Assembly: GCA_035454885.1 (NCBI GenBank)
Contig: DATIGE010000015.1
Coordinates: 1-64,000, forward strand
Source of the DNA: a bacterium
Lineage (GTDB): Bacteria; UBA10199; JACPAL01; GCA-016699445
Direction of reading: 5' to 3'
Length of the DNA: 64,000 bases
Part shown: positions 1-64,000 of the stretch, piece after piece
Position numbering within the stretch: position 1 is the first letter of the stretch
How the letters are laid out: each line of letters begins with the position of its first letter
The notes under the pieces: generated by a model
Database searches by the model: none
What the model saw: only the letters and a program-made list of their open reading frames with translations
Told to the model about the DNA's origin: nothing
Made by a program: the position numbers and the translations under genes

Positions 1-14
1 AGGGGGAATCACAA

Positions 15-536
15 ATGCTGAAGAAAATTCTGACCGCGCCGCTTCGCGGCATAAGAGTCCGTAAGCCGCACTCTGTTTGGCAACGGACTCTAAACAACCG
101 CGGCATGACCTTGATCGAAATCATGGTCGTCGTGACGATTCTTGGAATCATCGCGACCTTGGTGACAGTCAACGTCATCGGCCGTCTCGACCAGGCCAAG
201 GTCTCGGCCGCAAAGACCCAGATCAAGAACCTCGAGACCGCCCTGGACGAGTTCCGGCGCGACAACGGTTTTTACCCGCAGACCGAGCAGGGGTTGAAGG
301 CCCTGGTGGAAAAGCCCTCCACGGGCCGCATTCCGAACAGCTACCCCAAGGGGGGCTACATCAAGGGCAACGCCGTCCCCAAGGATCCGTGGAGCTGCGA
401 ATTCCTCTATTACAGCCCGGGATCGCACGGGAATCCGTATGAGATCACCTCGTACGGCGCCGATTGCCAGGAGGGGGGCGAGGATACGGATGAGGACATC
501 AACTCCTGGGAGATCGGCGTCGAGAAAACGGAATAG
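15..536 (+). CDS. gspG: Type II secretion major pseudopilin GspG
   Basis: Major pseudopilin that polymerises into the periplasmic type II secretion pseudopilus. The class III prepilin site is plain: Gly30 precedes MTLIE, giving the conserved Glu at +5, followed by a hydrophobic helix of about 20 residues. The GspG C-terminal region is present (RDNGFYPQTEQGL at about 76-88, and the PKDPW motif that precedes the calcium-binding loop). The 30-residue leader is longer than usual. The ATG has a good Shine-Dalgarno (AGGGGG) right at the window edge, so I kept it. It is the first gene of a gspG-H-I-J-K-L-M-N run; gspF probably lies upstream outside the window. Confidence 0.95.
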   Translation: MLKKILTAPLRGIRVRKPHSVWQRTLNNRGMTLIEIMVVVTILGIIATLVTVNVIGRLDQAKVSAAKTQIKNLETALDEFRRDNGFYPQTEQGLKALVEKPSTGRIPNSYPKGGYIKGNAVPKDPWSCEFLYYSPGSHGNPYEITSYGADCQEGGEDTDEDINSWEIGVEKTE

Positions 537-1197
537 CCTTCTCTCAAACTCCGGGCTCACGCTCATCGAAATTCTGGTCGCGATGGCCATCGTCGGTCTG
601 ATCATCGGCGTCTCGGCCACGGGGCTCCGCTCGGTCTTCAACGTGAACATGAAGAGCGCGGCGGGCAAGCTCGCGGGAACCCTCCGCTACCTTTCCAACA
701 AGGCGGTGACCGACCACCGGTACATCCGCGTTCTCTATGACCTGGAGGCCCAGTCTTACAGCGTGGAGGAATGCACGGAACCCGTCGTCGTCTCCGTCGA
801 GGACGAAGAGACGCAGGCGGAAAAGGACAAGAAAGAGGAGGCGAAGCCGGCCCCCGAGGAAGGTGAAGGAGCCGACGCGGCGGCAGGTGACGAAGGAGCG
901 GCCAAGACCGCCGACTCCTGCGCCCCGTCCGAGTCATCACTCTTGAAGCCCGTCAAACTCCCGTCCGGCGTCCTCTTCAAGGATGTGTCCGTTTCCTACC
1001 TCAAATGGAAGAAGGAAAAGGGCCGGATCTACACCTATTTCTTCCCGGATGGCTACGCCACGCCGACCCTGATCAATTTCAAGGACGAGGAGGACGAAAA
1101 CCACTATGCGGTCGAGGTCGAGGCGTTCTCCGGCAAGGTCCGCGTGGCGTCCGAGTATCGGGAGCATTTTTCGGAGTGGAGAAGTGAGGACAAGTAA
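490..1197 (+). CDS. gspH: Type II secretion minor pseudopilin GspH
   Basis: Minor pseudopilin. A 22-residue basic leader ends in Gly before LTLIE, followed by the N-terminal hydrophobic helix. I chose the ATG at 490, inside the end of gspG, because it has AGGA five bases upstream; an ATG at 439 would overlap gspG much further. The body carries an unusual acidic, Ala/Glu/Lys-rich low-complexity insertion of about 45 residues, encoded around 790-930, not expected in GspH. It probably forms a disordered loop facing the periplasm. Sequence beyond the N-terminal helix is divergent, so the GspH assignment leans on operon order (G-H-I-J-K). Confidence 0.85.
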   Translation: MRTSTPGRSASRKRNSLLSNSGLTLIEILVAMAIVGLIIGVSATGLRSVFNVNMKSAAGKLAGTLRYLSNKAVTDHRYIRVLYDLEAQSYSVEECTEPVVVSVEDEETQAEKDKKEEAKPAPEEGEGADAAAGDEGAAKTADSCAPSESSLLKPVKLPSGVLFKDVSVSYLKWKKEKGRIYTYFFPDGYATPTLINFKDEEDENHYAVEVEAFSGKVRVASEYREHFSEWRSEDK

Positions 1198-1672
1198 AAG
1201 CAACCACAGCGCCGGCTTTACGCTCCTCGAGGTGATGGTGGCCATTGCCATCCTCGCCGTTTCGCTTCTCGCCATCTACAGCCTTCAGAGCACGTCGCTC
1301 TTGGGCTCGGCTCGGGCCCAGAGAATCTCGGTGTGCACGCAGCTGGCCCGCCTCAAGATGGACCAGGCCCTGATCGAGATCGAGGCCGGGATCGCCAAGG
1401 GGGAGTTCCCCGAGGAGAAAGAGGAGGCCGGGACGTTCGAGGAGGACAAATACCCGGACTACGGCTGGCGCCTGAAGATCAAGAAGGTGGAGATTCCCGT
1501 GCCGCCCGCGCCGGAAGGCGTGAGCGCGGACATCATGACCCAGGTGTTCACGATGGTCTCCGAGCAGCTCTCCCAGGCGACGCGCGAGGTGAAACTCACC
1601 ATCGTCTGGCGCGGCGAGGACGACGAGGAAGAGGAAGGCATCACGCTCACGACCCACGTCGTGAAGATGTAG
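1184..1672 (+). CDS. gspI: Type II secretion minor pseudopilin GspI
   Basis: Minor pseudopilin expected to form the pseudopilus tip complex with GspJ and GspK. An 11-residue leader ends in Gly before FTLLEVMVAIAIL. The best start is GTG at 1184, preceded by GGAGA and overlapping the gspH stop by 14 bases; this gives a leader of normal length and about 162 residues. An in-frame ATG at 1106 would add an implausible Arg/Ser-rich extension. The C-terminal half is acidic (EEDKYPDYGWRLKI, then a GEDDEEEEG run near the end). Confidence 0.9.
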   Translation: MRTSKSNHSAGFTLLEVMVAIAILAVSLLAIYSLQSTSLLGSARAQRISVCTQLARLKMDQALIEIEAGIAKGEFPEEKEEAGTFEEDKYPDYGWRLKIKKVEIPVPPAPEGVSADIMTQVFTMVSEQLSQATREVKLTIVWRGEDDEEEEGITLTTHVVKM

Positions 1673-1675
1673 ATT

Positions 1676-2359
1676 ATGAATCAAAAAGGCTTCACGCTGA
1701 TCGAAGTCCTCATCGCGGTCGTCCTGCTCGCGATCATCTCCTTTCTCGTCTATCAGTCGATGGGCGCGATGGTGGGGTCCAAGGAACGCTTCGAGACGCG
1801 GGAGGACGCCTACCGGAGCGCCAACGTTTTCATGGACCGGTTGACGCGCGAGCTCGCGACGGCGGTCCTCTACGGCAACGTCGAGCTCCTGGGCGTTTCG
1901 CCCAACGGCGAGCAGTCCTCCAAGAGCGTCTTTTCGGCGGAGAACAACGGCGACCAGGACAAGCTCACGTTCGACACCCTCTCTCACACGCGCTACTTGA
2001 AGGACGCCAAGGAGTCCGACCTGGCCGAGGTGACGTACTTTCTGGAAACCCAAGAAGACGGCGACGGTCTCTACGCCGTCAAGCGCCGTCTCAAGTGCCC
2101 GTTGGACGCCGAGCCCGGGGAAAAGGGGCAGGTAACCGTGCTGATGACCGGGGTGAAGGAACTCAACTTCCGTTATTACGACGCGGCCAAGACCGAATAT
2201 AAGGACGAATGGGACACGACGAAGCTGGACTTCGCCAACCGCCTGCCGCGCGCGGTGGAGATCACGCTGGTGCTTCAGGACCCGGTGGATGAGGACAACT
2301 CGCTCCGGTTCATGACGGTTGCCTTGCTCGAAATGTCTCCCGGTCCCAACGATTTTTAA
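1676..2359 (+). CDS. gspJ: Type II secretion minor pseudopilin GspJ
   Basis: Minor pseudopilin of the tip complex, 227 residues, a normal GspJ length. The leader is only five residues (MNQKG) before FTLIEVLIAVVLLAII. The C-terminal part has the GspJ-like pattern of a beta-rich domain with a conserved FRYYD segment and RLPRAVEITLVLQD near the end. It starts three bases after gspI and ends one base before gspK, so all are cotranscribed. Confidence 0.93.
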   Translation: MNQKGFTLIEVLIAVVLLAIISFLVYQSMGAMVGSKERFETREDAYRSANVFMDRLTRELATAVLYGNVELLGVSPNGEQSSKSVFSAENNGDQDKLTFDTLSHTRYLKDAKESDLAEVTYFLETQEDGDGLYAVKRRLKCPLDAEPGEKGQVTVLMTGVKELNFRYYDAAKTEYKDEWDTTKLDFANRLPRAVEITLVLQDPVDEDNSLRFMTVALLEMSPGPNDF

Positions 2360-2360
2360 C

Positions 2361-3632
2361 ATGTTCAAGGTGATCAAAAACGAACGCGGTGTCGCCCTCA
2401 TGATGGTCTTGGGGGCCCTCTTGATCCTGACGACCTTGGTCGTGGAGTTCGCCTACAACTCTCACGTGGGCTACGACCTCGCCGCCTCGCAGAGGGATCG
2501 GCTCAAGGCCTACTACCTGGCCCGTTCGGGCTACAACCTGGCGCGTCTTGAGCTCAAGTTTGAGAAGGACATCCGGGCCCGGTACGCGAGCCTGCTCAAG
2601 AATCTCAAGGGTTCGGGCGTTACCGCGGACCCGCTGTGCAAGCAGATTCCGCTCTCCACGGGCCTTCTCAAGGGGTTGTCCTCGGGCGCCTTGCCGGGGC
2701 TGGCGGGCGGAGAAACCACCGGCGAGGGCGAAGGGGCGGAAAAAAAGGAGACGCCGCCGCCCGAGGACGAGGACAAGCCCAAGTTCAAGGAGACGGGGGA
2801 GGCCGTCTCGGGGTCCGAGGAATTCCTGAACTTCGACGGCGACTTCGCCGTCGATTGCGACACGGAGGAGCGCAAGCTCAATCTGAACGTCTTTCGGGCC
2901 GATCCTCTCGGGACCGTGACTGGCGCGGCGCCGCCGCCCGAGGGAACCCTCACGCCTTATGACCTTCAAAAGGAGCTGCTCTTTTCCCTTCTCTCCCAGA
3001 AGGAGTACGAATCGATCTTTGAAGGCAAACCCGATGAGATCCGCAAGGTCGTCAATTCCGTCGCCGACTGGGCCGACCGCGACGACCGGATCAACGAGTC
3101 CCCGGGCATTTCCGGAGGATCCGAGGAGTCCGAGTACGACGGGCTGGGTTACAAGCCCAAGAACGGAAAATACACCACCATTGCGGAGCTTCTGCTGGTC
3201 CACGGCGTCGGGGACGATCTCTTCAAGCTCCTGGCCCCGCAGGTGACCGTTTACGGCGACAACAAGATCAACGTCTGCCAGGCCTCCGATGAGATGATCC
3301 GTGCCTTCGTCCTCAGGTTCATCACCGCGACCCCCGGCATGGCGCCCATCAGTCTCAATGACGACGAGAAGTGGAACGCGGTGATCGAGGCCGTCCACTT
3401 CGCCTGCAGCGAACCTTCTCCCCAGCCGGCGGCGGTTGCGGCGGCCATTGCGCCCGTCATCGGCGCCCCCACTCCCGCGGCCTTGGCCGCCCAGATTACG
3501 ACGACCAACCGTTTTTACCGCATCGAGGCGACCGGGATGGCCGGTGAGAGTGAGGCCAAGATCGTCGCCGTCATCGACGCCTCGCAACCCAATCCTAACC
3601 TATGGAAAACACTTTATTTTCGGGTCGAATAG
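2361..3632 (+). CDS. gspK: Type II secretion minor pseudopilin GspK
   Basis: Largest minor pseudopilin, capping the pseudopilus. The ATG at 2361, one base after the gspJ stop, gives an N-terminus MFKVIKNERG followed by VALMMVLGALLILT. As in other GspK proteins the +5 Glu is replaced by a hydrophobic residue. The segment YYLARSGYNLARLEL matches the conserved region after the helix, and the central part has the helix-hairpin-helix-like (SAM-like) GspK domain (SVADWADRDDRINE). A Glu/Pro-rich linker (encoded about 2700-2820) precedes that domain and an Ala/Pro-rich stretch (about 3415-3490) lies near the C-terminus. Confidence 0.93.
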   Translation: MFKVIKNERGVALMMVLGALLILTTLVVEFAYNSHVGYDLAASQRDRLKAYYLARSGYNLARLELKFEKDIRARYASLLKNLKGSGVTADPLCKQIPLSTGLLKGLSSGALPGLAGGETTGEGEGAEKKETPPPEDEDKPKFKETGEAVSGSEEFLNFDGDFAVDCDTEERKLNLNVFRADPLGTVTGAAPPPEGTLTPYDLQKELLFSLLSQKEYESIFEGKPDEIRKVVNSVADWADRDDRINESPGISGGSEESEYDGLGYKPKNGKYTTIAELLLVHGVGDDLFKLLAPQVTVYGDNKINVCQASDEMIRAFVLRFITATPGMAPISLNDDEKWNAVIEAVHFACSEPSPQPAAVAAAIAPVIGAPTPAALAAQITTTNRFYRIEATGMAGESEAKIVAVIDASQPNPNLWKTLYFRVE

Positions 3633-3648
3633 GCGTATGATTTTTTAG

Positions 3649-5268
3649 ATGTCTCAGACCATCCTTGGCATCGACGTGGGCAGTTACTCCATCAAGGTCG
3701 CCGAGATCGAGCGCACCCTCAAGGAGTTCCATCTCGTCGGGTTTTTCGAGCAACCCCTCGTCAACGCCGAGGCCCTCGGCCGGGAGGGGGCCGTCGCGCA
3801 GGCCCTCGGGCGGCTTTTTGAGGAATACAACCTTTCGTCCCAGGCGGCCTATACGGCCTTGCCCGGTCAGGTGACGTCCCACCGTGCGATCGACCTTCCA
3901 TTCGCGGATTTCAAAAAAGTCGACCAAACCATCGAGTTCGAGATGGAGAACTACGTGCCCCTCCCGCTGGAGGAGCTGCTCATCGACTACGAGTTCCTCA
4001 AGAGTTCCAAGACCGGCTCGACCGTCCTGGTGAGTTACGCCAAGGCGAGCGATTTCATCAAGTTCCTGAATACGATGACCGGAGCGGACATCGATCCCCG
4101 TTTCGTGGGCAGCGAGCCGGTGGAGCTCGCCAACGTCATGAAACTGGGCGTGCTTCAGCCGGAGGGCGCCTATGCCCTCGTGGACCTGGGGCACGAGAAG
4201 ACCAACATCCTCATCTTCGTGGGAGGCAAGCTCCAGTTCGCGCGGACCGTCATGGTGGGCGGGCGAGACCTGACGCGCGCCATCGCCGAGTCCCTCAACA
4301 TCCCTCAGGCCGAGGCGGAGCGGATGAAGATCGAGGTGGGCCAGATCGGCCCCGAGGTGGAGGGGGCGGATCAGACTACCCGCAACGTGGCCGAGGCGAT
4401 GAAGGGTCCCTTGAACGAAATTCTTCTGCATTTGAAACAGACCTTCATGGCGTTTCAAGAGAACAAGCAGGAAGTGGTGCAGGCCCTCATTCTCTGCGGA
4501 GGCACGTCCCGGCTCCCGGGCATCGACCAATATCTCTCCGGCAAGCTCCGTATGAACGTGAGCTTTCTCGACTGCCTCGATTTTCCGTTCAATCATCTTG
4601 CGGACTCCAATTGGTGCCGTCCCATCGCGGCCTCGGCGCTTGGGCTTGCCTACCGCGGCGTGACCGGTTCGGGCATCCGGGACATCCAATTCCGGCGGGG
4701 GGAGTTCGCCTACAAGGGCGAGGTCAAGGAGTATGTCGGTCTCGTCAAGCAGGCGGCTGTCCTCCTGGGCGTCGTCCTTTTCTTCGCGCTCGGCAGTTTC
4801 GTGGCGAGCTACGGCGCGCTCAAAGGGCGGGTGAAGGGCTCGACGGCGCAGGTCGTGGCGCTTTCCTCCCAGGCCCTGCCCGAGCTGCCCAAGAAGTCGC
4901 AGGGTAATCCCACAGCCATCCTTTCCAGCCTTACTGGAAAGATCACCGAGGCCCAGGAAAAAAAGAAAAAGATCGAGGAGGAGACCGCCCTATCCGTCCT
5001 GGACGTCCTCCGGGAATTCTCCGCCACGCTTCCGCCGCGCGAGGTCCTTGTTCTGGACGTGGACGATTTCACCATCGCCGCCAGGCGCATCCGCCTGCAA
5101 GGTCGGGTGGCTTCCTTCGAGGCGGTGGACCAGATCAAGGAGGCGCTGGCGAAGTCGAAGATGTTCAAGAACGTCGCGACCGAGAACGTCAAGAAGGGGC
5201 CCAAGGGGGAGATCCGTTTCGGCCTCTCCATCGAGCTCGCCGGCGGCGAGACCGAGGAGGGGGCGTAA
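3649..5268 (+). CDS. gspL: Type II secretion inner-membrane platform protein GspL (PilM-like)
   Basis: GspL links the cytoplasmic ATPase GspE to the inner-membrane platform. Residues 1-340 have an actin-like ATPase fold of the PilM type (GIDVGSYSIKVAEI at 7-20, LVDLGHEKTNILIF at 177-190, LCGGTSRLPG at 282-291). One transmembrane helix lies at about 367-390, followed by a coiled segment and a periplasmic domain. At 539 residues it is longer than enterobacterial GspL (about 400), and the N-terminal domain resembles PilM more than classical GspL. It sits between gspK and gspM. Confidence 0.88.
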   Translation: MSQTILGIDVGSYSIKVAEIERTLKEFHLVGFFEQPLVNAEALGREGAVAQALGRLFEEYNLSSQAAYTALPGQVTSHRAIDLPFADFKKVDQTIEFEMENYVPLPLEELLIDYEFLKSSKTGSTVLVSYAKASDFIKFLNTMTGADIDPRFVGSEPVELANVMKLGVLQPEGAYALVDLGHEKTNILIFVGGKLQFARTVMVGGRDLTRAIAESLNIPQAEAERMKIEVGQIGPEVEGADQTTRNVAEAMKGPLNEILLHLKQTFMAFQENKQEVVQALILCGGTSRLPGIDQYLSGKLRMNVSFLDCLDFPFNHLADSNWCRPIAASALGLAYRGVTGSGIRDIQFRRGEFAYKGEVKEYVGLVKQAAVLLGVVLFFALGSFVASYGALKGRVKGSTAQVVALSSQALPELPKKSQGNPTAILSSLTGKITEAQEKKKKIEEETALSVLDVLREFSATLPPREVLVLDVDDFTIAARRIRLQGRVASFEAVDQIKEALAKSKMFKNVATENVKKGPKGEIRFGLSIELAGGETEEGA

Positions 5269-5269
5269 C

Positions 5270-5854
5270 ATGGCTCTCAAGACTCGCTATTCGCCGCTTC
5301 AGCACTTCTCGCTCGACAACGTTTTGACGGCCTTCGGGGAACTCTCGCCGCCGAAAAAATTTCTGGCCCTCGCGGCGGTCGCGGCCCTGCTGGCCCTGAT
5401 CCTCTTCCTTCCGCTTTCGCTGCTTTCCGGAAAGGTCTCCTCTCTCAAGAAGGACATTACCTCCGCCCAGAAGGGCGCCACCCAGGTGGCGGACAAGATC
5501 GCCGAATACCGGCGCATCAAGGCGGAGGCGGACGCATTGGAAGGACGTTTCGGCCGTGCGGGGGGCTCGCTCACCACGCGCATCGAGAGTATCGCGAAGC
5601 AGAGCGACCTCACGGTGGACCAGGTGAAGGAGAAGGCGCCGACGGAGACGGATTATCTCGAGATCAACTCGCTGGAGGTGAAGCTCTCCAACGTGGGACT
5701 GACGGCCCTGCTCGAATTCCTCTACAATCTCGAGAACGACAAGTCCTCCCCCATGCGAATCCGGAGGATCCAGATCAAGCCCAAAGGCAACAACCGGCAG
5801 ATCCTGGACGTTTCCTTTGAAGTGGCGACGTTTGCGGTGAAAAAGGAAATATAA
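5270..5854 (+). CDS. gspM: Type II secretion inner-membrane protein GspM
   Basis: Partner of GspL in the inner-membrane platform. The ATG at 5270 follows the gspL stop by one base, with GAGGAGGGGG just upstream, and gives 194 residues. There is one transmembrane helix (about 31-53), a predicted coiled coil (about 53-95) and a ferredoxin-like periplasmic domain with ESIAKQSDLTVDQV and LLEFLYNLEND, typical of GspM/PilO proteins. Identity is supported by position between gspL and gspN. Confidence 0.88.
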   Translation: MALKTRYSPLQHFSLDNVLTAFGELSPPKKFLALAAVAALLALILFLPLSLLSGKVSSLKKDITSAQKGATQVADKIAEYRRIKAEADALEGRFGRAGGSLTTRIESIAKQSDLTVDQVKEKAPTETDYLEINSLEVKLSNVGLTALLEFLYNLENDKSSPMRIRRIQIKPKGNNRQILDVSFEVATFAVKKEI

Positions 5855-5876
5855 ATCGAGCGAAAGCTACCTAAAG

Positions 5877-6782
5877 ATGTCCAAGTTTCTTAAAATCCTC
5901 CTGTATCCGGTCGTTTTCTTCCTGAGCCTCGTCCTATTTTCCGTCCTGCTCTTTCCCTTCGACAGCGTGAAGAACCGGGCGGCGACGGAGATCGAAAACG
6001 CGATGGGCGGCGGCTACCAGGTGACGATCGGAAAATTATCGCCCTCTCTGCCCAGCGGGGCCGTGCTGAAGGACATCGAGATCCGGCCGAGGGGGAGCGC
6101 CGCGGCGGCGCCGATGAAGCTTTCGCAGGCCAAGGTCAAAGTGGGTCTTCTGGCGCTGCTGTCCGGCGGGTTGGAGGTCGACTTCGACGTGAAACCTCCG
6201 CAGGGGAGGGCCACGGGCGCCTTCATCCGCAAGGGCGGCGGGATGGAGATCGAAGCCAAATTGGACCGCTTCGACCTCGGCCTCATCTCCTTTCTGACCC
6301 AAAGGGCGGGAATTCCGGTGACGGGGACCGTCAGCGGTAACGTGAGCTTGGAAATGTACCCGCAAGACCCCCTCCGGAACACCGGATCGGCCGTCCTGCA
6401 GGTCTTGGACCTTGGGTTGGGGGAAATTTCGCTCGCCGAAGGGGCGTTCAAGGTTCCGGCCATGAAGCTCGCGCAGACGGGGGGCAATTCAAAGATTGAT
6501 ATCCAGGTCAGCCGCGGCAATTTGGAGGTGAAGTCGCTTCAGCTCGCGGGTGGCGACCTTGACTTGAACACGGACGGAAAGGTCTACGGGGCGCGCCGGG
6601 CGGACAACTACCGCTTCAACCTGAAGGGCTCCTTCAAACCGACTCCGGACTTCGCCCAAAAATTTCAGATCCTCGGCCTGGTCGAAAAGCAGAAGGCGGC
6701 CGATGGAAGCTATCCCTTCACGATCACCGGACGCGTCTCGAAGCCCAGCATCCGGATCGGCGAGTTCAAGTTGCCCATCTAG
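5877..6782 (+). CDS. gspN: Type II secretion system protein GspN
   Basis: GspN of the deltaproteobacterial type: an N-terminal membrane anchor (about residues 5-27) and a periplasmic beta-rich domain (GYQVTIGKLSPSLPSGAVLKDIEI, quoted in two overlapping parts as GYQVTIGKLSPS and GAVLKDIEI) resembling AsmA/TamB-like repeats. Its role is accessory and poorly defined. It is the last gene of the gsp operon, 22 bases after gspM, and is followed by an intergenic region with two inverted repeats. The C-terminal segment FTITGRVSKPSIRIGEFKLP is the usual family ending. Confidence 0.85.
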   Translation: MSKFLKILLYPVVFFLSLVLFSVLLFPFDSVKNRAATEIENAMGGGYQVTIGKLSPSLPSGAVLKDIEIRPRGSAAAAPMKLSQAKVKVGLLALLSGGLEVDFDVKPPQGRATGAFIRKGGGMEIEAKLDRFDLGLISFLTQRAGIPVTGTVSGNVSLEMYPQDPLRNTGSAVLQVLDLGLGEISLAEGAFKVPAMKLAQTGGNSKIDIQVSRGNLEVKSLQLAGGDLDLNTDGKVYGARRADNYRFNLKGSFKPTPDFAQKFQILGLVEKQKAADGSYPFTITGRVSKPSIRIGEFKLPI

Positions 6783-6783
6783 G

Positions 6784-6836
6784 TTTACACGGCCTGTAAA
6801 GTTGACGCCCGCAGCCCCGGAAATCCTTTGGATTTC
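6784..6836. promoter_or_regulatory. Two inverted repeats between gspN and the sigma54 activator
   Basis: TTTACA (6784-6789) and TGTAAA (6795-6800) form a 6-bp inverted repeat. GAAATCC (6820-6826) and GGATTTC (6830-6836) form a perfect 7-bp inverted repeat with a TTT loop. Neither is followed by a T-run, so operators or a weak Rho-dependent end are likelier than an intrinsic terminator. Function is inferred from position only. Confidence 0.4.
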
Positions 6837-6849
6837 ACAAGACATGCCC

Positions 6850-6865
6850 TGGCACGCGGGTTGAA
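6850..6865 (+). promoter_or_regulatory. Possible sigma54-type -24/-12 element
   Basis: TGGCAC at 6850-6855 followed by TTGAA at 6861-6865 puts the two dinucleotides GG and GA at the 10-base spacing used by sigma54 promoters (consensus TGGCAC-N5-TTGC). The -12 element has GA instead of GC. Transcription would start about two bases before the ATG of the activator at 6878, which is too close for a normal leader, so this may be fortuitous. Confidence 0.25.
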
Positions 6866-6877
6866 TCCCTGCCGGGC

Positions 6878-8152
6878 ATGACGACACTTCATTTTTTCCG
6901 TTTGGACCGCGAGGTCCTCAAATATCCCTTCCCCGCCGAGGTCCTCCGGATTGGGAGGCACCCGGCCAACGACCTCACGCTCCCGGACGAGGAGATTTCA
7001 CGCTTTCACCTGACGATCGAACGCCGGGACGGGACCTTCTGGGTCGTCGACAGGAGCCGGAACGGGACAACGGTGAACGGGCGCCGCGTGCGCGAGGCCC
7101 CGCTCAAGAACGGAGACCGCATCGGTCTCGGGTCTTGGGCCGTCGTCTTCGGGGACGATTCCGGTTGGGGGGACGGCGAGACCGTGGCCCGCGGGCGCGC
7201 GAGCGGGTGCCAGGCATCCCTCTGCGGGATGATGGGCGCGAGCGGCGCGATGCTTCGCGTCTTTGAAAAGATCCGGAAGGCCGCTCCGACGTCGGCGACC
7301 GTCCTCATCCTGGGCGAAACGGGGTCGGGCAAGGAGCTGGCGGCGCGGGCCGTCCATGATCTTTCGACCCGATGCCGCCGCCCCTTCGTTCCCTTGAACT
7401 GCGGGGCCATTTCCCCCCAGCTCATCGAAAGCGAGCTCTTCGGCCACGAAAAGGGGGCCTTCACGGGGGCCTTGAACCGTCACCCGGGCGCCTTTGAGCA
7501 GGCTCAGGGAGGCACACTGTTCCTGGACGAGGTCGGAGAGTTGCCGCTGGAGCTGCAGCCCAAGCTTCTTCGGGTCTTGGAGGACCGGCGTTTCCGGCGC
7601 GTGGGGGGGACGCAGGAGATCGAGGCCGACGTCCGCGTCGTCGCCGCGACCCATCGCTCTCTGGAGGCCCACGTGCGCCAGGGTAAATTCCGGGAAGACC
7701 TCTATTTCCGTCTCTATTCGGTGCCCATCGCCTTGCCTCCCTTGAGGGAACGACGGGAGGATATCGCACTGCTGGCCGCCCATTTTCTGGCGGCGCTTCA
7801 AGAGGGTTTGGCGCCGGCGGACCAGAAGACGCTCTCGCCGGAGGCCGTCGCGGCCCTCTCCTCCCATTCTTGGAAGGGAAACGTACGCGAGCTCAAAAAC
7901 GTCCTCATGCGCTCGGTCCTCTTCGCCCCCGGTGAGTCGATCTCCGCGAAGGACCTCCTTTTTCTCAGCTCCGAGGAGTCCCTGGATAAGCCTGCCGACA
8001 TCCTCAAGGATGCCGAGCGGGAGGCCATCCTCAAAGCCCTGCGCGAGCACGGCTGGAACAAGAGGCGCACGGCGGAGACGCTGGGTGTCGCCAAGTCGAC
8101 GCTGTTTCAGAAGATTCGGGTCTTTGGAATCAAGGACGAGGAATCGACCTAG
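6878..8152 (+). CDS. FHA domain-containing sigma54-dependent transcriptional activator
   Basis: An enhancer-binding protein whose input module is a forkhead-associated (phosphothreonine-binding) domain rather than a response-regulator receiver. FHA domain about residues 20-95 ([10 protein letters not shown] at 24-33, SRFH at 41-44, NGTTVNG at 62-68). AAA+ core about 115-345 with Walker A GETGSGKE (146-153), the sigma54-contacting GAFTGA loop (193-198) and Walker B LFLDEV (214-219). A Fis-type helix-turn-helix lies in the last 40 residues ([20 protein letters not shown]). Such proteins are common in Myxococcota and usually answer to Ser/Thr kinases; a Hanks-type kinase is encoded at 15425-16297, though no link is shown. 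Targets are unknown; the adjacent gsp operon is one possibility. Confidence 0.93.
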
Positions 8153-8358
8153 GCCTTTACGACATTGGCGGCCTGGGGCCCCTTGGCGCCTTCGACGATT
8201 TCGAAGAGGACTTCCTGGCCTTCGCGGAGGTTCTTGAAGCCCTCGCCTTGGATGGCGGAATAGTGAACGAAAACGTCCGGTCCGTTGTCCTGCTCGATGA
8301 AGCCGTAACCCTTGGAGTCGTTAAACCACTTCACGCGGCCTTTTCTTTGCTCGGGCAT
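8149..8358 (-). CDS. Cold-shock domain protein (CspA family)
   Basis: A 69-residue single cold-shock domain protein that binds single-stranded nucleic acid. RNP1 (KGYGFI, residues 16-21) and RNP2 (VFVHYSAI, 29-36) are intact. Its stop codon overlaps the stop of the convergent FHA activator gene within the palindrome CCTAGG at 8148-8153. A 15-base gap separates it from the upstream FtsB-like gene on the same strand. Which Csp paralogue it is cannot be told from sequence alone. Confidence 0.95.
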
Positions 8359-8373
8359 GACGGGGGGGCTCCT

Positions 8374-8634
8374 TTACCTGGGTTCGATGAATTCGTAGAG
8401 CGTTTCGCCCTCGCGGGCGTAGCCCATTTCGTTGCGGATGAAACGTTCGAGATATTTTGGATCCCGGAGGTCCTCGATTTCATGACGGATCTTGTCGTTC
8501 TGAAGGGCGACGAGGCGGTTCTGTTCCTCGATTGAGGCCCCGACCCGCCGGAGCTGGTAGAGTCTCACCCAGCCCTCGTTGCCGAACGAGACCAGGAGGC
8601 TTAAGACCGCGATGAAGAACAGCAACCTTTTCAC
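8374..8634 (-). CDS. FtsB/DivIC-family septum formation initiator
   Basis: A small bitopic membrane protein of about 86 residues: N-terminal transmembrane helix (about 3-20) followed by a periplasmic coiled coil ([20 protein letters not shown], about 31-50) and the FtsB/DivIC ending [16 protein letters not shown]. FtsB proteins bridge FtsL and FtsQ in the divisome. I chose the GTG at 8634, which overlaps the ruvB stop as GTGA; an upstream ATG at 8736 would read over 100 bases of ruvB and add a Gly/Pro-rich tail. Coupling to ruvB is unusual, since ftsB normally neighbours eno or ispD. Confidence 0.85.
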
Positions 8635-9668
8635 AAGAGTTTTTCCTGCCGGGAGGCCTTCATGGGGCGTCCCAAGTGTTCGTAGGCCAGGTCCGTCGCC
8701 GTCCGCCCCCGGGGCGTCTTCTGGAGATAGCCGCACTGAAGCAGATAGGGCTCGTAGACGTCTTCCAGCGTGTCGCGCTCCTCGCTCAAGGCGGCCGACA
8801 GGGTCTCCACGCCGACGGGACCTCCGGCGAACTTGTCGATGATGGTGGATAAAATCTTCCGGTCCATCATGTCAAAACCCTTTTCGTCCACCTCGAGAAG
8901 GGCGAGGGCCTCTTGGGCCGTCTTCCGGTCGATCTTCCCATGGGCCCGGACCTGAGCGTAATCGCGGACGCGCCGGAGCAGCCGGTTGGTGATCCTGGGC
9001 GTGCCCCGCGAACGGGAGGCGATCTCCAGAGTGCCTTCGCGCTCGACCGGAATGCCCAGGAGTTTGGAGGAACGGAAGGCGATCTCCGCCAGTTCCTCCG
9101 GCGTGTAAAAATCGAGGCGGCAGGTGATGCCGAACCGGTCGCGCAAGGGCGAGGTGAGGAGTCCCGCGCGCGTCGTCGCGCCCACGAGGGTGAAACGCGG
9201 CAGGTCCAGCTTGATCGTCTTGGCCGATGGGCCCTGGCCCACCAAGATGTCCAGCTTGAAGTCCTCCATGGCGGGGTAGAGGATTTCTTCCACGATGTGA
9301 CTCATGCGGTGGATTTCGTCGATGAACAGGACGTCGTGCGGTTCGAGGTTCGTGAGGATGGCCGCCAGGTCGCCGGGGCGCTCGATGACGGGGCCGGAGG
9401 TGGACTTGATGTTCACACCCAGTTCGTTCGCGATGACGTAGGCGAGCGAGGTCTTGCCCAGCCCCGGAGGGCCGTAGAAGAGGCAATGGTCCAGGGCTTC
9501 CTTCCGTTTGCGGGTCGCCTCGACGAAGAGGGCGAGCTTCTCCTTGACGCTCGTTTGGCCGTAGTAGTCGGCGAAGGTCTTGGGACGCAGCGAGGCGTCG
9601 AACGCCGCTTCGTCCTCCTGGGTGGCGGGGGAGATGGAACGGGCTGCCGTCTCCGCGTTGTCTTTCAT
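8631..9668 (-). CDS. ruvB: Holliday junction branch migration helicase RuvB
   Basis: Hexameric AAA+ motor driving branch migration with RuvA. Walker A GPPGLGKT (66-73), Walker B/DEIH (114-120), sensor 1 LVGATTRAG and the arginine-finger region PLRDRFGI are all present. The C-terminal winged helix contains RTPRGRTAT in the form KTPRGRTAT. Length (345) is normal. The start overlaps the ruvA stop by 4 bases, giving the order ruvC-ruvA-ruvB on the minus strand. Confidence 0.98.
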
Positions 9669-10267
9669 GTGAGAGCCTTGTCCGAGAGAATTTTCAAAGC
9701 CTTACGAAGGATTTGTTCCAGAGGCGCTCCCTCGGTCAGAGGGACGTGAGAGAGGGTTTTCTCCGCCACGGCCCGGTTGTAGCCCAGATTGACCAGGGCG
9801 GAGGTCGCCTCCTCGATCAGTCCTCGGGGTCCCGCCGGAACCTTGAGCCGATCCTCCGTCAGCAGCTCCTTCAGCTTGTCCTTCAGATCCAGGATCATCC
9901 GTTCGGCCGTCTTCTTGCCGATGCCGGAGATGGCCGTGAGCCGCGCCAGGTCCTCCCGGTGGAGGGCATCGATGAGATCCGTCGGGGCGATGCCCGAGAG
10001 GATGGTGAGCGCAAGCTTGGGTCCGATGCCGTTGACGCCGATGAGTTTGAGAAAGACCTTTTTCTCCGACTCCTCGATGAAGCCGAAGAGGGCGATGTCG
10101 TCCTCGCGGACCGCGGTGTGGACGAAGAGAAAGACGCGATCCCCGGCTCCCGGCAGGCGAGCGAAGGTGTTGAGGGAGACGGCGACCTTGTAGCCGACGC
10201 CGCCGACGTCCACGACGACGGAGTCCATCGACTTTTGCGCGAGAATTCCGTTCAAGGAGGCGATCAT
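9665..10267 (-). CDS. ruvA: Holliday junction DNA-binding protein RuvA
   Basis: Tetrameric junction-binding partner of RuvB. Start is the ATG at 10267 (MIASLNGIL), overlapping the ruvC stop by 4 bases, giving 200 residues, the usual size. OB-fold N-terminal domain (about 1-62), two helix-hairpin-helix motifs ([13 protein letters not shown] at 75-87 and [13 protein letters not shown] at 110-122), and a C-terminal RuvB-binding domain ([19 protein letters not shown]). Confidence 0.97.
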
Positions 10268-10749
10268 CCCACCACCGCCTTCAGCCTGTAGGATTGAAGA
10301 TGGCAGATCGCGACGGCCAGGGCGTCCGAGGCGTCCTCCTGGGCGACTTGCGGAAGTCCCAGCACGCTCTTGACCATCTTCTGCACCTGATCCTTGGAGG
10401 CCTGTCCAAAACCCGTGATCGCCTGCTTCACCTCGCGGGTCGCGTATTCGAAGACCGGGATGCGGGCCTGAACGGCCGCGAGCAGGGCGACGCCCCGCGC
10501 CTCGCCCAGCTTGATGGAACTCGCCGCGTTCTTGGCGAAGAAGACCTCCTCGACCGCCGCCGCGTCGGGTTTGTACCGCGCCAGCATCTCCAAGAGCCCG
10601 GAATAGATTTGTTCCAGCCGGTAGGGGATTGGGTCGGCGGGGCGCAGGATCAGGCACCCGTTGTCGACGTGCAGAAAAGAGGAGCCTCGTTTTTCGACGA
10701 CACCGTAACCGGTGATGCGCGAGCCTGGATCAATGCCGAGGATGCGCAT
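10264..10749 (-). CDS. ruvC: Holliday junction resolvase RuvC
   Basis: Dimeric endonuclease that resolves Holliday junctions. Catalytic acidic residues align with D7 (GIDPGS), E67 (VEEVFFAKN) and D139/D142 (QEDASDALA) in the RNase H-like fold. 161 residues, normal length. Its start overlaps the yebC stop by one base; yebC-ruvC-ruvA-ruvB is a widely conserved order. Confidence 0.97.
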   Translation of the reverse strand: MRILGIDPGSRITGYGVVEKRGSSFLHVDNGCLILRPADPIPYRLEQIYSGLLEMLARYKPDAAAVEEVFFAKNAASSIKLGEARGVALLAAVQARIPVFEYATREVKQAITGFGQASKDQVQKMVKSVLGLPQVAQEDASDALAVAICHLQSYRLKAVVG

Positions 10750-11507
10750 TAGGCGACCATCTTGCTCAGGCGTTCCATTTCTTCCTTGGGTATGTCGAAG
10801 TTTGCGTAGACGTTCTGGACGTCGTCATGGTCCTCGAGGGCTTCCATGAGCTTGAGCATCTTCTCGGCCTCCGCCCCGGTGATCTTGATGGAGTTTTGAG
10901 GAACCATCGTGACCTCCGCGGAAACCGGCTTGAGGCCCTTGTCCTCCAGACCCTTCCTGACCTTCTCGAACGAGGCCGGATCGGTCAGGACGTCCCAGGT
11001 GTCTTCCTCCTCCTTGATGTCCTCAGCCCCCACTTCCAGGGCGGTCTCCATCAAGGCGTCCTCGGTGACCTGGCCCTTGTTGAATTGGATGAACCCCTTT
11101 TTGTGGAAGACCCAGGCCACGCAGCCGGCCTCGCCCATGTTGCCGCCGTTTTTGGAAAACACATTGCGGATTTCCGAAACCGTCCTGTTCTTGTTGTCGG
11201 TGAGGATGTTCAGCATCACCGCCACGCCGCCGGGACCGTACCCCTCCAGCGACTGCTCTTCGTACGTGGCGCCCTCAAGCTCGCCCGTGCCCTTTTTGAT
11301 GGCGCGGGTGACGTTGTCCTGCGGCATGTTGGCCTGTTTGGCCTTGTCCATGACCGTGCGGAGGCGGGGGTTGCCGTTCGGGTCGCCGCCGCCTTCACGC
11401 GCCGCGACCGTCAGTTCGCGGATGATCTTGGTGAAGATCTTGCCGCGCTTGGCGTCCTCGGCGCCTTTTTTGCGTTTAATCGTGGCCCATTTGGAATGAC
11501 CGGACAA
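10749..11507 (-). CDS. yebC: YebC/PmpR family protein (transcription/translation factor)
   Basis: TACO1/YebC-family protein, described in different bacteria as a DNA-binding regulator and as a factor that eases ribosome stalling at proline stretches. The N-terminal signature [15 protein letters not shown] and central [20 protein letters not shown] are diagnostic. The start is a TTG at 11507 with AAGGAG at a good distance, fixed by the conserved MSGHSKW. First gene of the ruv operon here. Confidence 0.95.
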
Positions 11508-11595
11508 GGCGAACTCCTTGTTTTTGGTTGAATGAGTCCCTTATGCCGAGATTTGCTTTAAAAATCAATCGGAAAGGCGCGAAAATTTTGAGAAA

Positions 11596-13089
11596 TCAGC
11601 GGTGGAGGCCAAATCTCCGCGTTGCCTCGACCGTCTTGCCCGAGAACTGGTCCCGGAGGGTGAGCGTGACGGTGTAGGGACCCCATGGGGCGTCCGGCGG
11701 CAGGGCGAAGCGGGAGATGAGGCGTGCCGACCTGCGGGAGCCCACGGGAATGCTCGCGTTGATCGCATTGGGTCTTTCCAAAACGACTTTACCGGCGGTG
11801 TTCCGGACGCGGACGTCCGCCTGGATCCACGCCTTCTCCGACTGGACGAGATAGCCCGAGATCCGGAAGAGAACGTAGATGCCCTGTCCCGGAAGAAAGA
11901 CGGGGTCCGCGACCGGCCCCGCCTCGGTGGGGCCCAGTCCCAACTCGTCGATCAGGATCCCCAGGTGGAGAAAGGGGAGACGCTTGACGGCCTGCGGCAC
12001 GGGGTCGACCGTGTATGCACCCACGCGAAGGCTGAAATTCCGCCGGAGGAAACTGTCCGGGTTCTTCAGACCCACGGAGAACGCTCCGAACGCAAGTCCC
12101 GCGAGAAGCGGAACGGCGATCCAGCCCCGGAGGCCGCCGCGGTCGCGGAAGACCAAGGTGCCGGCGGCGATGTCTCCCGGGCGTTGTTTGCGGCTGGAGA
12201 GGAGGGCGCAAAGGTAACCGATCGGATTGGCGTCGATCAGCCTGAAGACATTCCTCAGCCAGATCGACGCGAAGCGCGCGGGGCGTCCGTCCTCCTGCGC
12301 GACCCGGAGCCCCACAAGCGCCTTGCCGAAGGTCGTTTGAAAAAAGGTCTCGCAGACAGTGAGTGCGAGGAGCGTGAGCGGCAGGACGGCATTGATGGCG
12401 ATCGTGGCCAACGAAGGACGCCCGACGGGGATGGCGAGCAGGAGGCCATAGGCCATGGGAACGATCACGAGCAGATCCAAGGCCCAGGCGACCGCCCGGC
12501 GCGTCGCGCCCGCCAGGGGCGTGGTCTCCGGGGGGATCCGCCGCGGCTCGAAGGCGATCTCCCGGACGACGACCGTGCCCGCGAGGAGGTCTCCCAGCCT
12601 CTGATGCCTTTGGGTCGATTCCATGAGGCCCGCGGCCGTGAGGAAGAACAGCGGGTAGTCGATCAGCCTCATCAGATTGCGGATGAGGACGGCGGCGATG
12701 GACGCCTCTCCGCCGTCCGCACTGCGGACCCGCAGGCCCGCGAGCCACTTGCCCGGAGTCGCCGTCATCAACGCTTCGCTGGCAAAGGAGTAGACGAGGA
12801 CGAGACCCGCGAGGGACGCGGCGAAGGAGGCGGCTTTTTGGAAGAAGAAAAAAAGCGGAGATCCCAGGGCCGCCAGGATCGTGAGATCGGCGAAGACGGC
12901 CGCGAAGCGTTGCTGGAGCGTCGCGGGAAGGACCTCCCCGGTCGGTGTCTCGCGCTGGGTCTGTGTGTGTTCCGGGGGGAAGAAGGTCGGGTCGTAGACG
13001 GTGATGGGAGTCTTCCCGTCATCCGCCGCTTGGCCGATGGAGGAGGAGTGTCTTGAGCCGCCGGGGTTCGTCGGTGATGATTCCGTCAA
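11596..13089 (-). CDS. Membrane protein with two tandem RDD domains
   Basis: About 497 residues with two copies of the RDD-family transmembrane unit: one at about 58-180 (LQQRFAAVFADL, SFASEALMTATPGKWLAGLRV, RHQRLGDLLAGTVVV) and one at about 197-330 (TRRAVAWALDLLV, FQTTFGKALVGLRV, KQRPGDIAAGTLVF). A final helix (GWIAVPLLAGLAFGAFSV) leads to a soluble beta-rich C-terminal domain of about 140 residues, probably extracytoplasmic. RDD proteins are often of unknown function, some linked to ion exchange. The only plausible start is TTG at 13089 with GGAGG six bases upstream, although it overlaps the upstream phosphodiesterase gene by 71 bases. Confidence 0.75.
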   Translation of the reverse strand: MTESSPTNPGGSRHSSSIGQAADDGKTPITVYDPTFFPPEHTQTQRETPTGEVLPATLQQRFAAVFADLTILAALGSPLFFFFQKAASFAASLAGLVLVYSFASEALMTATPGKWLAGLRVRSADGGEASIAAVLIRNLMRLIDYPLFFLTAAGLMESTQRHQRLGDLLAGTVVVREIAFEPRRIPPETTPLAGATRRAVAWALDLLVIVPMAYGLLLAIPVGRPSLATIAINAVLPLTLLALTVCETFFQTTFGKALVGLRVAQEDGRPARFASIWLRNVFRLIDANPIGYLCALLSSRKQRPGDIAAGTLVFRDRGGLRGWIAVPLLAGLAFGAFSVGLKNPDSFLRRNFSLRVGAYTVDPVPQAVKRLPFLHLGILIDELGLGPTEAGPVADPVFLPGQGIYVLFRISGYLVQSEKAWIQADVRVRNTAGKVVLERPNAINASIPVGSRRSARLISRFALPPDAPWGPYTVTLTLRDQFSGKTVEATRRFGLHR

Positions 13090-13762
13090 CGCCTGCCTCC
13101 AGACACTTTCTCATATCATCTTCGGCGTTCACCGTCCAAACCAGAAACCGCCGTCCCGCGTCATGCGCGGCCTGCACGAGCGCCTGCGTCGCGTGCGCCA
13201 GGGGCGCGTTGATCGAAAAGGGGCGCGTGAGCGGCAGGGCCATCCGGTGCATCCAGTACTTGGACTCAAAGAGCACCCCCCGCCTGAGGCGGGGGGCGAG
13301 CCGCCTCATCCGCCAGAGCGGCAGGGGATGAAAGCTCGATAGGAGGATGGAGTCGCCGAGAGAGAACTTCCGGAGCGTCTCGGCGATTTTCACCTCAAGT
13401 CGTCCGTCGCCCGGGGCGTACCAGTGAGGCCGGGTCTTGATCTCCAGGTTGAGCAAGACGCGATCGCGCACCAGGTCCAGCAATTCTTCGAGCGTGGGAA
13501 TGAATCCTCCCTGTTGGAGCCGGAAGGCCTTGAGCTGAGAGAGGGTGAATTCCCGAACGTTTCCCCGCCGATCGGCCAGCCTTTGCAGGTCGTCGTCGTG
13601 AAAAAGGACGACGCGCTCATCGCGCGTGAGCTGGAGATCGACCTCGATCCCGTCGATGGCGAGCTTCAGCGCCGATTCGATCGCCGGCAGCGTGTTCTCG
13701 AGGCCGGCCTTCGTGTCACCCCGGTGGGCAATGACGAGGGGCTTAGAAGTTGTCCAATTCAT
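13019..13762 (-). CDS. Glycerophosphodiester phosphodiesterase family protein
   Basis: GDPD/UgpQ-type TIM-barrel enzyme hydrolysing glycerophosphodiesters to glycerol-3-phosphate and an alcohol. Catalytic signatures: HRGD at 13-16, GIEVDLQLTRD around 38-48 and the second catalytic His in LFHDDDLQR (about 53-61). No signal peptide, so it is probably cytoplasmic. 247 residues. It overlaps rsmE by 20 bases upstream and the RDD gene by 71 bases downstream. A perfect 9-bp GC hairpin lies inside the gene at 13276-13296. Confidence 0.92.
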   Translation of the reverse strand: MNWTTSKPLVIAHRGDTKAGLENTLPAIESALKLAIDGIEVDLQLTRDERVVLFHDDDLQRLADRRGNVREFTLSQLKAFRLQQGGFIPTLEELLDLVRDRVLLNLEIKTRPHWYAPGDGRLEVKIAETLRKFSLGDSILLSSFHPLPLWRMRRLAPRLRRGVLFESKYWMHRMALPLTRPFSINAPLAHATQALVQAAHDAGRRFLVWTVNAEDDMRKCLEAGVDGIITDEPRRLKTLLLHRPSGG

Positions 13763-14459
13763 ATTGAATGACGCTCAAGGCGCTGATCGCCGCCGTCTCG
13801 GCCCGTAAGATCAAAGACCCCATCGAGAGCAGGGTGAATCCGCCTCGCACCGCTTCGTCCGTTTCCATTTTTGACAAGCCGCCTTCCGGCCCCACGAGGA
13901 CGAGAAGACTCCGCGCCTGCTGCCCGCGCAAGAAGTCCTTGGCCGGTCTCGGTGATTCCTCCCAGAAGGCGATCTTGGCGTCGGCGGCGACATCGAGCGC
14001 CTTGGTGAAGGCGAGAGGTTCCAAGATCTCCAAATGCGCGGCCCGACCGCATTGCTTGGAGGCGGCCTCCGCGATCTTTCCCCAGCGTTGGAGCTTCTTC
14101 GAATCACCTTTCCAATCCGATACGGTGCGCGACGAGGTGAACGGCAAGACGGCAAAAGCCCCGAGCTCGGCCGCCTTCTGGATCACAAACTCCATCTTGT
14201 CGCCCTTGAGAAGCCCCTGCGCGAGGATGACCTTGGCCTTGGGTTCCGGAACCGGAAGCCGGGCTTCGATCCAGACGATGGTTTGTTTGGGCGTGATCGT
14301 TTCGACGCGTCCGGTAAAGAGTCCTCCGGCGCCGTCGGTCAGGCGGACGCGGGCGCCGCGTTCGAGACGCAAGACTTTTGTCGCGTGGCGGGATTCTTCC
14401 GGAGAGACGGCGACGCGATCGTCCGGTTTTTTCCCCGGAGGAATGAGAAATTGAGGCAT
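13743..14459 (-). CDS. rsmE: 16S rRNA (uracil1498-N3)-methyltransferase RsmE
   Basis: SPOUT-fold rRNA methyltransferase. N-terminal PUA-like domain (about 1-70, SRHATKVLRLERGARV) and a C-terminal trefoil knot with the SAM-binding segments LVGPEGGLS and MGSLILRAETAAI. 238 residues, normal length. It is divergently arranged with the ROK kinase gene, 34 bases away, and leads the rsmE-GDPD-RDD operon. Confidence 0.95.
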   Translation of the reverse strand: MPQFLIPPGKKPDDRVAVSPEESRHATKVLRLERGARVRLTDGAGGLFTGRVETITPKQTIVWIEARLPVPEPKAKVILAQGLLKGDKMEFVIQKAAELGAFAVLPFTSSRTVSDWKGDSKKLQRWGKIAEAASKQCGRAAHLEILEPLAFTKALDVAADAKIAFWEESPRPAKDFLRGQQARSLLVLVGPEGGLSKMETDEAVRGGFTLLSMGSLILRAETAAISALSVIQYELDNF

Positions 14460-14461
14460 TT

Positions 14462-14486
14462 TGTTATCTTATTATTCGTGATAACA
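14462..14486. promoter_or_regulatory. Inverted repeat in the rsmE/ROK divergent region
   Basis: TGTTATC (14462-14468) and GATAACA (14480-14486) form a perfect 7-bp inverted repeat with an 11-base AT-rich spacer. It fills most of the 34 bases between the two divergent start codons, which fits an operator controlling one or both genes. Binding protein unknown. Confidence 0.45.
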
Positions 14487-14493
14487 CGCCGTT

Positions 14494-15468
14494 ATGTCTT
14501 CATCAAACTTCGTCTTGAGCGTGGATCTCGGCGGGACCAACCTCCGCATCGCGGCGGTGCGCGAGGACGGAACCGTACTGGATCGCCTCGAAGAGGCCTC
14601 CGAGGCGCGCGCGGGAAGCGCGACGGTCTTGAGAAAGGTCGTTGACGCCGTTCGTTCCCTCGGCGGGAACGTCGAATCCCGCAATGGCAAGATTCTCGGC
14701 GTCTCGCTGGGCTTTCCGGGCATCGTCGATCCCGCCAAAGGCATCGTCTACCGTTCCCCCCATTTTCCGGATTGGAAGGACCTCGAACTCCTTTCGTTCT
14801 TCAGGCCCGAGCTCTCCTGGCCCGTCGCCGTCGACAATGACGCCAACCTGGCGGCCCTGGGCGAGTCCTGGAAAGGCGCGGGGCGGGGATTGAAAAACTT
14901 TCTCATGATGACGCTCGGCACGGGCCTCGGTGGGGGGATGGTGATCGATGGCCGCGTCTTTCACGGCGACCGGGGTTTCGCGGGCGAGTTCGGGCACATC
15001 TGCATCGAGACGAACGGCCCCGAGTGCGCCTGCGGGAGCCGCGGGTGCCTGGAGACCTTCGTCTCGGCGACGGGAATTCTGCGTCTCGCGGAAATTTCCG
15101 ACCAGGCCGACGGCCGGGAGCAGCTCCTTGAGAGGCTCGGTAAACCCCTCGCCCGGACGACGGCCAAGGATCTTTACGTGGCCGCGCTGGACGGCGACAT
15201 CTTCGCCAACACCCTCTTCAAAAAAATGGGCTATTACCTGGGGATCGGCCTCGCCTCCCTCGTGAACACGCTGGGGATGGAAACGATCATCGTGGGCGGG
15301 GGCGTGGCGGAGGCCTGGGACTTTTTCATCGAGCCCGCCAAGAAGGAACTGGCCCAAAGGACCTACGAGGAAACCGCCCGGACAGTGAAGATCGTGAAGG
15401 CGGGACTGGGGACGGACGCCGCGCTCATCGGCGGCGCGCGGGTCTTTTCAACGTCTTCGGCGGGATAG
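14494..15468 (+). CDS. ROK-family sugar kinase (glucokinase-like)
   Basis: ROK-family kinase phosphorylating a hexose, most likely glucose, with ATP. Actin-like ATPase fold: phosphate-1 motif SVDLGGTNLRIA near the N-terminus, DNDANLAALGE around 110-120, and the ROK zinc signature ECACGSRGCLE. No N-terminal helix-turn-helix, so this is an enzyme and not a NagC/XylR-type repressor. 324 residues, normal for a ROK glucokinase. Its 3' end overlaps the convergent protein kinase gene by 44 bases. Substrate cannot be fixed from sequence. Confidence 0.9.
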   Translation: MSSSNFVLSVDLGGTNLRIAAVREDGTVLDRLEEASEARAGSATVLRKVVDAVRSLGGNVESRNGKILGVSLGFPGIVDPAKGIVYRSPHFPDWKDLELLSFFRPELSWPVAVDNDANLAALGESWKGAGRGLKNFLMMTLGTGLGGGMVIDGRVFHGDRGFAGEFGHICIETNGPECACGSRGCLETFVSATGILRLAEISDQADGREQLLERLGKPLARTTAKDLYVAALDGDIFANTLFKKMGYYLGIGLASLVNTLGMETIIVGGGVAEAWDFFIEPAKKELAQRTYEETARTVKIVKAGLGTDAALIGGARVFSTSSAG

Positions 15469-16297
15469 CGATCGCTCTCAAATCCTCCGCCATCTCGTTC
15501 GCATCGGCGTACCGGCTCGTCGGGGCCCTATGAATGGCCTTCATGACGACGCGGTCGACCGGCCTGGCGATCCCCCGCTCCGGCCGCGTCTGGCTGGGTG
15601 GAGGAGGGGGAAAGAGGCTGGCCAAGGGATGAGAAGAAGGGGAAATCTCCCGGCCCGTCAGCAAGTGATAGAAGGCGACGCCGAGGGCGTAGACGTCCTT
15701 TTGGGGGGTCTCGACGGTTTGAACCGGTATGTAGCGCGGAGTGCCTCGGTAAGGACGGCTTCCCGCCTTCCTGGCCTCCTGGATCGATTTTGCCATCCCC
15801 AAGTCGCAGAGCTTGACCGCCCCGTCTTCCATTACGATGAAATTCGAAAGCTTGACGTCGTTGTGAATGAGATCGCTCTCGTGGAGAACCCCAACGGCCT
15901 CCACCGCCCCAAGCATGAGGATCGAAGTTTGCCTGACGTCGAAGGGGAGAAAGCCGCTTTCGACGGAGATCCGAAAGTCATTCAACGTGACGCCGGGCAC
16001 GTGTTCAAGGACGAGATAGGGTTTCTCATCGACCGTCGTCCCCCGCGCAATGGGTCTCACGATTCGATCCGACCGTATGCGGTTCAAGGAGGCCCATTCG
16101 TTCTCGAAGTCTCTCTGCAGCTGCGCGCGGAATTCCGGGGTATTCGGATTTTCGGCGATCTGTCCCACCTTGATCGCCACCGTCTCGCCGGAAGAGGCGT
16201 CCAGGGCGCGATAGACGGCGCCGAAGCCGCCGGTGCTGATGAGTTCCTGCAGTTGATAGCCTGGAATCAGGCACGCCGTTGGGATGGTCGCGACCAT
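15425..16297 (-). CDS. Soluble Ser/Thr protein kinase (Hanks type)
   Basis: A stand-alone kinase domain of 290 residues without a transmembrane segment. Gly-rich loop STGGFGAVY (21-29), ATP-binding Lys43 in VAIK, catalytic loop HNDVKLSNF (145-153; the canonical motif is HRDLKPxN) with D147 and N152, and the Mg motif as DLG (165-167) instead of DFG. The P+1 segment reads GTPRYIPVQ where eukaryote-like kinases have GTPxYMAPE. The HxD arginine is replaced by Asn, so activation-loop phosphorylation may not be needed. Catalytic residues are present, so activity is likely. A poly-Pro run lies at about 230. Possible partner: the FHA activator at 6878. Confidence 0.9.
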   Translation of the reverse strand: MVATIPTACLIPGYQLQELISTGGFGAVYRALDASSGETVAIKVGQIAENPNTPEFRAQLQRDFENEWASLNRIRSDRIVRPIARGTTVDEKPYLVLEHVPGVTLNDFRISVESGFLPFDVRQTSILMLGAVEAVGVLHESDLIHNDVKLSNFIVMEDGAVKLCDLGMAKSIQEARKAGSRPYRGTPRYIPVQTVETPQKDVYALGVAFYHLLTGREISPSSHPLASLFPPPPPSQTRPERGIARPVDRVVMKAIHRAPTSRYADANEMAEDLRAIAIPPKTLKRPARRR

Positions 16298-16338
16298 AAC
16301 GAACCGCCTTATCGGCTTATTTCCTATGCAGTTTCGCC

Positions 16339-17532
16339 TTAAATTTCAAAGGAAAGAAGGATCGGGTGGTGATCGCTCGGGCGGTCGTCGGGGGGGTAGT
16401 CCTCGCCGGGGCGGAGACGGATGACTTTTTTCAGAAGGGGGGTTAAGCCCCGGGCGGCGAACCAGTCGAGTTTGAGGCTGAACCGGCCGCCGGATTTTTT
16501 GACGATGCGGTTGATCCAGCGGAGCATCCATTCCGGGAACTGGTCCTTGGCCATCTGGCCCAGTTCCCTGTCGTCGGTCACCAGGTCGAAAGTGCCGGCG
16601 CCTTCCTCATTGAAGTTTTCATAATCCAACCCGAGCCGCCGGATCGCTTCGAAAAGTGGGCGATCGAACTTCTTCTGCGGAAAGGCGTGATGGGCGCTGA
16701 TCATGCGCTTTGGGCCCGGAGAAAGGATCTGGCGGAGGACGCTGGCGAAGAGGGTTCTTCCGGAGGTCGAATTCATCGTGTTCGTGTTCCAGTCGCCGGC
16801 GATCAGCGCGGGCGTCGACGATGCGCCGTTCAGCAAGGGACCGACGGCCTGCTGAAACTGGAAGGCGCGCATGCGGGGCGAGGAGAAGGCGTCCAGGTGA
16901 ACGCAGGCGACGGTCAGTTTGCCGCCGGAGACGGAGAGGTCGCCGATCAGGGATCTTTTCTGACCGACCCGCACTTCCTTCGATTTGAATTTGTCGGTCG
17001 CGTTGGTCATCGCCGCCACGCGCAGGTTCGTCAGAGGATAACGCGAGAGGATCGCCTTGCCATGGAGGCCGACGGCGTTCGGTTCCTGAATGTGACGTTC
17101 GGAGCCGTGTCCGGCGGTGAGATTGAAATAGGACGGGGCAAAATAGGAAAAGAGACCGAGGGACTTTCCGAGATCGGCGGCTACGTTTCGGTTGCCGGAA
17201 CGGGCCATGCCCCAGTCCACTTCCGTCAGAAAGAAGACGTCGGCGTCCTTCATCTCGGTGTGGGTGGACAAGACATGAACCAGCGTCTCGAAACGCTTGC
17301 CCCGTTCGATGTTCCAGGTCATCGCCTTGATCGGTCTGGATGCCTCGGATGCCTGGGCCCTCGTGGCTTCGGGCCGGTACACCTCACCGCAACGGTGAAG
17401 GTGGAACTCGATGGATTGGGTCAGGCGCCGCAGGGCCCCGTCCTTCTTGAGACGGGACGTCACCCGGCCCTTGAGGGGGTCTCGGGCCAGCAGTTCCGAG
17501 GCTTGGCGGCAAAGGTCGATGAGTTCGCGCAT
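16339..17532 (-). CDS. Endonuclease/exonuclease/phosphatase (DNase I-fold) protein
   Basis: 397 residues with an N-terminal helical stretch of about 65 residues, then the DNase I-like metal-dependent hydrolase fold: TWNIERG, FLTEVDWG, CVHLDA, AGDWNTN and the C-terminal SDHHPILL, which carry the catalytic Asn, Glu, Asp and His residues. No signal peptide. The family includes nucleases, phosphodiesterases and lipid phosphatases, and the substrate cannot be told here. The gene follows the aminotransferase gene on the same strand without a gap (17532/17533), so the two are probably coexpressed. Confidence 0.88.
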   Translation of the reverse strand: MRELIDLCRQASELLARDPLKGRVTSRLKKDGALRRLTQSIEFHLHRCGEVYRPEATRAQASEASRPIKAMTWNIERGKRFETLVHVLSTHTEMKDADVFFLTEVDWGMARSGNRNVAADLGKSLGLFSYFAPSYFNLTAGHGSERHIQEPNAVGLHGKAILSRYPLTNLRVAAMTNATDKFKSKEVRVGQKRSLIGDLSVSGGKLTVACVHLDAFSSPRMRAFQFQQAVGPLLNGASSTPALIAGDWNTNTMNSTSGRTLFASVLRQILSPGPKRMISAHHAFPQKKFDRPLFEAIRRLGLDYENFNEEGAGTFDLVTDDRELGQMAKDQFPEWMLRWINRIVKKSGGRFSLKLDWFAARGLTPLLKKVIRLRPGEDYPPDDRPSDHHPILLSFEI

Positions 17533-19008
17533 CTAAAAAAGACTATCGGTCTTGGGTTCCCACGTCCAGCCGTCCCGGCGGACGGCCCGGCCTTCGCGCG
17601 TGACCTCGTACTCGGCGTTCAGGCGCGCGCCGTTCGCGACGATCCAGTCGACGGCGGCATGGAGCCGCTCGATGTCGCCTTCGTCCGAGTAGATGCCCAG
17701 ACTGGCCCGGACCATCCCGGGCGTCCGGCTGTGGTCTCCCGCGAGCACCGCGCGTTCGAAGGCCTCCAATTCCGGAGGCGTCACCCCCAGGAGGGCCTTC
17801 ACGTAGGGATGGGCGCAGAAGCACTCGTTCCGGACGGCGATGTTGAAGTAGTCCGCCAAGGACTGGGAAACAACCGCGTGATGCATGCCATCCACGGAAA
17901 AGGCGACAACGCCCGCCCGCGGCGTGCGGTCGAGGTCGGCGTCGCCGAAGATGCGTACCTCCTCGAAAACCTGGAGTCCCCCGACAAGCTGGCGCGTCAG
18001 AGAGAGTTCATGTTCCCAAACGCGGTTCATGCCGATGACTTCGAGCGTCTTCAGGGACGCGGCGAGGGCGACTGCGCCGGGGATGTTGGGCGTTCCGGCC
18101 TCCTCCCGGGAGGGGAGATCATCCCTTAAGAGATGACGTTCGAGATCGACGGATAGGACGATTCCGCCGCCCATTTCGTCCGGCTGCGCGGGAGACGCGG
18201 ACCTGGGCATGACGAGGACTCCGGGCGAACCCGGCGCGTAGACCTTGTGGCCGGAGAAGACGAGGTAGTCGACGCCGTCCTCCCGCATGCGGATCTTGCG
18301 GTGCGCCGCCGTCTGCGCGGCGTCGACGAGGATTTCGGCTCCGGCCCCATGGGCCAGGCGCGCCAGCGCCGCGACGTCGTTGACGATGCCTGTGACGTTC
18401 GACACGCCGGTCACCGCCACCAGGCGCACTCGCCCCTTGTTTTCCCTCAGCGCGTCGCGGATACGGTCGAGGGAAAGCGTTCCTTTGATCGGGTCGACCG
18501 GGACTCCGATCGACCGCGGCGCGTACTTGCTCCAAGGCAATTGGTTGGCATGGTGCTCCATGCCGGAGAAGACGACCGTGTCGCGCCCGTCTTCCGGCCC
18601 CCTCCAAAACAGGCTCCGGGCCACACGGTTGATCGCCCCGGTCGCCCCGTGGCCCACGAAGACGGCCACGTGCGTCGCCGGGTCGGCGCCCGTGAACCCC
18701 AAGACCGTTTCATGGGCCCTTTCAAAAGCGTGGGTCGAGAACCTCGCCGCCCCGTAGGTCGTCGAGTGGCTGTTGGCATAATGACCCAGTATGCTCTCCA
18801 GCGCATCGCGGGCCGGTCCGATCATCTTCGTCGAGGCCGCGCTGTCGAGATAGGTGAGCGGAAGGGAGGAGGACGCGGCGTCGAATCCCTCGGGGATCAG
18901 ATGGGACGGAAATGCCTGGAGGACGGCGCCCGCGTCGCGAATCGGGTACGGCGCGCGGAGACCGGCGGTCGTCGCGGCCAGATGGAAGAAGGGGAGCGGG
19001 TTCGTCAT
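17533..19008 (-). CDS. Class V aminotransferase, SufS/CsdA-like
   Basis: PLP-dependent enzyme of the cysteine desulfurase/selenocysteine lyase branch. LDSAAST (54-60), SGMEHHANQLPW (148-159), VDAAQTAAHRKI (228-239) and the PLP lysine K255 in SGHKVYAPGSPG are conserved. At 491 residues it is longer than SufS (about 400), with about 50 extra N-terminal residues. The segment NECFCAHPYV offers two cysteines near where the persulfide Cys would lie. No suf scaffold genes are nearby, so it may not serve Fe-S assembly. A separate IscS-type desulfurase is at 61203. Confidence 0.82.
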   Translation of the reverse strand: MTNPLPFFHLAATTAGLRAPYPIRDAGAVLQAFPSHLIPEGFDAASSSLPLTYLDSAASTKMIGPARDALESILGHYANSHSTTYGAARFSTHAFERAHETVLGFTGADPATHVAVFVGHGATGAINRVARSLFWRGPEDGRDTVVFSGMEHHANQLPWSKYAPRSIGVPVDPIKGTLSLDRIRDALRENKGRVRLVAVTGVSNVTGIVNDVAALARLAHGAGAEILVDAAQTAAHRKIRMREDGVDYLVFSGHKVYAPGSPGVLVMPRSASPAQPDEMGGGIVLSVDLERHLLRDDLPSREEAGTPNIPGAVALAASLKTLEVIGMNRVWEHELSLTRQLVGGLQVFEEVRIFGDADLDRTPRAGVVAFSVDGMHHAVVSQSLADYFNIAVRNECFCAHPYVKALLGVTPPELEAFERAVLAGDHSRTPGMVRASLGIYSDEGDIERLHAAVDWIVANGARLNAEYEVTREGRAVRRDGWTWEPKTDSLF

Positions 19009-19019
19009 CCGAACAGCTC

Positions 19020-21434
19020 TTACGGCACGACCTCTTTCCGGTCAAATCTCAAGTGTTCCAGGAACTGGAGAAGGGCCGGGAGGAAAACCAGGGTGGAGAG
19101 GAAGCACGTCCCCACGCCGATGACCGCGAGCAGCCCGATCGAATACAGCCCCCTGTGCACGCAGAAGAGGAGGCCGAAAAAGCCCGAGGCGTTCGTGAGG
19201 GACGCGAGCATGGCGGCCACGCCCGTCGAGCCCAGGACCTTCGCGAGCGAGCCCCGGCCCATCTCCTCATAGCGGTGGTAGATGTGGATCGAGTTGTCGA
19301 TCGACATGCCCATGACCGCCGGGATGATGATCATATTATAGAAGTTGAGCTTGATACCGAAGATATAGATCACCCCCAACAGCCAGAACACGCCGAGGAC
19401 GATGGAGGCCATGACGATCGCGGTTTTCCGCACGCTCCGGAAGTCGATGAAGACGAAGAACATGACCGAGAGGAGGGAGACGATCATGACCGTCTTCGAG
19501 TCGGCCAGCATGGTCTTGAGAACCAGGCCGTAGACCACGCCGTCGCTCGAGGGGTAATAGACGCCTGCCTTGGTCTCGATCTTTCCCACGTCCTCGGCGA
19601 ACCGCATGGCGTTCTGGCCGTCGTCGAGCTCGAGCTCGGGGATGGCGTTGATGTAAAAAAGCTCTCCGGGCACTTCCGGCTTGCCCTTGAAGACCTCCTC
19701 CACCTCCGGGGGCACGTCGCCCTCCTTGATCGGCGCCGTCTTGTCGAGGGCCTCCCTGAACCGATCCAGGTCCTTCTTTTGCTCGCCCTTGACCAGCCGG
19801 ATCGTGTCGTCCTTGAGGAGCGCTTGGATCTCACCGATGACCTTGAGTTTCTCGTCCTGATCGGACGGCACCAGGTCGTAATACGAGCGCGAGGTGTCGA
19901 TCGTGGGAGAAAGTTTGTCCTCCTCTTTGCGCTTCTCCACCGCCTCGTGCAGGGCCTCGGCCTCGTCGCTGGAATAGATCACCACGGCGGCGGGGTTGTT
20001 CACGCGCCGGGTCGTCATTCGCTGCTTCTTCTTGGCCTCGATGACCTCCGGAATCTCCGCCCGCGTCTTTTTGGAATCGTATTCGAAGCCGATGAACGGC
20101 GTCACGATGAAGGAAAAGACGGTGAACAAGGAAAAGACGCCGAGCGAGACGGTCAGCCACTTGGCCTTGACGGGAATCGCCGGCTCGGAGTCGGCCACCG
20201 CGCGGTGGAATCGCAAGACGCGGATTTTTTCCAAAAAGATCAGCAGCGAGGGCATGAACAGGAAATAAACGAAGAAAATGACCCACAACCCGAGACCGGA
20301 GATGAGGCCGAATTCCGAAAAGCCGCGGAACTCGTTGATGAGAAGCAGCAGAAAGGTGACCGCCACCGAGGCGACGGAGGTCAGGATCGAGCGCCCCGTA
20401 TGTTCGTAAATCTGGTTGATCGCGTGTCTCCGTTCGTGGCCGGACGTGCGGTCTTCATGGTAACGGCTGAAGATGTGAATGCCGTTCTCGATCCCCAGGC
20501 CGCCGAGGATCGCGAAGAGAAACGACGTCGAAACGTTGAGCTTGGCCACGAAGTACGAGGCGGCGGCGAAGGAGATCGGCATGGCGACGGCCAACGGCAG
20601 GAACATCGACAGGACGTTGAGAGGGTTCCGGAACCGGATGAGGAGCGGGATGAAAAGCAGGATCCCGGAAATGATGCCGACGCGCTTCAGGTCCTTCACG
20701 AGCGCCCGGTACTCCAGGACCTTGGTGGCGCCGGAGAAGTACACCTTCATCGTCGGGTGATAAGTCTTGGGCGCGAGCGTCGCGACGAAGTCCTCCATCT
20801 TGTCTTGAAACTTGCTGGCGGCGGAGAGTCCGGTGCTTTCCGGGCCCGATTCGACGAAGATCGAATAGATGCGCCCGTCCGGAGACACATTGTATTCGCT
20901 CTTGGTCTCTTCGGCGTACTTGGCCCCGTACTTTTCCTGGATGTCCTTGAAGGAGACGGAATCCCCCTCGTTTTCGAGGTCGATGTACAGGCCGCGCAGC
21001 TTTTCTCTTTGGATGCGCCGGTCGATGCGGTCCCGGATGGTGCGGAGATCCTCCAGACTCACGAACAGCATCTTGTACTTGTCGAAAAAGTCGTAGCCGA
21101 TCTTGCGCGCGATCACGCGGCCCACGTAGGGCTCGTGATTGAGTTTCTCCACCGTGTCGGCCAGGAAGCGGAGCGTGGCCTCCGGGTCGTCGGATTCGAA
21201 TACGATGGAGGTTCGCACGCCCTTCTCAAGCTTGTCGCGAACCTTGAGCAGGGCCTGAACGTTGGGGTTCTCCCGCGGCAGGAGGTCGACGGGATCGGTG
21301 CTGATGTTCTTGAAGAGTTGAATCGTCCTGGGGATGCTCGCGGCGCTCAGCGCGATGACGCCGATCAAAATGAGCGGCCAGAGCTTGAGGTTCACGGCCG
21401 TCAGGAAGGAGGCGATTCTTTTGGTTGGCGTCAT
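19020..21434 (-). CDS. RND superfamily exporter (MMPL type)
   Basis: About 804 residues from the ATG at 21434. It has the two-fold RND layout: one transmembrane helix, a periplasmic loop and five helices, repeated. The first half has GGLGIENGIHIFSRYHED followed by SVASVAVTFLLLL; the second has MGMSIDNSIHIYHRYEEM followed by ASLTNASGFFGLL, the paired MMPL/sterol-sensing-like motifs. No adaptor or outer-membrane gene lies beside it, and relatives move lipids or hopanoids in Gram-negative bacteria, but the substrate here is unknown. It is divergent from trpE across 49 bases. A longer reading from 21596 would run into the trpE coding region. Confidence 0.88.
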   Translation of the reverse strand: MTPTKRIASFLTAVNLKLWPLILIGVIALSAASIPRTIQLFKNISTDPVDLLPRENPNVQALLKVRDKLEKGVRTSIVFESDDPEATLRFLADTVEKLNHEPYVGRVIARKIGYDFFDKYKMLFVSLEDLRTIRDRIDRRIQREKLRGLYIDLENEGDSVSFKDIQEKYGAKYAEETKSEYNVSPDGRIYSIFVESGPESTGLSAASKFQDKMEDFVATLAPKTYHPTMKVYFSGATKVLEYRALVKDLKRVGIISGILLFIPLLIRFRNPLNVLSMFLPLAVAMPISFAAASYFVAKLNVSTSFLFAILGGLGIENGIHIFSRYHEDRTSGHERRHAINQIYEHTGRSILTSVASVAVTFLLLLINEFRGFSEFGLISGLGLWVIFFVYFLFMPSLLIFLEKIRVLRFHRAVADSEPAIPVKAKWLTVSLGVFSLFTVFSFIVTPFIGFEYDSKKTRAEIPEVIEAKKKQRMTTRRVNNPAAVVIYSSDEAEALHEAVEKRKEEDKLSPTIDTSRSYYDLVPSDQDEKLKVIGEIQALLKDDTIRLVKGEQKKDLDRFREALDKTAPIKEGDVPPEVEEVFKGKPEVPGELFYINAIPELELDDGQNAMRFAEDVGKIETKAGVYYPSSDGVVYGLVLKTMLADSKTVMIVSLLSVMFFVFIDFRSVRKTAIVMASIVLGVFWLLGVIYIFGIKLNFYNMIIIPAVMGMSIDNSIHIYHRYEEMGRGSLAKVLGSTGVAAMLASLTNASGFFGLLFCVHRGLYSIGLLAVIGVGTCFLSTLVFLPALLQFLEHLRFDRKEVVP

Positions 21435-21467
21435 ATGAGTTCCGCTTTGTGGCAGTTTTTTTAGTCG

Positions 21468-21489
21468 TTGACAACTCCTCGTTATGACA
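21468..21489. promoter_or_regulatory. TTGACAAC and TTATGACA elements before trpE
   Basis: TTGACAAC (21468-21475) and TTATGACA (21482-21489, overlapping the trpE ATG) lie in the short trpE upstream region. Both words recur in the trpC upstream region (one of them in reverse orientation). TTGACA could be a -35 box, but no -10 is visible at the right spacing upstream of the ATG. Function is inferred only. Confidence 0.3.
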
Positions 21490-22944
21490 CGCAAAACTTG
21501 GCGAATGCGTATCGCATCCTTCGAGGAATTCAGGAAGCGCGCCCGTCCGGGGTGCCGGGTCCCCTTGGCCGGGGAGATGCCGCTCGACCTCGACACGCCG
21601 CTGGCCGTCTACAAGGCGTTCGAGAGCGAAAAATACCGGTTCTTGCTCGAAAGCGTCGAGCGCGGCGAGAAGTGGGGCCGCTACAGCTTCATCGGTTTGT
21701 ATCCCTCCGTCGTCTTCAAGGCCGCCGCGAGCCGTTTGGACGAACTGAAAAAGATCCTTCATCAGTACCGTTTCGTGCCGGTGCCCGGCATGCCAATCTT
21801 TCCGGGCGGCGCGGTCGGCATCGTCGGATACGATTCCGTCCGGTCGTTCGAGAGGTTGCCGGACTTGAAGCATCCGGGGCTCGATCTGCCCGATCTCTAT
21901 TTCATCGTCCCGCAAATCCTCCTGGTGGCCGACACCTTCGAGCAGTCGCTCAAGATCGTCTACGACGCGCGCATCGATTCGAAGGCGTCCGTGAAGAAGG
22001 AGTACGAAAAGGGCGTGCGCTTGATCCGGAGGACCGCGGCGGCGATCGCCTCCCGCAAACCCGAGCGGCGGCCGGCCAAGAGAAGCGCGTCAAAACCTCC
22101 CCGGTGGACACAGAGCCTCTCGAAGGAGGAGCACGCCCGGGGCGTCTCCCGCATTCGCGAATACATCATGGCGGGAGACGTCACCCAGACCGTCTTCGCG
22201 ATCCGGTTTCAGTCGGAGATGAGGATCGACGACCTGGCGCTTTATCGGGCGCTCAGGCGGATCAACCCGTCTCCTTATATGTTTCATCTCAAGTTCGACG
22301 GGACGTCCCTCGTGGGCGCCTCGCCGGAGACCATGGTGCGTTTGGAGGACGGCCAGATGACGCTGCGGCCGATTGCAGGAACGCGCCAGCGCGGCCGGGA
22401 CGACGCGGAGGACCTCGCCTTGGAAAAGGAGCTCTTGGCGGACGAGAAGGAGAGGGCCGAGCACATCATGCTGGTGGACCTGGGCCGGAACGACCTGGGT
22501 CGCGTCGCCGAGGCCGGGAGCGTCCAGGTGGACGAACTCATGAAGGTCGAGCGATACTCCCATGTGATGCACATCGTCTCGAACGTCCGGGCGAGGCTTC
22601 AGAAAGGCAAGGACGCATTCGACCTGCTGAAAGCGACGTTTCCGGCGGGGACGCTGTCGGGTTCGCCGAAGATCCGCGCGATGGAGATCATCGAGGAACT
22701 GGAGCCCGTGCGACGGTCGTTTTACGGCGGGTGCGTGGGCTATTTCAGTTTCTCCGGCAACATGGAGATGGCGATCACGATCCGGTCGGCGCTCTTGAAG
22801 GACGTGGACGGAGTCCACGTCGTGACGGTTCAGGCCGGCGGAGGGATCGTGGCGGACTCGGTGCCGGAGACGGAATATAAGGAAATCCAAAACAAGGCCA
22901 AGGCCGTGATGAAGGCGATCGAATATGCTCTTGATGATCGATAA
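21484..22944 (+). CDS. trpE: Anthranilate synthase component I (TrpE)
   Basis: Chorismate-binding large subunit, converting chorismate to anthranilate with TrpG-supplied ammonia; first step of tryptophan synthesis. The N-terminal LLES motif (the Trp feedback-inhibition site) is present as FLLESVE. C-terminal catalytic signatures: [30 protein letters not shown] ([13 protein letters not shown]), [15 protein letters not shown] and the [13 protein letters not shown] region. 486 residues. The start at 21484 lacks a clear ribosome-binding site, and an ATG at 21505 is an alternative. The 3' end overlaps trpG by 20 bases. Confidence 0.97.
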
Positions 22945-23497
22945 CTACGATTCGTTCACTTATAACCTCGTGCAGTACTTCCAGGAATTGGGGGAAGACG
23001 TCCGGGTGTACCGCAACGACGAGATCACGCTCGATCAGATCCGAAAACTGAATCCCGACAAGATTGTCATTTCTCCTGGACCCTGCACGCCGAACGAGGC
23101 CGGGGTTTCCGTCCCCATCATTAAAGAGTTCGCCGGCAAGATCCCCATCCTGGGCGTTTGCCTGGGTCACCAGTCCATCGGACAGGCATTTGGGGGAAAG
23201 ATCGTCCGGGCCAAGAAGGTCATGCACGGCAAGACCTCGATGATCCGGCACGACGGCAAGGGCGTCTTCAAGGATTTGAAAAATCCCTTCGAGGCGACGC
23301 GTTATCACTCGCTCGTCATCGAAAAGCAATCGATTCCCGACTGCCTGGAGGTCACCGCCACCGCGGACGACGGGGAAATCATGGGCGTCCGGCACAAGGA
23401 GATGAAGCTCGAAGGCGTCCAGTTTCATCCCGAATCCATTTTGACCGCCGAAGGGAAACACCTTCTCAAGAATTTTCTCGACCTCTCTCGTTCATGA
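22925..23497 (+). CDS. trpG: Anthranilate synthase component II, glutamine amidotransferase (TrpG)
   Basis: Class I glutamine amidotransferase that hydrolyses glutamine and channels ammonia to TrpE. Nucleophile C79 in [10 protein letters not shown] and the His-Glu pair in QFHPESILT complete the triad; [12 protein letters not shown] at the N-terminus is typical. 190 residues. It could also serve p-aminobenzoate synthesis as PabA, but it is translationally coupled to trpE. Confidence 0.96.
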
Positions 23498-23501
23498 TCC
23501 C

Positions 23502-24512
23502 ATGATCCAAGTCGTTCTCAAAAAACTCGGCCGCGGAAGCTCCCTCTCCGAAGAGGAAATGGTCGCCGTCATGAAGGAGATCATGGCGGGGAAGGCCGCC
23601 GAGGACGACATCGTCCAGTTCCTGACGGGCCTGCGGGATAAAGGCGAGATCCTGGCGGAGATCAAGGGCGCGGTCAGGGTCCTGCGCGAGTTCATGGTCA
23701 AGGTGAGCGTCAATCAGGACAACCTGGTCGACACCTGCGGGACCGGAGGAGATGCGAGCGGGACCTTCAATATCTCGACCGCGGCGGCCTTTGTCGTCGC
23801 GGGCGCGGGCGTCCGGGTCGCCAAGCACGGCAACCGGGCGATCAGCTCCAAGTCGGGGAGCGCCGACATCCTGGAAAAGCTGGGAGTGAGGATCGAACTG
23901 GAGCCCGTCCAGGTCCGCAAGTGCCTGGTCGAGGCGGGGTTCGGCTTCTTCTTCGCCCCGCGTTTTCACCCGGCCATGAAGAACGTCGCCGGCGCCCGGA
24001 AGCGCATCGGGACGCGCACCATCTTCAATCTCCTGGGCCCTCTGGCGAACCCGGCCAACCCCCTGACCCAGGTGATCGGGGTCTACGACGCGAAGAAAAT
24101 GACGATGATGGCCCAGGTCCTCCGCGACTTGGGCTCGACGCGGGTCCTCCTCGTGCACGGCGAGGACGGGTTGGACGAGATCACGCTCACGGGCAGGACC
24201 TACGCGGTCGCCCTCGGCAACGGAAAGATCGGCGAGCTCACGATCGACCCGGAAGAATTGGGTCTTGAACTGTGCAAGCCCGAGGACCTCCTGGGCCGCG
24301 ACGCGGACTACAACGCGATGATGCTCAAGGGGGTCCTGGAGGGCTACGAGTCGCCTCTGAGAACGGCCGTCATGCTCAACGCCGCCGCCGCCCTCATGGT
24401 CTCGGGACGCGCCTCAAGCCTCGAAGAGGGGCTGACGATCGCCGAGCACTCGCTGGATCAGGGCAGGGCCTACGAGGTCCTTAAGGACGTGATCCGGATT
24501 TCCAACGAATAG
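23502..24512 (+). CDS. trpD: Anthranilate phosphoribosyltransferase (TrpD)
   Basis: Transfers phosphoribose from PRPP to anthranilate. PRPP-binding DTCGTGGDASGTFNIST (about 78-94), the KHGNRAISSKSGSAD loop, and RKRIGTRTIFNLLGPLANP (in ARKRIGTRTIFNLLGP) are conserved. 336 residues. It starts 4 bases after trpG. It is the last gene of the first trp block; trpC follows only after 2.5 kb of foreign-looking DNA. Confidence 0.96.
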   Translation: MIQVVLKKLGRGSSLSEEEMVAVMKEIMAGKAAEDDIVQFLTGLRDKGEILAEIKGAVRVLREFMVKVSVNQDNLVDTCGTGGDASGTFNISTAAAFVVAGAGVRVAKHGNRAISSKSGSADILEKLGVRIELEPVQVRKCLVEAGFGFFFAPRFHPAMKNVAGARKRIGTRTIFNLLGPLANPANPLTQVIGVYDAKKMTMMAQVLRDLGSTRVLLVHGEDGLDEITLTGRTYAVALGNGKIGELTIDPEELGLELCKPEDLLGRDADYNAMMLKGVLEGYESPLRTAVMLNAAAALMVSGRASSLEEGLTIAEHSLDQGRAYEVLKDVIRISNE

Positions 24513-24550
24513 AGCAACTTTTTCCCTTCGAACGCGAGATTTCGACCAAG

Positions 24551-25603
24551 ATGGCAAGTTATAGTTCCCTGTTCACCGGGGTCTTTCTCCGAGGGGTCGG
24601 TCTTTTTGGGACCGAGCGCCATTTGCTGACCCTCTTGGATGAAGGGTTGCCGGTCCTAGAAAAAGGGCTTCCTTCTTATTTGGATGTGGCAGCATCGCGG
24701 CGCTCTCTCCGTCACGGCGATGCCGCTCTATGGAGGGAAACCATTCACCGTTGGAGTGCCTTGCCCGTTGTCGTCAAGATCTTCCGGCCTCATATCGGAG
24801 ACTTCATTCGTTCCCTCGGTCTCCGGCAAGAGGCTCGAATTCTTAATGCTGCTTTGAAAGAGTCTCGCAACCCGCCTATTCACGTAAGTGACTTCCTGGT
24901 CCTTGAGGCCTTTCGATTGGCGGTCGAGGAATTTAAGCGATCGGGAAAAATTTCGACGGTTCCGATGGCCGCGATCGCCCGCAGGGCCCACGGAATCTTT
25001 CGCGAGGAGTTTTGCAAAGGGCCGGTTTGGCCGCCTTTCAATAAATTTCATAAGGCCATTTTGCCGGATCCCTCCGGGAACTCCCCCATCTTGAACCTTA
25101 TCCAAGAGGCCGGTGGATTTCCCAAAGGAGAAAGAAGCGACAAGGCAAAAGCCGTGGCCGCTTTCGAAGCGGCGATTCGCCAGTTGAGAGAGGAGGGCAC
25201 CTTGGACACAATAGGGCATACGGCCATCGCCGATCGCGCTCGCGATCTCTACAATCGTGATTTGCCCGCGCCGCTCGTTCTTTCGGACGGCACCTTCCAA
25301 GCATTTCTATGCAAAGATCCTGAGGTTCGCCGTCTCCTTGAAGAGTCGGGGGCAAGTCGATTGAATCAGCCCAGGCGCCCCGAGAGGATCGCACGGTCCT
25401 TCGAGGAGGCGATTGAAGAACTGAAACGAGCCGGAAGTCTGTCGTCGGCGACCTATGCAAAGATCGCCGCCAGGGCCTACGAGATCTATCGCCTGGGATC
25501 GTCGGGAGAGGATCTGATGCTGGCGGAGTTTTCCCGTGAAGCACTCTCGAGCACGAAGATCGGCAGGATGCTCCGCCAGGCGCAAGTCCGCATCAATTTA
25601 TAA
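24551..25603 (+). CDS. Unrecognised protein with three helical repeats
   Basis: 350 residues that I do not recognise. Three related segments are visible at about 117-190, 199-270 and 278-345. Each has a pattern F/x-x-A-hydrophobic-x-x-L-K/R-x-x-G-x-hydrophobic, then IA-x-R-A-x-x-hydrophobic-Y/F. Examples are FRLAVEEFKRSGKI with AIARRAHGIF, FEAAIRQLREEGTL with AIADRARDLY, and FEEAIEELKRAGSL with KIAARAYEIY. The pattern predicts pairs of amphipathic helices, each followed by a short variable part. No signal peptide, and a helical N-terminal region of about 110 residues. Base composition is visibly more AT-rich than trpD and trpC. It sits on the trp strand 38 bases after trpD, without a clear ribosome-binding site. 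Confidence 0.75.
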   Translation: MASYSSLFTGVFLRGVGLFGTERHLLTLLDEGLPVLEKGLPSYLDVAASRRSLRHGDAALWRETIHRWSALPVVVKIFRPHIGDFIRSLGLRQEARILNAALKESRNPPIHVSDFLVLEAFRLAVEEFKRSGKISTVPMAAIARRAHGIFREEFCKGPVWPPFNKFHKAILPDPSGNSPILNLIQEAGGFPKGERSDKAKAVAAFEAAIRQLREEGTLDTIGHTAIADRARDLYNRDLPAPLVLSDGTFQAFLCKDPEVRRLLEESGASRLNQPRRPERIARSFEEAIEELKRAGSLSSATYAKIAARAYEIYRLGSSGEDLMLAEFSREALSSTKIGRMLRQAQVRINL

Positions 25604-25978
25604 TTTCTCGAAGCCCCTCAGGCACCGTTATTTATCGGCTCGAAAGGCTCAGAGTTGCCGTCCTAAAAAAGCCGGAAGCGTCGCCAATCAGAATCGTTTT
25701 GAAAGGTTCCGGCTCAGGCTCCGGTTCCAGCACAGATGCCGGCGCCGCCTCGGATCACGTCATACCGGCTTCGTCGTTCGGAGGAATGACCTCGGCCTGC
25801 CATCTGAAATGGGCGGGGAAAAACGGGGGCTAAGGGTCTGAAATGGCCTGGAAAGATTCAATCTCAGGCGGAAGGTGCATGGAACCCGAGAAGTGCGCAG
25901 AAACGTAAGAGATCCCAATAATAGCTATGAACTATGGGATATTATTACATATTAGCAGGAGAGCCGCTCTGTGCAGAC
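25604..25978. other. Intergenic region inside the trp cluster, no gene seen
   Basis: 375 bases without a convincing gene. The only longer reading frame (25536-25841) has random composition and overlaps the end of the upstream gene. The last 60 bases are AT-rich and carry AATAATA (25917-25923) and TATTATT (25940-25946), an inverted repeat with a 16-base spacer, and the near-repeat CTATGAA/CTATGGG. It could be a weak convergent terminator for the flanking genes or a decayed insertion boundary. I see no insertion-sequence ends. Confidence 0.5.
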
Positions 25979-26548
25979 TTACCTAGAAATGATCTGATTT
26001 AACGTTTTGAGGTAGCCTTCCTTTTTGGCGAAGTCGGTGAGGTAGTCGAGGTCGATGCGTTTCTGATTTTTCATCCAAAGGAGTTTCGCCTGCTCGATCG
26101 ATCCTTGATGCTTCCATTCCACGCCGGCAATGATCCTATCCATGATGATGTCCTCGATCCGAATGATCTCCAGCGGGCCTTCGGGAGTCTCGATCACGTT
26201 GACCTTGGAGATCGTTCTGCTCCCGATTTCGATGGGGGAGGGCGGAAATTCGATCGAGAAATCGAAGACCGGATGACCGAATTGCCGGTAGTTCGACGTT
26301 CTTCTGAAACCGAGGGAATTCATGATCTCCTCGATCATTTCTTTGGTATCCCCTCTGAGAATCACATCGATGTCTTTCGTGAGATAGGTTCCCTGCGTAT
26401 AGAATTGAACCGTCGCTCCGCCGACTAAGATGAAATCCATGTTCTTGGCCCGAAAGAGCTTGGAGAGGAAAGCCGCGAGTGTGACTTGGCGAATAGTTTG
26501 CGGCAATTCGGCGATGATTTTCAGTTTTTGTTGATTCTTGCCGCTCAT
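25979..26548 (-). CDS. Nucleotidyltransferase-fold protein (AbiEii/MNT-like)
   Basis: 189 residues with the minimal nucleotidyltransferase signature: LVGGATVQFY (GG at 43-44) followed by TKDIDVIL with the paired aspartates D59 and D61. The C-terminal half is helical, with an acidic/aromatic IIRIEDIIMDRIIAG segment as in the DUF6036/AbiEii-like group. Its start overlaps the stop of the upstream helix-turn-helix gene by 4 bases (ATGA). Such HTH plus nucleotidyltransferase pairs behave as toxin-antitoxin or defence modules in some bacteria, where the toxin adds nucleotides to tRNA or protein. No activity is shown for this protein. Lower GC than its neighbours suggests transfer. Confidence 0.8.
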   Translation of the reverse strand: MSGKNQQKLKIIAELPQTIRQVTLAAFLSKLFRAKNMDFILVGGATVQFYTQGTYLTKDIDVILRGDTKEMIEEIMNSLGFRRTSNYRQFGHPVFDFSIEFPPSPIEIGSRTISKVNVIETPEGPLEIIRIEDIIMDRIIAGVEWKHQGSIEQAKLLWMKNQKRIDLDYLTDFAKKEGYLKTLNQIISR

Positions 26549-26979
26549 GTTCGGTTGATCCTCTTCAGAATCTTCTCCTCTTCATAAGAGCGGTGTTTTT
26601 TCCGTTTCTCCATGAGACGCGGGAGCATTTCCGGAGGAATCGGGGTTTTGCCGATTTCGCGCACCAAGTCTTCCATCCTATAGGTTTGGTTGACTTCGTA
26701 TTTTCTGTTTTGTTCCTTTCGATAAAGCGTCAGCAAATCGCGAATAGGGGGATACAGTCGGAAACGCTGATTTAACCGGAACGCCCTCTCGCTGCCCCGG
26801 CGGCTGGAGAACAGCATCCCCCAGCTTTCCAGGTTGCACAGTTCCCGGAACGACTCCTGAGGCGAGATCTTGAGTTCCCGGGCCAGTTCGCGGATGCCCA
26901 CCTGGGCGTCAGGGTTTCGGACGTAGTAATCCAGGACCAGGCGGCGGACCTTGGAAGGGATGAGGAAGCTCAAGTCCAT
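26545..26979 (-). CDS. Winged helix-turn-helix protein paired with nucleotidyltransferase
   Basis: 144 residues. The N-terminal half looks like a winged helix-turn-helix (VRRLVLDYYVRNPDAQ, then IRELARELKISPQESFRELC and a wing at FSSRRGSERAFRLN). The C-terminal half is basic and helical (LLTLYRKEQNRKYEVN, LMEKRKKHRSYEEEKIL). It is translationally coupled to the nucleotidyltransferase at 25979, the usual arrangement for an antitoxin or regulator. The divergent region to trpC holds repeated TGACA words that could be its operator. Family name not certain. Confidence 0.75.
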   Translation of the reverse strand: MDLSFLIPSKVRRLVLDYYVRNPDAQVGIRELARELKISPQESFRELCNLESWGMLFSSRRGSERAFRLNQRFRLYPPIRDLLTLYRKEQNRKYEVNQTYRMEDLVREIGKTPIPPEMLPRLMEKRKKHRSYEEEKILKRINRT

Positions 26980-26997
26980 ACGATCTTATCGTCCTAA

Positions 26998-27031
26998 TTA
27001 TTATGACAGTTGTCAATATTTTTATGACAAT
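26998..27031. promoter_or_regulatory. TGACA repeat array between the HTH gene and trpC
   Basis: TTATGACA occurs at 27001-27008 and again at 27022-27029, a 21-base step (two DNA turns). Between them GTTGTCAA (27009-27016) makes the palindrome TGACA-GT-TGTCA (27004-27015) with the first copy. Read on the minus strand, TTGACA at 27016-27011 could be a -35 for the HTH gene. The layout fits an autoregulatory operator that could also affect trpC. Inference from sequence only. Confidence 0.45.
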
Positions 27032-27076
27032 AGGTCTTTCTTGTGAAAAGCGTCCGGATATCCGATAGATAGACGC

Positions 27077-27862
27077 ATGCTGCTCGACAAGATCGTCGAC
27101 TACAAGCGCCAGGAGCTGGAGGCCGTCCGGCGGAAGGTTTCGCTCAAGGACGTACGGGCCATGGCGGAAGACGCCGCGCCTAGACGCGGGTTCATCGATG
27201 CCGTGCTCAAACCAGGGATACGCATCATCGCCGAGGTGAAGAAGGCGTCGCCTTCCGCCGGCGTCATTCGTGCCGATTTTGATCCGATCAAGATTGCGGT
27301 GGCCTACGAGGAAAACGGCGCGGCCTGTCTCTCCATCCTCACCGATGAACATTTCTTTCAAGGAAGCCTGAAATCTCTGGCAGACATCCGTCGTTGCGTG
27401 AAAATTCCCCTCTTGAGGAAGGACTTCACGCTCGACGCATACCACGTCCACGAGGCCCGGGCGCACGGCGCCGACGCCATCCTCCTGATCGTCCGGATTC
27501 TCGAAGACGCGCAGATCAAGGACTACGCCGCCCTGGCGCAAGACCTCGGCATGGCGGCCTTGGTCGAGGTGCACGATGAGAAGGAGATGGAGCGGGCGAA
27601 AAGGGCCGGGGCGACCTTGATCGGTGTCAACAACCGCAATCTCGACACCCTCAAGGTGGACCTGCAGACGACCGTCCGTCTGGCTCCGCTCGCTCCGAAA
27701 GGGGCCGTCCTCGTGGGCGAGAGCGGGATTTCCGCTCCGGAACACGTGAGAAAATTGCGAGGCGTCGGCGTGAATGCGTTTCTGATTGGCGAATATTTTA
27801 TGAAGTCCTCCGATCCGGGGGCCGCGCTCGGAAATTTGCTGAAGTCCTCATCGACCGATTGA
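27077..27862 (+). CDS. trpC: Indole-3-glycerol phosphate synthase (TrpC)
   Basis: TIM-barrel enzyme that closes the indole ring from carboxyphenylamino-deoxyribulose phosphate. IIAEVKKASPSAG carries the catalytic Glu/Lys pair of strand 1, LRKDFTLDAYHVHEA the second catalytic Lys, VEVHDEKEMERA the strand-6 region, IGVNNRNLDTLKVD and LVGESGIS the phosphate-binding end. 261 residues. Monofunctional, not fused to TrpF. First gene of the second trp block. Confidence 0.96.
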   Translation: MLLDKIVDYKRQELEAVRRKVSLKDVRAMAEDAAPRRGFIDAVLKPGIRIIAEVKKASPSAGVIRADFDPIKIAVAYEENGAACLSILTDEHFFQGSLKSLADIRRCVKIPLLRKDFTLDAYHVHEARAHGADAILLIVRILEDAQIKDYAALAQDLGMAALVEVHDEKEMERAKRAGATLIGVNNRNLDTLKVDLQTTVRLAPLAPKGAVLVGESGISAPEHVRKLRGVGVNAFLIGEYFMKSSDPGAALGNLLKSSSTD

Positions 27863-27895
27863 TTTCTCGCAACCTCTGACGCGCCGCGACGAAGA

Positions 27896-29644
27896 ATGGC
27901 TTCGCTTATGGATGCCTCTTCGCTGACGCTTTCCCAGGCCGTTTCCACCCTTCAATTGGCCCTTCAGAACGCGGGACGGCTCGCGGACGTCGCGCCGCGG
28001 CTCGCCCAAACGGTTCGTGCCGCCGGGGAGCTGGAGGCTTGGGACCTTCCGGAGACGACCGTCCGAACGCTCGCTGCGATCCGGGACGGCGGCGTGTTGC
28101 AGGTGGGAGAGGCCTTGAGGTCGCTCGCCCTGCTTGGCGCGCGCGTCGGCGCCGGGGAGTCGGAGCTCGCGCGACTCGAAAAACGTGACGGCGCGTCCTC
28201 GCTTTCCCCCCTGGCGGCCGTGCGGGAGATTTTCTCGCCGCTCACGTTCACCCGCCCATCTCCGTCCCCGGGCTTCTGGGCCCGGATGGCGGATCCCACG
28301 GACGGCTTTTCGCCTTTCACGACGGAGGGGGGCACCCAGGTCGCCTTTTTCGCGAAGGCCCACGATCTCGGGTCCTTTTGGTCGGAGAGTCTCGATCGGC
28401 ATTGGGCCAACGGTCTGGGCCTTGCCGTCTTCCTGAACGATGAGGAGGGCGTCTGCGGCATGATCTTCGTTCACGGCGTGGGGCGCTCGCCTTGGAGCCG
28501 TCTCAAACGCAATCTCTGGCTCTCCTCCGGCGGGACGATGGCGTTCCGCGACGACCGGATGACGTTCGGCCAGGCGCTCAAGCGCGTGGTCGACAAGGGC
28601 GTGGCGATGACCCACAAGTGGCGCTCGATCGACGAGGCGCTCCACCAGGTGAAGCACGACACGCCGACCGGACTGGGAGGGTCCAAGGGCATTCTCCTGC
28701 ACCGAAACAACGGGCAGGGGTTCGCGAAGTCGTTGACGGTCTATGCGGACGTCCTGACAACGCTCGGCATCAGCCTCACGGGCAGCGACGAGGGCGTCGG
28801 CCCCGAGGCGGCGGACGCGCTCGCGAAGTTGGCGCCTTGGAATATCGTCGGGAGCAAGTTCGGCAATTATCGCGGCCATGCCCCCATCGGTCACACCGCC
28901 GCCGGGGTCTACAGCGCGCTGAGGAACGTCCACGAGGAATTCTTGGGAGGGACCGTGTCGCCGGTCCTGATCGTCGGATTCGGCGGCATCGGCTCGCTCC
29001 TGCATCAAAAACTCCGAAACGTCCGCGGCTCGCCGGTCGCCGGCGTCGTGGACATCGATCCCGGCAAACTGTGCGCGCTGAGGTCGGGCGGATTTCCGGC
29101 GCCGCTCTACCATGACGCCTCGGTCCGGATGCCGAACGTTTGGGAGTCGGTCCGCATGGCGTGGCACGGCATCCGGTCCGAAGCGGGCCTGGCGCCGATC
29201 GTGACGATGCTCCCCGAGGCCCGCATTCTTTCGCCCAACGGGGGGCCCCAACCGATCACGTTCGACGTCGCGGCGGCGATGATCATGAGCGGCGTCCGGG
29301 CCGTCGCGGGCGCCGCCAACAACCAGAACGCCTTCGACGCCCATGGCTCCCCGGATGCGATCGCCTGGATCCTGCAGGCGGCCGGCATTTTCCACGCCGC
29401 CGATTTCGCCGTGAACCGGATGGGTGCCGCCGCCGTCGTCGCCAACGCGATCGGTCTCGGGCATTTCGATCTGAGACGAATGGCGGACACGGTCGGAAGC
29501 AGCGTGAAAACCCAGATCGACTTCGCCTTCAGCCGCGGCGTGCCGCCTTTCGTCCATGAAAGACGCCGCGCCGAGCGCGCTTGGAACGACCTGCTCTCAT
29601 CGAGCCAGGCCATGGGCGGCCGATTCTCCGATGATCCCCGGTAG
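27896..29644 (+). CDS. Glu/Leu/Phe/Val dehydrogenase-family protein embedded in trp cluster
   Basis: 582 residues. The first 130 residues or so are a helical extension not usual in the family. Then comes an amino-acid dehydrogenase core: substrate Lys candidates K241 in MTHK (leucine dehydrogenase has MTYK) and K264 in GLGGSKG (compare GGGKA), with about 20 residues between them. LTGSDEGVGPEA is at the position of the EDVGT motif. A Rossmann motif LIVGFGGIGSL lies at about 358-368, followed by VVDID, and the conserved VAGAANNQ is present. The expected reaction is NAD(P)-dependent oxidative deamination of an amino acid or its reverse. Its place between trpC and trpF suggests an aromatic substrate; cyanobacterial ScyB is a leucine-dehydrogenase homologue that oxidises tryptophan. 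The substrate here is inference. Confidence 0.8.
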   Translation: MASLMDASSLTLSQAVSTLQLALQNAGRLADVAPRLAQTVRAAGELEAWDLPETTVRTLAAIRDGGVLQVGEALRSLALLGARVGAGESELARLEKRDGASSLSPLAAVREIFSPLTFTRPSPSPGFWARMADPTDGFSPFTTEGGTQVAFFAKAHDLGSFWSESLDRHWANGLGLAVFLNDEEGVCGMIFVHGVGRSPWSRLKRNLWLSSGGTMAFRDDRMTFGQALKRVVDKGVAMTHKWRSIDEALHQVKHDTPTGLGGSKGILLHRNNGQGFAKSLTVYADVLTTLGISLTGSDEGVGPEAADALAKLAPWNIVGSKFGNYRGHAPIGHTAAGVYSALRNVHEEFLGGTVSPVLIVGFGGIGSLLHQKLRNVRGSPVAGVVDIDPGKLCALRSGGFPAPLYHDASVRMPNVWESVRMAWHGIRSEAGLAPIVTMLPEARILSPNGGPQPITFDVAAAMIMSGVRAVAGAANNQNAFDAHGSPDAIAWILQAAGIFHAADFAVNRMGAAAVVANAIGLGHFDLRRMADTVGSSVKTQIDFAFSRGVPPFVHERRRAERAWNDLLSSSQAMGGRFSDDPR

Positions 29645-29693
29645 CGTTCCCGTCCTTTACATCTCGTTTTTCTTTGAGCTATTTTAGCCCGTC

Positions 29694-30308
29694 ATGCTCG
29701 TGAAGATCTGCGGCATTACGAACATCGAGGATGCGTTGGCCGCCGTTGAGTTCGGTGCCGACGCCCTGGGGTTTAATTTTTACGCAAAGAGTCCGCGCCA
29801 CGTCTCGTTCGAGAGGGCACAGAAGATTCTGGAGGACGTCCCGCCGACCGTTTTGAAGGTCGGCGTGTTTGTGAACGAATCCGAGCGGACCGTGAAAGAC
29901 CTTTCCGTCGCCCTCGAGCTCGATTATCTCCAGTTTCACGGGGACGAGACGCCGTCGTATTGCGAGCAGTTCGCGGCCCCTTACTGGAAGGCGTTCCGCT
30001 TGAAGGATGAAAAGACCATCGAGCTCATGAAAAAATACAGGTGCGAGTATTATCTGGTCGACACCTTCATCGCGCAGTCCTACGGAGGCACGGGCGTGAC
30101 GGGAAACTGGGACCTCACCCGCGAGGCGAAACAAGTCGGCAAGATCATCCTGGCCGGGGGCTTGACCCCCGAGAACGTGGCCGACGCGATCCGAACCGTC
30201 GGTCCGGACGGAGTGGACGTGGCGAGCGGAGTGGAGGAAAAACCGGGACGCAAGTCCGCCGCCAAAATCGAGCGGTTCATCTCCAACGCGAGAGAGGCGC
30301 TCCCGTGA
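29694..30308 (+). CDS. trpF: Phosphoribosylanthranilate isomerase (TrpF)
   Basis: TIM-barrel isomerase for the Amadori rearrangement in tryptophan synthesis. [12 protein letters not shown] carries the catalytic Cys; [25 protein letters not shown] and the catalytic Asp in LVDTF follow; [11 protein letters not shown] and [16 protein letters not shown] form the phosphate site. 204 residues. Its stop overlaps the GTG start of trpB (GTGA). Confidence 0.96.
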
Positions 30309-31498
30309 CCCCGCTCCCCGACAGGCACGGCCATTTCGGCGAATTCGGCGGCCAGTTCGTCGCCGAGACCCTCATGCCGGCCCTCCGCGAGTTGGAGGCC
30401 GCCTACAAGGCGGTCCGTCGCGACCGGGCCTTTTGGTCGGAATTGAACGCCCTCGCCAAGGATTACGTGGGCCGTCCGACGCCGCTCTACCTTGCGCGGC
30501 GCCTCACGGAAAAAATGGGCGGCGCGAAGATCTATTTGAAGAGGGAAGACCTCTGCCACACCGGCGCGCATAAGGTGAACAACACGCTCGGTCAATGCCT
30601 GCTCGCCAAGAAAATGGGGAAGAAAAGGATCATCGCCGAGACGGGGGCGGGCCAGCACGGCGTCGCCACGGCCACGATGACGGCCCTGCTCGGGCAGGAC
30701 TGCCAAGTCTACATGGGCGAGGAGGACGTCCACCGGCAGTCCTTGAACGTCTTCCGCATGAAGCTCCTGGGCGCGGCGGTCTTTCCCGTGACCTCGGGGA
30801 CGAAGACATTGAAGGACGCGCTGAATGAGGCGATCCGCGACTGGATCACCAACATCCGCACGACCTACTACTGTATCGGGACCGTCGCCGGCCCTCACCC
30901 TTACCCCATGCTCGTCCGGGATTTTCAGTCCGTGATCGGACGCGAGGTGAAGAAGGATCTGCTGAAAATGGAAGGGCGTTTGCCGGACGCGCTGGTCGCC
31001 TGCGTCGGGGGCGGCTCGAACGCCATGGGACTCTTCCATCCCTTCCTTCAGGACAAATCCGTGACGCTTATCGGCGTCGAGGCGGCGGGGGAGGGCGTCG
31101 GCGGCCGGCACCACGCGGCGACCCTGTTAAAGGGCAGGATCGGCGTCCTGCACGGCTTCAAATCCTATCTCCTCCAAAACAAGGACGGGCAGGTCCAGCC
31201 GACGCATTCGATCTCGGCGGGGCTGGATTATCCCGGCGTCGGCCCGGAGCACAGCTATTTGAAGGAGACGGGACGCGCGTCGTACGTGGCCGTGACCGAC
31301 GACCAGGCGATGGAGGCCTTCGATCTGCTCTCCAAGACCGAGGGGATCATCCCGGCACTCGAATCGGCCCACGCCGTCTCCTACGGGACCCGGTACGCGC
31401 GTCAGCTCGCGAAAGACAAGACGGTCGTGATCAACCTCTCGGGACGCGGTGACAAGGACATGGGCACGGCGGCCGACTACTATGGTGTGAAGCTGTGA
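30305..31498 (+). CDS. trpB: Tryptophan synthase beta chain (TrpB)
   Basis: PLP enzyme condensing indole and serine. The start is GTG at 30305, overlapping the trpF stop, giving 397 residues, the standard TrpB1 length. N-terminus [22 protein letters not shown] lysine in [20 protein letters not shown], the phosphate loop GGGSNAMG and C-terminal NLSGRGDKD are conserved. Pairs with TrpA encoded immediately downstream. Confidence 0.97.
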
Positions 31499-32280
31499 GC
31501 CGCATTGGAATCGCGTTCCGGCGGTTGAAGAAGAACGGGGAGAAGGCCCTCATCCCTTTTCTGACGGCGGGCGATCCAAATCCGGCGGCGACGAAGAGGC
31601 TGATCTTCGCGCTGGAGAGGGCCGGCGCGGACGTGATTGAACTCGGCGTCCCGTTTTCCGACCCCATGGCTGACGGCCCCGTCATCCAAAAGGCCTCCGA
31701 GCGGGCCCTGGCGAAGGGCATGACGCTTCGGAAGGTTCTGGAACTCGTGGCCCGGATCCGCAAGGTGTCGCAAGTGCCCCTCCTGTTGATGGGCTATTTC
31801 AATCCCATTCTTTCTTACGGGCTGGATCGATTTGCGCGCGACGCGGCCCGGGCGGGGGTCGACGGCGCCATCGTCGTGGATCTGCCGCCCGAGGAATCCA
31901 AGGACCTTGATCGGGCGCTCAAGAAAAGCGGCATCGACCTGATCTACCTTTTGACTCCGACCTCCGACGCGGAGCGCATCCGCATCGTCTGCCGCCGGGC
32001 GCGGGGATTCCTCTACTTCGTTTCGATGACGGGCGTGACGGGCGCCGCTCTCAAGTCGGTGGCGGAGATCAGGGCCAAGGTTTCCGAGATCCGGCGGCGC
32101 ACGAAGCTCCCGGTCGCCATCGGATTCGGCATTTCGAGCCCAAAGCAGGCCCGGGCGATGGCGAAAATCGGCGACGGCGCGGTGGTGGGCAGCGCCCTCG
32201 TCGCCCTCGTCCACAAGAACGCGAAGAACCCGTCGGCCAAGGCGGAAGCTTTCATCAAGACCATGAGGGGTGCCCTATGA
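31495..32280 (+). CDS. trpA: Tryptophan synthase alpha chain (TrpA)
   Basis: Cleaves indole-3-glycerol phosphate to indole and glyceraldehyde-3-phosphate. GTG start overlapping the trpB stop (GTGA). PFLTAGDPN, the catalytic Glu in [17 protein letters not shown], and the catalytic Asp region [12 protein letters not shown] are present; the phosphate site is [13 protein letters not shown]. 261 residues. Its own stop overlaps the ATG of the downstream crotonase gene. Confidence 0.97.
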
Positions 32281-33059
32281 ACGAAGCCGTTCTCTACGAA
32301 GCCAAGGGGGCGATCGCCCATGTGACGCTCAACCGCCCCGAACAGATGAACGCGATGAACATCGAGTTGATCGACGGGCTCGCCGACGCGATGGAAAAGG
32401 CGCGGGCCCCGGAGATCCGCGCGGTCGTCCTCAAGGCGAACGGCCGCTGCTTTTGCGCCGGCGGAGACATCCGCGCCTTCAACCGGTTCCTCGACGAAGG
32501 AAAATCGATTCCGGCCGCGATGCCCGATCGTTTGCACGAGATGGTGGAGACGATGCGGAACCTGGAAAAGCCGATCCTGGCCAGCGTTCAGGGCCCGGCG
32601 GCGGGGGCGGGGGCGCCTCTCGCGCTTGCATGCGACCTGGTCGTTGCCGCCGAGGAGGCCATCTTCAACTTCGCCTATGCCCGCATCGGGCTGACGCCCG
32701 ACGGCAGTTCCACGTATTTCCTCCCGCGTCACGTCGGCATGAAGAAGGCGACGGAGATCTTCATGATGCTGCCGACGTACACGGCGAAAGAGGCGATGGA
32801 GCTGGGGCTCGTCAATTGGGTCGTTCCGGGCGCGGAGCTCGCCTCCAAGACGGAGGCCTTCGCCCGGCAGCTTTCCGAAGGCCCGACCGCCGCCTTCGGC
32901 CGTCTCAAGAAGCTCATGAACGCCACCTACGAGAACACCCTCCACGACCAGTTGGCGTTTGAGACCAAATTGATCTGCGATTCGAGCAGGACCGCCGATT
33001 TCCGGGAAGGGATCAAGGCGTTCCTGGGTAAGAGGACGCCGCAGTTTAAAGGTGTATAA
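32277..33059 (+). CDS. Enoyl-CoA hydratase/isomerase family protein (PaaG-like)
   Basis: 260-residue crotonase-fold protein. Oxyanion-hole segments CAGGDIRAF and GPAAGAGAPLALACDLVV are conserved. The two catalytic Glu positions of classical enoyl-CoA hydratase are not Glu (APLAL instead of xELAL; LTPDGSST instead of PExxLG..G). That pattern, with PDGSSTYFLPRHVG, resembles PaaG-type ring-opened/isomerising enzymes and delta3-delta2 isomerases more than hydratases. The ATG overlaps the trpA stop as ATGA, so it is translated with the trp operon, a pairing with no obvious metabolic reason. Confidence 0.85.
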   Translation: MNEAVLYEAKGAIAHVTLNRPEQMNAMNIELIDGLADAMEKARAPEIRAVVLKANGRCFCAGGDIRAFNRFLDEGKSIPAAMPDRLHEMVETMRNLEKPILASVQGPAAGAGAPLALACDLVVAAEEAIFNFAYARIGLTPDGSSTYFLPRHVGMKKATEIFMMLPTYTAKEAMELGLVNWVVPGAELASKTEAFARQLSEGPTAAFGRLKKLMNATYENTLHDQLAFETKLICDSSRTADFREGIKAFLGKRTPQFKGV

Positions 33060-33068
33060 TCATTCGTC

Positions 33069-34007
33069 ATGCCCAAAGATCCCTATGAAATTCTCGGCGT
33101 CGCGCGCTCCGCGTCTCAAGACGAGATCAAAAAATCCTACCGGAGGCTCGCCAAGAAATATCACCCGGACGTGAACAAGGGCGACAAGGCCGCCGAGGAG
33201 AAGTTTAAGGAGATCTCGCAGGCCTACGAGATCGTCGGCGACGAGGAGAAGCGGAAGAAATACGACCAATTCGGCCAATGGGCGGAGCAGGGCGGATTCG
33301 ATCCGCGACACCAGCCGTATCGGACCTACACGTGGACCTCGGGCGGACCCGGCGGCCGCGGCGGCGGGGCCGAGTTCGACATGAACGACATCTTCGAAAA
33401 CATCTTCGGCGCCGGGTTCAGCGGGGCCCGCCGCGGGCGAGGACGGGCCCAGCCCGAGTGGTTCGGGGAGGAACCGCAGGAGGCGCCCGCGCAGGACGTC
33501 CACTCCACCCTGGAGATCGGCTTCGAGGAGGCGGTCCGTGGGACCAAGCGGCGGATCGCCATCACCCGGAACGGCCATGACGACAGGATCGACGTGAAGA
33601 TTCCCGCCGGTATCCGGGACGGCGGCAAGATCCGCATTCCCGGCAAGGGCGCGGGGAGGGGCGATCTCTACATCCAGGTCAAGGTGGCGCCCCATGCGTC
33701 CTTCTGGCGTGAGGAGGACGACCTCTACGTGAACGTCCCCATCACGGTGACGGAGGCGGTTCTGGGGGCGACGGTCCGCGTTCCGACGCTCGACGGGGCG
33801 GTGAACCTCAAGATCCCGCCGGGAACGCCTTCGGGTCAAAAATTCCGTTTCAAGGGAAAAGGGGCTCCGCACCTGGATCATTCCGGACAGGGGGATCAGT
33901 TTGCGGTCGTGAAGATCGTCGTCCCGCCCGATTTGGACGAAGAAACCAAGGAACTTTTTAGGAAAATCCACGAAAAGACTGCAGGTTTTAACCCCCGGGC
34001 GTCTTGA
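33069..34007 (+). CDS. DnaJ/CbpA-type co-chaperone without zinc finger
   Basis: 312-residue Hsp40. J domain 1-70 with HPD at 32-34; Gly/Phe-rich linker ([21 protein letters not shown]); then two C-terminal beta-sandwich substrate-binding domains, with [26 protein letters not shown] (as [13 protein letters not shown] and GRGDLYIQV) and [19 protein letters not shown]. The CxxCxGxG zinc repeats are absent, so it is CbpA/DjlA-like type II and not the main DnaJ. It lies 9 bases after the crotonase gene. Confidence 0.92.
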
Positions 34008-34041
34008 CAGCCGCCGGAACGGAGTGATACCTCTAAACTAT

Positions 34042-34977
34042 ATGAAAACACTTAGGATTTTGACTGTCTGCGTCATTGGCTTCCTCATTTTGATCGCGGG
34101 TGTCTTGGAGACTTCCTGCAGCCCGTCTAAGATCGCGTCCGACCTCACCTCCGGCATCTTCAAGGTGGGGGCGCCGATCTTCGAGCAGGAGGGGGACGTC
34201 GACACCGCCGAGGTCTCGGGCCTGGCCATGATCAAGACCCTCGAGGTCTTCAATTTTCAAAACCCGTCCAACAAGAATTACCTGAACCTGCTGGCCCGTT
34301 CGTACGCGACGTACGCCTTCGGTTTTTTTGAGACGCGGATGGTGCAGTACCAGTTCAAGGAACCGGACAAATACAACATGTACGCCGAGCGGGCGAAGAA
34401 TTTTTACAAGAAGGGCAAGCTCTACGGCATGGACCTGCTGAAACGGAAGGACGAGGGCCTCGTCAAGGCGATGTCGAAGGGGCTCGACCAGGTGCGCAAG
34501 AAAATGAACGGCTATGCCCGCCATGAGATCGAGCCCGTCTTTTGGACGGCGTTCAATTGGGGGAGTTATATCAATCTCTCGAAGGACGATATCACGGTCG
34601 TCGCGGACCTTCCCATCGTGGAAGCGATGATGGCGCGGATCGTCCAGGTCTATCCGGGATTCTATTTTGGGGCCCCGCATCTCTTTTACGGGGTTTACTA
34701 CGCCAGCCGCCCCGCCATGCTGGGCGGGGACCCCAAAAAGGCCCTGACGAGCTTCGAGGACGCGGCGAGAGCGACCCAAGGACGGAGTCTCATGGTCTAC
34801 GCCCTGGAGGCGCAATTCCTGGCCGTGCAGACGATGGACCGCGGTCTCTTTGACGAGATGTTGGCGAAGATCAACGCCGGTTCCGTGGAAGCCCTTCCCG
34901 AGCAAAGGTTGGCCAACGCGCTCGCGAAGCAGCGCGCGAAATATCTCCAGGATAACGCCGCACAATATTTCAACTAG
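34042..34977 (+). CDS. TRAP transporter T-component (TatT family)
   Basis: About 311 residues: an N-terminal hydrophobic segment with Cys after LETS (a non-canonical lipobox) and a helical body of TPR-like repeats. Segments such as TLEVFNFQNPSNKNYLNLLA, YGVYYASRPAMLGGDPKKA and QTMDRGLFDEML match the TatT family, first described with a TRAP-type transporter of Treponema pallidum. It directly precedes dctP-Q-M, as expected. I chose the ATG at 34042 because it gives a natural signal sequence. A GTG at 34024 has a better Shine-Dalgarno (GGAACGGA) and would add six residues. Confidence 0.85.
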   Translation: MKTLRILTVCVIGFLILIAGVLETSCSPSKIASDLTSGIFKVGAPIFEQEGDVDTAEVSGLAMIKTLEVFNFQNPSNKNYLNLLARSYATYAFGFFETRMVQYQFKEPDKYNMYAERAKNFYKKGKLYGMDLLKRKDEGLVKAMSKGLDQVRKKMNGYARHEIEPVFWTAFNWGSYINLSKDDITVVADLPIVEAMMARIVQVYPGFYFGAPHLFYGVYYASRPAMLGGDPKKALTSFEDAARATQGRSLMVYALEAQFLAVQTMDRGLFDEMLAKINAGSVEALPEQRLANALAKQRAKYLQDNAAQYFN

Positions 34978-35016
34978 GCCGAGGCGGTGGACCAAACGCC
35001 GCGTTGCGTCATAACT

Positions 35017-35030
35017 CCTGTATTTACAGG
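35017..35030. promoter_or_regulatory. Palindrome upstream of dctP
   Basis: CCTGTA-TT-TACAGG is a 6-bp inverted repeat separated by two bases, 52 bases before the dctP ATG in the 104-base tatT/dctP gap. Size and symmetry fit a dimeric repressor operator. No T-run follows, so a terminator is unlikely. Confidence 0.4.
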
Positions 35031-35081
35031 GCCCCCCGCGTTCGTGTTAAAGAGTCCAACCTTAAAAAGGGAGGAACCTCT

Positions 35082-36077
35082 ATGTCAGTCAGATCCATGC
35101 GATTCGCGCTCGCGATGGCGTTCTTCGCGGCGTCGGTGTTCGTGGCCGCGAACGCGCAGGCCCAGGTCAAGGAAATCAAGTGTGCCACGATCGCCCCGGC
35201 GGGAAGCGCCTGGGACAAGATCTTCGTCGCGATGAACGACGAGTTGAAGGCGAAGACGAACGGCCAGGTGGCGTTCAAGATCTATTCCGGCGGCGTTCAG
35301 GGCGACGAGACGGCCGTCGTGCAAAAGATCCGGAGCGGCCAATTGGGCTGCGGCGGGTTGACTGGTTTCGGTTTGGGCAAGATTGCCCCGTCGGTTCGCG
35401 TATTGGAGGTGCCCTTCCTCTTCAAGAGCGCGGGCGAGATCGACAGCAAGACCTCCGCCGTGACGCCCAAGCTGGAAGCGGCGCTCCAGGCAGGCAATCC
35501 CCCCGTCGAGCTCCTCGGCTGGGCGGAGGCGGGTTTCGTGTACATCATGTCCAACAAGCCCATCAAGAAGCTGGACGACTTGAAGGGTATCAAGATGTGG
35601 CAATGGGAAGGCGACCCCGTCGCAGAGGCCATGTACGGCGCTATGGGCGTGACGCCCGTGCAGCTCTCCATCGCGGACGTCCTGACGTCGCTTCAGACCG
35701 GGATGATCGAAGGGGTCTACGCCCCTCCGATGGGCGCGGTGGCCCTCCAGTGGGCCTCCAAGGTCAAGTACATTACCGATCTTCCCATCGTCAATTCGAT
35801 CGGCGCCTTGGTCGTTGCCAAGTCGGAATTTGCCAAGCTTTCGCCCGACCAGCAGAAGATCCTGAAGGAAGTCGGCCAGAAATATTGCCGCCAGATCGTC
35901 GAGCAAACCCGGCACGACAACGAGGCGGCGCTCGCCTCCCTCCAGAAGCTGGGACTTCAGAAGGTAGAGGTTGCGGAGGCCGACAAGCAGGCGATGATGG
36001 GCATCTCCAAGCAGGTGGGCCAGTCGCTGGTGGGCAAGCTCTACAGCGCGGATCTATTGGCGGCGGTGCAGCGATAG
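35082..36077 (+). CDS. TRAP transporter substrate-binding protein (DctP family)
   Basis: Periplasmic receptor of a tripartite ATP-independent transporter, about 331 residues. Signal peptide with cleavage near AQA|Q at 27. The ATG at 35082 has GGGAGGAACCTCT as a strong ribosome-binding site. DctP landmarks: GGVQGDETAVVQKIRSGQL, the SNKPIKKLDDLKG hinge strand and TSLQTGMIEGVYAPP. The Arg that clamps the ligand carboxylate in most DctP proteins (GLKIR) is not at the expected place: the segment reads GIKMWQWEGDP (170-180). The ligand may therefore not be a simple carboxylate. TatT-linked DctP proteins form a separate branch. Confidence 0.9.
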   Translation: MSVRSMRFALAMAFFAASVFVAANAQAQVKEIKCATIAPAGSAWDKIFVAMNDELKAKTNGQVAFKIYSGGVQGDETAVVQKIRSGQLGCGGLTGFGLGKIAPSVRVLEVPFLFKSAGEIDSKTSAVTPKLEAALQAGNPPVELLGWAEAGFVYIMSNKPIKKLDDLKGIKMWQWEGDPVAEAMYGAMGVTPVQLSIADVLTSLQTGMIEGVYAPPMGAVALQWASKVKYITDLPIVNSIGALVVAKSEFAKLSPDQQKILKEVGQKYCRQIVEQTRHDNEAALASLQKLGLQKVEVAEADKQAMMGISKQVGQSLVGKLYSADLLAAVQR

Positions 36078-36113
36078 CCGAAAATTAGTTTTGTTTTCCT
36101 AGAAAAGAATGGT

Positions 36114-36151
36114 AACGCCCCGCTTCTCACGTCGAGGAGCGGGGCGTTTTT
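36114..36151 (+). terminator. Intrinsic terminator/attenuator between dctP and dctQ
   Basis: A 15-bp stem (36114-36128 with 36134-36148; one mismatch), GC-rich, with loop ACGTC and five T residues (36147-36151). It ends three bases before the dctQ ATG at 36154. The purine-rich 3' arm (GAGGAGCGGGG) is the only ribosome-binding region available to dctQ, so the same hairpin could cut transcription and hide translation initiation. This would keep the binding protein in excess over the membrane subunits. Confidence 0.8.
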
Positions 36152-36153
36152 CT

Positions 36154-36648
36154 ATGAGATTCCTCCTGAAGCTCAATGACGCCGTCGGAAAGGTCGAGAA
36201 CGTTCTTATATCGGTCGGCCTCCTTTCGATGCTCGTCCTCGCCTTCCTCCAGGTCGTCATGAGGGACGTCTTCAACAAGGGCATCCCCTGGGCGGACTCG
36301 ATCGTCCGCCTGCTCGTCCTCTGGGTCGGATTCGTGGGCGCGTCCTTGGCGACCAAGCTCGACCAGAACCTGACGCTCGAAGTCCTGACCAAGTACATGC
36401 CGGAGCGCTTCCGCCATCTTTCCTCGATGGTCGTCAAGGCCTTCGCGATCACGATTTGCTGGTTCCTGTTTCAGGCCTCCCTCAAGTTTCTGGGAGACGA
36501 GATGACGACGGGCGAACAGTTTCTGAAGCTCTTTCCGTCCTGGTACACTCTGACGATCTTCCCGGCCACCTTTGCCCTCATTTCGTTCCACCTCGTGGTC
36601 GGCATCCTCAAGGACATGGTCTATTTCGTGAAAGGCAAACCGGCATGA
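36154..36648 (+). CDS. TRAP transporter small permease subunit (DctQ)
   Basis: Small membrane subunit with four predicted transmembrane helices; LLSMLVLAFLQVVMRDVFNKGIPWADS (in part LAFLQVVMRDVF, GIPWADSIVR) and LLVLWVGFVGASLAT are typical of DctQ. I chose the ATG at 36154 (164 residues). An ATG at 36109 would encode a basic tail from the terminator hairpin itself. It overlaps dctM by 4 bases (ATGA). Confidence 0.9.
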   Translation: MRFLLKLNDAVGKVENVLISVGLLSMLVLAFLQVVMRDVFNKGIPWADSIVRLLVLWVGFVGASLATKLDQNLTLEVLTKYMPERFRHLSSMVVKAFAITICWFLFQASLKFLGDEMTTGEQFLKLFPSWYTLTIFPATFALISFHLVVGILKDMVYFVKGKPA

Positions 36649-37913
36649 CGGCCTTGGTCGTCATCGGCATTATCTTGATGGCGCTCTTCGGGGCGCCGCT
36701 CTTCTCCATCTTCGGCGCGGCCTCTTTGTTCGGATTTCATTCGGTCGACATCAACACCTCCGCCGTCATCATTCAGATGACCCAGCTCGTGTCGGCGCCG
36801 GCCATGGTGGCGATCCCTCTCTTCACCTTCGCGGGCTACATGATGGCGGAGAGCAAGACGCCGGAGAGGCTGGTTGCCGTCTCCCAGGCCCTCTTCGGCT
36901 GGATGCCGGGGGGGTTGGCCATCGTCACGCTCTTCGCCTGCTCCTTCTTCACGGCCTTCACCGGTGCCTCGGGAGTGACGATCATCGCCCTGGGGGGATT
37001 GCTCTATCCCATCCTCAAGAAGCGCGGTTTCAAGGAAGGCTTCTCCCTGGGGCTGGTGACCTGCTCGGGAAGCCTCGGGCTTCTCTTCCCGCCGAGCCTC
37101 CCCATCATCCTCTACGGCGTCATCGGCCAGGTGGACGTCGACAAGCTCTTCGTGGCGGGCATCCTGCCGGGCGTCCTGTTGCTCCTGTTGCTGGGCACCT
37201 ATTCCGTCATTTGCGGGGCCAAGAGCACGACGCGGGTCAAATTCAAGGTCAAGGACGCCCTCAAGGCGATCCAGGCGGCGGCCTGGGAGTTGCCGCTCCC
37301 CCTGATCGTCCTGGTAGGCATCTACGGCGGGTTCACGACGGCCTCGGAGGCGGCGGCGGTCTGCGCGTTCTACGTCTTCATCGTCGAGGTCTTCATCTAC
37401 CGGGATCTGAAGATCTTCACGGACATCCCGCGCGTGATGAAGGACAGCATGGTCCTCGTGGGCGGCATCCTCATCATCGTGGCTGTGGCCCTGGGCTTCA
37501 CGAACTTCGTGATCGACCAGGAAGTGCCGATGAAGCTCTTCGAGCTGACCAAGAAGTACATCACGAGCCCGGCGATGTTCCTGGTCGTCTTGAACGTCTT
37601 CCTGCTCATCGTCGGATGCCTGATCGACATCTTCTCGGCCATCATCGTCGTGGTGCCGATCATCGCGCCGATCGCCCGGGGGTACGGGATCGACCCGGTT
37701 CACCTGGGCATTATCTTTCTCACGAACCTCGAGATCGGCTACTTGACGCCCCCGTTCGGCCTGAACCTGTTTCTTTCCAGCTACCGGTTCAAGAAGCCGA
37801 TTGCGCGGGTCTTCGCGGATACGCTGCCGTTTCTCCTCATTTTGTTCGCGGCCCTTCTCATCATTACGTATGTTCCGGCGCTCAGCTTGACTCTGCTCGC
37901 GAAGTTCCATTAA
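36645..37913 (+). CDS. TRAP transporter large permease subunit (DctM)
   Basis: Main transport subunit, about 422 residues and 12-13 hydrophobic segments, using an ion gradient to take up the DctP ligand. VSAPAMVAIPLFTFAGYMM, FTGASGVTIIALGGLLYP, LGLLFPPSLPIILYG and the C-terminal LEIGYLTPPFGLNLFL are DctM signatures. ATG at 36645 inside the dctQ stop (ATGA). No regulator gene is adjacent. Confidence 0.95.
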   Translation: MTALVVIGIILMALFGAPLFSIFGAASLFGFHSVDINTSAVIIQMTQLVSAPAMVAIPLFTFAGYMMAESKTPERLVAVSQALFGWMPGGLAIVTLFACSFFTAFTGASGVTIIALGGLLYPILKKRGFKEGFSLGLVTCSGSLGLLFPPSLPIILYGVIGQVDVDKLFVAGILPGVLLLLLLGTYSVICGAKSTTRVKFKVKDALKAIQAAAWELPLPLIVLVGIYGGFTTASEAAAVCAFYVFIVEVFIYRDLKIFTDIPRVMKDSMVLVGGILIIVAVALGFTNFVIDQEVPMKLFELTKKYITSPAMFLVVLNVFLLIVGCLIDIFSAIIVVVPIIAPIARGYGIDPVHLGIIFLTNLEIGYLTPPFGLNLFLSSYRFKKPIARVFADTLPFLLILFAALLIITYVPALSLTLLAKFH

Positions 37914-37990
37914 CTACCTTTACGAGCAGGGCGAGGGTTATGCCGCGGGTAGCGGCGCGAGTCTCGCTTCCGCAGGACACGGAGGAATTC

Positions 37991-39163
37991 ATGGAAACCG
38001 TCATCGTCGCCGCCAAACGCACGCCCATCGGGAGTTTTCAGGGATCTCTGGCGGAGGTCCCCGCGCCCAAGCTCGGAAGCATCGCCATCAAGGCCGCCTT
38101 GCAGGCCTCGGGCCTGAAGGGGGAGGACGTCGGCGAAGTCATCATGGGCAACGTGCTGACGGCCGGCGAGGGCCAGGCCCCGGCCCGCCAGGCGGGAATC
38201 TTCGCGGGCCTCCCTCAGGGCACGCCCTGTCTCACCATCGGCAAGGTCTGCGGCTCGGGGCTGAAGGCCGTGATGTTGGCCGACCAGGCGATTCGTTCCG
38301 GAGATGCGGAGGTGGTGATCGCCGGCGGGATGGAGAACATGACGCTCGCGCCTTATCTTCTGCCGAAGGCGCGCGCGGGTTACCGCATGGGCAACGGGCA
38401 GATCATCGACAGCATGGTCAACGACGGCCTCTGGGACGTCTACAACAACTTCCACATGGGGAACGCGACCGAGATGTGCGCCAAGAAGTACGAGATTTCC
38501 CGCGAAGAACAGGACCGCTACGCGGCGCAGAGCTACACGCGCGCGCAGAAGGCCATCAAGGACGGCGTCTTCAAGCGGGAGATCGTGCCCGTTGAACTCG
38601 AGACCAGAAAGGGCAAGGTCCTGTTCGACACCGACGAGGAGCCGGGGAAGGGCAGCGTCGAAAAACTTCCGACGCTGAAGCCCGCCTTTGACAAGGCCGG
38701 GACGGTGACGGCGGGCAACGCGTCCTCCATCAACGACGGGGCCGCGGCCGTGGTCCTCATGAGCGCGGACGCCGCGAAGAAGCGCGGGATCAAGCCGCTT
38801 GCGCGAATTCTCGGGCATGCGCAGGCGTCGGTGGCGCCGGAGTGGTTTACGATCGGGCCCTCGGAGGCCATCAAGAAGAATTTCCAAAGGCTCGGTTTGT
38901 CCGCGAAGGACATCGACCTCTTCGAGATCAACGAGGCCTTCGCGGCCGTCGCCCTGGCCAATAATAAAATCCTCGGACTCTCCGAGCAGAACGCGAACGT
39001 CCGCGGCGGGGCCGTGGCCCTGGGGCATCCCATCGGGGCCTCGGGCGCGCGTATCCTCGTCACCCTGATTCACGCCCTCGAAGATCTGAATCTGAAACGC
39101 GGCCTGGCCTCCCTCTGCATCGGCGGGGGCGAGGGCGTGTCGATGATCGTGGAACGCATCTAA
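37991..39163 (+). CDS. Acetyl-CoA C-acetyltransferase (thiolase)
   Basis: 390-residue type II thiolase, joining or splitting acetoacetyl-CoA or longer 3-ketoacyl-CoA. Nucleophile C87 in GKVCGSGLKAV, NEAFAAVALA, His in GGAVALGHPIGASG and the second Cys in LCIGGGEG are all present. The ATG at 37991 has GGAGG upstream. It is followed 14 bases later by a crotonase gene, so the pair fits beta-oxidation or acetoacetyl-CoA metabolism. Chain-length preference cannot be read from the sequence. Confidence 0.95.
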   Translation: METVIVAAKRTPIGSFQGSLAEVPAPKLGSIAIKAALQASGLKGEDVGEVIMGNVLTAGEGQAPARQAGIFAGLPQGTPCLTIGKVCGSGLKAVMLADQAIRSGDAEVVIAGGMENMTLAPYLLPKARAGYRMGNGQIIDSMVNDGLWDVYNNFHMGNATEMCAKKYEISREEQDRYAAQSYTRAQKAIKDGVFKREIVPVELETRKGKVLFDTDEEPGKGSVEKLPTLKPAFDKAGTVTAGNASSINDGAAAVVLMSADAAKKRGIKPLARILGHAQASVAPEWFTIGPSEAIKKNFQRLGLSAKDIDLFEINEAFAAVALANNKILGLSEQNANVRGGAVALGHPIGASGARILVTLIHALEDLNLKRGLASLCIGGGEGVSMIVERI

Positions 39164-39177
39164 TCCGGAGGTCAAAA

Positions 39178-39960
39178 ATGTCCTATCAGAACCTGATCCT
39201 GAACAAAGAAGGTCCAATCGCCACAGTGACCATCAACCGCGAAAAGGCGATGAACGCCCTGAATGCCGATTTGCTGAAAGACATCCGGGCGTGTTTTGGA
39301 CAACTTTCAGCTGACGCCGAGGTTCGCGCGGTGATCCTGACCGGCGCCGGCGAGAAGGCCTTTGTGGCGGGTGCGGACATCGCCGCGATGAGCACCATGA
39401 GCGAAGCCGACGCCGTGGAATTCGGCAACCTGGGCCACGCGGCCATGAACGCGGTCGATCACTGCAAAAAGCCCGTCATTGCGGCGGTGAACGGTTTCTG
39501 TCTGGGCGGCGGCATGGAGTTGGCCCTTTCCTGTGACTTCATCTATGCCTCCGAAAAGGCCAAGCTGGGGCTGCCTGAAGTGAATCTCGGACTCTTTCCG
39601 GGTTGGGGCGGTACGCAACGGCTCGCGCGTTTGGCCGGAAAAGGGATCGCCAAGGAGATGATCTTCTCGGCGCGCATTCTGACGGCGGCCGAGGCCAAGG
39701 ATTACGGCATCGTCAACAAGGTCTGCGCCCCGGAAAACCTCCTGAACGACGTCCGCGCCCTGGCCGGTGAAATTGCAAAAAAGGGGCCCGTGGCCGTGCA
39801 GATGGCCAAGCAGGTGATGAACGAAGGCTTTGATCTCTCGTTGCCTCAGGGACTGGAAAAGGAGAAGACGAGTTTTCCGAAATGCTTCGTGACCGAAGAT
39901 CTCAAGGAGGGTCTCGCCGCATTTCTGGAAAAGCGCCCGGCCCAATTCAAGGGGAAATGA
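39178..39960 (+). CDS. Enoyl-CoA hydratase (crotonase, Crt-like)
   Basis: 260 residues. Both catalytic glutamates of true hydratases are present: GGGMELALSCD and LPEVNLGLFPGWGGTQRL. Oxyanion segment VAGADIAAMSTM. Closest pattern is short-chain 3-hydroxybutyryl-CoA dehydratase. Ribosome-binding site GGAGG. It lies between the thiolase and a lipoprotein gene, and an acyl-CoA dehydrogenase follows, giving the expected beta-oxidation set except 3-hydroxyacyl-CoA dehydrogenase, which is not in the window. Confidence 0.93.
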   Translation: MSYQNLILNKEGPIATVTINREKAMNALNADLLKDIRACFGQLSADAEVRAVILTGAGEKAFVAGADIAAMSTMSEADAVEFGNLGHAAMNAVDHCKKPVIAAVNGFCLGGGMELALSCDFIYASEKAKLGLPEVNLGLFPGWGGTQRLARLAGKGIAKEMIFSARILTAAEAKDYGIVNKVCAPENLLNDVRALAGEIAKKGPVAVQMAKQVMNEGFDLSLPQGLEKEKTSFPKCFVTEDLKEGLAAFLEKRPAQFKGK

Positions 39961-39961
39961 T

Positions 39962-40669
39962 ATGAAATCCTTGCTGCGACTTTCGTCTTTCGGTTTGTTT
40001 GCGGCCTGGTTGGCCGCCGCCTTCGCCGGAGGCGTTTCGGGATGCAACACCGACGAGATTGCGGGTCACGGCAGCGACGACAATGTGGTGGGCACCGAAC
40101 AGGACGCCAAGGATACGGCGACGGCGGCTGAGAACGTGGCTTTTCGAGCCTTCACCGCGTCCTTTGGCACGCCGGGGTCGGCCCTCGATCTCGGGCTGAA
40201 CGCCGGGTTGATCTTGGGCAAGCTCAAGGACGCCATCGAAGCGAATTCGCGGTCGAGTTGCGCGGCGGGCGACGTCCCGTCCCCGTCCGGGGACAACGTG
40301 ACGGTCAACGGAGGCGTTGGCGGCACCTGCGCGGTAAAATTCGAGGGCGACGCCTCGGACGGCATCCTGCGCGCCAACTGCACGAGATACGACGACGGCG
40401 TCGATTCCGGCGAGGCGGCGGTGGACGGCCTGATCGGCGTTTCCGGTTCTGCCGCCACGGTCGGCAATGAATCGACATTCACGTTCTCTTCGATCACATC
40501 CAACCTGCTCGTCATGACCCTCGCGGACGGAGACAATTGCTCCGCCGTCCTGAACCTTTCGGCAGACGTCACGATCAACAACGACAACGGGACCGGGAGC
40601 GTCTCCATGGATGGCTGTGTGTCGATCTGCGGCGAGGCGTTCGACGTGACGGGGTCCGAAACGTTTTAA
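39962..40669 (+). CDS. Lipoprotein of a local paralogous family (copy 1)
   Basis: 235 residues. Signal peptide with lipobox VSGC (Cys28), then a short linker and a Ser/Asp/Gly-rich domain with conserved cysteines. It is clearly paralogous to the lipoprotein at 41892: both have F-T/S-A-x-F-G near residue 65, SGD..T..G..G.CAV, LRANC/LVANC, a C-terminal CGEAF and the same last residues GSETF. No enzyme motif. Function unknown; Asp after the lipid Cys region is not at +2 (CNTD), so outer-membrane sorting is likely. It starts one base after the crotonase stop. Confidence 0.82.
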   Translation: MKSLLRLSSFGLFAAWLAAAFAGGVSGCNTDEIAGHGSDDNVVGTEQDAKDTATAAENVAFRAFTASFGTPGSALDLGLNAGLILGKLKDAIEANSRSSCAAGDVPSPSGDNVTVNGGVGGTCAVKFEGDASDGILRANCTRYDDGVDSGEAAVDGLIGVSGSAATVGNESTFTFSSITSNLLVMTLADGDNCSAVLNLSADVTINNDNGTGSVSMDGCVSICGEAFDVTGSETF

Positions 40670-40670
40670 T

Positions 40671-40695
40671 GTAGGGGCGAACCTCGTGTTCGCCC
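40671..40695. repeat. REP-like palindrome GTAGGGGCGAAC...GTTCGCCC
   Basis: GGGCGAAC (40675-40682) and GTTCGCCC (40688-40695) form a perfect 8-bp hairpin with loop CTCGT, preceded by GTAG. The GTAGGGGC head recurs in a second palindrome at 50017-50044. Palindromes of this GTAGGGGCG type are dispersed in many bacterial genomes. It could also act as a transcription barrier between the lipoprotein and the acyl-CoA dehydrogenase genes. Confidence 0.65.
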
Positions 40696-40708
40696 GTTAG
40701 GGTGCCAC

Positions 40709-41854
40709 ATGGATTTTAAGCTGACCGACGAACAGATCATGATCCGGGACATGGCTCGCGACTTCGCGCAAAAGGAAGTTGCGCCCAAGGCCGCCGAGTT
40801 GGATGAAAAATCCCTCTTTCCCTCGATGCACATCAAGAAGATGGCTGAGCTGGGCCTGATGGGCATGATGATTCCCCAGGAATGGGGCGGCGCGGGGCTG
40901 GACACGCTCACCTACGTGCTCGCGCTCGAGGAAATCTCGGTCGCGTGCGCCTCGACGGCCGTCACCATGTCGGTCAACAATTCGCTCTACTGCGGCCCCA
41001 TCCTCAAGTTCGGGACCGAGGCCCAGAAAAAGAAATACCTGACGCCCTTCGCGAGCGGTGAAAAACTCGGGGCCTACGCCCTCTCCGAGCCGGGGACCGG
41101 GTCGGACGCCGCCAACCAGAAGACGACGGCCAGGAAGGTCGGGGATCAATACGTCCTGAACGGCCGGAAGAATTTCATCACGAACGGCCCCAACGCGGAC
41201 GCCATGGTTGTCTATGCCATGACGGACACCGAAAAGCGGCACAAGGGCATCTCCTGTTTCATCGTGGACAAGGGGTTCAAAGGCTTTTCGATCGGCAAGA
41301 TCGAGAAAAAACTGGGCATTTGCGCCTCCAGCACCTCGGAGATCGTCCTGGAGGATTGTGAGGTCCCGGCGGCCAACCTCTTGGGCACTGAGGGGGGAGG
41401 TTTCGCGATTGCCATGTCGACCTTAGACGCTGGAAGAATCGGCATAGGAACGCAGGCCGTCGGCATCGCCCGGGCCGCCTTCGAGCATGCGCGGGATTAT
41501 TCCAAGGTGCGCGAGGCCTTTGGACAAACGATCTCGAATTTCCAGGCGATCCAGCACTTTTTGGCCGACATGGCGGTGAAGATCGACGCCTCCCGCCTCC
41601 TCGTCTGGCGAGCCGCTTGGATGAAGGACCATGGAATCCCCTTCACCAAGGAGGCGGCGATGGCCAAGCTCCACGCCTCCGAAGCGGCCGGTTGGGTTGC
41701 CACCAAGGCCGTTCAGGTGTATGGAGGGTACGGTTACGTGAAGGACTACCCCGTGGAACGGTATTACCGGGATTCGAAGATCACGGAAATTTACGAAGGA
41801 ACGAGCGAGATCCAGCGTTTGGTCATTGCCAGAAGCCTTCTCAAGGACAGTTAA
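40709..41854 (+). CDS. Acyl-CoA dehydrogenase (short-chain type)
   Basis: 381-residue FAD enzyme introducing the 2,3-double bond of acyl-CoA. YALSEPGTGSDA (FAD/substrate loop), TNGPNADAMVV, and the catalytic Glu region YEGTSEIQRLVIARSLL are present. The pattern is that of butyryl-CoA dehydrogenase-type enzymes, consistent with the thiolase and crotonase upstream. No electron-transfer flavoprotein genes are visible in the window. Confidence 0.95.
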   Translation: MDFKLTDEQIMIRDMARDFAQKEVAPKAAELDEKSLFPSMHIKKMAELGLMGMMIPQEWGGAGLDTLTYVLALEEISVACASTAVTMSVNNSLYCGPILKFGTEAQKKKYLTPFASGEKLGAYALSEPGTGSDAANQKTTARKVGDQYVLNGRKNFITNGPNADAMVVYAMTDTEKRHKGISCFIVDKGFKGFSIGKIEKKLGICASSTSEIVLEDCEVPAANLLGTEGGGFAIAMSTLDAGRIGIGTQAVGIARAAFEHARDYSKVREAFGQTISNFQAIQHFLADMAVKIDASRLLVWRAAWMKDHGIPFTKEAAMAKLHASEAAGWVATKAVQVYGGYGYVKDYPVERYYRDSKITEIYEGTSEIQRLVIARSLLKDS

Positions 41855-41891
41855 CAAGGACAGTCAACAAGGATACCAAGGAGGGGAAACC

Positions 41892-42596
41892 ATGAACAAA
41901 CTCAGCAAAATCTCGGGCCTGTTGGGCCTGGGGGCCTTCATGATCGCGCTCAACCTGGGCAGCTTCGCCGGTTGCGATAGCGGCAGCAGCGGCGGCGGCG
42001 GGACCGGAGGGGCCGACGATAACTCCGTGATCGCGACATCGAGCGATGCGCTGGATACCTCGGACGCCGCGGTGAACCTGGCGCTTTCCGCGTTTAGCGC
42101 GGCCTTCGGCAGCAGCGGCGCCGCCTTGACGCTGGAGACCGTTCAGAGTTTCAAGAGCGCCATCGCCGCTACTTCGAGTGCGGAATGCAATGAGGTCGGT
42201 CTTCCGAGTGTTTCCGGCGACAGCATTACGCTGACCGGCGATGTGAGTGGGAGCTGCGCGGTGACCTCCGACGGCACCTCCGATAGCGGTGAGCTCGTGG
42301 CGAACTGCAATAACTACAACGCCGGGAGCGAGGCAGCCGATGCGGCGATCGACGGGGAACTCGGCGTGGAAGGCTCCCAGACGGCAACCGCCGTACAATC
42401 GACTTTCGATATGAATCAAATTTCCTCGAACAATTTGATCGTCACCCTCAGCGACGGAAGCGAATGTTCCGCGGTGATCGATCTCGCGGCGAGCGAAACG
42501 ATCGTCATTGCCACCGGGGAGTTTACGCAGAGCATGTCGGGCTGCGTCCGCATCTGTGGCGAGGCGTTTACCATCAACGGTTCCGAAACGTTCTAA
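41892..42596 (+). CDS. Lipoprotein of a local paralogous family (copy 2)
   Basis: 234 residues from the ATG at 41892, which has AAGGAGGGG upstream. Lipobox FAGC (Cys28), then a Ser/Gly/Asp linker (GCDSGSSGGGGTGGADDN). The domain matches copy 1 along its length: LSAFSAAFGSSG, VSGDSITLTGDVSGSCAV, ELVANCNNY, CSAVIDL and the ending CGEAF...GSETF. Paired cysteines suggest disulfides in the periplasm or at the outer membrane. Function unknown; it is separated from copy 1 by the acyl-CoA dehydrogenase gene. Confidence 0.82.
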   Translation: MNKLSKISGLLGLGAFMIALNLGSFAGCDSGSSGGGGTGGADDNSVIATSSDALDTSDAAVNLALSAFSAAFGSSGAALTLETVQSFKSAIAATSSAECNEVGLPSVSGDSITLTGDVSGSCAVTSDGTSDSGELVANCNNYNAGSEAADAAIDGELGVEGSQTATAVQSTFDMNQISSNNLIVTLSDGSECSAVIDLAASETIVIATGEFTQSMSGCVRICGEAFTINGSETF

Positions 42597-42638
42597 TTCG
42601 GAAACCGGAAAAGGAATTTCTCTTATACTTCAAGCTGA

Positions 42639-43229
42639 ATGCGCCGTTTCCTTCTTCTTGCCTTCTTCTTGACGGTCGCCGCCTGCCGCTCGGGCGGCGG
42701 CCATTTTATCGGAGGCGTCGAAAGATCTCTGAACGCCTTTTCCGCCGCGTTCCAGACGGTCACCGCGGGACTCGCCGTCGCCTTCAAGCTGGGGACCGTC
42801 GCCGGGGACGTCGTCACCTACAAGCACACGCTTTTGTGCGATCCTGAAGGATCCTCCAGCATCGACGAGAGGCTGAGCGAGGGTCCAATCGACGGGACCT
42901 TTCTGGTCCAGGCCGATTTGGATGAATGCAACGGCGTCGGGGGGGAGATGTCCGCGCTTGGAAGCTTCGCACGGGCCCCCGAAGGACTCAAGCTTCAGTG
43001 GGCGTTCGACGGCGTGGTCCGGAGCGGCTCCTGCGACGTCACCCTGTCCGACCTTTCGGTGGTGTCCTCCTCGGAGGAGGTTCCGGCGGCGAGCGTCGTG
43101 ACCGGCGAGTTGACCGCGACCTGCACGGGCTCAAGCCCCGCGTTGATCCGCTGTACCTGGCATCAAACACCCGCCCTCGCCTCCGAGGAGCTCCTGGCCG
43201 CCTGCTCCTGCACCGGATCGGGATGCTGA
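42639..43229 (+). CDS. Lipoprotein, probable distant third family member
   Basis: 196 residues with a short signal peptide and lipobox VAAC (Cys16). The segment LNAFSAAFQTVTAGL matches the FSAAF motif of copy 2, and the Cys spacing (CDVTLSDLSV, LTATCTG) is similar, but it lacks the CGEAF/GSETF ending and finishes in a Cys-rich tail (AACSCTGSGC). Probable diverged relative rather than a clear paralogue. 42 bases after copy 2; methylmalonyl-CoA mutase follows 55 bases later. Confidence 0.72.
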   Translation: MRRFLLLAFFLTVAACRSGGGHFIGGVERSLNAFSAAFQTVTAGLAVAFKLGTVAGDVVTYKHTLLCDPEGSSSIDERLSEGPIDGTFLVQADLDECNGVGGEMSALGSFARAPEGLKLQWAFDGVVRSGSCDVTLSDLSVVSSSEEVPAASVVTGELTATCTGSSPALIRCTWHQTPALASEELLAACSCTGSGC

Positions 43230-43284
43230 GTCTCATCACCAGTAAGACGTTGACAGGCCCGCCTCCCGCGGGACAAATCACAGC

Positions 43285-44916
43285 ATGGCCCAGCCATCCG
43301 AGAAACCGGCCGCAAAGGAATTGAAGGAGCGGCTCCCCGAGTTTACGACCCTTTCCTCGCGCCCCATCGAACGGCTCTATACCCCGGAGTCCCTTCGGGA
43401 TTTCCGCGCGGAAAGGGACTTGGGCGAGCCCGGGGAATATCCGTTCACCCGGGGGATCCATCCCTCGATGTACCGGGGCAAGCTCTGGACGATGAGGCAG
43501 TTCGCGGGCTTCGGTACCCCCGAGGATACGAACCGGCGTTTCAAATATCTTCTCGATCACGGGGTGACGGGGCTCTCCACCGCCTTCGACATGCCGACCC
43601 TGATGGGTTTCGACGCCGATCACCCCATCGCCCGCGGTGAGGTGGGGATCGAGGGCGTCTCGGTCAGCTCGCTCGCCGACATGGAGGTCCTCTTTGACGG
43701 GATCCCCCTGGACAAGATCACGACCTCCATGACGATCAACGCCCCGGCGATCGCCGTGATGGCCATGTATATCGCCGTGGGGGAAAGGCAGGGCCTCAAA
43801 CCCTCCCAGCTCGGCGGAACCATCCAGGGGGATATTCTGAAGGAATTCATCGCGCAAAAGGAGTGGATCTGTCCGCCCGAGCCCAGCGTCCGGATCCTGA
43901 TGGACATGGTCCAATGGTGCGCGGAGGAGATGCCCAAGTGGAACTCGATCTCGATCTCCGGCTATCACATACGGGAGGCCGGGGCGACGGCGGTCCAGGA
44001 GATGGCCTTCACGCTCGCCGACGGCGTCGCCTACGTGGAGGAGGGGGTCCGGCGCGGGATGGACGTCGACGAGTTCGCTCCGAGGCTCTCCTTCTTCTTC
44101 GACGTCCATAACGATTTTTTTGAAGAGATCGCCAAGTTCCGGTCGGCGCGCCGGCTCTGGGCGAGGCTTATGAAGGAGAGGTTCAAGGCCAAGAATCCCC
44201 GGTCCTGGATGCTCAGGACGCATGCCCAAACGGCGGGAGTCAGCCTGACCGCCCAGCAGCCGTACAACAACGTCGTCCGGACGACCCTTCAGGCGCTCGC
44301 GGCGGTCTTGGGCGGGACGCAATCGCTTCACACGAACTCCCTGGACGAAACCTACGCCCTTCCCACGGAGGAGGCGGTCCGCATCGCCCTCCGGACCCAG
44401 CAGATCATCGCGCACGAGAGCGGCGTCACCAACACCGTGGATCCCTTTGGAGGATCCTATTTCGTCGAGAACCTGACCGACGCCACGGAAAGGGAGGCGA
44501 TGGATTACATCCGGCGGATCGACGAGATGGGCGGGATGCTCAAGGCGATCGAAAAGGGGTTTCCCCAGCGGGAGATCATCGACTCGGCCTACCGCTACCA
44601 GCAACAGGTGGAGAAGAAGGAAAAGATCATCGTGGGCGTGAACGATTTTACGATCGGACAGGAGACTCCCATCGAAACCCTCAAGATCTCGCCGGAGAAG
44701 GAGAGGCATCAGAAGGAGCGGCTTCGGAGGGTGAAGGAGACCAGGAACCGGACAAAGGTCGAGACCGCCCTCGCCGACCTCAAGAGGGCCTGCGCCACGC
44801 GGGAGAATCTCATGCCTTACGTGTTGAACGCGGTCCGGGAGTATGGGACGTTGGGGGAGATTGTCGAGACGTTCAAGGCGGCCTTTGGGACCTACAAGGA
44901 TCCGGGACATTTCTAG
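43285..44916 (+). CDS. Methylmalonyl-CoA mutase, catalytic (large) subunit
   Basis: 543 residues: the TIM-barrel substrate domain of the adenosylcobalamin enzyme that converts methylmalonyl-CoA to succinyl-CoA, without its own B12 domain. [20 protein letters not shown] (in parts [12 protein letters not shown] and [16 protein letters not shown]), [17 protein letters not shown], the active-site His in [10 protein letters not shown], and [20 protein letters not shown] ([14 protein letters not shown]) are conserved. The cobalamin-binding subunit follows without a gap. Isobutyryl-CoA or ethylmalonyl-CoA mutases share this layout, so substrate is likely but not certain. Confidence 0.92.
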
Positions 44917-45321
44917 ATGGAACGAAAACTGCGCATTTTAGTCGCCAAACCCGGCCTCGACGGCCACGACCGCGGGGCCAAGATCATCGCCCGCGCCCTG
45001 CGGGACGCCGGCTTCGAAGTCATATACACGGGACTCCATCAGACGCCCGAGATGATCGTCGACGCCGCCTTGCAGGAGGACGTGGATTGCGTCTCGCTCT
45101 CCATCCTCTCGGGGGCCCACAACCACCTCTTTCCCGAGGTGATCCGGCAGCTGAAGGCAAAGAAAATGGACGACGTGACCGTGATCGGCGGCGGGATCAT
45201 CCCCCAGGAGGACATCCCGGGGCTCAAGAAAGCGGGCGTCAAGGAGATCTTCCTGCCCGGCACCGATACCAGGGACGTGGTCGCTTGGATTCATCAGAAC
45301 GTGAAGCCTAGGAAGTTGTAA
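44917..45321 (+). CDS. Methylmalonyl-CoA mutase, cobalamin-binding (small) subunit
   Basis: 134-residue flavodoxin-like B12-binding domain. The base-off motif DxHxxG is LDGHDRGAK (D15, H17, G20), followed by the Ser-rich [12 protein letters not shown] and [11 protein letters not shown], which hold the nucleotide tail. It begins one base after the large subunit stop, so the two form one enzyme. The 3' end overlaps the convergent gene at 45308 by 14 bases. Confidence 0.94.
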
Positions 45322-46417
45322 GGGCGAGCGTGCCTCGCCTTCTCGGAAGGACCCACCAGGACTCGTCGCCTACGCCGCAAAAACCCAGGGACCTGGCGAT
45401 ATCATCCAATCGTCGGATGGTCGTTGAAAGACGGGAGGCCTCCTCGCTGGGAGAGTGCATCACCCGCTCCCGGAGGGCTTGAAAGGAAAGCAGGCCGGCC
45501 CCCCCGAAGAGACAGGAGGGAAGGGCGTCGGGATCCGCGACGTGTCCGTAGAGGGGTGCCCGCCTTTCGGCCCTCAGCCAGTAAATCGGAGGATCCCCAT
45601 AATCGCGACGCAGGGAGCGGATGACCTCTTCGACCAGCCAGGCGCGTGGGTCAGGGCCGAACCGTTTCTGGGTTAATTTCAGGAGGTCGGTTTTCCGCCC
45701 GTTCCGGTCGATCTTGATCTCGGTCAGGCGCGACCCTCCCTGAGTCAATGTGATCCCAAAACCGTCGCGGCGGCGAACGACGCCCACCACGGCCAAGAGG
45801 ATATTCCGGAGCTCGCCCGAATCATCCGTCCCTTCCCAATGGAGCCGGAAATCGACTCCCGCCACCGTTTCATGGCTGCCGGGGCTCAAATGGACGTGAA
45901 ACTCCCTCCCGATTTCGTAACGGATCGGTGCATCGAAGTCCCCCTCGCGCCAATTGGCAGCGACGCGGGGGCCCCATTTTTCCCGGAGGAGTCTTAATCC
46001 CTCCAGGTGGCCCAGGACGCTTTCTTCGGGCGTCGCAATCTGGGGGTAGGCGGTGTGGCTGGTTGCGTAGGGGATCGCGTCCCACAGAATTCTCAAAGAT
46101 TGGATGGAACCGTAATCCTCGGAGCAGACAAAGCGGTCGATGACGCCCTGCAGGGCCTGGACGCCCTCGCGCTCCAAACGGGCCCCGTTCCGGGCCCAGG
46201 TATCCGCGGCGTCCTGGGCGATCCGTCGTGAAAGCTCGCCGACCCCAGGCCGCCAGAAAGCGGCGGATGCGTTCAGCGAGGCCCGAAGCTCCGCCTGCAC
46301 CGCCGGGTTGTAGAGAAATCCGTCGATGGCCGCGTGCAGGCGCTCATAGGTGAGCGGTTGGAACGGACGCGCCGTCCAAGGCAACGTCGAGCCCATGGGG
46401 GTGACGGACAGGGTCAT
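45308..46417 (-). CDS. Unrecognised protein
   Basis: 369 residues that I cannot assign. No signal peptide or transmembrane segment. The N-terminus is Ser/Thr/Pro-rich ([14 protein letters not shown]), followed by a helical region (to about 150) and a beta-rich region around 160-260 ([28 protein letters not shown]). It lies downstream of a crotonase gene on the same strand with a 53-base gap. Its N-terminus resembles in style those of the orphan proteins at 54886 and 56085, but I see no convincing homology among them. Confidence 0.7.
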
Positions 46418-46470
46418 GGAAATTTCTCCGTAGGGGCATTATCGGAGTTTCGAAGGAAAAGTTGCCTGGG

Positions 46471-47250
46471 CTAGGTCCCGGAAAATGCCGGAGGTCTCTT
46501 GGCGCGGATGGCCTGGACCCCTTCGAGCAGATCGCGGGTCTTGAAGCAGACGGACTGGCCCTTGGATTCGAACAGGAGCGACTTTTTGAGTTGGTTCCTG
46601 TGATTGAGGACGCCGCGTTTGGAGATCTTCACGGCCACCGGCGCGTTTTGTGCGATCTCCCGTGCGATCCTCGCCGTCTCTTCCCTGAGAACCTCCGGCG
46701 CAAAGAGGTGGTGAATCATCCCTCTCCGCAGGGCTTCCTCCGCGCCGACGGTCCGGCCCGTGAGCAGCAAATCCAAAGCGGTGGGCGCGCCGAGGACGTG
46801 GGGCAGCAGGAACGTCGCCCCCATGCCGGGGGAGAGGCCGAGCTTGACGAAGTTGACGCCCATCTTCGCCTCGGTCGAGGCGGTACGGAGGTCGCAGGCC
46901 ATCGTCATGCAGAAGGCCGCTCCGATGGCGGGGCCGTTGATCATGGCGATCACCGGAACTTCGATTTTCAAAATCGATAGAAAGCGCCCGTAGAACCCCA
47001 GCATTTCGCTCCGATTCACCGCCGCCTTCTTGCGAGCGCGGGCCTCGATGATGTCCAGATTGCCGCCCGCCGAAAACGCGCGGCCTGACCCGGTCAGGAC
47101 AACGACTCGGATCGTTTGATCCCGATTGATCTGGGGGACGAGTTTGGCGATGGCGACGCCCATCTCCGCGGAGAGGGCGTTGAGGCGGTCGGGGTCGTTC
47201 AAGACGATCCAGGCGACCGGGCCTTCTTTTTGAAAAAGGATCGAACTCAC
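46471..47250 (-). CDS. Crotonase-fold protein lacking the hydratase glutamates
   Basis: 259 residues from a GTG at 47250, two bases after the stop of the DUF35 gene; a longer reading in the same frame to 47733 overlaps that gene and is not real. Oxyanion-hole segments FSAGGNLDII and GPAIGAAFCMTMACDL are present. Both catalytic Glu positions are replaced (AAFCMTMACD; FVKLGLSPGMGATFLLP). It probably performs another crotonase-superfamily reaction, such as isomerisation or C-C bond chemistry. The operon thiolase-like, DUF35, crotonase suggests action on the same acyl-CoA. Confidence 0.85.
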   Translation of the reverse strand: MSSILFQKEGPVAWIVLNDPDRLNALSAEMGVAIAKLVPQINRDQTIRVVVLTGSGRAFSAGGNLDIIEARARKKAAVNRSEMLGFYGRFLSILKIEVPVIAMINGPAIGAAFCMTMACDLRTASTEAKMGVNFVKLGLSPGMGATFLLPHVLGAPTALDLLLTGRTVGAEEALRRGMIHHLFAPEVLREETARIAREIAQNAPVAVKISKRGVLNHRNQLKKSLLFESKGQSVCFKTRDLLEGVQAIRAKRPPAFSGT

Positions 47251-47252
47251 CG

Positions 47253-47852
47253 TTACTCGAAGGTGAAGCCCTCGGGCAGCTTGTCCGCCGGAGTGCCGAG
47301 GGGGACGAACGCCAGATCGGTGATCGTGTAGGTCGGCTTCTTGGTGCGGAAGATCGGGACAACCTTCATCTCCATCTCCGGTTTGCCGACCGGCATATAG
47401 CTCATCAGGATGGTGCAAATCCCGTCGAATTCGACGTTCACGAACTGGATCGGCTTCTTGAGGGTGTTGAAGGCGCCCGTCCGCTCGGTGATCATGAAGG
47501 AATAGATCCGGGCGCCCTTTCTTGCCTGATGGGTTACATCCAGAACGGTGTTGCGCGACAGGCAGTCGGGACAAAAGATCCGGAAGGGGAGATAAACCGA
47601 CCCCTTCGTCTCGCACTTCGCATTGTCGCACCGGGTAGCGTGGATCTTTCCCTTTCCGATTCCATCGAAGAAGACCCACTCCGCGCCGTAGGAGTGGACG
47701 TAGGTCATGTCGCGCGGGTTCGTGACCCCGCAAAGTCTTCCTTCCGCGTTTCGAATCGGCTGATTGGGCTCGATATTGTGAAAATTGCCTTTGAATCGGT
47801 AGACGTTCCCTTCGACGCTCACTTGTGCATATTCTTCAGGTGTCTTGGGCAT
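47253..47852 (-). CDS. DUF35 zinc-ribbon/OB-fold acyl-CoA-associated protein
   Basis: 199 residues: a rubredoxin-like zinc ribbon with C75, C80, C94 and C97 (TRCDNAKC and FCPDC) followed by an OB-fold (ARKGARIYSFMITERTGAF, VNVEFDGICTILMSYM). DUF35 proteins bind thiolase-fold partners and help hold or channel acyl-CoA in archaeal acetoacetyl-CoA thiolase/HMG-CoA synthase and in steroid side-chain aldolase complexes. It lies 9 bases after the thiolase-like gene, its expected partner. Confidence 0.92.
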   Translation of the reverse strand: MPKTPEEYAQVSVEGNVYRFKGNFHNIEPNQPIRNAEGRLCGVTNPRDMTYVHSYGAEWVFFDGIGKGKIHATRCDNAKCETKGSVYLPFRIFCPDCLSRNTVLDVTHQARKGARIYSFMITERTGAFNTLKKPIQFVNVEFDGICTILMSYMPVGKPEMEMKVVPIFRTKKPTYTITDLAFVPLGTPADKLPEGFTFE

Positions 47853-47861
47853 ATGAGCTCC

Positions 47862-49283
47862 TTAGTCTTTCTTGAGTAGATGATCCGGATCGGCCAGGAT
47901 CGTGCACGTGACGTGCGATCCGACTCCCGCGTGGCTGATCGCCAGCCCGCGCTTGGCCCCCTTGACCTGCAGATCGGTCCAATCCTTCGGCTTTTCCTTG
48001 CCGAACTCCGCCCAGCGCTTGGGGTCCCCGTGGACCTCGCCGTGGCGGTTCCAGATGTGGAGCATGACCTCGATCACCTGCATGATGCCTGTGGCCCCGA
48101 CGGCGTGCAGGCAGCCGATCAATCCGCCGGAGAGGTTCGCCGGGAGTTTCCCCGGTTTGCCCGTCTTCGGATTGGTGTGGTAGCAGTCGCCCGATTCCAC
48201 GTAGGTCCGTCCCTCGCCATAAGGCCGGATCCCGATGTCTTCATAGGTCTGGATGTCGCTGATCGTGAAGGCGTCGTGGAGTTCGACCAGATCCATGTCC
48301 TCCGTCGGATCTTTGACGCCGGCCATTCCGTAGGCGTAATAGGCCGCGATGCGGGCGGCGAGGAATCCGGTAAATCCGGGATAACGCTCTCCACCGGGGT
48401 ATCTCTTGTCGAGGTCCTTGTAGGTTTCCTCCGTTTCGTTGGGGAGCAGCGGGATATCCATGTCGCGCCGGTCGGCCACTCGGAGGGTGTGGGATCCGGC
48501 GGAGCAGTAGAGCCGCAACGGCTTCTTGCAGAGTTTGAAGGCGGTCTCCTCGTCGGCCAGGATCACGCAGGCGGCGCCGACGCTCATGAGGCAGGCGTCC
48601 AGGGCCCGCAAGGGGTAGGCGACGACCGGTGACTTGAGGACGTCCTCGACCGTAATCCTCATCGGGCCCTGGGCGAAGGGGTTATGAACGGCGTAGCCCC
48701 GGTTCTTCACCGCGATCTCGGCCATCGTCCGCCGGAAGGATTCCTCCTGGCGTCCGTAGACCTGCCAGTACTTCTGGGCCATAACGGCGTAGTAGCCGGT
48801 GTAGATGTGGCCGAGCGGCGTCTCCCAATCCTTGTCGGCCGCGCTGGCGATCAGGTGATTCCCCTCGTCGGTGGGGACCTCGTCCATCCTCTCCCAGCCC
48901 ATCGTCAGGACGCAATCGGAGTATCCGGAGGCGACCGCCTTCATCGCCTCCCAGATTGCTGAGCCTCCCGTAGCCCCGCCGGTCTTGATGCCGACGTTCC
49001 CCAAAGGATCGAGCCCCAACCGGTCATGGATGACCGCCTCTCCCAGCAATTGGTCGCCGAAGTGGTCCGCGAAGTGCCCGTAATAACAGGAGTGGATGTA
49101 TTCCTTGAGCTCCGCGGGGGTCTTGCCGATCATCTCACAGGCCATGTTGAAGGCGTCGACGCAGAGCTCCTCGGTCCGTTTTTCGGGAAAGGCCCTGGCG
49201 AATTGAGACATTCCGCCCGTGACGAGATAGACGGGACGCTGAAGTTTTGGGATCTTGAGCTGATGCTTGCTGAATTTGATCAT
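47862..49283 (-). CDS. Thiolase-fold protein lacking the nucleophilic cysteine (SCP-x/Ltp2-like)
   Basis: 473-residue thiolase superfamily member of the SCP-x/lipid-transfer branch. The segment that normally reads (N)xCASG is IKTGGATGGSA (99-109), so the acyl-accepting Cys is Gly103. HDAF (in ELHDAFTISDIQ) and GCLHAVGATGIMQ correspond to the NEAF and GHPxGxSG motifs. Ltp2-type aldolases of actinobacterial steroid degradation also lack this Cys and work with a DUF35 partner in retro-aldol cleavage. With a DUF35 gene next door, a similar lyase role is plausible here, though steroid use is not implied. ATG at 49283 with AAGGAG. Confidence 0.85.
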   Translation of the reverse strand: MIKFSKHQLKIPKLQRPVYLVTGGMSQFARAFPEKRTEELCVDAFNMACEMIGKTPAELKEYIHSCYYGHFADHFGDQLLGEAVIHDRLGLDPLGNVGIKTGGATGGSAIWEAMKAVASGYSDCVLTMGWERMDEVPTDEGNHLIASAADKDWETPLGHIYTGYYAVMAQKYWQVYGRQEESFRRTMAEIAVKNRGYAVHNPFAQGPMRITVEDVLKSPVVAYPLRALDACLMSVGAACVILADEETAFKLCKKPLRLYCSAGSHTLRVADRRDMDIPLLPNETEETYKDLDKRYPGGERYPGFTGFLAARIAAYYAYGMAGVKDPTEDMDLVELHDAFTISDIQTYEDIGIRPYGEGRTYVESGDCYHTNPKTGKPGKLPANLSGGLIGCLHAVGATGIMQVIEVMLHIWNRHGEVHGDPKRWAEFGKEKPKDWTDLQVKGAKRGLAISHAGVGSHVTCTILADPDHLLKKD

Positions 49284-49309
49284 GCCGAGAGACTCCTTTC
49301 GAAGATTGA

Positions 49310-49346
49310 TTTTGCCTCATATTGGGATATGTTCGGAAAGGCAAAA
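49310..49346. promoter_or_regulatory. Nested inverted repeats in divergent thiolase-like/liuC region
   Basis: TTTTGCCT (49310-49317) pairs with AGGCAAAA (49339-49346). Inside, CATAT (49318-49322) pairs with ATATG (49327-49331) around TGGG. The structure occupies the middle of the 84 bases between two divergent start codons, each with its own Shine-Dalgarno outside it. It probably is an operator for a shared acyl-CoA-responsive regulator (inference). Confidence 0.5.
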
Positions 49347-49367
49347 GGATTTTTGGGAGGAGGCCGG

Positions 49368-50165
49368 ATGCCCGCAATTCTCATGCACCACGACGGCCCG
49401 ATCGCCCGCATCAAGTTGAACCGGCCCGAGGTCAGGAACGCCATCAACGACGAGTTGATTGCGGAGCTCGCCGATGCCCTCAAGGCGGCGGAACGGAATC
49501 CGACCATCCGCGTGGTCATTCTCTCGGGCGAAGGGGATTTTTTCTGCGCCGGGGCGGATCTCAACTGGATGAAGTCCTTCGTGGGAGCCTCCCGGAAAAA
49601 GAACGAAGCCGACGCCCTGAAGTTCGCCAGGCTTCTGCAGTCGTTGAACGAGTTGGGGAAGCCGACGATCGCCCAGGTGCATGGGGCGGCGATCGGTGGC
49701 GGCGTCGGGCTCCTGGCCGCCTGCGACGTCGTCGTCGCCTTCGAGAACACCGTGTTCGCCCTGGCCGAAGTCAAGTTGGGGCTGGTTCCGGCCGTGATCT
49801 CTCCCTTCGTCATCGCGCGGATGGGAGCCTCCGCCGCACGGCGGTATTTTCTGACCGGGGAGCGGTTCACCTCGGACGTCGCGCTCCGCCTGGGCCTCGT
49901 CCACGAGGTCGTCCCCATGGAGCGTCTCGAGACCGTCGCGAACGAGATCGCCCGCCATTTGCTTTCATCGGGTCCGGAGGCTGTGAAGCACGCCAAGGAG
50001 TTGATACGCGTTGTCGGTAGGGGCCAGCGAAGCGCGGTCCCTACGAAGGATCCGATTCAACAATACACCGTCAAAAAGATCGCCGCCCTGCGCGCCTCTC
50101 CCGAGGCCCAAGAGGGGATGAAGGCCTTCCTCGAGAAGCGCAAGCCGAATTGGAATGTTCCGTAA
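49368..50165 (+). CDS. liuC: Methylglutaconyl-CoA hydratase (LiuC-like)
   Basis: 265 residues from the ATG at 49368 (GGGAGGAGG upstream). [12 protein letters not shown] and [26 protein letters not shown] are the pattern of LiuC/AtuE hydratases, which act on 3-methylglutaconyl-CoA (leucine) or isohexenylglutaconyl-CoA. As in that group, [11 protein letters not shown] replaces the usual GGGxELA. The palindrome at 50017-50044 is translated in frame ([12 protein letters not shown]), an insertion near residues 217-227. Its 3' end overlaps the remnant of the carboxylase gene that supplies its substrate. Confidence 0.88.
50017..50044. repeat. REP-like palindrome inside liuC
   Basis: GTAGGGGCC (50017-50025) and GGTCCCTAC (50036-50044) form a 9-bp stem with one G-T wobble around AGCGAAGCGC. 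It shares the GTAGGGGC head with the palindrome at 40671. It lies in the coding sequence without breaking the frame, adding about ten residues where crotonase relatives have a short loop. Confidence 0.6.
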
Positions 50166-50404
50166 AATCCTCATCGCCAACCGCGGCGAGATTGCCGTCC
50201 GCATCGCGCGGGCCTGCCGGGAGCTGCGGATCCCCTCCGTTGCCGTCTATTCGGAGCCGGACGCTGGGTCTCTCCACTCGCGGATGGCGGACGAGGCCCA
50301 AGCCCGGGGCGGGGCCTCTCCCCCGGAAAGCGATCTGAAGACCGAAGATCATCGAGGCCGCGAAAAAGTCCCGCGCCGACGCCTGCGCCCAAGCCGTCAT
50401 GGCG
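50155..50404 (+). pseudogene. Biotin carboxylase N-terminal remnant (3-methylcrotonyl-CoA carboxylase alpha)
   Basis: [20 protein letters not shown]...[20 protein letters not shown] is the unmistakable start of a biotin carboxylase. After about 63 codons (to about 50344) the family sequence continues in the next frame as [15 protein letters not shown], a frameshift consistent with loss of two bases or gain of one. The next family motif (HPGYGFLSEN) and the whole ATP-grasp domain are missing; the sequence jumps to the C-terminal biotinyl domain at 50399. About 480-500 residues are therefore absent compared with normal carboxylase alpha subunits. Neighbours liuC and HMG-CoA lyase make 3-methylcrotonyl-CoA carboxylase the likely original. 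A metagenome assembly error is an alternative. Confidence 0.82.
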
Positions 50405-50668
50405 GAGAGGAAAAAGGTCTATCTGGCCGCGCACCGCCCCCACGGCGCGGCGGGACCGGAGGAGGCGGCGGCCCCGATGCCGGGCACCGTCCGGAAGGTC
50501 CTCGTGGTCGAGGGCCAACAGGTCGCCGCCGGCGATCCGCTCGTCGTCATCGAGGCCATGAAGATGGAGCACACGATCGATGCGCCCCGGAGCGGCTCGG
50601 TCAAAAAAATCCTCTTTCAGGCGGGAGACAAGGTGGGGATGGGGGAGAGGCTCGTTGAGATCCTTTAA
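50399..50668 (+). CDS. Biotin carboxyl carrier domain, detached from its carboxylase
   Basis: 89 residues with a complete biotinyl domain: [19 protein letters not shown], the biotin attachment motif EAMKMEH (Lys55) and two-fold related [16 protein letters not shown]. In 3-methylcrotonyl- and propionyl-CoA carboxylase alpha subunits this is the C-terminus of a protein of about 650 residues. Here the frame upstream joins the carboxylase remnant directly. The ATG at 50399 has AGCCGTC upstream, not a ribosome-binding site, so it may not be translated alone. It could still function as a free carrier if expressed. Confidence 0.65.
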
Positions 50669-52530
50669 GGCATGCAAACCAAGTCACGGTCTAACTGGTA
50701 ATAGACCGCCGCGCAGAAATCCGTGATGCATTCTCCGCCCGAGAGGGCGTGATTTTTCGAATTGCTCTCCAGGGCGTTGCACTTGGCCCAGCAGTCCTGC
50801 TCGCGGTCCTCGGGGAGGGCGTCGCTCTCGATCAACTGTTCGCATTGATTCAAAGCCTGCTGTTTGGGCGCCGGGCCGTCCCAGGTGATGGTCTCGACGC
50901 AGACCGGGCAATCGGTGAGGGGCACGCAGGCGTCGCCGACGCCGTCGCCGTTCGAGTCCTGCTGGTCGGCGTTCGCGACCGAGGGACAATTGTCAGCGTC
51001 GCCGCAAAGGCCGTCCTGATCCGCGTCATTGGACGGGTCCGCCGGACAGGGGTCCTGGGAATCGCAGATCCCGTCGCCGTCCGCGTCATTCAAGGGGTCT
51101 TCGGGACAGGGATCCAAGGCGTCGCAGACCCCGTCTCCATCAACGTCCAGGAACGCGTGGGTGACCTCCCCCGTCGAGGGGTCGCAGGAGTCCGCGGTGC
51201 AGGCGTCGCCGTCATCCGTGTCGATGGGCGCGTGGCGGGCGCCGGTGAGGGGGTCGCAGGAATCGACGGTGCAGGCTTTTCCGTCGTCGATGGGGACCGC
51301 CGCGTGCAGGATGTCCCCCGTCTTTGGGTCGCAGGAGTCGACGGTGCAGACGTCGCCGTCGTCGACCCGAACGGGCGCATGGGCCGGGCCTGAATCCGGG
51401 TCGCAGGCGTCCACCGTGCAGGCGTTCCCATCGTCGATGTCGATCGGCGCATGGCTGACCTCTCCGGTGTCCGGGTCGCAGGAATCGTCGGTGCACACGT
51501 CGCCGTCATCCAGGGGGGCGTTGCTGCACAGGAACGGGGGGATCGAAGGGAAGTCGAAGGGCAGGATGTCCGCGGGGACGGGGAGTCCGGCCGGCTCGAT
51601 CGCCCCGGGGTCCGTGTCTCCCCGAATCGCCAGACACTGCGGGTGGCCGAGGTCCAGCGCGGCCCCCGTGAAGAGGTTCGCGCAGAAGAGCTCGCCGTTG
51701 AAGATCCCGAGCAGGACGTCGAAGTCCTCCTCCCACACGTTGATCCCTTGGAAGCCTTCGCCGGCCGCGTTGGCGGTCTTGACCCATCCGTCGCCCAATG
51801 CCTCGTAGGTGACGAGGGCGTGGCTCGCCTCGGTCCCCAGGACCCCGTCACCGGGACAACCAAAGAAGGTTTCGGAGGATTGAAACGCCTCGGGGCTGAT
51901 GAAATCATACCTCACGGCGGCGTAACACCCATCCTCAGCGCCGCCCATGAGGATACGGATCTCGCCCTTTCCCTTGTTCTCGAGGGAGGGGGGAAATTCG
52001 AAGACGGCGGAAAGGGCCCGCTGGAAGAGGCCGCCCTCCTTGAGCCACAGCCGCATGCAGATTTTTCCGCCCGCGCTGTGTCCCGGGCAGCCCGGGGTTT
52101 TGCCCGTGCCCAAAAAGTCGAAGTCGCCGAAATCGATATAGGCCTCGCCCGCCGGGAAGGAGAGGACCGCGTCGGGGGCCTCGCTCGCCGGGATCACGAG
52201 GCCGGCGAAGAGGGAAAGGATGGCGTCGATCCGGTCGAATCCGGCCTGGGCAGTCGACGAGATGGCGGTGATCTCGTCTGAAAACTCCCCGCCCGCTTCG
52301 ATCGTCTTGAGCCCCGCTTCCCGCGGGACGGCTCTCGCGCCGCTCGTAGAGGAAGCCAGGGCGGCTGGTCCCGCCGACGGAGGCAGCGTCTCGCGGATGT
52401 CGATCGTCACGCTCTCCGGCAGGGTAAGGTTCGTCGGCAATTCCAGGGGCGGACTTGGCGGCGCTGCTGGAGACGGACATCCGGCCAAAAAGGCGACCGT
52501 TAAGAGGCCTATCAGCTTCACAAGCCTCAT
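50665..52530 (-). CDS. Lipoprotein with Cys-repeat and thrombospondin type 3 calcium-binding tail
   Basis: 621 residues. Signal peptide with lipobox FLAGC (Cys18). Residues about 30-335 form a unique domain related to the lipoprotein at 57172 (LPESVTIDI, YIDFGDFDFLG, CMRLWLKEG). Residues 341-463 hold five tandem units of about 24-25 residues, with the core DDGxxCTxDxCDPxxGxxxHA. Then come thrombospondin type 3-like Asp-rich repeats (DVDGDGVCD, DADGDGICD, DADQDGLCG, DSNGDGVGDAC; 463-535), which bind calcium, and a Cys-rich end. Such architectures decorate myxobacterial cell surfaces. Convergent with the biotinyl-domain gene, overlapping by 4 bases. Confidence 0.88.
   Translation of the reverse strand: MRLVKLIGLLTVAFLAGCPSPAAPPSPPLELPTNLTLPESVTIDIRETLPPSAGPAALASSTSGARAVPREAGLKTIEAGGEFSDEITAISSTAQAGFDRIDAILSLFAGLVIPASEAPDAVLSFPAGEAYIDFGDFDFLGTGKTPGCPGHSAGGKICMRLWLKEGGLFQRALSAVFEFPPSLENKGKGEIRILMGGAEDGCYAAVRYDFISPEAFQSSETFFGCPGDGVLGTEASHALVTYEALGDGWVKTANAAGEGFQGINVWEEDFDVLLGIFNGELFCANLFTGAALDLGHPQCLAIRGDTDPGAIEPAGLPVPADILPFDFPSIPPFLCSNAPLDDGDVCTDDSCDPDTGEVSHAPIDIDDGNACTVDACDPDSGPAHAPVRVDDGDVCTVDSCDPKTGDILHAAVPIDDGKACTVDSCDPLTGARHAPIDTDDGDACTADSCDPSTGEVTHAFLDVDGDGVCDALDPCPEDPLNDADGDGICDSQDPCPADPSNDADQDGLCGDADNCPSVANADQQDSNGDGVGDACVPLTDCPVCVETITWDGPAPKQQALNQCEQLIESDALPEDREQDCWAKCNALESNSKNHALSGGECITDFCAAVYYQLDRDLVCMP
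51142..51510 (-). repeat. Five tandem DDGxxCTxDSCDP coding repeats
   Basis: Five in-frame units of roughly 72-75 bases within the lipoprotein gene encode DDGDVCTDDSCDPDTG, DDGNACTVDACDPDSG, DDGDVCTVDSCDPKTG, DDGKACTVDSCDPLTG and DDGDACTADSCDPSTG, each followed by a short HA-containing linker. They are close enough to expand or contract by recombination. Confidence 0.85.
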
Positions 52531-52582
52531 GAGTTATTATAGTCCCCATAGAAGGCTAGGCTCCAGGGGGAATGTTTCGAAA

Positions 52583-53455
52583 ATGAACAGCTATCCAAAG
52601 GTCGTTAAAATCGTCGAGGTGGGCCCGCGCGACGGGCTCCAGAATGAGAAGGGCGTCGTTCCGACGGACGACAAGGTCCGGTTCATCGACATGCTCTCCG
52701 ACTCCGGGCTTTCCGTGATCGAGGCGACCTCCTTCGTATCGCCCAAGTGGGTGCCGCAACTGGCGGATGCCGCCGAGGTCTACGCGAACATCGCCAAGAA
52801 GCCGGGCGTCGCGTATCCGGTCCTGATCCCGAACCTCAAGGGGCTCGAACGGGCCGTCCTCTCGGGGGTGAAAGACATCGCCGTCTTCACGGCGGCCTCG
52901 GAAACATTCAACAAGAAGAATATCAACATGACCGTGGCCGAGTCGCTGGAGGAGATCCGGCGGGTCGTCGGCCAGGCTCGTGGGTACGGCATGGGCGTCC
53001 GGGGCTATGTGTCCACGTGCTTCGTGTGCCCCTATGAGGGCAGGGTCGCGCCCGAGCGGGCGGCCGTCGTGATCGAGGATCTTTTGAAGATCGGCGTCGA
53101 CGAGGTCTCCGTCGGCGATACGATCGGGGGGGCCTTGCCGGAGGACGTCGATCGGCTGATGTCCATCCTTCTGAAAAACATACCGGCCCCGAAGCTGGCG
53201 GTTCACTTTCACGACACCCACGGCCACGCCCTCGCCAACATCCGCCAGTCGCTGGAAATGGGGATCTCCATCGTGGATTCCTCGGCCGGCGGTCTGGGCG
53301 GCTGTCCCTACGCCCCGGGCGCCTCGGGCAACGTGGGTACGGAGGCGGTCCTGTCATTCCTCGCTGAACTGGGAGTGGAAACGGGCGTTTCTCCGGAAAA
53401 GGTCGCCGAGGCGTCGCGATTCATCAGCTCCGTCTTGAAACGCACCCCGCCCTGA
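52583..53455 (+). CDS. Hydroxymethylglutaryl-CoA lyase
   Basis: 290-residue TIM-barrel lyase cleaving HMG-CoA to acetyl-CoA and acetoacetate, the last step of leucine breakdown. VEVGPRDGLQNEKG carries the catalytic Arg-Asp; SFVSPKWVPQLADA, HFHDTHGHALAN (metal ligands) and GGLGGCPYAPGASGNVGTE with the catalytic Cys are intact. The ATG at 52583 is divergent from the lipoprotein gene, with AGGGGG 14 bases upstream. Together with liuC it leaves only the carboxylase step of the lower pathway broken in this window. Confidence 0.95.
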   Translation: MNSYPKVVKIVEVGPRDGLQNEKGVVPTDDKVRFIDMLSDSGLSVIEATSFVSPKWVPQLADAAEVYANIAKKPGVAYPVLIPNLKGLERAVLSGVKDIAVFTAASETFNKKNINMTVAESLEEIRRVVGQARGYGMGVRGYVSTCFVCPYEGRVAPERAAVVIEDLLKIGVDEVSVGDTIGGALPEDVDRLMSILLKNIPAPKLAVHFHDTHGHALANIRQSLEMGISIVDSSAGGLGGCPYAPGASGNVGTEAVLSFLAELGVETGVSPEKVAEASRFISSVLKRTPP

Positions 53456-53499
53456 CGTATAGTCCCTCCTCCTAAAACTAATTCCATAAGGAGAGAGCG

Positions 53500-54081
53500 A
53501 TGAAAAAGACCGCCATTCTTGCCGCCGCGCTGCTGTTCGCCGCCGTTTCCGCTTCCGCCGCCGAATACACGGTGGACGCCGTCCATTCCCACGTCGGCTT
53601 CAAGGTCCGGCACATCGTCACGAAGGTGCCGGGCGAGTTCAAGGACTACGAGGCCTCGTTCTCATTCGATCCGGCCAAGCCGGAGACCTCGAAGGGCAAG
53701 TTTACGATCAAGACCGCCAGCATCGACACGGGCAACGCCAAGCGGGACGAGCATCTCCGGAGCCCCGACTTCTTCGACGTGCAAAAGTTTCCGACGATCA
53801 CCTATGAGGGCACGGCCTTCAAGCCCGCGGGCAAGGACAAGTTCAAGCTCGAGGGGAACTTCACCATGCGCGGCGTGACCAAGCCCGTCGCCTTCGACGT
53901 CGAGTTCACGGGTCTCGGCAAGGACCCATCCGGCAACAACCGGGTGGGATTCTCCGCGTCGGCGAGGATCAACCGCAAGGATTTCGGCATCAACTGGAAC
54001 AAGACCCTCGACACCGGAGGCGTCATCCTGGGCGACGACGTCGATATTACGCTCGAGATCGAGGCCGTGGAAAAGAAATGA
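53500..54081 (+). CDS. YceI-family periplasmic lipid-binding protein
   Basis: 193 residues: signal peptide ending near ASA|AEY (about 21), then a lipocalin-like barrel with YTVDAVHSHVGFKVRH, NRKDFGINWNKTLDTGG and GDDVDITLEIE, typical YceI motifs. YceI proteins bind polyisoprenoids or amides in the periplasm. The ribosome-binding site is AAGGAGAG. The stop overlaps the pirin start (ATGA); yceI-pirin pairs occur elsewhere. Confidence 0.94.
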   Translation: MKKTAILAAALLFAAVSASAAEYTVDAVHSHVGFKVRHIVTKVPGEFKDYEASFSFDPAKPETSKGKFTIKTASIDTGNAKRDEHLRSPDFFDVQKFPTITYEGTAFKPAGKDKFKLEGNFTMRGVTKPVAFDVEFTGLGKDPSGNNRVGFSASARINRKDFGINWNKTLDTGGVILGDDVDITLEIEAVEKK

Positions 54082-54776
54082 TCCAAATCCGCAAATCCGC
54101 CGACCGGGGCCACTTCGATCACGGCTGGCTCGAGACCTACCATACGTTCTCATTCGCGGATTACCACGATTCCAAGTGGATGGGGTTCCGGACGCTCCGG
54201 GTCATCAACGAGGACTTCGTCCAGCCCGGCGAGGGCTTCCCCACGCACGCCCATCGCGACATGGAGATCGTGACCTACGTGCTCGAAGGCGCCCTTCAGC
54301 ACAAGGACAGCATGGGGAACGGCTCGGTGATCGTCCCCGGCGAGGTCCAGCGCATGAGCGCGGGCAAGGGCGTCACGCACAGCGAGTACAACCGTTCCAA
54401 GGTCGACGCCGTTCACCTCCTTCAGATCTGGATACTGACGGAGAAGAAGGGGATCGAGCCGGGTTACGAGCAAAGGGCGTTCGGGGACGAGGAGAAGCGC
54501 GGCCGGCTCCGGCTCATCGCCTCCCGGGACGGCCGCGAGGGCTCGGTGACGATCCATCAGGACACGGATCTCTTCGCGACGATTCTCGGACAGGGGGGCA
54601 AGGTGGAACACCCGCTCAAAGCCGGAAGGCACGCCTGGGTGCAAGTGGCCCGGGGTGAGGCCGTGGTGAACGGCTACAAGCTGGAGCAGGGCGACGGGGC
54701 GGCGCTGAGCGAGGAGACGTCGGTCGAAATCGTCGGAAGGAGAGACTCCGAGGTCCTGGTTTTTGATCTGCCCTGA
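54078..54776 (+). CDS. Pirin-family protein (YhhW-like)
   Basis: 232 residues, bicupin fold. Metal ligands H57, H59 (FPTHAHRDMEI), H101 and E103 (GVTHSEYN) are present, as in bacterial pirins with quercetin 2,3-dioxygenase activity. ADYHDSKWMGFRTLRVINED is typical. The natural substrate is not known for most members. Translationally coupled to the YceI gene. Confidence 0.93.
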   Translation: MIQIRKSADRGHFDHGWLETYHTFSFADYHDSKWMGFRTLRVINEDFVQPGEGFPTHAHRDMEIVTYVLEGALQHKDSMGNGSVIVPGEVQRMSAGKGVTHSEYNRSKVDAVHLLQIWILTEKKGIEPGYEQRAFGDEEKRGRLRLIASRDGREGSVTIHQDTDLFATILGQGGKVEHPLKAGRHAWVQVARGEAVVNGYKLEQGDGAALSEETSVEIVGRRDSEVLVFDLP

Positions 54777-54885
54777 TTCTTCTGCTTTCCCTGAGCGAAC
54801 TCCAACGCTGGGAGGGGATATCGAGAAATTATGACGCTATGCGCCTTGATTCTTACCAAGGAGCCATGAGAATGGGGCAATTTTT

Positions 54886-55989
54886 ATGGCTGTCATCACT
54901 CCATCCCTGTCCGCCTGGACCTTGTCCGCGCAGCCGGCCCTCGTGCAAGACTTGGGGTTTTCCTTCCTTGCCGGCTTACGGGGGGGACTGCCCCACACGC
55001 CCTATCTTTCCGAGGAGACGCGACAGGGCATCGACAACCTCCTGCGGCGTGAGGCGCCGGTCCGTCAGATCGGCGACGCCCTCATGATCTCCCTGGCCTC
55101 GGAGTGGGCGAAACACCAGACCGCCGTTTTCGGGTCAGAGAGGGTCAGCTGCGTTTGGCATGGCGCGGAGAGACTCTTCCAGCCTCTCACGGCCGATGCG
55201 CCGGCGCCGTCGTTTTCCGATTTTGAATCCAAGAAGGCGCGTTACCTGGAGGACTTCGGCCATCTCGATCTGATGGCCCGCGCCATTCTCGAGGTGCGGT
55301 TTCCGACCGAAGCGCTCGCCGGCACCCCATTCGACCTGCTGCAGGAGGATTTCGCCTATCTGGATGATGCGGTCCGTCCTCTGGGTTTCTTTCCCTGCAC
55401 CCGTCTGGACCGTGGAGAAGGTCAGGAAGAATCGGTCTTCCGGTTTTTTTCGCTTTCGGCGCTGGAATTGGGGCTCTACGTCTTTTTGGGCACGTCGGCC
55501 CCGCGTTTTTGCCTGGGGCCGGGAAGCTCCTCTCCTCGAAAATTCAACGACGTGCACAAGGCCGGCTATCATCTCGTGGGGGCGCCGGTCGACCGGCGCA
55601 AGGTCCATGGAGTCTGGACCCCGCCCCTCAGTTACATCTGGCACGGCATCTGTCATGGGGCCTTCTGGGCGACGCACGAATCCCCCGTCGAGCGGTTGGC
55701 CGCGACCCTGTTGTACGAGTCGGCGATGCGGACGATGAACGGCGAGCGGAAACTCGACGCCGTCGCCCTCCAGATGGGGCACCTCCTCGAACTCGAGTTA
55801 TCCACGAACGGGGGCGTTTGGGGCATCCTCAACGGCCTAAAGGAGGCCCTTGAGCCCCGGCGCTTTCATGCCCTTGCCAGGGACTACGACCGGCGGCTCG
55901 AAGCGATTCCGGAGGGTCTTCCGGACGACGGCTACGCCGCAACCCTGAGGAATAAGATCACAACTTTGGCATCCGCCGCACGATACTGA
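54886..55989 (+). CDS. Unrecognised protein
   Basis: 367 residues, no family recognised. N-terminus MAVITPSLSAWTLSAQPA is Ser/Thr/Pro-rich, without an obvious signal peptide. The middle has several Trp/His/Cys residues (VSCVWHGAERLF, YIWHGICHGAFWATHE) that could be catalytic or metal-binding; the C-terminal third is helical (MGHLLELELSTNGG, EALEPRRFHALARDYDRRLE). The start is uncertain: GGGG lies nine bases before this ATG, and an AAGGAG-led ATG at 54866 opens a different frame with implausible composition. Preceded by a 109-base gap. Confidence 0.72.
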   Translation: MAVITPSLSAWTLSAQPALVQDLGFSFLAGLRGGLPHTPYLSEETRQGIDNLLRREAPVRQIGDALMISLASEWAKHQTAVFGSERVSCVWHGAERLFQPLTADAPAPSFSDFESKKARYLEDFGHLDLMARAILEVRFPTEALAGTPFDLLQEDFAYLDDAVRPLGFFPCTRLDRGEGQEESVFRFFSLSALELGLYVFLGTSAPRFCLGPGSSSPRKFNDVHKAGYHLVGAPVDRRKVHGVWTPPLSYIWHGICHGAFWATHESPVERLAATLLYESAMRTMNGERKLDAVALQMGHLLELELSTNGGVWGILNGLKEALEPRRFHALARDYDRRLEAIPEGLPDDGYAATLRNKITTLASAARY

Positions 55990-56053
55990 CGAACGCGTAG
56001 GCGGTCGATTGCGTCAGTACTGGGCTAAAGCATTGTATTTTTTGGTGTAGCCC
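55984..56053. other. Inverted repeats in the gap after 55989
   Basis: TACTGACG (55984-55991) and CGTCAGTA (56012-56019) make a perfect 8-bp inverted repeat with a 20-base loop. GGGCTA (56022-56027) and TAGCCC (56048-56053) make a second one around a T6 run. They may form a factor-dependent or weak intrinsic terminator between the two orphan genes. Confidence 0.35.
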
Positions 56054-56084
56054 CGTAATCCCGCCGCTTTTGAAAGATACTTGT

Positions 56085-57095
56085 ATGACCGTGACTTCAG
56101 CCATGTTGCCGGGGCTGCTTTCCCGCACCGGACCTTCGCTTTTTTCGCCGGCGATGGTCTACGAGCGGACGGACGTCCGTTACTTCAGCACGAGCACCTT
56201 TCTGGATGCCTTTCTGCCGGACCCGTTCACCGGATCGGTACGGATGCCGCATTTGGCGGAAGAGACGCCGGGGGTGCCCTTCGGCGCGCAGATGTCGGTG
56301 CGTCTCCTGGGGCCCGAACGGGTCGAGGAGGCGCGGACAACGGTCAAGGCCCTGATGGAGGACGCGGGCCGGATCGCGCGGGAAGGGGAGAATTGGGGTC
56401 ACTCGATACCATTGCCGCTCACGGCCACGGAAGGCTTGTGGTCCCTTGAGGAACGCCTCGAGGACCAAGACGAGATCAGAATCACCCTGAACAAACGCGG
56501 CGGTGCCTTTCGCCGTCTTACGTTGAGGTCGGATGGGGGATTCGATCTGTCCGCCGGATGGCGCGCCGCAGTGGCTCAGGTCGCTCAAGCGGTTTCCGTC
56601 GATGCCGGCGGTCGTACGGAAACGAGCAGCTTCCACGTCGAATTTTCGGGTCCCTCCGTGGAGAAGCTAAGGACCTTCCTGAAGATGGACGGCCGGCCCG
56701 AACAGGAAGCGGTGTTGGAACTTGCCGCCCGGATTTACGCCTCGGGTCAATACGCCGAGGAGGACATGGGAGGCGGCCTTCAATTGTTGGGGCAAGGAGA
56801 GGGTGAATGGCAGGATCTCCTTTCTTTCGACGGGCGCTGGCATTTGCCCCAGGGGCTGTCGGTGGAGAAGGTGAACCCCTTCCTCGTCGGCACCACGGGT
56901 TCGTTGCCGGAATTGGATGAGGTGGACCAGCGCGTCGCGCTGGCCGATGTCTTTTGGGAATCGGTCCCTGACTGGGGGCATCTGGTCGTCCACTTAAATA
57001 ACCTCCCCGGCCGAGGGCTGATGCCCCTGGTCCCTTCCCTTCGCGAAACGCTCTGGGAGGGGGCCCTCCGTCTCCTCCACGGCCAAGCCGGTTGA
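56085..57095 (+). CDS. Unrecognised protein
   Basis: 336 residues from the ATG at 56085 (a TTG at 56070 would add five). No recognised family. N-terminus MTVTSAMLPGLLSRTG resembles in style those of the orphan proteins at 45308 and 54886. A beta-rich centre (EIRITLNKRGGAFRRLTLRS, SFHVEFSGPSVEKL) and an acidic C-terminal part (LPELDEVDQRVALADVFWES) follow. No signal peptide, no transmembrane helix. It may be an intracellular or secreted orphan. Confidence 0.68.
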   Translation: MTVTSAMLPGLLSRTGPSLFSPAMVYERTDVRYFSTSTFLDAFLPDPFTGSVRMPHLAEETPGVPFGAQMSVRLLGPERVEEARTTVKALMEDAGRIAREGENWGHSIPLPLTATEGLWSLEERLEDQDEIRITLNKRGGAFRRLTLRSDGGFDLSAGWRAAVAQVAQAVSVDAGGRTETSSFHVEFSGPSVEKLRTFLKMDGRPEQEAVLELAARIYASGQYAEEDMGGGLQLLGQGEGEWQDLLSFDGRWHLPQGLSVEKVNPFLVGTTGSLPELDEVDQRVALADVFWESVPDWGHLVVHLNNLPGRGLMPLVPSLRETLWEGALRLLHGQAG

Positions 57096-57171
57096 TTTCA
57101 GAGCCTCGGTTGATTTCCCCTCGGTTCATTATGGAGTAGCCGCACGGGGTTTAAAAAATTAGAATACGCGG

Positions 57172-58410
57172 ATGGGTCGGCCCAAGACGTACCGATGGCT
57201 CGTGGTGCTTTGGATGTTCGGCAGCCTGATCGGTTGCAGCGGAGCCACAGGTCCCTCGAACCCCACGATTCCCGGTGACGACGGCGGCACCATTCCGTCG
57301 GCCCCTCCGGCACCGCCGGTCGAGATCCCCTCGTTCCTCCAGTTCCCCGTCAGCGTCGATATTGACGTCGACAAGGTCGGGTCGTCGGGATCGGGCGCCC
57401 TGGCCTCCCTCGTCTCGGTCGGCGATGACGTCTCGGAGGCCATCGAGCACGGGGCCAGGGATGCAGGGATCGCGGGAGCGGTCAGCCAAACCATCCTGGA
57501 CCGGATCAAGACGGTGGAGGTCCCCGTGGATCCGAGGGTCAGGACCTTTCAAGGTCTCATCACCGATGAAGGCGATATCCTTGAAATCAAGATCGACTTT
57601 TCCCGCTTCGACTTGAACGGGGACGGCGCCGATGAAACGTGCACCGGATGCACCTGCCCGGTGGGATGCGGCCTCTTCGAGTGCCCTCCCGAGGCCGCGC
57701 TTACCGATCTGCAACCCATCTGCTATCGGGTCTGGGTGCGGGACCGAGCGAATCCGGGTCCCTTCGAGCGCTTTCTGGCGGGGATGATTGACCGATTGCC
57801 GGTCAGGGACGACACGGCGACCCCGGAAAACGAAGACAATGCCGGCAACGGCCGCTTTCGCTTCCTTGTCTCTCTCCCGAACCCGCTTCTGAAACCCCAG
57901 CCCGGGAGATTTTCGGTGTCGACGAATGAGGTGATCTACAGCCACATCGACCCCACGGACCCGTTCCGTCAATCGACGGAATTCTCTGAATTCCGCGAAA
58001 TCGTCCAAAGCGGCTTTCCCGTCCCGTTCACACAGGAAAACCAGCACATCAAGGTCGAGGCGGAGGGCCTTGCGGGGGCGGCCTCCCCAGAGCAGGTCCT
58101 GAAGACGATCCGCTCCACAACTTTCCTGCGCCCGGATGGAGGCGGAGAGTCCGAGATCCAATACCTCGCCCGATTCCGAGACGACGCGGACCACTGGAGC
58201 GGGTCGGTGGCCAGCACGGCACCGACCTTCGACTTCAACTTTGATTCGGCCTGCGCCTCGATCGCGAGCGGCCTGGTGACCGACCGGGAGAATTGCCTCA
58301 CCGGAGGCGTCGACGTGGGCGAGGCCGGCCTCCGGTTCCTCGGCTTCGCGGACAGGGACGGCGTGGCGTTTCCGGACCAGGGCGAGTTTCCGAACGATCC
58401 GACCTTTTAG
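57172..58410 (+). CDS. Lipoprotein paralogous to the N-terminal domain of the 50665 lipoprotein
   Basis: 412 residues. Lipobox LIGC (Cys22), then a Pro/Gly linker. The body matches the first 330 residues of the lipoprotein at 50665: IPSFLQFPVSVDIDV against LPTNLTLPESVTIDI, IDFSRFDLNGDG against IDFGDFDFLGTG, and CYRVWVRDRANPGPFERFL against CMRLWLKEGGLFQRAL. It has a Cys cluster (CTGCTCPVGCGLFEC) but no thrombospondin or Cys-repeat tail. Function unknown; probably an outer-membrane surface lipoprotein. Confidence 0.82.
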   Translation: MGRPKTYRWLVVLWMFGSLIGCSGATGPSNPTIPGDDGGTIPSAPPAPPVEIPSFLQFPVSVDIDVDKVGSSGSGALASLVSVGDDVSEAIEHGARDAGIAGAVSQTILDRIKTVEVPVDPRVRTFQGLITDEGDILEIKIDFSRFDLNGDGADETCTGCTCPVGCGLFECPPEAALTDLQPICYRVWVRDRANPGPFERFLAGMIDRLPVRDDTATPENEDNAGNGRFRFLVSLPNPLLKPQPGRFSVSTNEVIYSHIDPTDPFRQSTEFSEFREIVQSGFPVPFTQENQHIKVEAEGLAGAASPEQVLKTIRSTTFLRPDGGGESEIQYLARFRDDADHWSGSVASTAPTFDFNFDSACASIASGLVTDRENCLTGGVDVGEAGLRFLGFADRDGVAFPDQGEFPNDPTF

Positions 58411-58428
58411 CGTAAGCCCCGGCTTATT

Positions 58429-61050
58429 TCAAAGGGGACAGCGTCCGCAGTCCAGGGAACAGGTCTCGCAGGTCTCAAACTTCGCGTCGCAGACGTTATC
58501 CCCGCAACCGGGCGGGGGGCAAGTGCCGCAGTCGGATGGGCAACTCTCGCACGTCTCGCCGAGGGCGCAGAAGGCGTCTCCGCAGACGGCGCAAGGACCG
58601 CAGTCGCCCGGACAGCCGGAGCAGCTCTCGGAAGGATCGCAGAAGAAGTCACCGCAAACGCTCGCCCGACAACATAAGTTGAAATCGCAGAATTGCCCTT
58701 CGGCGCACGGCACGTCAAAACCGCATTCTCCCGGCGGATTCCCCGTTATGGGACACTTTTGGCAAGTGGGGTCGAACTGGCAGTCGTCCACATCGTCGCA
58801 ATCGGTGAGCCCGTCGCCGTCGTTGTCGGAGCCGTCGTTGCAGTCGACATATGCGAATTCGTGTTTGTGGCAGCCAAAGACGAATTCGCAGTCAGAATCG
58901 TCGCAATCGATCTTGCCGTCAGTGTCATCGTCGATCCCATCGAAGCAGTTGTACTCGTAGGCGGGCGGAGGCGGTGAACAGCATCCGTCGGCGCAGGTGG
59001 CCCCGGGACCCATGAAGGACTCACAATCGGCGTTTGAGGCGCACTGCGGCGGCGGCGGCCCGCCGAGGGGACAGCTTGGCGGCGGGGGCACCCCCCCCGC
59101 GACGCAACAGGCCTTCCCGTTTTTCTGCTCAACACAATCGAGCTCCACGGAGGACCCCGCCGTCGACTCGAGTGCCTCGCAGGTGTTCTCATTGCCCTCG
59201 CAATAGACGCCGGTGCCCAGCCCGATCTCGGTCAGCGGGGGGCAATCGTCCGGGCTGTCCGTCCAGCAGAATGAATTGCCCAAATTCTGCCTCTCCTCGC
59301 ACACGCCTCCGGCCGCCGAGCAGTTCTGCAGCCCCGGGCAGAAATTTCCGGAGGCGGCGACGCAGCAGGCGTAGGCCCCCTGGCTGCCGCAGTCGATTTC
59401 AGGCAAGGGGGTCACCAGACCGGTGAGCGCGCCCTCCAGCCCTTCGCAGATTCCCTCCCCGGTTCCGGCCAGGAACGGGTCCGCAGCGCAATAGACGCCG
59501 GCCCCAAGAGAACCGATCTGGGGACAGCCGGGCGCGTAACAGAACGAGGAGCCGAGTCCAAACCGTTCCTCGCAAGTCCCGACCCCCGGCGTGTCAATCC
59601 CTTCGCAGTCGTCCGGACAGAAATCCGCGGCCCCTCCGCTCGGCTCGCAAATGCAGGTCTCCTTGTTGCATCTGGAACCTGGGCCGCATTGGGCCTCGGG
59701 GATATGACGGTCAATGCCGCATTCCGGGCAGTGGTCCCCCGTCTCGCACTCCTCTCCCGGCTGGAGGAAGCAGTCCCCGCAACCGGCCGGCAACGTCAGG
59801 CAGATGCAGAATCCGTCCTCGGCGCAAAGACAGTCGGGGGCCCCGCAGTCCGCCGCGACCTGCTCGGCGTCGCTCCCCGGAACGCATTCGGAACCCGGGA
59901 GAGGGATCTCCTCGGGGGGCGGTGGCAGTTCCTGGGCCTTCAGTGACGGAGGGGGTTCGGGAGTCGGTTCGGGCGTTGGGGCCGCGACGCAACATGCGTC
60001 CGTGCAGGCGAATCCCTTCGGGCAGTCTTGATCGGTCGCGCACGGCGCACAGGAATCGGACCCCGCCGTTGCCTCCACGCAGCAGCCGTCCACGCAGTCC
60101 AAACCCGCGGCGCTGGGTCCGCAATCGATGACGGATTGACAGTCCAGAAGCTCACACGGCGGCTTGCAGATGAAGATCCCCTCGGGGGCCTCACCGCAGA
60201 CGTCGCCGGTCCCGTCCCGGTCCCGATCGGCCTGGTCGGGATTGGCCGCACCGGGACAGTTGTCGATCGCGTCGTCGACGGAATCGCGGTCGGCGTCGAC
60301 AAAACAGTCCGCGGCCGTCAGGTCCGGCTGGCCCGCGAATTGGCAGGTGACGGTCTCCCCCACGAAGACCGACCCCAGAAATCCGGAGAGTTCGATCGTC
60401 CTCGGCCCGCACGCCGTCGGATCGCCGGCGATCGAGAACCTCCATTGGGAGCCCGGGGCGATCGCGATGGGATTCCCGTCCGGACTGATTCCGTCCATGC
60501 TTTCTTCAAGGACGATGAGCAGCCGAAGCGCGCCGCACGGGTCACAGTCCAAGACTGTCAACTTGCCGCCGCCCCTGGCGGCATCGGCGAAGCGGTAACC
60601 GTCCATCCCGCAGTCGGTCATGGTGACGGCGAGATCTTCCAAGATAAGGTTGCAGTCGGTCGCCACGGATGTCAGGTCACAGGCCCAGGTCACGTCGAGG
60701 GAGCCTCCCTGGGGGCACGAGAAACCGGTCGAGAAATCATCCACGCACTGGTCGAAGAGTGCCTTGTCGCGGATCGCGATGAGGTTGAGTCCCGATTCCC
60801 CGGACGGCGGTGACAGCGGTGTGTCGAAATCCAAGGTCTCGAGAAGCGCCAGGGAGGTCGTGAGGCCGACGGCCTTGACGGCGCCCGTGGCCATGACCTC
60901 CGGTCCCCCCACGGGACTTCCTTCCGGTTGCGTCCCCGTCGGCTCCGTCGCCGGCGGAGCGTTCGATCCGCAACCCGGCGAGAGAGTCGAACAGGCCGCT
61001 AGGATTCCGACGAATAAGACGAAGGGTAAGGATTTTCGAGCGAGGTGCAC
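58429..61050 (-). CDS. Large Cys-rich modular lipoprotein
   Basis: 873 residues, lipobox LAAC (Cys20). A unique N-terminal domain (about 50-248) is followed by a thrombospondin type 3-like segment ([16 protein letters not shown]... around 252-286), a Pro-rich linker (358-386) and a very Cys-rich remainder. Within this: two related units at 478-563 and 571-649 ([14 protein letters not shown] / [20 protein letters not shown] / GTGVYC, ACCVA); two DGxDxDxDGxxDCDDxDC units (704-727, 739-757); and three C-terminal units CGDxxCxxxExCxxCxxDCGxC (799-871), a motif familiar from myxobacterial surface proteins. No catalytic domain seen. Confidence 0.88.
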
Positions 61051-61113
61051 AGGGCTAATCTACTCCCGTTGAAACTTGACGTGAAAGGAAAAAACAGAAA
61101 AATGGCATGGAGA

Positions 61114-61128
61114 TTATCAAAATGATAA
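61114..61128. promoter_or_regulatory. Palindrome upstream of the cysteine desulfurase gene
   Basis: TTATCA-AAA-TGATAA, a perfect 6-bp inverted repeat, lies in the AT-rich part of the 152-base divergent region between the Cys-rich lipoprotein gene and the desulfurase gene. The arms resemble those at 14462-14486 (both TTATC...GATAA). Operator role is inferred. Confidence 0.4.
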
Positions 61129-61202
61129 CTTTTTCTGGCGATCCCGGCGGGCCCTGCCTGGGCGGTTGATTTCGGCTTGGGGTTCCACTAGCCTCCGGCC
61201 CC

Positions 61203-62357
61203 GTGCGGAGAGTCTATTTCGATTACAACGCCACGACGCCCGTTCACCCCCAAGTTCGCGAGGCCATTCTGCCCTTCTTGGGCGAGGAATACGGCAACCC
61301 CTCCAGCGTTCACGCCGTCGGTGCCCGCGCGCGGAAGGCCCTCGACGACGCACGGGAATCCGTCGCCCGGCATTTGAAATGCGGTCCGCGGGAAATCGTT
61401 TTCACCAGCGGCGGGACGGAGGCGAATCACCTGGCGATCCGCGGCGCGGCGGCCGTCGCGTTTGTCGCGCGGGGTCGGAGACCCGTTCATGTCGTGACGA
61501 CCGCCGTCGAGCACAGCTCCGTCCTCAAGGCCTTCCAGGTCTTGGAGGACGAGGGCCAGGCGCAGGTCACCCGGCTGGGCGTCGATTCCCTCGGCCGGGT
61601 CGATTTCGACGCCTTGCGCGCCGCCCTCCGGGACGATACCGCCCTGGTGTCCGTCCAGTCCGTCAACAACGAGACGGGCAATGTCTACCCGGTCGCCGAG
61701 ATTGGCCGGCTTTGCCGCGAGCGCGGCGTTCTCTTTCACACGGACGCCGTGCAGGCGCTGGGGAAGATACCGGTCGATCTCTCGAACCTCCCCGTCGATC
61801 TCGCGAGCTTTTCCGCGCACAAGATCTACGGCCCCAAGGGCTCCGGCGCCTTGTTCGTCCGCAAAGGCATCGCCCTCTCGCCCCTGATGCCGGGCGTGCA
61901 GGAGATGGAGAAGAGGGCGGGCACGGAGAACCTGCCGGGGATCGCCGGTTTCGCCGCGGCGGTGGACCTCGTGCACCGCGAACCGGAGAAGGAAACCGCG
62001 CGGCTCGACGGGCTTCGGGGTTTGTTCCAACAGGGGCTCGTGCGGAGCATCGACGGCGTTCGCTTTCACGGGGACCCCGACCGCCGGGTCGCCAACACGC
62101 TCAATGTCTCTTTTGACGGCATCGCGGACGAGACCCTCCTATTGTCGCTGGACCGCGAGGGGATTTGCGTCTCTTCCGGCTCCGCCTGCGCCTCCGGGGC
62201 GGTGGAGGCGTCGCACGTGCTCTTGGCCATGGGGGTCCCCAAGGCCGAGGCCAAGGGGGCGATCCGCTTTTCCCTGGGCCGCGGGAGCTCCGAACACGAT
62301 CTTGAGTATGTCCTTGAAAAACTCCCCTCGATTGTAGGTAGACTCCGCGGATTGTAA
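61203..62357 (+). CDS. Cysteine desulfurase (IscS/NifS type)
   Basis: 384-residue PLP enzyme releasing sulfur from cysteine as a persulfide. N-terminal VYFDYNATTPVHP, TSGGTEANHLA, VQSVNNETGNVYPV, PLP Lys207 in SAHKIYGPKG and the persulfide Cys329 in SSGSACASG are conserved. Start is GTG at 61203. mnmA follows 6 bases later, so its sulfur probably goes into tRNA 2-thiouridine; IscS-MnmA pairing is common outside Enterobacteria. No iscU scaffold is adjacent. Confidence 0.93.
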   Translation: MRRVYFDYNATTPVHPQVREAILPFLGEEYGNPSSVHAVGARARKALDDARESVARHLKCGPREIVFTSGGTEANHLAIRGAAAVAFVARGRRPVHVVTTAVEHSSVLKAFQVLEDEGQAQVTRLGVDSLGRVDFDALRAALRDDTALVSVQSVNNETGNVYPVAEIGRLCRERGVLFHTDAVQALGKIPVDLSNLPVDLASFSAHKIYGPKGSGALFVRKGIALSPLMPGVQEMEKRAGTENLPGIAGFAAAVDLVHREPEKETARLDGLRGLFQQGLVRSIDGVRFHGDPDRRVANTLNVSFDGIADETLLLSLDREGICVSSGSACASGAVEASHVLLAMGVPKAEAKGAIRFSLGRGSSEHDLEYVLEKLPSIVGRLRGL

Positions 62358-62363
62358 CTCTTT

Positions 62364-63473
62364 ATGCCGATTATGCCGACCCTTTGCAAAAATACCGTCG
62401 TCGTCGCCATGAGCGGAGGGGTGGACAGCTCCGTCGCCGCCTTGCTCCTGAAGGAGCAGGGGATGGACGTCATCGGGATCTCGATGAAGACCCACGAGGA
62501 GACCTCGGGGGGCGCCTGCGCCTCCTCCAAAACCTGCTGCACGGCGAGCGACCTGAGCGACGCCCGTCGCGTTTGCCAGATCCTGGACATCCCCTTTTAT
62601 GCCGTGAACGCCGTCGACGAGTTTCATGACAAGGTCGTGACGTACTTCGCCAAGGAATACGGCCAGGGCCGGACGCCCAACCCCTGCGTGATGTGCAACG
62701 ACCACCTCAAGTTCGGAGGGCTCCTGAAGCAGGCGCGGGCGCTCGGGGCCTACTACCTGGCCACCGGCCATTACGCCCAGAAGGTGCGGGACCGGAACGG
62801 CAAGTATCGCCTGGTTAAGGCCAAGGACCGCGACAAGGACCAGACCTATTTTCTCTTCGGCCTGGGCCAAGAGGAGCTCGAACACACGCTCTTCCCCTTG
62901 GGCAAGTACACCAAGGACGAGGTGAGGGAGTTCGCGCGGAGCGCCGGGCTCGCCACCGCGGAAAAACCGGAGAGCCAGGAGATCTGCTTCGTGCCGGACA
63001 ACGACTACGCCGGCTTCATCGAAAAAAAGATGCCGGAGTTCAGGGGCGAGCCGGGCGCCTTCGTGACCGAGGGCGGCGAGGAGGTTGGCGGGCACCGGGG
63101 CATTCACGCCTATACGATCGGCCAGCGCCGGGGCCTGGGCGTTTCGGCGGGCGAGCGGATGTACGTGAAGGAAATCGTGCCGGAGGAGAACAAGGTCGTC
63201 CTGGGGCTCAAGGATTCCCTCCTCAAGAGCGGGCTTACCGCCAAGGACGTGAAATGGGTCAATCGCGAGCTCGCCTCCGGCGGCATCGAGGTGGAGGTCA
63301 AGATCCGCCACCGGCACGCGGGCGTGCCCGGCACGCTCTACCTCGTGGACGATCACACCGTGCGCGTGGAGTTCAACAAGCCGGAAGGCCCCATCACCCC
63401 GGGGCAGGCGGCGGTGATTTACCACGACGACGAAGTCCTCGGGGGCGGATGGATCGAGAAGGGTCTCAGTTGA
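62364..63473 (+). CDS. mnmA: tRNA 2-thiouridylase MnmA
   Basis: Adds sulfur to U34 of Lys, Glu and Gln tRNAs. P-loop of the PP-ATPase type SGGVDSSV near the N-terminus; catalytic Cys in PNPCVMCN and the persulfide-accepting Cys in ESQEICFVP; tRNA-binding C-terminal domain with IGQRRGLGVSAG and IRHRHAGVPG. 369 residues. An in-frame ATG at 62373 is an alternative start. Its stop overlaps the TTG start of rnc (TTGA). Confidence 0.96.
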   Translation: MPIMPTLCKNTVVVAMSGGVDSSVAALLLKEQGMDVIGISMKTHEETSGGACASSKTCCTASDLSDARRVCQILDIPFYAVNAVDEFHDKVVTYFAKEYGQGRTPNPCVMCNDHLKFGGLLKQARALGAYYLATGHYAQKVRDRNGKYRLVKAKDRDKDQTYFLFGLGQEELEHTLFPLGKYTKDEVREFARSAGLATAEKPESQEICFVPDNDYAGFIEKKMPEFRGEPGAFVTEGGEEVGGHRGIHAYTIGQRRGLGVSAGERMYVKEIVPEENKVVLGLKDSLLKSGLTAKDVKWVNRELASGGIEVEVKIRHRHAGVPGTLYLVDDHTVRVEFNKPEGPITPGQAAVIYHDDEVLGGGWIEKGLS

Positions 63474-64000
63474 AACTCGCTCCCGAAGAGAAAAAACGGC
63501 TCCGGCAGGTCGAGAGATCCGTCGATTATTCGTTCAAGAAGCCGGGCCTGCTCAAGAAGGCCCTCACCCACAAGTCTTACGCCAACGAGAACAAGCTGCC
63601 TCCGGACGAGCAGAACGAGAGGCTCGAGTTCTTGGGCGACGCCGTCCTGGAACTCGCGGTGAGCGAACTTCTGATGGAGAAGTACCCGGATTATTCCGAA
63701 GGGGATCTCTCCAAACTCCGAGCGGCGGTGGTGAACGAGAAGCAGCTCGCGCGCTTCGCGCGCGCTTTCGGCCTGGGCGACAAGCTCTACCTGGGCAAGG
63801 GCGAGGAGCAGACGAGCGGGCGGGAGAAGCCGTCACTGCTGGCGGACGCCGTTGAAGCGGTCTTAGGGGCGATCTACCTGGACCGCGGTTTCGACAAGGC
63901 CAAGCAGGTGGTCCGCAAGCACTACTCCAAGCTCCTGGACCATGCGGCGGACGGCGAACTCTACAAGGACTACAAGACCGAGCTCCAGGAAAAATCCCAA
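63470..64000 (+). CDS. rnc: Ribonuclease III, 5' part (runs off window)
   Basis: 177 codons open to the window end. The nuclease domain is complete: KKALTHKSYANE, the signature NERLEFLGDAV (49-59, with the acidic metal ligands), LSKLRAAVVNEKQLARFA, and LADAVEAVLGAIYLD. The last residues (YKDYKTELQEKSQ) are the start of the double-stranded RNA-binding domain, cut by the window edge. The start is TTG at 63470, overlapping the mnmA stop, with AGAAGG upstream. RNase III processes rRNA precursors and structured mRNA. Confidence 0.95.
   Translation, partial: MKLAPEEKKRLRQVERSVDYSFKKPGLLKKALTHKSYANENKLPPDEQNERLEFLGDAVLELAVSELLMEKYPDYSEGDLSKLRAAVVNEKQLARFARAFGLGDKLYLGKGEEQTSGREKPSLLADAVEAVLGAIYLDRGFDKAKQVVRKHYSKLLDHAADGELYKDYKTELQEKSQ

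Follow-up and report, generated by a model that had tools for sequence, protein, structure and literature searches.

A deep branch of putative ELFV-type amino-acid dehydrogenases in an uncultured bacterial phylum, with one member gene between trpC and trpF

Dehydrogenases of the Glu/Leu/Phe/Val (ELFV) type are textbook enzymes and industrial biocatalysts. In leucine dehydrogenase (LeuDH), following established knowledge of this enzyme and of glutamate dehydrogenase (GDH), we take K68 to be the substrate-binding lysine and K80 and D115 to be catalytic. An aspartate of the LeuDH D203 type is assumed, as general family knowledge, to predict NAD over NADP, and the lysine found in GDH at the LeuDH-40 position binds the gamma-carboxylate. 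Nothing direct on the residue basis of Leu/Phe specificity was found in the open-access literature. For the tryptophan dehydrogenase (TrpDH) ScyB, a genomic association with tryptophan synthesis is documented, scyB being accompanied in the scytonemin cluster by an extra, full trp gene set (PMC2726228). Here, we describe a gene for an ELFV-type protein located inside the trp operon of a bacterium from an uncultured phylum. The stretch of DNA analyzed, 64,000 nucleotides long, is referred to as the window.

The gene and its setting in the trp operon

The cluster in the window has the order trpE-G-D-(inserts)-C-[582-aa gene]-F-B-A. The gene under study, its direct neighbors and the other inserts are as follows:

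24551-25603, +: 350-aa protein of a multi-copy family, between trpD and trpC (GC3-GC2 bias low, 0.15)
25979-26979, -: nucleotidyltransferase and small helix-turn-helix-like pair, same operon (weak PF19502/PF09970 matches)
27077-27862, +: trpC, indole-3-glycerol phosphate synthase, upstream neighbor (PF00218, E=6.5e-90)
27896-29644, +: ELFV-type amino-acid dehydrogenase gene, 582 aa, ATG start (assigned by ORF, profile, residues and fold)
29694-30308, +: trpF, downstream neighbor (PF00697, E=1.5e-47)

The 582-aa ORF is a real gene; its coding-strand GC3-GC2 bias (0.33) is similar to that of neighboring genes, and a 569-aa antisense ORF at 27848-29557 was not picked by the same bias criterion. 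The gaps to trpC and trpF are 34 nt and 50 nt, respectively, with all three genes on the same strand, and this tight spacing would allow real co-regulation with trp. A promoter-like sequence, TTTACA-18-TATTTT (window 29656-29694), ends 8 nt upstream of the trpF start. No clear ribosome-binding site is present, and as a consensus match only the sequence might represent an own, leaderless transcription restart of trpFBA.

The trp operon of the window carries another lineage-specific insertion, between trpD and trpC. The 350-aa protein encoded there consists of about three helical repeats of ~45 residues and has five more matches in its own genome as well as weak relatives in three others. A helix-turn-helix-like and nucleotidyltransferase pair similar to that of the operon (L017:10941-11835) adjoins the same-genome paralogue of the 582-aa protein, located on contig C47. 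Just downstream of the window, a 923-aa protein (L026:8121-10892) combines an FHA domain with a domain of the HopA1 effector family.

Superfamily membership, active site and insertions

A previous interpretation of this DNA from its letters (the sequence-only reading) had placed an ELFV-type core between trpC and trpF, and its four motifs, MTHK, GLGGSKG, GFGGIG and AGAANNQ, were all found at 27896-29644, where they align with LeuDH K68, K80, the Rossmann loop and N262. The window protein scores 14.3 bits against PF00208, below the gathering cut-off of 23.4 bits, and matches no NCBIfam family; the C47 paralogue, 37% identical to it, scores above this cut-off (28.1 and 26.4 bits). A profile built from seven family members matches solved LeuDH with E=1e-17, Pseudomonas LeuDH with 2e-14, TrpDH 5b37 with 1.5e-13 and GDH with 1e-3. 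AlphaFold models (with four sequences) reached a mean pLDDT of 61-63, with parts of both domains at 70-90 and the C-terminal part low, so that the domains are usable and their mutual arrangement is not reliable. From a model of this modest confidence, Foldseek recovered the ELFV fold, the best matches being LeuDH, PheDH (phenylalanine dehydrogenase) and TrpDH (E 3e-13 to 1e-10) and GDH being weaker (1e-7). LeuDH was matched with E down to 3e-13 and probability 1.00, and with a TM of at most ~0.57 because the domains are misplaced in the model. Profile and fold therefore support a position of the window protein nearer the LeuDH/PheDH/TrpDH group than GDH, while its identity to LeuDH, TrpDH and GDH is 16-23%, an about equal distance (~20%).

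Residues were mapped onto LeuDH 1leh numbering. Apart from the N-terminal extension, all of the following rest on alignment:

27896-28207, +: private N-terminal extension, residues 1-104, Ala/Leu-rich, predicted helical at low confidence
28208-28333, +: family-wide pre-core segment, residues 105-146, ..LF....F......NPADGFxPF
28526-28534, +: Ser-Gly-Gly 211-213, equivalent to LeuDH L40-G41-G42, Ser replacing Leu
28607-28618, +: MTHK 238-241, K241 equivalent to LeuDH K68
28619-28684, +: 22-residue linker K241-K264, holding the family-wide 11-residue insertion
28676-28687, +: GGSK 261-264, K264 equivalent to LeuDH K80
28781-28789, +: Gly296-Ser297-Asp298, D298 equivalent to LeuDH D115, G296 at the A113 position
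28976-28993, +: Rossmann loop GFGGIG 361-366
29051-29053, +: Asp386, equivalent to LeuDH D203
29315-29323, +: Ala474-Asn475-Asn476, N476 equivalent to LeuDH N262

In addition, N507 corresponds to LeuDH N287. All eight family members retain the equivalents of LeuDH K68, K80, D115, N262, N287, G41/G42 and D203; in one of them, G003:C16, the MTxK stretch has a small deletion that spares the lysine. Both GxGxxG (GFGGIG 361-366) and the acidic residue after strand 2 (D386) are present. From the retention of all catalytic positions we infer a probably active, NAD-dependent L-amino-acid dehydrogenase that would not be glutamate-specific.

The substrate side-chain pocket differs from that of LeuDH. 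At the L40 position, Ser occurs in the window protein and in its nearest homologue (G003:C30) and Leu in the remaining members, with Met in TrpDH and Lys in GDH (all eight GDH-like references). The A113 position is Gly throughout the family, as in TrpDH 5b37, the V291 position is Ala throughout (Ala511 in the window protein), and the window protein keeps Val at the V294 position (Val514). The LeuDH pocket of L40, A113, V291 and V294 is not matched by S, G, A and V in the window protein, and of the TrpDH pocket M40, G113 and L291 one residue of three is matched (S211, G296, A511). The resulting set of Ser211, Gly296, Ala511 and Val514 matches no dehydrogenase class compared, and these positions suggest a side-chain pocket wider and more polar than that of LeuDH. 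Moreover, the 'PCALG' motif of LeuDH is replaced by 'SPNAGPHPI'.

Two structural additions had been pointed out previously. The proposed insertion between the lysines is confirmed, with 22 intervening residues in the window protein compared to 11 in 23 of 24 references, and it is common to the whole family (seven of the eight members have 21-22 residues, the remaining one 17); being family-wide, it is no peculiarity of the trp-located copy. The proposed 130-residue N-terminal helical domain is confirmed as an extra domain, helical by a low-confidence prediction, but not in its length: the private part is nearer 100 residues, because ~40 residues before the core are family-wide. Within the 46-genome set of the class, no homologue of residues 1-104 better than E=0.0026 was found in other genomes. 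The two G003 members show a weak, borderline similarity in their N-termini (~2% of shuffles reach it), and the N-terminus of the window protein contains no known DNA-binding family at E<=1 in Pfam.

Three lineage-specific proteins of the window without a Pfam family (45308-46417, 54886-55989 and 56070-57095) have similar Ala/Ser/Pro/Leu-rich N-termini. Such N-termini also occur on family members and on a second, unusual GDH-like protein of the genome (527 aa; L129:6534-8117, G000:C38), and they might represent a shared targeting signal. This GDH-like protein has 25 residues between the lysines, an independent insertion.

Distribution of the family and its linkage to trp genes

Eight full or near-full family members were identified in six of 46 genomes of the class, a set that is also the entire phylum sample and in which the genus and family of the window genome have no other representative. 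Two members each are encoded in the window genome (G000) and in G003, and one each in G013, G017, G012 and G033, the last split over two contig ends; a seventh genome (G006) contains a fragment, which comes from a partly masked record. Outside the class, no member was found in the other 339 genomes of a sample of 385 across the domain, the one match (G223) scoring like an ordinary LeuDH-type protein. A tblastn search of plasmids gave no family match. In a contig collection of 84,980 species, a single-protein scan gave no match, two degenerate patterns, which would miss some known members, retrieved no further members, and the subfamily alignment retrieved three loci, all of them members already known; the records with names in this collection are metagenome bins that carry the labels Deltaproteobacteria or Nitrospira.

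In a tree of the eight members and 24 reference dehydrogenases, the members form one branch (support 100/100), its stem 3.37 changes per site long; their mutual identity is only 23-44%. The window protein pairs with G003:C30 (support 99/96), and TrpDH 5b37 falls among LeuDH-like rows, outside the family branch. Judged by this tree and these searches, the family is a deep, well-supported, previously undescribed ELFV branch, seen in one uncultured bacterial phylum only. The C47 paralogue and G003:C16 have common surroundings of apbE-, mltG-, yqgF- and gyrA-like genes (names assigned by eye, based on translations), so the C47 copy is regarded as the positional orthologue. The G012 member forms the C-terminal half of a 1334-aa protein (L024:2900-6904, G012:C13), the first ~560 residues of which match no Pfam family.

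The sequence-only reading had seen in the gene a possible tryptophan- or anthranilate-linked dehydrogenase and had itself proposed a survey of its gene neighborhoods. This survey found no trp linkage in relatives: trpC was located in 18 genomes of the class besides that of the window. None of them carries a family gene at this locus, and in 13 of the 18 trpF directly follows trpC, the gap reaching ~175 nt at most. The five further genomes that encode members have them away from those trp genes that could be located. The trp operon of G003, the nearest relative having family members, is split after trpC; its trpFBA genes are on a separate contig without a family member, and G003:C30 adjoins an L-asparaginase II gene (PF06089, 1.3e-50). 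In G012, trpD-C-F-B-A is intact and the family member is encoded elsewhere in the genome. Together with the lack of a tree grouping with TrpDH/ScyB, these observations do not bear out the proposed link. The trp position is unique to this genome among those compared and gives little reason to infer Trp as the substrate. Since trp linkage is lacking in relatives and the operon shows another intrusion, the simplest reading is a lineage-specific insertion.

Directly upstream of trpE, G003 encodes a 1002-aa E1-type 2-oxo-acid dehydrogenase (L079:3719-6727, G003:C18) with an N-terminal extension of ~370 residues. A route from amino acid to 2-oxo acid via this protein was considered and rejected; it has one clear near-full-length homologue only (38%, in G015) and none beside the window gene.

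Proposed activity and relation to known dehydrogenases

The window protein is probably an NAD-dependent L-amino-acid dehydrogenase that is catalytically competent and belongs to a new ELFV subfamily restricted to this phylum, with its trp position a lineage-specific insertion. Of the sequence-only reading, this retains the new ELFV-type dehydrogenase with intact catalytic residues and drops the tryptophan link. Following the standard mechanism of ELFV enzymes, it would carry out the oxidative deamination, or the reductive formation, of an L-amino acid other than glutamate. The carboxylate would be held by K241 and the Gly-Gly loop, K264 and D298 would activate water and amine, N476 would orient the substrate, and hydride would be transferred to NAD bound by the Rossmann domain with GFGGIG and D386. 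Any co-transcription with trp would be a by-product of location. Trp, Phe or Tyr are conceivable substrates because the pocket is probably wide, and nothing specific to the trp-located copy points to them.

A function in the service of the trp operon as a dehydrogenase specific for tryptophan or aromatic amino acids, converting Trp to indole-3-pyruvate or trimming excess Trp in the manner of ScyB, is unlikely for this protein. Such a role is suggested by the same-strand position between trpC and trpF with short gaps, by the Gly shared with TrpDH 5b37 at the A113 position and a predicted wider pocket, by TrpDH ranking among the best profile and fold matches, and by the full trp set that accompanies ScyB (PMC2726228). 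However, Gly296 and Ala511 are family-wide, also in members without a trp link; the tree does not unite the clade with TrpDH; none of the 18 other trpC loci shows the linkage; trpC and trpB are single-copy in the window genome, in contrast to the duplicated set that accompanies scyB; and a search for an indolepyruvate oxidoreductase alpha subunit gave no match over cut-off.

The long stem, the family-wide 11-residue insert beside the active site, the family-wide Gly/Ala pocket positions, the replaced 'PCALG' motif and the separate presence of a standard GDH in the genome would also fit an ELFV scaffold recruited to a different substrate class, for instance a modified, beta- or D-amino acid or an amine. 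This is nevertheless very improbable: the unchanged residues for the alpha-carboxylate and alpha-amine (K68, K80, D115, G41/G42 and N262) speak for an ordinary L-alpha-amino acid. A wider proposal, that the clade is a functionally new class with a substrate unlike those of Leu, Phe, Trp and Glu dehydrogenases, its insert part of a new pocket and one copy captured by the trp operon for a Trp-pathway metabolite, appears distinctly unlikely. The idea of a regulator (raised by the sequence-only reading) or pseudoenzyme, in which the ELFV fold would sense an amino acid or NADH and control the trp enzymes through the helical N-terminus as effector domain, draws on that private extension, on Ser for Leu in the pocket and on the location in the operon. 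It is very unlikely, because every catalytic position is conserved among distant relatives that are only 23-44% identical, and the N-terminus shows none of the known DNA-binding families at the threshold given above.

With its catalytic set intact and its pocket new, this deep extra ELFV branch makes a useful assay target. It also illustrates that, in an uncultured phylum, an operon neighbor seen in a single genome says little about function, and that linkage needs testing in relatives.

Among described enzymes, GDH, such as that encoded on contig C21 of the same genome, shares with the window protein the catalytic Lys/Lys/Asp and the PF00208 domain, the latter scoring below cut-off in the window protein, but differs in its Lys at position 40 (Ser here), in Asn-Gly where the window protein has Asn-Asn, in weaker profile and fold matches and in its separate branch. 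PheDH from Rhodococcus (1bxg/1c1d) is the top Foldseek match of the full-length model (2e-11), at 19-21% identity. TrpDH/ScyB of Nostoc punctiforme (5b37) agrees in the catalytic set, in Gly at position 113 and in trp neighbors; in contrast, it is 22% identical, forms no joint clade, and has M40 and L291 where the window protein has S and A, and at the window locus there is neither a duplicated trp set nor conserved linkage, nor was a ScyA-type partner seen near the gene. LeuDH (1leh, 6acf, 8gxd, 7vid) is 20-23% identical and differs by the absence of the 11-residue insert between the lysines, by L40, A113 and V291 in place of S, G and A, and by lacking both the ~40-residue family-wide pre-core segment and the 104-residue private N-terminus. 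It shares the Lys/Lys/Asp/Asn set, the Gly-Gly loop, GxGxxG, the Asp203-type cofactor site and AANNQ, and gives the best profile and fold matches of the family.
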